DNA of 12,931 bases from an uncultured delta proteobacterium. GTDB taxonomy: Bacteria; RBG-13-61-14; DRUE01. The stretch lies in the NCBI GenBank assembly GCA_903930515.1, contig CAIYYW010000356.1:1-12931 (forward strand). The letters are read 5' to 3'. Positions 1 through 12,931 of the stretch are shown here, in pieces (within the stretch, counting starts at the first letter, position 1; every line of letters begins with the position of its first letter). The notes under the pieces were generated by a model, which searched no databases, was not told where the DNA came from, and was given only the letters and a program-made list of their open reading frames with translations. The position numbers and the translations under genes are program-made.

Positions 1-967
1 CCTGGGAGCCGGTTATGCCAGCTACGGCATCTATCCGGAGCGCAAGGATTACTACGCGCTTCATCTGATGTATGACGATGTCAAAGCCAGGCAACTAACC
101 GAAGAGCATCTGTCCCTGCATTTCCGGATTTTTGACGCGGAGCCCATCCCGACCCGGTTCGTCGCCGGCATCGTCTCTCCGCCGATCTTCCACCGCTACT
201 TTGTTCTTCCCAAAGAAGACGCTCTGGATCCGGACTGGACTGAGCCGGCTTCGGATGAGTATGTGATGAGCCGGGTGACCGAGGTCAACAGCCGGATTCC
301 AGGCGCGTTTGTGATCAGTTCGGGCAAAAATATGGGGGTTTTCAAAGGGGTGGGATTCCCGCTTGAGATCGGAGAATTCTTCCGCCTGGAGGAGTACCGG
401 GGTTATTGCTGGATAGGTCATAGCCGGTTTCCGACCAATACCCCGGGCTGGTGGGGAGGCGCGCATCCGTTCACGATGCTGGACACCTCAATCGTGCATA
501 ACGGAGAAATCAGCTCTTACGGCATCAACCGTAGATATGTGGAGATGTTCGGATACCAATGCACGATGATGACCGACTCCGAGGTGGTGGCATATCTGTT
601 AGACCTGCTTCATAGAAAGCATAAAATCCCGCTCGCTTTGATCCCGGCGATTCTATCCAGTCAATTCTGGAAAAATATTGACCTGATGGATCCGGCTCAA
701 AAACAATTGAATGAAACCATCCGGCAGGTGTACGGGTCCGCGCTTTTGAACGGACCGTTTGCCATTGTGGTCGGACATCGGGGGGGAATGTTCGGTCTGG
801 CGGATCGGGTCAAGCTCAGGCCGATGATTGCGGCGAAGAAGGACGATGTTCTTTATATCGCAAGCGAGGAGAGCGCGATCCGGGAAATCTGCCCGGAGCC
901 GGACCTGGTCTGGATGCCGAGGGCGGGCGAGATGGTGGCTGCGAGCTACGAGGCGGTTCAACCATGA
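1..967 (+). CDS. Glutamate synthase amidotransferase subunit (GltB domain 1, class II GATase), 5' partial
   Basis: This subunit hydrolyses glutamine and supplies ammonia to the synthase subunit encoded next. The frame is open from base 2, before the first ATG at 68; the 22 residues read upstream of it include GYASYGIYPERKDYYALHL, typical of the family. The true start and the catalytic N-terminal cysteine therefore lie outside the window. Visible class II (Ntn) amidotransferase motifs, numbered from the ATG at 68, are HSRFPT (118-123), HNGEI (144-148), TDSEV (169-173) and NGPFAIVVG (228-236). The product is a stand-alone domain, as in archaeal glutamate synthases, and not the N-terminus of a large GltB. 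Its stop overlaps the next start in ATGA (964-967), which implies translational coupling. A purF-like or glmS-like amidotransferase is unlikely because both following genes are GltB domains. Confidence 0.93.
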   Translation, partial: LGAGYASYGIYPERKDYYALHLMYDDVKARQLTEEHLSLHFRIFDAEPIPTRFVAGIVSPPIFHRYFVLPKEDALDPDWTEPASDEYVMSRVTEVNSRIPGAFVISSGKNMGVFKGVGFPLEIGEFFRLEEYRGYCWIGHSRFPTNTPGWWGGAHPFTMLDTSIVHNGEISSYGINRRYVEMFGYQCTMMTDSEVVAYLLDLLHRKHKIPLALIPAILSSQFWKNIDLMDPAQKQLNETIRQVYGSALLNGPFAIVVGHRGGMFGLADRVKLRPMIAAKKDDVLYIASEESAIREICPEPDLVWMPRAGEMVAASYEAVQP

Positions 968-2469
968 GAATGATTCAGCCGGATTTCCGGATCGTGATAG
1001 ATCAGGAAAAATGCCGCAAGTGCGGGAGATGCTCGTTCAACTGCGGGTTCGGCGCGCTCCGGTTCAGCGACCGGGTTATCCCGGAGCCGGAGAAATGCGC
1101 GGGCTGTCATAGGTGCGTGAGCTTCTGTCCGGAGCAGGCGATTACCGTGGAGCTTAACCCGCTGGCGTTCCGTCCCAATGACAACTGGACCCCCGGGCAT
1201 ATCAAGGCGATTTACAAACAGGCAGAGACCGGCGGAATCCTGCTCACCGGGATGGGCAACGACAAGCCCTACCTGATCATCAACGACCATCTCCTGCTTG
1301 ACGCCTGCCAGGTGACCAACCCCAGCATTGACCCGCTCCGGGAGCCGATGGAGCTTCGCACTTACCTGGGAAGACGGCCGGAAAAGCTGGAGTTTAAAAA
1401 GGATGCCGGCAAATGGAAACCGGCCGGGCCTCCACCCAGCACCCTGAAGGTGGAATTGCCGATTTTGTTCGCGCCGATGAGTTATGGGTCCATCAGCTAT
1501 AACGCTTTTCAGGCGCTCTGTATGGCGGCGAAGGAGTTGGACACCCTGATGTACACCGGCGAGGGCGGTCTTCCCAAAGAGCTATATCCTTATGGCGGCC
1601 ATATAATTCTCCAGGTTGCGAGCGGCAGATTCGGCGTGCATCCGGAGTCTCTGAATATCGGAGTGGGCACCCAGATCAAGATCGGTCAGGGCGCCAAGCC
1701 TGGAATCGGCGGTCATCTTCCGGGCGAGAAAATCCCCAGCCATATCTCCAAAACCAGGATGATCCCGGAAGGCACGGACGCTTTAAGCCCGGCGCCTCAT
1801 CACGATATTTATTCCATTGAGGATTTAAGGATGCTGATCTATGCGCTGAAAGAAGCCACCGGGTACAAGCCGGTCTGCGTCAAGATCGCGGCGGTGCATA
1901 ATGTTGCGGCGATCGCCTCGGGCATTTTCCGCGCCGGAGCGGACCAGGTTTATCTGGACGGCTTCCGGGGAGGAACCGGCGCGGCGCCGTTCATCACCAG
2001 GGATCATCTGGGCATTCCGGTGGAATTGGCGGTGGCGGTGGTTGACCAGAGACTTCGGGAGGAAGGCATCCGGCATCTGGGAACCATTGTCGCGGCAGGG
2101 TCGGTTAGAAGCGCCGCGGACGCGGTTAAGCTGATTGCGCTGGGAGCGGATGCGGTTGCGATCGGGACTGCGGCATTAGTGGCGATGGGCTGTCATCTCT
2201 GCCAGAAATGTCATACCGGGAATTGCAGTTGGGGCATTGCCACGCAAAAACCGGAGCTGGTGAGAAGGCTGGACCCGGAGTGGGCCGCGGAAAGATTGGT
2301 CAACCTGGTCCGGGGATGGGAGCACGAAATCAAGGATGTGATGGGAGCAATGGGCATCAACGCGATAGAGTCTTTGCGCGGAAACCGGGAGAGGTTGCGC
2401 GGGCTGGGACTGGACCACGAGACTTTGAAAATCCTGGGGGTCAAGCCGGCCGGAGCGCCGATGGGGTGA
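964..2469 (+). CDS. gltB: Glutamate synthase FMN/Fe-S subunit (GltB domain 2) with N-terminal 2x[4Fe-4S] ferredoxin domain
   Basis: This is the catalytic subunit that reductively aminates 2-oxoglutarate to glutamate on FMN, using ammonia from the amidotransferase. The 501-residue protein starts with a ferredoxin domain carrying two four-cysteine sets (C17, C20, C23, C27 and C45, C48, C51, C55, the last followed by Pro). The FMN-binding TIM barrel runs from about 165 to 475, with PMSYGSIS (171-178), GEGGLP (199-204), KPGIGGHLPG (245-254), DGFRGGTGAAP (332-342) and AAGSVRSAADAVKLIALGAD (377-396). C410, C416 and C421 match the 6/5 spacing of the [3Fe-4S] cysteines of GltB; C413 is an extra cysteine. 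The start at 964 has GAGG at 950-953; an ATG at 970 is spaced worse. The fused ferredoxin domain suggests electrons arrive through iron-sulfur carriers; the donor is not visible here. Confidence 0.95.
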   Translation: MRMIQPDFRIVIDQEKCRKCGRCSFNCGFGALRFSDRVIPEPEKCAGCHRCVSFCPEQAITVELNPLAFRPNDNWTPGHIKAIYKQAETGGILLTGMGNDKPYLIINDHLLLDACQVTNPSIDPLREPMELRTYLGRRPEKLEFKKDAGKWKPAGPPPSTLKVELPILFAPMSYGSISYNAFQALCMAAKELDTLMYTGEGGLPKELYPYGGHIILQVASGRFGVHPESLNIGVGTQIKIGQGAKPGIGGHLPGEKIPSHISKTRMIPEGTDALSPAPHHDIYSIEDLRMLIYALKEATGYKPVCVKIAAVHNVAAIASGIFRAGADQVYLDGFRGGTGAAPFITRDHLGIPVELAVAVVDQRLREEGIRHLGTIVAAGSVRSAADAVKLIALGADAVAIGTAALVAMGCHLCQKCHTGNCSWGIATQKPELVRRLDPEWAAERLVNLVRGWEHEIKDVMGAMGINAIESLRGNRERLRGLGLDHETLKILGVKPAGAPMG

Positions 2470-2477
2470 AGCGTGTC

Positions 2478-2491
2478 GCGACTAAAGTCGC
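2478..2491. repeat. Short perfect inverted repeat in the gap between synthase subunit genes
   Basis: GCGACT-AA-AGTCGC is a 6-bp perfect inverted repeat between the stop of the FMN subunit and the ribosome binding site of the GXGXG subunit. No T-run follows, so it is not a standard intrinsic terminator. It could be a dispersed palindromic element or a small stem that tunes processing inside the operon mRNA. Confidence 0.6.
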
Positions 2492-2512
2492 TCGCCCGTA
2501 ATGGATATTTAT

Positions 2513-2518
2513 AGGAGG
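2513..2518 (+). promoter_or_regulatory. Strong Shine-Dalgarno site of the GXGXG subunit gene
   Basis: AGGAGG lies five bases before the ATG at 2524. It fixes that start over the in-frame ATG five codons later (2539). It also shows independent initiation here, unlike the overlapping upstream pair. Confidence 0.8.
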
Positions 2519-2523
2519 AAAAG

Positions 2524-3324
2524 ATGGAAAATATAATGGAAGTCGGCAGAGAGGTTTTGATTCCGCGGAGGGAGGAAGAAAAAGTAATCATAGACGCCCG
2601 GGATGTTCATTATCGGGATTTGAACGGGCAAATCCGGGAGCTGGCTCAGGAGGGCGCTTCGCGGATTGAGCTGGGCAATGTCAATGGTCAGCGCTATCTG
2701 GGCGCGGGGCTGACGGAAAAAGATTTGCAGATTTCCATCCACGGCACGCCCGGCAACGACCTTGCCGCTTTTATGGACGGGCCGAGGATTGAGGTTTTCG
2801 GCAATGCCCAGGATGCGGTCTCTAATACGATGAACTCGGGCAAAGTGATTATTCACGGGCACGCGGGCGATGTTCTGGGATATGGAATGCGGGGAGGAAG
2901 GCTATATGTTCGCGGAAATGTCGGCTACCGGGTGGGCATTCATATGAAGGCTTATCAGAAACAGGCTCCGGTGATTATTGCAGGCGGAACCGCGGGGGAT
3001 TTTTTCGGGGAATATATGGCGGGCGGAATTTTGGTTCTGCTTGGGCTGGAGCGAAAGCCGGAGGAAAAGATCGTGGGCGACTGGGTCGGAACCGGCATTC
3101 ACGGCGGAGCGATATATCTCCGGGGCGAGGTTGAGCGGCATCAGTTGGGCAAGGAAGTGGGCATTGCGGAAAAAATTCCGGACCAGGAAATGAAAGAGTT
3201 GACCGCCTTGCTCCAGGATTATTGCCGGGAATTTGAACTGGATCCGGAGGAAATTTCAGACAAGCCTTTTTTAAAGCTCTATCCTTTTTCCGCGCGTCCC
3301 TATGGGAAGCTGTATGCGTATTAG
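2524..3324 (+). CDS. Glutamate synthase GXGXG (beta-helix) subunit, GltB domain 3
   Basis: This 266-residue protein corresponds to the C-terminal GXGXG domain of large GltB chains, a right-handed beta-helix with a structural role in coupling the amidotransferase and FMN domains. The repeating glycine pattern runs from about residue 50 to 205: GNVNGQRYLGAG, SIHGTPGNDLAAF, VFGNAQDAVSNTM, IIHGHAGDVLGYGMRGG, VRGNVGYRVGIHM, IIAGGTAGDFFGEYMAGG and VGTGIHGG. The last 60 residues are charged and hydrophilic and probably form a tail. It is the third gene of the split glutamate synthase. No clear terminator lies between it and glnA. Related GXGXG domains occur in formylmethanofuran dehydrogenase FwdC, but the two preceding GltB genes settle the assignment. 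Confidence 0.93.
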   Translation: MENIMEVGREVLIPRREEEKVIIDARDVHYRDLNGQIRELAQEGASRIELGNVNGQRYLGAGLTEKDLQISIHGTPGNDLAAFMDGPRIEVFGNAQDAVSNTMNSGKVIIHGHAGDVLGYGMRGGRLYVRGNVGYRVGIHMKAYQKQAPVIIAGGTAGDFFGEYMAGGILVLLGLERKPEEKIVGDWVGTGIHGGAIYLRGEVERHQLGKEVGIAEKIPDQEMKELTALLQDYCREFELDPEEISDKPFLKLYPFSARPYGKLYAY

Positions 3325-3361
3325 GGGATTAGAGGAAGGCACGGGGGGAAATTTTTTATTT

Positions 3362-3390
3362 TTGCATTAACCCTTGGTTTGTGGTAAAAG
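3362..3390 (+). promoter_or_regulatory. Possible weak sigma70 promoter upstream of glnA
   Basis: TTGCAT (3362-3367) and TAAAAG (3385-3390) are separated by 17 bases in an AT-rich part of the 119-base gap. The matches are only 3/6 and 4/6, so glnA may simply be read through from the synthase genes. I found no TGGCAC-N5-TTGC sigma54 site, which might have been expected for glnA. Confidence 0.3.
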
Positions 3391-3430
3391 GCATAGGAGT
3401 TGCGTAAGGATTAAGGGAAGAAAATCAAAT

Positions 3431-3435
3431 GGAGG
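3431..3435 (+). promoter_or_regulatory. Shine-Dalgarno site that decides the glnA start
   Basis: GGAGG at 3431-3435 sits eight bases before the ATG at 3444. An in-frame ATG at 3429 lies just before this site and would translate it; that ATG has only a weaker AGGGAAG upstream (3414-3420). The downstream start gives the usual GS N-terminus and a 470-residue length. Confidence 0.65.
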
Positions 3436-3443
3436 TTGGGAAG

Positions 3444-4856
3444 ATGGGACCAAAAGAGGTGCTAGAGCTGGCCAAGAAGAACGGGGCGGAGATGGTTGAC
3501 TTGAAGTTTATGGACCTGCCGGGGTTGTGGCAGCATTTTTCCGTTCCCATGCATCAGCTCAAGGAGAGCAGCTTTGAAGAGGGGTTCGGTTTTGACGGGT
3601 CAAGCATCCGGGGATGGCAGCCTATCCACGCCAGCGATATGCTGGTGATCCCGGATTCGGACACCGGCAAGATAGACCCGTTTATGAACCCGGTGACCCT
3701 GAGCCTGATCTGCAACATCGTGGACCCGGTAACCAAGGAGCCTTACACGCGGGACCCGCGCTGGGTGGCTCGCAAGGCAGAGGCGTATCTGAAGAGCACC
3801 AAGATCGCGGACACCGCCTATTTCGGGCCGGAGGCTGAATTTTTTATCTTTGACGACATCCGCTGTCACCAGGACGAGCATTGCGGTTATTACTACCTGG
3901 ATTCCAAGGAGGGTTTTTGGAATTCGGGCCGGGAGGAGAATCCCAACCTGGGTTACAAGCCTCGTTATAAAGAGGGATATTTCCCGGCGCCTCCGATGGA
4001 CAGCCAGCAGAACCTTAGGAGCGAGATGGTGATGGTGCTGGAGTCGTTGGGCCTCCGGATTGAGGCGCAGCATCACGAGGTCGCGACCGCGGGTCAGGCG
4101 GAAATAGACCTCAAATACCTGCCCCTGTTGCAGATGGGGGACAGCCTGATGTGGTTCAAGTATGTGCTGAAAAATGTCGCGTTCCGCAATAACAAGACCG
4201 TAACCTTTATGCCCAAGCCGATCTTCGGAGACAACGGCTCCGGGATGCATATCCATATTTCGCTCTGGAAAGCAGGCAAGGCCCTGTTCGCCGGGAACGG
4301 ATACGGAGGGGTGAGCGAGATGGCGCTTCATTTCATCGCCGGGGTGTTCCGTCACGCTAGGGCCATTTGCGCCTTCACCAACCCGACCACCAACTCCTAT
4401 CGGAGGCTGGTGCCCGGGTTTGAGGCCCCGATCAACCTGGCATATTCCAGCCGGAACAGAAGCGCCGGCATCCGGATCCCGATGTATTCGTCCAAGCCCG
4501 AGGCCAAGCGGCTGGAGATCAGGTTCCCGGACCCGAGCTGCAACGGCTACCTGGCCTTCTCAGCCCTATTGATGGCCGGCCTGGACGGGATTGAGAAAAA
4601 ACTCCCGGCCGGAGAGCCTTTGGACAAGGATATTTACGGACTTACGCCTGAGGAGCTCAAGGATGTCCCCAATACCCCGGCCTCGCTGGAAGAGTCGCTC
4701 AAGGCCCTGGAAGACGATCACGGATTCCTGCTCAAGGGAGATGTCTTCACCAAGGACCTGATTGAAATGTGGCTGGAATACAAAATGGACCACGAAGTCA
4801 GCCCGATGAGACTACGCCCGACGCCCTGGGAGTTCGCGCTGTATTTTGATTGTTAA
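3444..4856 (+). CDS. glnA: Glutamine synthetase type I (GSI-beta-like)
   Basis: The enzyme condenses glutamate and ammonia to glutamine using ATP, in the cytoplasm as a dodecamer. It has 470 residues against 469 in Escherichia coli, and motifs are collinear: FDGSSIRGW near 50, GPEAEFF (128-134), [13 protein letters not shown] (210-222), [16 protein letters not shown] (258-273), [17 protein letters not shown] (313-329), RSAGIRIP (339-346) and [10 protein letters not shown] (356-365). Tyr398 in DIYGLTPEE occupies the position of the adenylylated tyrosine, so control by GlnE-type adenylylation is plausible; glnE is not in the window. An upstream in-frame ATG at 3429 would add five residues. It sits directly after the three synthase genes, completing a GS-GOGAT cycle. 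The C-terminal end (YFDC) is slightly unusual but the enzyme looks intact. Confidence 0.97.
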
Positions 4857-4875
4857 TCTCTTCACCGAGACACAT

Positions 4876-4920
4876 CCTCCTTCGCCATCAGCCTTCGCTA
4901 AAGCTACGGATGACAGGAGG
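4876..4920. repeat. Imperfect inverted element, likely a dispersed intergenic repeat
   Basis: CCTCCT (4876-4881) and AGGAGG (4915-4920) bracket CATC ... GATG, giving a nested imperfect stem. The core CCTTCGCTAAAGCTACGGAT resembles short intergenic repeats that I recall as multicopy in several uncultured bacterial genomes, where they generate spurious FAKAT-like translations. Copy number cannot be checked here. Confidence 0.5.
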
Positions 4921-4979
4921 CTACGCAGGACAGGAAGGCGCACAGAGAAAAAAATTGGGTCAAGGGCAACGGCCTTGTT

Positions 4980-5028
4980 CCCTCGCCCCTTGATGGGGGA
5001 GGGTCAGGGAGAGGGTGATTTTTTCACC
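4980..5028 (+). terminator. Tandem hairpins downstream of glnA, possible terminator or repeat
   Basis: The first stem pairs CCCTC(G)CCCC (4980-4989) with GGGGGAGGG (4995-5003) across a TTGAT loop, with one bulged G. The second pairs GGTGA (5014-5018) with TCACC (5024-5028) across a loop of five T. No T-run directly follows the strong stem, so a classical intrinsic terminator is uncertain. The strong stem also resembles a widely dispersed G/C-rich intergenic repeat. Confidence 0.4.
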
Positions 5029-5046
5029 GCATCCATTAGCGGCTCG

Positions 5047-5078
5047 GCTTTCTCAGCCCGAAACAAGCCCGAGAAAGC
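5047..5078. repeat. 8-bp inverted repeat with 16-base loop
   Basis: GCTTTCTC (5047-5054) and GAGAAAGC (5071-5078) are perfect complements. The loop contains AGCCCGAAAC, and AGCCCGAGAA overlaps the right arm, so a short direct repeat is nested inside the inverted one. It lies immediately before the putative -35 of the lipoprotein gene and could be an operator or a repeat remnant. Confidence 0.45.
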
Positions 5079-5081
5079 TAT

Positions 5082-5110
5082 TTGAAAGGCTTGGCAAAAT
5101 GCGCTTAAAT
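5082..5110 (+). promoter_or_regulatory. Likely sigma70 promoter of the kelch lipoprotein gene
   Basis: TTGAAA (5082-5087, 5/6 match) and TTAAAT (5105-5110, 4/6 match) are separated by exactly 17 bases. Transcription would start near 5117 and give a leader of about 80 bases containing the stem at 5148-5170. This would make the lipoprotein an independent unit from glnA. Confidence 0.45.
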
Positions 5111-5147
5111 CGTGTCCTAGAAACCGGGTGCGATACACTTGGTAATC

Positions 5148-5170
5148 CGAGCGAAGCAGGAAGGCGCTCG
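5148..5170 (+). other. 6-bp stem in the leader of the kelch lipoprotein mRNA
   Basis: CGAGCG (5148-5153) pairs with CGCTCG (5165-5170) across an 11-base loop, ending about 15 bases before the AAGGAG ribosome binding site (5186-5191). A role in mRNA stability or translation is possible but not shown. Confidence 0.35.
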
Positions 5171-5198
5171 CACATTAAAAAAGCAAAGGAGAAGAAAA

Positions 5199-6590
5199 AT
5201 GAAAAAGAAAATGGGATGGATTTTAGTGATCGGGTTGAGCCTGGGGATTTTGGGATGCGGCCCGGCCGGAGAAGAGAACGGCCTGGATCAAGCGGCCGGC
5301 TTGGATTCGGGATTTGATCTTGAGCAGAGCTATGCCACGGCGCTGAATACCACGATCAAGAGTATGCCTCTGCTGGACTCTGACTCTGCCACGGCGCAAT
5401 TTACCTTTACCTGCAATCAAAAGCCTTGCACCTATAAATGTAAATTGGACGAGCTGGCCTGGAAAAAATGCAAGTCTCCCAAGAGCTATTCAAATCTTGG
5501 CGAGGTTACTCACACTTTCAAGGTCAAAGCCACGAATAGTTCCGGTGCCAGTGACCGCACCCCGGCGAGTTATAGCTGGACCATCATGTATCCCGGTTCC
5601 TGGACCGCAACTTCCACCACCGATGCTCCCTCGGCAAGATACGATCTCACTGCGGTCTGGACCGGGACCGAGATGATTGTCTGGGGAGGAGATGCCGGCG
5701 GCTATACCAATACCGGCGGGAAATATGATCCGGCCGGAGACGCTTGGACCGCAACTTCCACTGCCAACGCACCCACCGGGAGAGTTGACCACGGCGCGAT
5801 CTGGGACACGGCGAACTCCAGGATGATTATCTGGGGAGGATTTCAAACCGGATATACATATACTGACACCGGCGGAATCTATGATCCGTCCGCCAATTCT
5901 TGGACCGCGACTTCCACCACGAATGATCCGGGAGCAAGGGGAGTGTTTACCGCGGTTTGGGCAACGGACAAAATGATCGTCTGGGGCGGAGATAATGGCG
6001 ACTTTTTAAACACCGGCGGACTCTATGACCCGACCGGCGATTCCTGGACCGCGATTTCCACCACCAACGCCCCGGTGGCGAGGGACCGGCAGGTCGCGGT
6101 CTGGACCGGCACGGAGATGATCGTCTGGGGAGGCTGGAATGGTTCAACCTTGGATACCGGCGCCAAATATGATCCGAGCGGAAATTCCTGGACCGCGATT
6201 TCCAGCGTTAATGCCCCGGCGGGAAGATATAGCTTCACCGGGGTCTGGACGGGAAGTAAAATGATCGTCTGGGGAGGCAATGCCGATAGCGTTTTAAACA
6301 CGGGCGGTATCTATGACCCGTCCGGCAACTCCTGGACCGCAACCTCTACCACCAATGCTCCTTCCGCCCGGTTTTACCATATTGCCGTCTGGGCCGGCAC
6401 GGAAATGATTGTCTGGGGAGGAGATGCTAATACCGGGGGCAGATATAATCCGGTCTCTAATTTCTGGGTGCCCACCACCACGGTCAACGCTCCGAGCGCA
6501 AGGTCTCATTTGGCAGGGGTCTGGACCGGAAGCCAGATGATTATCTGGGGAGGAGGCGCGGATAATACCGGGGGCAGATTTACGCCCTGA
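5199..6590 (+). CDS. Kelch-type beta-propeller lipoprotein
   Basis: This is a predicted secreted, lipid-anchored protein of 463 residues; its substrate or partner is unknown. The start at 5199 has AAGGAG seven bases upstream and gives a classic signal peptide: lysine-rich MKKKMGW, a hydrophobic stretch, then ILGC with lipobox Cys20. An in-frame TTG at 5139 would bury that signal and is rejected. Residues about 53-129 form an Ig-like domain with four cysteines (C72, C77, C81, C91), ending SHTF-like HTFKVKATNSSG and ASYSWTI. Residues 132-463 contain seven repeats of 41 to 52 residues, each with SWTA(T/I)ST, NAP..R, AVWTGTEMIVWGG and TGG.YDP, as expected for a seven-bladed kelch propeller. The gene is flanked on both sides by repeat-rich DNA and has no evident link to nitrogen metabolism. 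Confidence 0.85.
   Translation: MKKKMGWILVIGLSLGILGCGPAGEENGLDQAAGLDSGFDLEQSYATALNTTIKSMPLLDSDSATAQFTFTCNQKPCTYKCKLDELAWKKCKSPKSYSNLGEVTHTFKVKATNSSGASDRTPASYSWTIMYPGSWTATSTTDAPSARYDLTAVWTGTEMIVWGGDAGGYTNTGGKYDPAGDAWTATSTANAPTGRVDHGAIWDTANSRMIIWGGFQTGYTYTDTGGIYDPSANSWTATSTTNDPGARGVFTAVWATDKMIVWGGDNGDFLNTGGLYDPTGDSWTAISTTNAPVARDRQVAVWTGTEMIVWGGWNGSTLDTGAKYDPSGNSWTAISSVNAPAGRYSFTGVWTGSKMIVWGGNADSVLNTGGIYDPSGNSWTATSTTNAPSARFYHIAVWAGTEMIVWGGDANTGGRYNPVSNFWVPTTTVNAPSARSHLAGVWTGSQMIIWGGGADNTGGRFTP
5601..6587 (+). repeat. Seven in-frame tandem repeats (kelch blades)
   Basis: The TGG of the conserved W-T motif opens each repeat at 5601, 5745, 5901, 6045, 6189, 6333 and 6465. Periods are 144, 156, 144, 144, 144 and 132 bases, with a last unit of 123. 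TGGACCGC(A/G)A recurs at the nucleotide level in the first six units, which points to fairly recent internal duplication; unit 7 has diverged (TGGGTG). Confidence 0.85.
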
Positions 6591-6672
6591 TTGATCTGGT
6601 GTCGGGAAACCGTTTTTAAAAGCGGATCAGATTGTTGCCGTATTTTTTCGCGGCTGCTGCCACGGCCCGGGG

Positions 6673-6706
6673 CTCAAGGGGATGGATGCCTTTGAAGGTC
6701 CTTGAG
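6673..6706. repeat. 7-bp inverted repeat with 20-base spacer
   Basis: CTCAAGG (6673-6679) and CCTTGAG (6700-6706) are perfect complements. It directly precedes the next stem, so the two may act as one structured block. Confidence 0.45.
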
Positions 6707-6710
6707 GCTC

Positions 6711-6730
6711 GGGAGCAGGTCTGCTCGCCC
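6711..6730. repeat. Compact hairpin GGGAGCAG / CTGCTC(G)CCC
   Basis: GAGCAG and CTGCTC flank a two-base centre, extended by GG and CC with one bulged G. There is no adjacent T-run, so it is not a simple terminator. Confidence 0.45.
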
Positions 6731-6761
6731 AGGGTCATCGGTGCGCGCAACCTAATTAAAT

Positions 6762-6839
6762 GGGGACAGCCACCTATTTTGGAAGGGATGAACAGCCATC
6801 TATGTTTAGGCCTATTCAAGAAAATAGGTGGCTGTCCCC
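6762..6839. mobile_element. Perfect 19-bp inverted repeat, REP/RAYT-like or small MITE-like element
   Basis: GGGGACAGCCACCTATTTT (6762-6780) is perfectly complementary to 6821-6839, with 40 bases between. Inside, AACAGCCATCTATGTT (6791-6806) is a degraded direct copy of the left arm. AT-rich bases flank both ends (TTAAAT, TATTTTT). The arm sequence resembles repeats that I recall near IS200-like Y1 (REP-associated) transposases in several bacterial phyla. No transposase lies in the window, so mobilisation would be in trans. Confidence 0.6.
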
Positions 6840-6846
6840 TATTTTT

Positions 6847-6867
6847 GGGCGTTCCGCCGGAACGCCC
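6847..6867. repeat. Perfect 9-bp hairpin with 3-base loop
   Basis: GGGCGTTCC-GCC-GGAACGCCC is a very stable stem eight bases after the 19-bp inverted repeat. On the + strand the T-run lies before the stem, and on the - strand the stem is followed by A, so it does not have terminator polarity in either direction. It is probably part of the composite repeat. Confidence 0.6.
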
Positions 6868-6888
6868 GCAGCCTGCTCCCCATCGGAT

Positions 6889-6918
6889 TTGCGCTCAGCT
6901 TGCCCTGCTGGGTATAAT
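6889..6918 (+). promoter_or_regulatory. Promoter of nadE with consensus -10
   Basis: TATAAT at 6913-6918 is a perfect -10 box. The best -35 is TTGCGC (6889-6894) with an 18-base spacer, only 3/6. Transcription would begin near 6925, immediately before the GTG at 6926, so that GTG would be leaderless or the true start lies downstream. Confidence 0.55.
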
Positions 6919-6925
6919 GTAAAAA

Positions 6926-8719
6926 GTGAAGAAAGTGGAAAGGGTTTCGGGATCGGGAATTAAGGCTGGGAAGGCGGAAAAATCGTTGCGCCTGAGGATT
7001 GCTCTCGCCCAGATCAACGGCTTGGTTGGGGACATCAGCGGGAACCTGGAGCGGGTCCGTGATTGCTGTGAAGCCGCGGCCAAAAATCAGGTTGACCTGA
7101 TCCTGTTCCCGGAACTGGTCCTGACCGGGTATCCGCCCGAGGATTTGCTGTTAAAGCCTACCTTTGTCAAGGATAATATCGCCGCGCTTAATCAGCTCGC
7201 GCGCTCCATTGCGAAACTGCCTTTGGTGGCCGTGGTCGGGTTCGTGGACGCGGCCAAGGATATTTATAACGCAGCCGCGGTTCTCCAGCAGGGAAAAATC
7301 AAGGCCGTTTATTACAAGCGCCACCTTCCCAATTACAGCGTTTTTGACGAAGACCGTTATTTCAAGCCGGGGGAGAGGCCGCTGATTTTGGAATGGGGCG
7401 AGGTCAAGCTGGGGCTGAGCATCTGCGAGGACCTCTGGTACCCGGAGGGGGCGGAGCTCGGGGAAGTGGAATTGATATTGAACCTCAGCAGTTCCCCCTA
7501 TTTTTACCGGAAGGCCGTGTTGCGTGAGCGCGTGTTCGGAACGCGCGCCTCGGATAACCAGGCGATGGTTGCGTTCTGCAATATGGTGGGGGGACAGGAC
7601 GAGTTGGTGTTTGACGGCGGGAGTATGATCCTGAACCCGAAGGGCGAGGTGATCGCAAGGGCCAAATTTTTTGCAGAGGAATTCCTGGTTGCGGATTTGG
7701 ATTTGGAGCAGGTGTTCAATTGTCGTCTCCACGAGCCCAGGATCCGGAAATTGAAAGGTCTGGAAATCGCGGAAAAGAAAGCGGTTCGGGTCAGGCTGGA
7801 GGATCCGCCTTTTGCCCGGGCCTCAAAACGGAAACCTCTCCATTCCGGGATCGCTCCCCGTCCCAAGGGCGCTGAAGAATTGTTCCAGGCCCTGGTCCTG
7901 GGCGCCAAAGACTATGTCCAAAAGAACGGGTTCCAAAAAGTCCTGATCGGTCTTTCCGGCGGGATTGATTCCTCGCTGGTTTCCTGTATCGCCGTTTCCG
8001 CCCTGGGCCGGGATTGCGTGATCGGGGTCACTATGCCGAGCCGGTTCACCTCCCAGGGCACCAAATCCGACGCGCATCTTCTGGCGAAAAACCTCGGGAT
8101 CAAATGCCTGGAGCTTCCGATTGAACAAACCTTTAAGGCCTACCTGGAAACCTTGAAGCCGGTCTTTGCCGGGTTCAAGCCGGATGTGACCGAGGAAAAT
8201 GTCCAGGCCAGGATCCGGGGGAATCTCCTGATGGCGCTCAGCAACAAGTTCGGATGGCTCGTGCTCACCACCGGCAACAAGAGTGAAATCGCCACCGGTT
8301 ATTGCACCCTTTATGGGGATATGGCCGGAGGGTTCGCCGTGATCAAGGATGTGCCCAAGACCCTGGTCTATCGGATTTGTGAATATTACAACCGGTTGAA
8401 AGGCAAGCCGATCATCCCGGAATCGGTGATGAAAAGGGCGCCAAGCGCCGAGCTCCGGCCGCATCAGAAAGACCGGGACACCCTGCCTCCGTATGAATTG
8501 CTGGATCCTATCCTGCAGGGATACATTGTGGAAGACCTGGGATGCGAAGAACTGATTGAAAAGGGATACCAACCGGAGATGGTCAAGGCTGTGATCAAGA
8601 TGGTTGACCGGAACGAATACAAGCGCAGACAGGCCCCGCCCGGGATCAAAATCACCTCGCGCGCCTTTGGCAGGGACTGGAGGCTCCCGATCACCAACCA
8701 CTACAATATTAAAAAGTAG
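6926..8719 (+). CDS. nadE: Glutamine-dependent NAD+ synthetase
   Basis: It makes NAD+ from deamido-NAD+, ATP and glutamine, the last step of NAD biosynthesis. The N-terminal nitrilase-type glutaminase domain (about 23-290) shows the Glu-Lys-Cys triad: E63 in FPELVLTGYPPEDLL, K131 in KRHLPNY and C167 in SICEDLWYPEG. The C-terminal synthetase domain (about 315-590) has the ATP-pyrophosphatase loop SGGIDSS (344-350), TTGNKSEIATGYCTLYGDMAGG (448-469) and PSAELRPHQKDRDTLPPYELLDPIL (506-530). It has 597 residues from the GTG at 6926. Family similarity begins only at LRLRIALAQ, and a TTG at 6986 preceded by AAGGCGGA would give 577, so the start is uncertain. Having its own glutaminase domain ties it to the glutamine made by the upstream GS. 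Confidence 0.95.
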   Translation: MKKVERVSGSGIKAGKAEKSLRLRIALAQINGLVGDISGNLERVRDCCEAAAKNQVDLILFPELVLTGYPPEDLLLKPTFVKDNIAALNQLARSIAKLPLVAVVGFVDAAKDIYNAAAVLQQGKIKAVYYKRHLPNYSVFDEDRYFKPGERPLILEWGEVKLGLSICEDLWYPEGAELGEVELILNLSSSPYFYRKAVLRERVFGTRASDNQAMVAFCNMVGGQDELVFDGGSMILNPKGEVIARAKFFAEEFLVADLDLEQVFNCRLHEPRIRKLKGLEIAEKKAVRVRLEDPPFARASKRKPLHSGIAPRPKGAEELFQALVLGAKDYVQKNGFQKVLIGLSGGIDSSLVSCIAVSALGRDCVIGVTMPSRFTSQGTKSDAHLLAKNLGIKCLELPIEQTFKAYLETLKPVFAGFKPDVTEENVQARIRGNLLMALSNKFGWLVLTTGNKSEIATGYCTLYGDMAGGFAVIKDVPKTLVYRICEYYNRLKGKPIIPESVMKRAPSAELRPHQKDRDTLPPYELLDPILQGYIVEDLGCEELIEKGYQPEMVKAVIKMVDRNEYKRRQAPPGIKITSRAFGRDWRLPITNHYNIKK

Positions 8720-8756
8720 CTTTGTAAATTCAGCTTCTCTTTTTCGGCTTAACCGA

Positions 8757-8785
8757 TTGACAACCCCCCCCCCAAGTTCTATAAT
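8757..8785 (+). promoter_or_regulatory. Perfect consensus sigma70 promoter of gdhA
   Basis: TTGACA (8757-8762) and TATAAT (8780-8785) both match consensus 6/6 with the optimal 17-base spacer. Transcription should start near 8792 and give a leader of about 60 bases. The spacer holds a C10 run, so its length may be unstable. Confidence 0.85.
8764..8773 (+). repeat. Homopolymer run of ten C in the gdhA promoter spacer
   Basis: Ten consecutive C occupy most of the 17-base spacer between the -35 and -10 boxes. Such tracts are prone to slipped-strand mispairing, and a one-base change would shift the spacer to 16 or 18. Confidence 0.85.
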
Positions 8786-8840
8786 ATGGGCTTGCGATTA
8801 AACGCCGGGTTTTTAATAAAATTAGACGGCAGTAAATCAG

Positions 8841-8846
8841 AGGAGG
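8841..8846 (+). promoter_or_regulatory. Strong Shine-Dalgarno site of gdhA
   Basis: AGGAGG lies six bases before the ATG at 8853 and fixes that start. Together with the consensus promoter it predicts high expression. Confidence 0.8.
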
Positions 8847-8852
8847 AAAAGA

Positions 8853-10100
8853 ATGGCAAAGATCAATCCGTTTGAAGTGGCTCAAAGGCAACTGGACGAA
8901 TGCGCCAAGATTTTGAAGCTGGATCCGGGGACTCATCAGGTGTTGAGAAATCCCAAGCGGGAGATTCATGTGACGCTCCCGATTAAAATGGATGACGGCA
9001 AGGTCAAGGTTTTCAAGGGGTTCCGCGTGCAATATAATGACGCGCGCGGTCCGGCCAAGGGCGGGATCCGGTTCCATCCCGAGGAGACCATTGACACGGT
9101 TCGCGCCCTGTCCGCCTGGATGACCTGGAAATGCTCGCTGTTGGACCTGCCCCTTGGCGGGGGCAAAGGCGGGATCATCTGCAATCCCAAAGAGATGTCG
9201 CCAACTGAACTGGAGAAGCTGAGCCGGGCATATATTGACCAGGTCTGGCAATTGATCGGGCCGGAGCAGGATATTCCGGCGCCGGATGTTTACACTAATC
9301 CGCAAATTATGGTCTGGATGATGGACGAGTATTCCAAGCTGATGGGCAAAGCCCAATTCGGGACCATTACCGGCAAGCCCCTGGGGTTGGGCGGTTCCGC
9401 GGGAAGAGGAGACGCCACGGCGCGGGGCGGATGGTACACGATCCGGGAAGCCTGCAAGTTTCTGGGGATCAACCTGAGCAAGGCCACCATCGCCATCCAG
9501 GGTTATGGGAATGCCGGATATTTCGCCGCGCTTTTGGCCAAGAAGTTTTTCGGCGCCAAGGTCATCGCGGTAAGCGATTCCAAGGGCGGGATTATCAATA
9601 AAGACGGGCTGGATCCCGATAAGGTCAATCAGCATAAAACCAAGACCGGCTCGGTGATAAATTTTCCCGGAACTTCCCCCATCTCCAACGAGCAGTTATT
9701 GGAGTTAAAAGTGGACATCCTTTGTCCGGCCGCCCTGGAAAATGTGATCACGGATAAAAATGTCAAAAACCTTAAAACCAAGATCGTGGCCGAGCTGGCC
9801 AACGGACCCACCACCCCGGAAGCGGACGATATTCTTTATAAGAATGGAATCCATGTCATCCCCGATTTCCTCTGCAACGCCGGCGGCGTCACCGTGTCCT
9901 ATTTTGAAATGGTGCAAAACTTTTATATGTATTACTGGGAAGAGGATGAGGTTTATAAGCAACTGGATCGCAAGATGACCCATGCCTACCAGGCGGTATT
10001 GAAAACTTCGCAGGATTATAAGATCAATATGAGAAAGGCCGCTTATGTGATCGCGGTGAAACGAGTGGCCGATGCGATGAAAGCCCGCGGCTGGGTTTGA
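8853..10100 (+). CDS. gdhA: Glutamate dehydrogenase (Glu/Leu/Phe/Val dehydrogenase family)
   Basis: It interconverts 2-oxoglutarate plus ammonia and glutamate with NAD(P)H, in the cytoplasm and usually as a hexamer. Its 415 residues match the short hexameric class. The substrate domain has KGFRVQYNDARGPAKGGIRFHP (55-76), PLGGGKGGI with catalytic Lys105 (100-108) and PAPD with Asp145 (142-145). The Rossmann domain has GYGNAG (217-222) and SDSKGG (241-246), then ELANGPTTPEAD (314-325) and CNAGGVTVSYFE (341-352). D242 at the end of the second Rossmann strand hints at NAD+ but does not prove it. The window thus encodes both GS-GOGAT and GDH routes. A leucine or phenylalanine dehydrogenase is less likely given the length and neighbours. 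Confidence 0.94.
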   Translation: MAKINPFEVAQRQLDECAKILKLDPGTHQVLRNPKREIHVTLPIKMDDGKVKVFKGFRVQYNDARGPAKGGIRFHPEETIDTVRALSAWMTWKCSLLDLPLGGGKGGIICNPKEMSPTELEKLSRAYIDQVWQLIGPEQDIPAPDVYTNPQIMVWMMDEYSKLMGKAQFGTITGKPLGLGGSAGRGDATARGGWYTIREACKFLGINLSKATIAIQGYGNAGYFAALLAKKFFGAKVIAVSDSKGGIINKDGLDPDKVNQHKTKTGSVINFPGTSPISNEQLLELKVDILCPAALENVITDKNVKNLKTKIVAELANGPTTPEADDILYKNGIHVIPDFLCNAGGVTVSYFEMVQNFYMYYWEEDEVYKQLDRKMTHAYQAVLKTSQDYKINMRKAAYVIAVKRVADAMKARGWV

Positions 10101-10173
10101 GCCTTGACCATTTCAGGAATCATCCCCGGCTGAAAAATAAGGCTGCAAGGGGGCTGGGTGATGACAATCACCC
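10100..10173. repeat. Two stem structures between gdhA and the ATP-grasp fusion gene
   Basis: AGCCTT (10100-10105) pairs with AAGGCT (10139-10144), with TCAG (10113-10116) and CTGA (10130-10133) nested inside. Next, GGGTGAT (10156-10162) pairs with ATCACCC (10167-10173) across GACA. Neither is followed by a T-run. They may attenuate read-through from gdhA or shape the leader of the next gene. Confidence 0.45.
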
Positions 10174-10188
10174 CGAGGGCTGATTAAG

Positions 10189-12810
10189 GTGAAAGAGCCG
10201 TTCATCAAAACCGGTATCCCGGCTTTGGACGAGGTGATCCAGGGACTTCGGGTGGGGGATAATGTGGTCTGGCAGGTGGACGACCTGGAGGATTACCGGC
10301 ACTTCGCCCAGCCCTTTGTCAAACAAGCGATTATTTCCCGCCGGAAATGCGTTTATCTGCGTTTTGCACCGCACCCGGAGGTGGTTCGGGCAGAAGCCGG
10401 CCTGGACATCGTTACGCTGGATCCCGGCGCCGGCTTTGACAGCTTCAGCCGCGCGGTCCAGAAAATCGTGGAAGAAAACGGACCCGGGGTGTTCTATGTT
10501 TTTGATAACCTTTCCGCCCTGGTCGGGGAATGGGCCACCGACGAACTCCTGGCCAATTTCTTCAAGCTCACCTGCCCGTTTCTATATGAAATGGACACCA
10601 TCGCCTATTTTGCCTTGACCCGCGGTCAACATTCCTACAGCGCGGTGGCGCGGATCCGGGACACCACCCAGGTGCTGATTGATGTCTACCGGGTGCGGGG
10701 ACAGATGTATATCAACCCGATCAAGGTCGGAGACCGCTATTCTCCCCAGATGTTTGTTCCTCATATAGTTTCTGAAGAGGGCTATGTTCCGGTTTTCCAG
10801 AGCGGGGAAGCGGCCGCAGTAGCCACTTCCGCCAAGAAACGGCCATTACCCGCGGCCGCGGCAGCCTGCGCTCCCTGGGACAGCATCTTCGCCAAATTAC
10901 AGCAGCGCTGCGAAATCGCGCAAAACCTGGACGAGAGCGACCCGGAACTCTCGGCCCTGAAGCGGGAGTTGAGCCGGATGCTGCTCGGGAATCATCCCGA
11001 GTTCAGCAAGATCGCCGACCGATATTTTACCCTGGAGGATTTGCTCTCGATCCGGGAGAGGATGATCGGCTCCGGCCGGATCGGAGGCAAGGCGGTCGGA
11101 ATGCTGTTGGCCCGCAAAATCCTGGGCGACAACTCCAACCAGGCGGGAATTATCTTTTCCCAAATCCTGGAGGATCACGATTCTTTTTATATCGGCTCGG
11201 ATGTCTTTTTCACCTTTCTGGTGGAGAACGATCTGTTCCGGCTGAGACTTCGGATGACCAGCAATTCCGAGATCAGCCGGGAGGAATTTGAGGAAGTGGA
11301 GCAGAGATTCCTGGCTGGAAAATTCCCGGAGCCGATTCTGGAACAGTTCCGGAACCTGCTCGATTACTATGGACAGGCCCCGATCATCGTCCGGTCCAGC
11401 AGTCTCCTTGAAGACAGTTTTGGAAACGCTTTTGCCGGGAAATACCGGAGCGAATTCTGCGCCAACCAGGGGAATTTTGATACCCGGTTGGAATCTTTCC
11501 TATGTGCGGTCAAGCTGGTTTATGCCAGCGCGCTTAATCCCCACGCGCTTTCCTATCGGCAGAAACGGGGCCTGGGAGAGAGCGATGAGCAGATGGCGAT
11601 CCTGGTGCAAAGGGTATCCGGGATTCCCTACCGGCATTATTTCTTCCCCGCCCTGGCCGGAGTGGCTTTCTCAAAAAACCTTTATACCTGGAGCGACCGG
11701 ATTGACCCGGACCAGGGCATCATCCGGATGGTGTTTGGACTGGGAACCCGCGCCGTGGAGCGGGTGGGAGGAGATTACCCGAGAATGATCGCGATCAGCC
11801 ATCCCTTGCTCCGGCCCGAAACCGGAATCAAAATCGCCAAGTATTCCCAGAAGATGATTGACCTGATTGATTTAAAGGCAAATGAGTTCGCTTCCAAACC
11901 TCTAACCCAGGTGATTGCCGGAACCGACTACCCGAACCTGTTCCTGCTGGTCTCCAATATGAACAGCGGCTTCCCGCAAGACCCGGTGAGCAATTATCTG
12001 GAAGGCCCTGAGAACGATTATGTGCTTACTTTCAACAACCTCATTGCCCGCACCGACTTCATAAAGATTTTCGGAACGATGATGCAAGAGTTGGAACGAG
12101 CCTATAACCATCCGGTTGACACCGAGTTCACCGCTTCCCTGGACCACAACCAGAATCTGAAAATCAACCTGCTCCAATGCCGCTCCCTTTATATGCCCAG
12201 CGCCGCCGAGATGATCTCCATTCCCGAAAATATCGGCAAAAAAGCCATCCTCTTCCGCTCCAATCGGATGATCGGCTCCGGCGTGGTTTCCGATCTAAAA
12301 TACATCCTCTTTATTGACCCCAAATGGTACAGCGAGATCAAGGATTACGAGACTAAAAAATCCCTCGGCCGCCTGGTGGGAAAAATCAACAAGCATCCCA
12401 AAATCATCAAAGGAAAAATTATGATGATGGGACCGGGCAGATGGGGAAGCTCTAATATTGACCTCGGCATCAATGTCGGGTACGCGGATATTGATAATGC
12501 CTCGGTCCTGGTGGAAATCGCCCGGGAAGAAGCCGGACATTCCCCCGAAATCTCCTACGGAACCCATTTCTTCCAGGATTTGGTGGAAGCCCAAATCATC
12601 TTCGTCCCGGTTTATCCCGATGACCCCAAAACCGAATTTAACCCGTCATTTTTTTACAACTCCGCCAACTCGCTCCGGAAAATACTGCCCGACGCCAAAA
12701 AATACGAAAAATTCGTCAAACTGATCAACATCCCCGAGTCCACCAAAGGCAAATCCGCCCAGCTAATTGCCAACCCCGGTTCCCGAAAAGCAATCTGTTT
12801 CCTGCAATAA
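10189..12810 (+). CDS. Degenerate KaiC/RecA-like domain fused to a PEP-synthase-type ATP-grasp domain
   Basis: The function is unknown; a regulatory or phosphotransfer role is only inferred. Residues 1-200 look like a KaiC-type domain: GIPALDEVIQGLRVGDNVVW (9-28), a Walker B-like VFYVFDN (102-107) and a C-terminal RDTTQVLIDVYRVRGQMYI (157-175). The P-loop is replaced by QVDDLEDYRHF (29-39), with no GKT. After an Ala-rich linker (207-228), residues about 280-540 and 640-667 match the PPDK/PEP synthase N-terminal ATP-grasp: GGKAVGM (299-305), IIVRSSSLLEDSFGNAFAGK (399-418), GVAFSK (491-496), FGLGTRAV (516-523) and LLQCRSL (661-667). The last 200 residues include GPGRWGSSNIDLGI (748-761) and YGTHFFQDL (790-798). 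Phosphohistidine and PEP-binding domains are absent, so it is not a complete PEP synthase. GTG start with GAGGG at 10175-10179; it lies 88 bases after gdhA. Confidence 0.85.
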   Translation: MKEPFIKTGIPALDEVIQGLRVGDNVVWQVDDLEDYRHFAQPFVKQAIISRRKCVYLRFAPHPEVVRAEAGLDIVTLDPGAGFDSFSRAVQKIVEENGPGVFYVFDNLSALVGEWATDELLANFFKLTCPFLYEMDTIAYFALTRGQHSYSAVARIRDTTQVLIDVYRVRGQMYINPIKVGDRYSPQMFVPHIVSEEGYVPVFQSGEAAAVATSAKKRPLPAAAAACAPWDSIFAKLQQRCEIAQNLDESDPELSALKRELSRMLLGNHPEFSKIADRYFTLEDLLSIRERMIGSGRIGGKAVGMLLARKILGDNSNQAGIIFSQILEDHDSFYIGSDVFFTFLVENDLFRLRLRMTSNSEISREEFEEVEQRFLAGKFPEPILEQFRNLLDYYGQAPIIVRSSSLLEDSFGNAFAGKYRSEFCANQGNFDTRLESFLCAVKLVYASALNPHALSYRQKRGLGESDEQMAILVQRVSGIPYRHYFFPALAGVAFSKNLYTWSDRIDPDQGIIRMVFGLGTRAVERVGGDYPRMIAISHPLLRPETGIKIAKYSQKMIDLIDLKANEFASKPLTQVIAGTDYPNLFLLVSNMNSGFPQDPVSNYLEGPENDYVLTFNNLIARTDFIKIFGTMMQELERAYNHPVDTEFTASLDHNQNLKINLLQCRSLYMPSAAEMISIPENIGKKAILFRSNRMIGSGVVSDLKYILFIDPKWYSEIKDYETKKSLGRLVGKINKHPKIIKGKIMMMGPGRWGSSNIDLGINVGYADIDNASVLVEIAREEAGHSPEISYGTHFFQDLVEAQIIFVPVYPDDPKTEFNPSFFYNSANSLRKILPDAKKYEKFVKLINIPESTKGKSAQLIANPGSRKAICFLQ

Positions 12811-12931
12811 CCAAATCTCCATCCCACCATTAAATTATCTTCGTATTTATGATCAATCACAATTTTTTGCCGGGAATTTTGATTCAACCTGGATACTTGC
12901 GGTCATCGATCAAAGCCCAGGTCAAGAGAAA
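12811..12931. other. 3' flank with an AT-rich hairpin, no gene called
   Basis: AATCACAATT (12855-12864) and AATTTTGATT (12875-12884) pair at 9 of 10 positions across a 10-base loop. It may act as a weak transcript end for the fusion gene, although no T-run follows. A frame opened by the ATG at 12849 stays open to the window edge but has no ribosome binding site. Confidence 0.35.

Follow-up and report, generated by a model that had tools for sequence, protein, structure and literature searches.

A predicted dikinase-type protein with a KaiC-like domain lacking the P-loop, encoded beside a glutamate dehydrogenase gene

What does a KaiC-like fold that has lost its P-loop do when it is fused to a dikinase-type ATP-grasp domain and encoded next to a glutamate dehydrogenase (GDH) gene? 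The question is raised by a complete ORF of 873 aa (10189..12810, forward strand, GTG start, TAA stop) located in the window, which is the whole stretch of 12,931 nucleotides that was analyzed. From the N- to the C-terminus, the product comprises a pseudo-KaiC domain, an ATP-grasp domain and a diverged C-terminal domain. A sequence-only reading of this DNA had described a dead sensor-like ATPase joined to a phosphotransferase, which together could form an energy or nitrogen sensing device, and such a device is plausible. The interpretation favored here, given about an even chance of being correct, is that of a dikinase-derived phosphotransferase devoted to glutamate and ammonium metabolism, probably regulatory, which would act via a phosphorylated H793 and the pseudo-KaiC domain.

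The locus, its relatives and their linkage to nitrogen metabolism

The ORF lies 88 bp downstream of an archaeal-type GDH gene with the same orientation (gdhA, 8853..10100, forward strand; PF00208/PF02812, GdhA_Arch model, linkage survey), a conserved neighbor whose product is the proposed partner of the 873-aa protein. The first part of the window (2..4856, forward strand) provides a context of ammonium assimilation, with glutamate synthase split into three genes (2-967, 964-2469 and 2524-3324) and a type I glutamine synthetase (3429-4856), all identified by Pfam and NCBIfam. The glutamate synthase parts (2-3324) are an amidotransferase, a ferredoxin-type FMN domain and GXGXG, in an archaeal-like arrangement. 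A kelch-repeat protein and NAD synthase are also encoded in the window (Pfam, NCBIfam). The former, a β-propeller protein with a lipoprotein-like signal (inner ATG, MKKKMGW...LGC), is encoded at 5139-6590, between glnA and the NAD synthase gene. Just upstream of the start codon of the 873-aa ORF there is a perfect 7-bp inverted repeat (GGGTGAT-4-ATCACCC, 10156-10173), possibly an operator or a leader hairpin. The contig ends soon after the ORF, at the end of the window.

One scan of genome contigs yielded 80 relatives, nearly all of which cover the whole protein, and 76 of them (822-906 aa) were aligned with the window protein to give 77 full-length sequences. The bacterial relatives belong to Thermodesulfobacteriota and other deltaproteobacteria, Chloroflexota, Omnitrophota, Planctomycetota and Verrucomicrobiota/Kiritimatiellota; others are found in Bacillota (Syntrophomonas, Pelotomaculum) and Methanosarcinaceae (Methanolobus, Methanomethylovorans). 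The protein split anciently into two clades, strongly separated in its tree (100% local support), and the mix of phyla in the tree suggests transfer, although for many rows, which are metagenome bins, the taxonomy is that of the submitter's title. The distribution of the gene is patchy: neither the single further species examined from the genus nor the single further genus examined from the order yielded it. Since the relatives all stop at a similar point (822-906 aa), a truncated copy is ruled out. At one locus (L053:8339-10978) a second, diverged copy (37%) is convergent with the first and lies near nrpR. Two nearly identical copies (L109 and L110) come from bins named Kiritimatiellae and Spirochaetales, a likeness that is probably due to bin contamination. 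Among openly licensed PMC papers, no paper on this protein family was found, and nothing that concerns the family on KaiC with a dikinase, or on GDH or NrpR with a dikinase.

Gene neighborhoods were surveyed within 3 kb at the 54 loci flanked on either side by 1.5 kb or more. A GDH gene is present in 28/54, NrpR in 9/54, and at least one ammonium-assimilation gene (GDH, large or small subunit of glutamate synthase, glutamine synthetase, NrpR, AmtB or PII) in 38/54, so that the link to gdhA and nitrogen read from the single locus extends to the family. By rough reasoning, this linkage is far above chance for bacterial genomes of some 3,000 genes. Each clade has its own GDH: clade I adjoins the archaeal type (18/18 by identity cut, 19/19 by tree, which places L076 there) and clade II a 450-aa GDH (16/17 by identity cut, 16/16 by tree). 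At 41 of the 76 loci there is no GDH within 3.5 kb, partly owing to short contigs. Because the GDH gene may be upstream or downstream, co-directional or opposed, depending on the locus, the association is not one frozen operon, though joint inheritance is still part of it. The protein and its GDH show correlated pairwise distances (r 0.57 in clade I, 0.79 in clade II), which shared descent alone could explain. Some loci adjoin glutamate synthase, CTP synthase or carbamoyl-phosphate synthase instead. An NrpR-type operator (GGAA-N6-TTCC) occurs upstream at 2/76 loci and lends no support to the linkage. A role dedicated to glutamate and ammonium metabolism is considered quite probable; a direct effect on GDH does not follow from gene neighborhood, and the proposal that this enzyme is the direct target is a tentative one, with somewhat less than an even chance of being right.

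The N-terminal pseudo-KaiC domain and its exchange for other modules

The full-length protein was modeled with AlphaFold2 (pLDDT 87.4, pTM 0.88), and a single-sequence search of solved structures with it gave no match. Its N-terminal part (residues 1-205, 10189..10803, forward strand) is a KaiC/RecA-like domain without a P-loop, as seen by structure alignment and hhalign. The KaiC/RecA-like framework recognized by the sequence-only reading is upheld by the model, in which residues 1-201 align with KaiC 258-481 (VIA-align 2) at a Z of 22.2 and an rmsd of 2.7 over 192 residues. The profile match of the N-terminus to KaiC-type sequences is weak (E 9e-4, probability 23%, 55 columns) and its register is right: in the hhalign alignment with KaiC/RadA/RecA-type sequences, VDDLEDYRHF falls exactly on the P-loop, and the TG..LD entry motif is matched as well. 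There is no match to the Pfam ATPase family PF06745 in the 873-aa protein (E up to 1).

The Walker A P-loop (GxxxxGK[ST]) is found in 0/77 of the aligned full-length sequences. Its absence from all 77 makes the loss, first noticed in a single sequence, a fixed trait and the domain a pseudo-ATPase family-wide; a loss peculiar to the window copy is thereby ruled out, nor was any homologue found that retains the P-loop or has a PEP-synthase C-terminus. For want of a P-loop, identity as a KaiC ATPase is ruled out too. The place of Walker A is taken by residues 23-39 (GDNVVWQVDDLEDYRHF, 10255..10305, forward strand, delimited by alignment columns), in which G23, D24, N25 and V27 are invariant in the 77-sequence alignment. 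The acidic DDLEDY said to replace the P-loop is present in the window protein, but the DDLE stretch varies among the relatives, and what the family conserves in place of the P-loop is GDNVVWQVDxxxDY. By sequence inspection, the strand YVSGEES of RadA/KaiC-type proteins, which bears the catalytic Glu, becomes YxRFAxH in the pseudo-KaiC domain. D106 (10504..10506, forward strand), in VFYVFD, is invariant in the alignment and a candidate for the Walker B aspartate position, an equivalence judged by eye from the strand pattern and not from a residue-level structure alignment. The polar residues that are invariant or nearly so are D24, N25, R58, H62, D106, R145, H148, R157, T159, Q161, K179 and R183. 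Because invariant residues are kept though the P-loop is absent in 77/77, the domain is under selection, and the conservation of the polar residues suggests that they may form a binding surface.

A sister family of about 990 aa has two receiver-type domains, followed by the same ATP-grasp (PPDK_N) and C-terminal domains. On inspection, the second receiver has the acidic pair, Asp, Ser and Lys in the expected places, and the C-terminal domain keeps GRWG and G-[TS]-H-F; a dikinase-driven phosphorelay is possible in this family. Its loci (L023, L024, L025, L026, L027, L028, L199-L218) often have GDH adjacent. In the class of G055, 18/23 genomes carry it, and of the 15 loci examined in that class 10 show an adjacent GDH gene. 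A receiver-type copy was not found in the genome that carries the window, which is assembled in 401 pieces, the window itself stopping at a contig end. Relatives of a third type, without the pseudo-KaiC domain, occur together with GDH and the receiver type in four loci (L024, L216, L217 and L218). That of L024 (7920-10592) is beside GDH and has a C-terminal nucleotidyltransferase domain (PF01909, 5e-7), which is another module on the same engine. Taken together, the sister family and the third type show that the engine is constant and the N-terminal module varies, with GDH still a frequent neighbor.

These features bear on a rival interpretation, in which the protein would be a metabolic dikinase that transfers the phosphoryl group from its phosphohistidine to a small molecule in a pocket of the pseudo-KaiC domain, giving a phosphorylated glutamate, glutamine or 2-oxoglutarate intermediate, as rifampin phosphotransferase (RPH) does with rifampin. 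The three-part logic would be that of RPH, with two substrate domains and a swivel (PMC4844700). The many invariant or nearly invariant polar residues of the pseudo-KaiC domain are what an anion pocket would have; glutamine-using biosynthetic genes are also among the neighbors, and such neighbors also fit a metabolic enzyme. However, in GDH-linked relatives receiver-like or other domains replace the N-terminal module, a pattern that suits an input or partner domain more than a fixed catalytic pocket, and the window contains no obvious step without an assignment. This alternative is possible but rather unlikely, and the regulatory interpretation is retained here.

The ATP-grasp and C-terminal domains

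The sole Pfam match in the 873-aa protein is PPDK_N (PF01326, residues 297-670, E 1.5e-43). Together with the structure and the alignment to PEP synthase (PEPS), it defines a PEPS/RPH-type ATP-grasp domain at residues 281-667 (11029..12189, forward strand). The assignment of the sequence-only reading is thus confirmed, and the motifs that it quoted, here and in the N-terminal domain (DDLEDY, GGKAVGM, VRSSSLLEDS, FGLGTRAV, LLQCRSL), are all present in the translation. The whole model matches RPH at Z 21.6-24.8 (21.6 for the ATP domain 5hv6, and 24.8 for 5hv3, the best match) and PEPS at Z 23.2. K301, R402, E646, Q663 and R665 are invariant in the 77-sequence alignment, and R402, E646, Q663 and R665 align with nucleotide residues of PEPS, as far as the profile alignment reaches. 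In RPH, the ATP-site residues Lys22, Arg117 and Glu297 are the counterparts of conserved ATP-grasp residues; changing Lys22 or Arg117 abolishes rifampin resistance, whereas resistance is kept when Glu297 is changed (PMC4844700). The ATP-grasp half should be active.

The barrel and the phosphohistidine domain of PEP synthase were both held to be missing, so that any phosphate would need another acceptor. The first point is borne out: the reading frame stops once the C-terminal domain is complete, Pfam finds no PEP/pyruvate barrel, and relatives are of similar length. The second is probably wrong. Residues 668-873 (12190..12807, forward strand), without a Pfam match, are predicted from the model and its structure matches to be a swivelling phosphohistidine-type domain that has diverged. 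For this domain, 81 sequences were collected, including the receiver-type sister family, and the region modeled alone from them has a pLDDT of 90.1 and a pTM of 0.89. Among 998 solved chains aligned with VIA, the best 10 rows comprise two C-terminal domains of pyruvate kinase and eight central domains of PPDK, at Z values of 6.7 to 5.6 that are below the usual safe level; the next row, an unrelated one, is at Z 5.2. The alignment runs nearly end to end (1-206 on PPDK 374-511), and the alignments of the whole-protein model reach residue 466 of PEPS and residue 866 of RPH, i.e., inside their His domains. Sequence methods do not detect this relation: none of the 81 C-terminal domains has a Pfam match to PEP-utilizers (PF00391, GGxTSH), profile comparison with PEP-utilizers sequences finds no similarity (hhalign prob 0.1), and the GGxxSHAA motif is not present in the 873-aa protein. 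Foldseek on the domain gives nothing significant either (best E 0.16). For the lack of barrel and PEP-utilizers sequence, identity as PEP synthase or PPDK is ruled out.

H793 (12565..12567, forward strand), in S-x-G-T-H-F-F, is invariant in 81/81 C-terminal domains and is the predicted phosphohistidine. In the models it stands at the start of a helix between two strands, which we take to be the place of the catalytic His in the PPDK fold; its equivalence to the PPDK histidine is predicted from topology and not from a residue-level structural alignment. A GPGRWG loop (residues 748-753, 12430..12447, forward strand) is nearly invariant in this family and in the sister family. A diverged swivelling phosphohistidine domain, undetected by sequence methods, is the probable identity of residues 668-873, and a phosphohistidine carrier is thus probably aboard the protein itself. 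If this is right, the protein is a complete dikinase engine that lacks only the PEP/pyruvate barrel. A stand-alone PEP-utilizers or phosphohistidine protein, for which a genome search had been proposed, was not found; judged by size and domains, the only two PEP-utilizers proteins of the genome resemble PPDK and PtsI.

The C-terminal domain could also be no phosphocarrier at all. The ATP-grasp domain would then activate a carboxylate or phosphorylate a substrate directly, with GPGRWG and GTHFFQ belonging to another active site. The domain indeed has no detectable sequence relation to PEP-utilizers; its structural Z values are modest, it is longer by about 70 residues, and its motif departs from GGxTSH. 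Yet the ten best structural matches are all swivel folds over nearly the whole domain, ahead of the unrelated row, and the domain order after the ATP-grasp is the same as in PPDK and PEPS; such a direct reaction is regarded as unlikely, and the phosphocarrier assignment is kept.

Proposed mechanism and comparison with known systems

In the proposed mechanism, the protein would belong, as a divergent member, to the same dikinase superfamily as PEP synthase, PPDK and rifampin phosphotransferase, and would serve glutamate and ammonium metabolism. The ATP-grasp domain would bind ATP and transfer the β-phosphate to H793 on the C-terminal swivelling domain, with release of AMP and Pi. The phosphohistidine domain would then swing to the N-terminal pseudo-KaiC domain, which would take the place of a substrate domain and serve as an acceptor, a ligand sensor or a docking site for a target. 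The most likely role would be regulatory, GDH or GDH-coupled ammonium assimilation being tuned to the nitrogen or energy state, in a manner comparable to VadK. The protein is likely to work like a dikinase, and dikinase-type autophosphorylation is judged probable. That the pseudo-KaiC domain is a mere scaffold or oligomerization domain, and the protein a non-signalling relic or a moonlighting PEP-synthase remnant, is very unlikely: KaiC-like domains are commonly hexameric and GDH is hexameric too, but the conservation of ATP-grasp catalytic and pseudo-KaiC residues in 77 sequences across many phyla indicates that the protein is not decaying.

A broader, more speculative and rather unlikely proposal is that of a dikinase-driven GDH-control family in which a constant engine of ATP-grasp and cryptic phosphohistidine domains would be combined with swappable N-terminal modules, such as the pseudo-KaiC domain here and the two receiver domains of the sister family. 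The swivel His would receive phosphate from ATP and hand it to the module or to GDH, in a phosphorelay without a classical histidine kinase, and the dead KaiC would be a nitrogen or energy sensor. To our knowledge, no earlier dikinase controller with a dead KaiC domain has been described. If the regulatory interpretation favored here is right, a large uncharacterized family from anaerobic bacteria and methanogens, in about a dozen phyla, would be a dedicated partner of GDH. After VadK, this would be the second instance in which a dikinase has come to control central metabolism, and the family would contain a phosphohistidine domain hidden from sequence databases. Two consequences would be measurable: H793 would be phosphorylated, and GDH activity or binding would be altered.

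The known systems each resemble part of the protein. KaiC and other RecA-like ATPases (7s65, others) share the fold of residues 1-201 and the TG..LD entry motif; in contrast to them, the present family lacks Walker A, has YxRFAxH for YVSGEES and consists of a single such domain fused to a dikinase. PEP synthase and PPDK have the PF01326 ATP-grasp followed by a domain that corresponds to the one matched here (the PPDK central phosphohistidine domain), whereas the 873-aa protein has no barrel, carries an N-terminal pseudo-KaiC domain and has a predicted His domain undetectable by sequence. RPH (5hv3) is similar in its type of ATP-grasp with conserved ATP residues, in its small C-terminal swivelling domain, of which a counterpart is predicted here, and in having two spatially separate ends; unlike RPH, the 873-aa protein has no rifampin-binding domain, has the pseudo-KaiC domain at its N-terminus and has the His motif G-T-H-F-F rather than the PEP-utilizers motif. 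The split dikinase HpeHI (9goj) has the same ATP-grasp type and likewise recombines dikinase parts with other substrate domains, but it is made of two proteins and phosphorylates phenolic compounds (PMC12167813). The nearest functional precedent is VadK (Rv1127c) of M. tuberculosis, a regulatory histidine kinase derived from PPDK. It lacks the barrel, is autophosphorylated on His422 and interacts with enzymes of the methylcitrate cycle (PMC13400623). Compared by description, both proteins combine an ATP-grasp with a phosphohistidine domain, in the present case a predicted one, and have no barrel, and both are tied to a metabolic pathway possibly under their control; VadK differs in consisting only of the ATP-binding and phospho-transfer His domains, in its link to the methylcitrate cycle and in being the one of the two for which autophosphorylation has been shown (PMC13400623).
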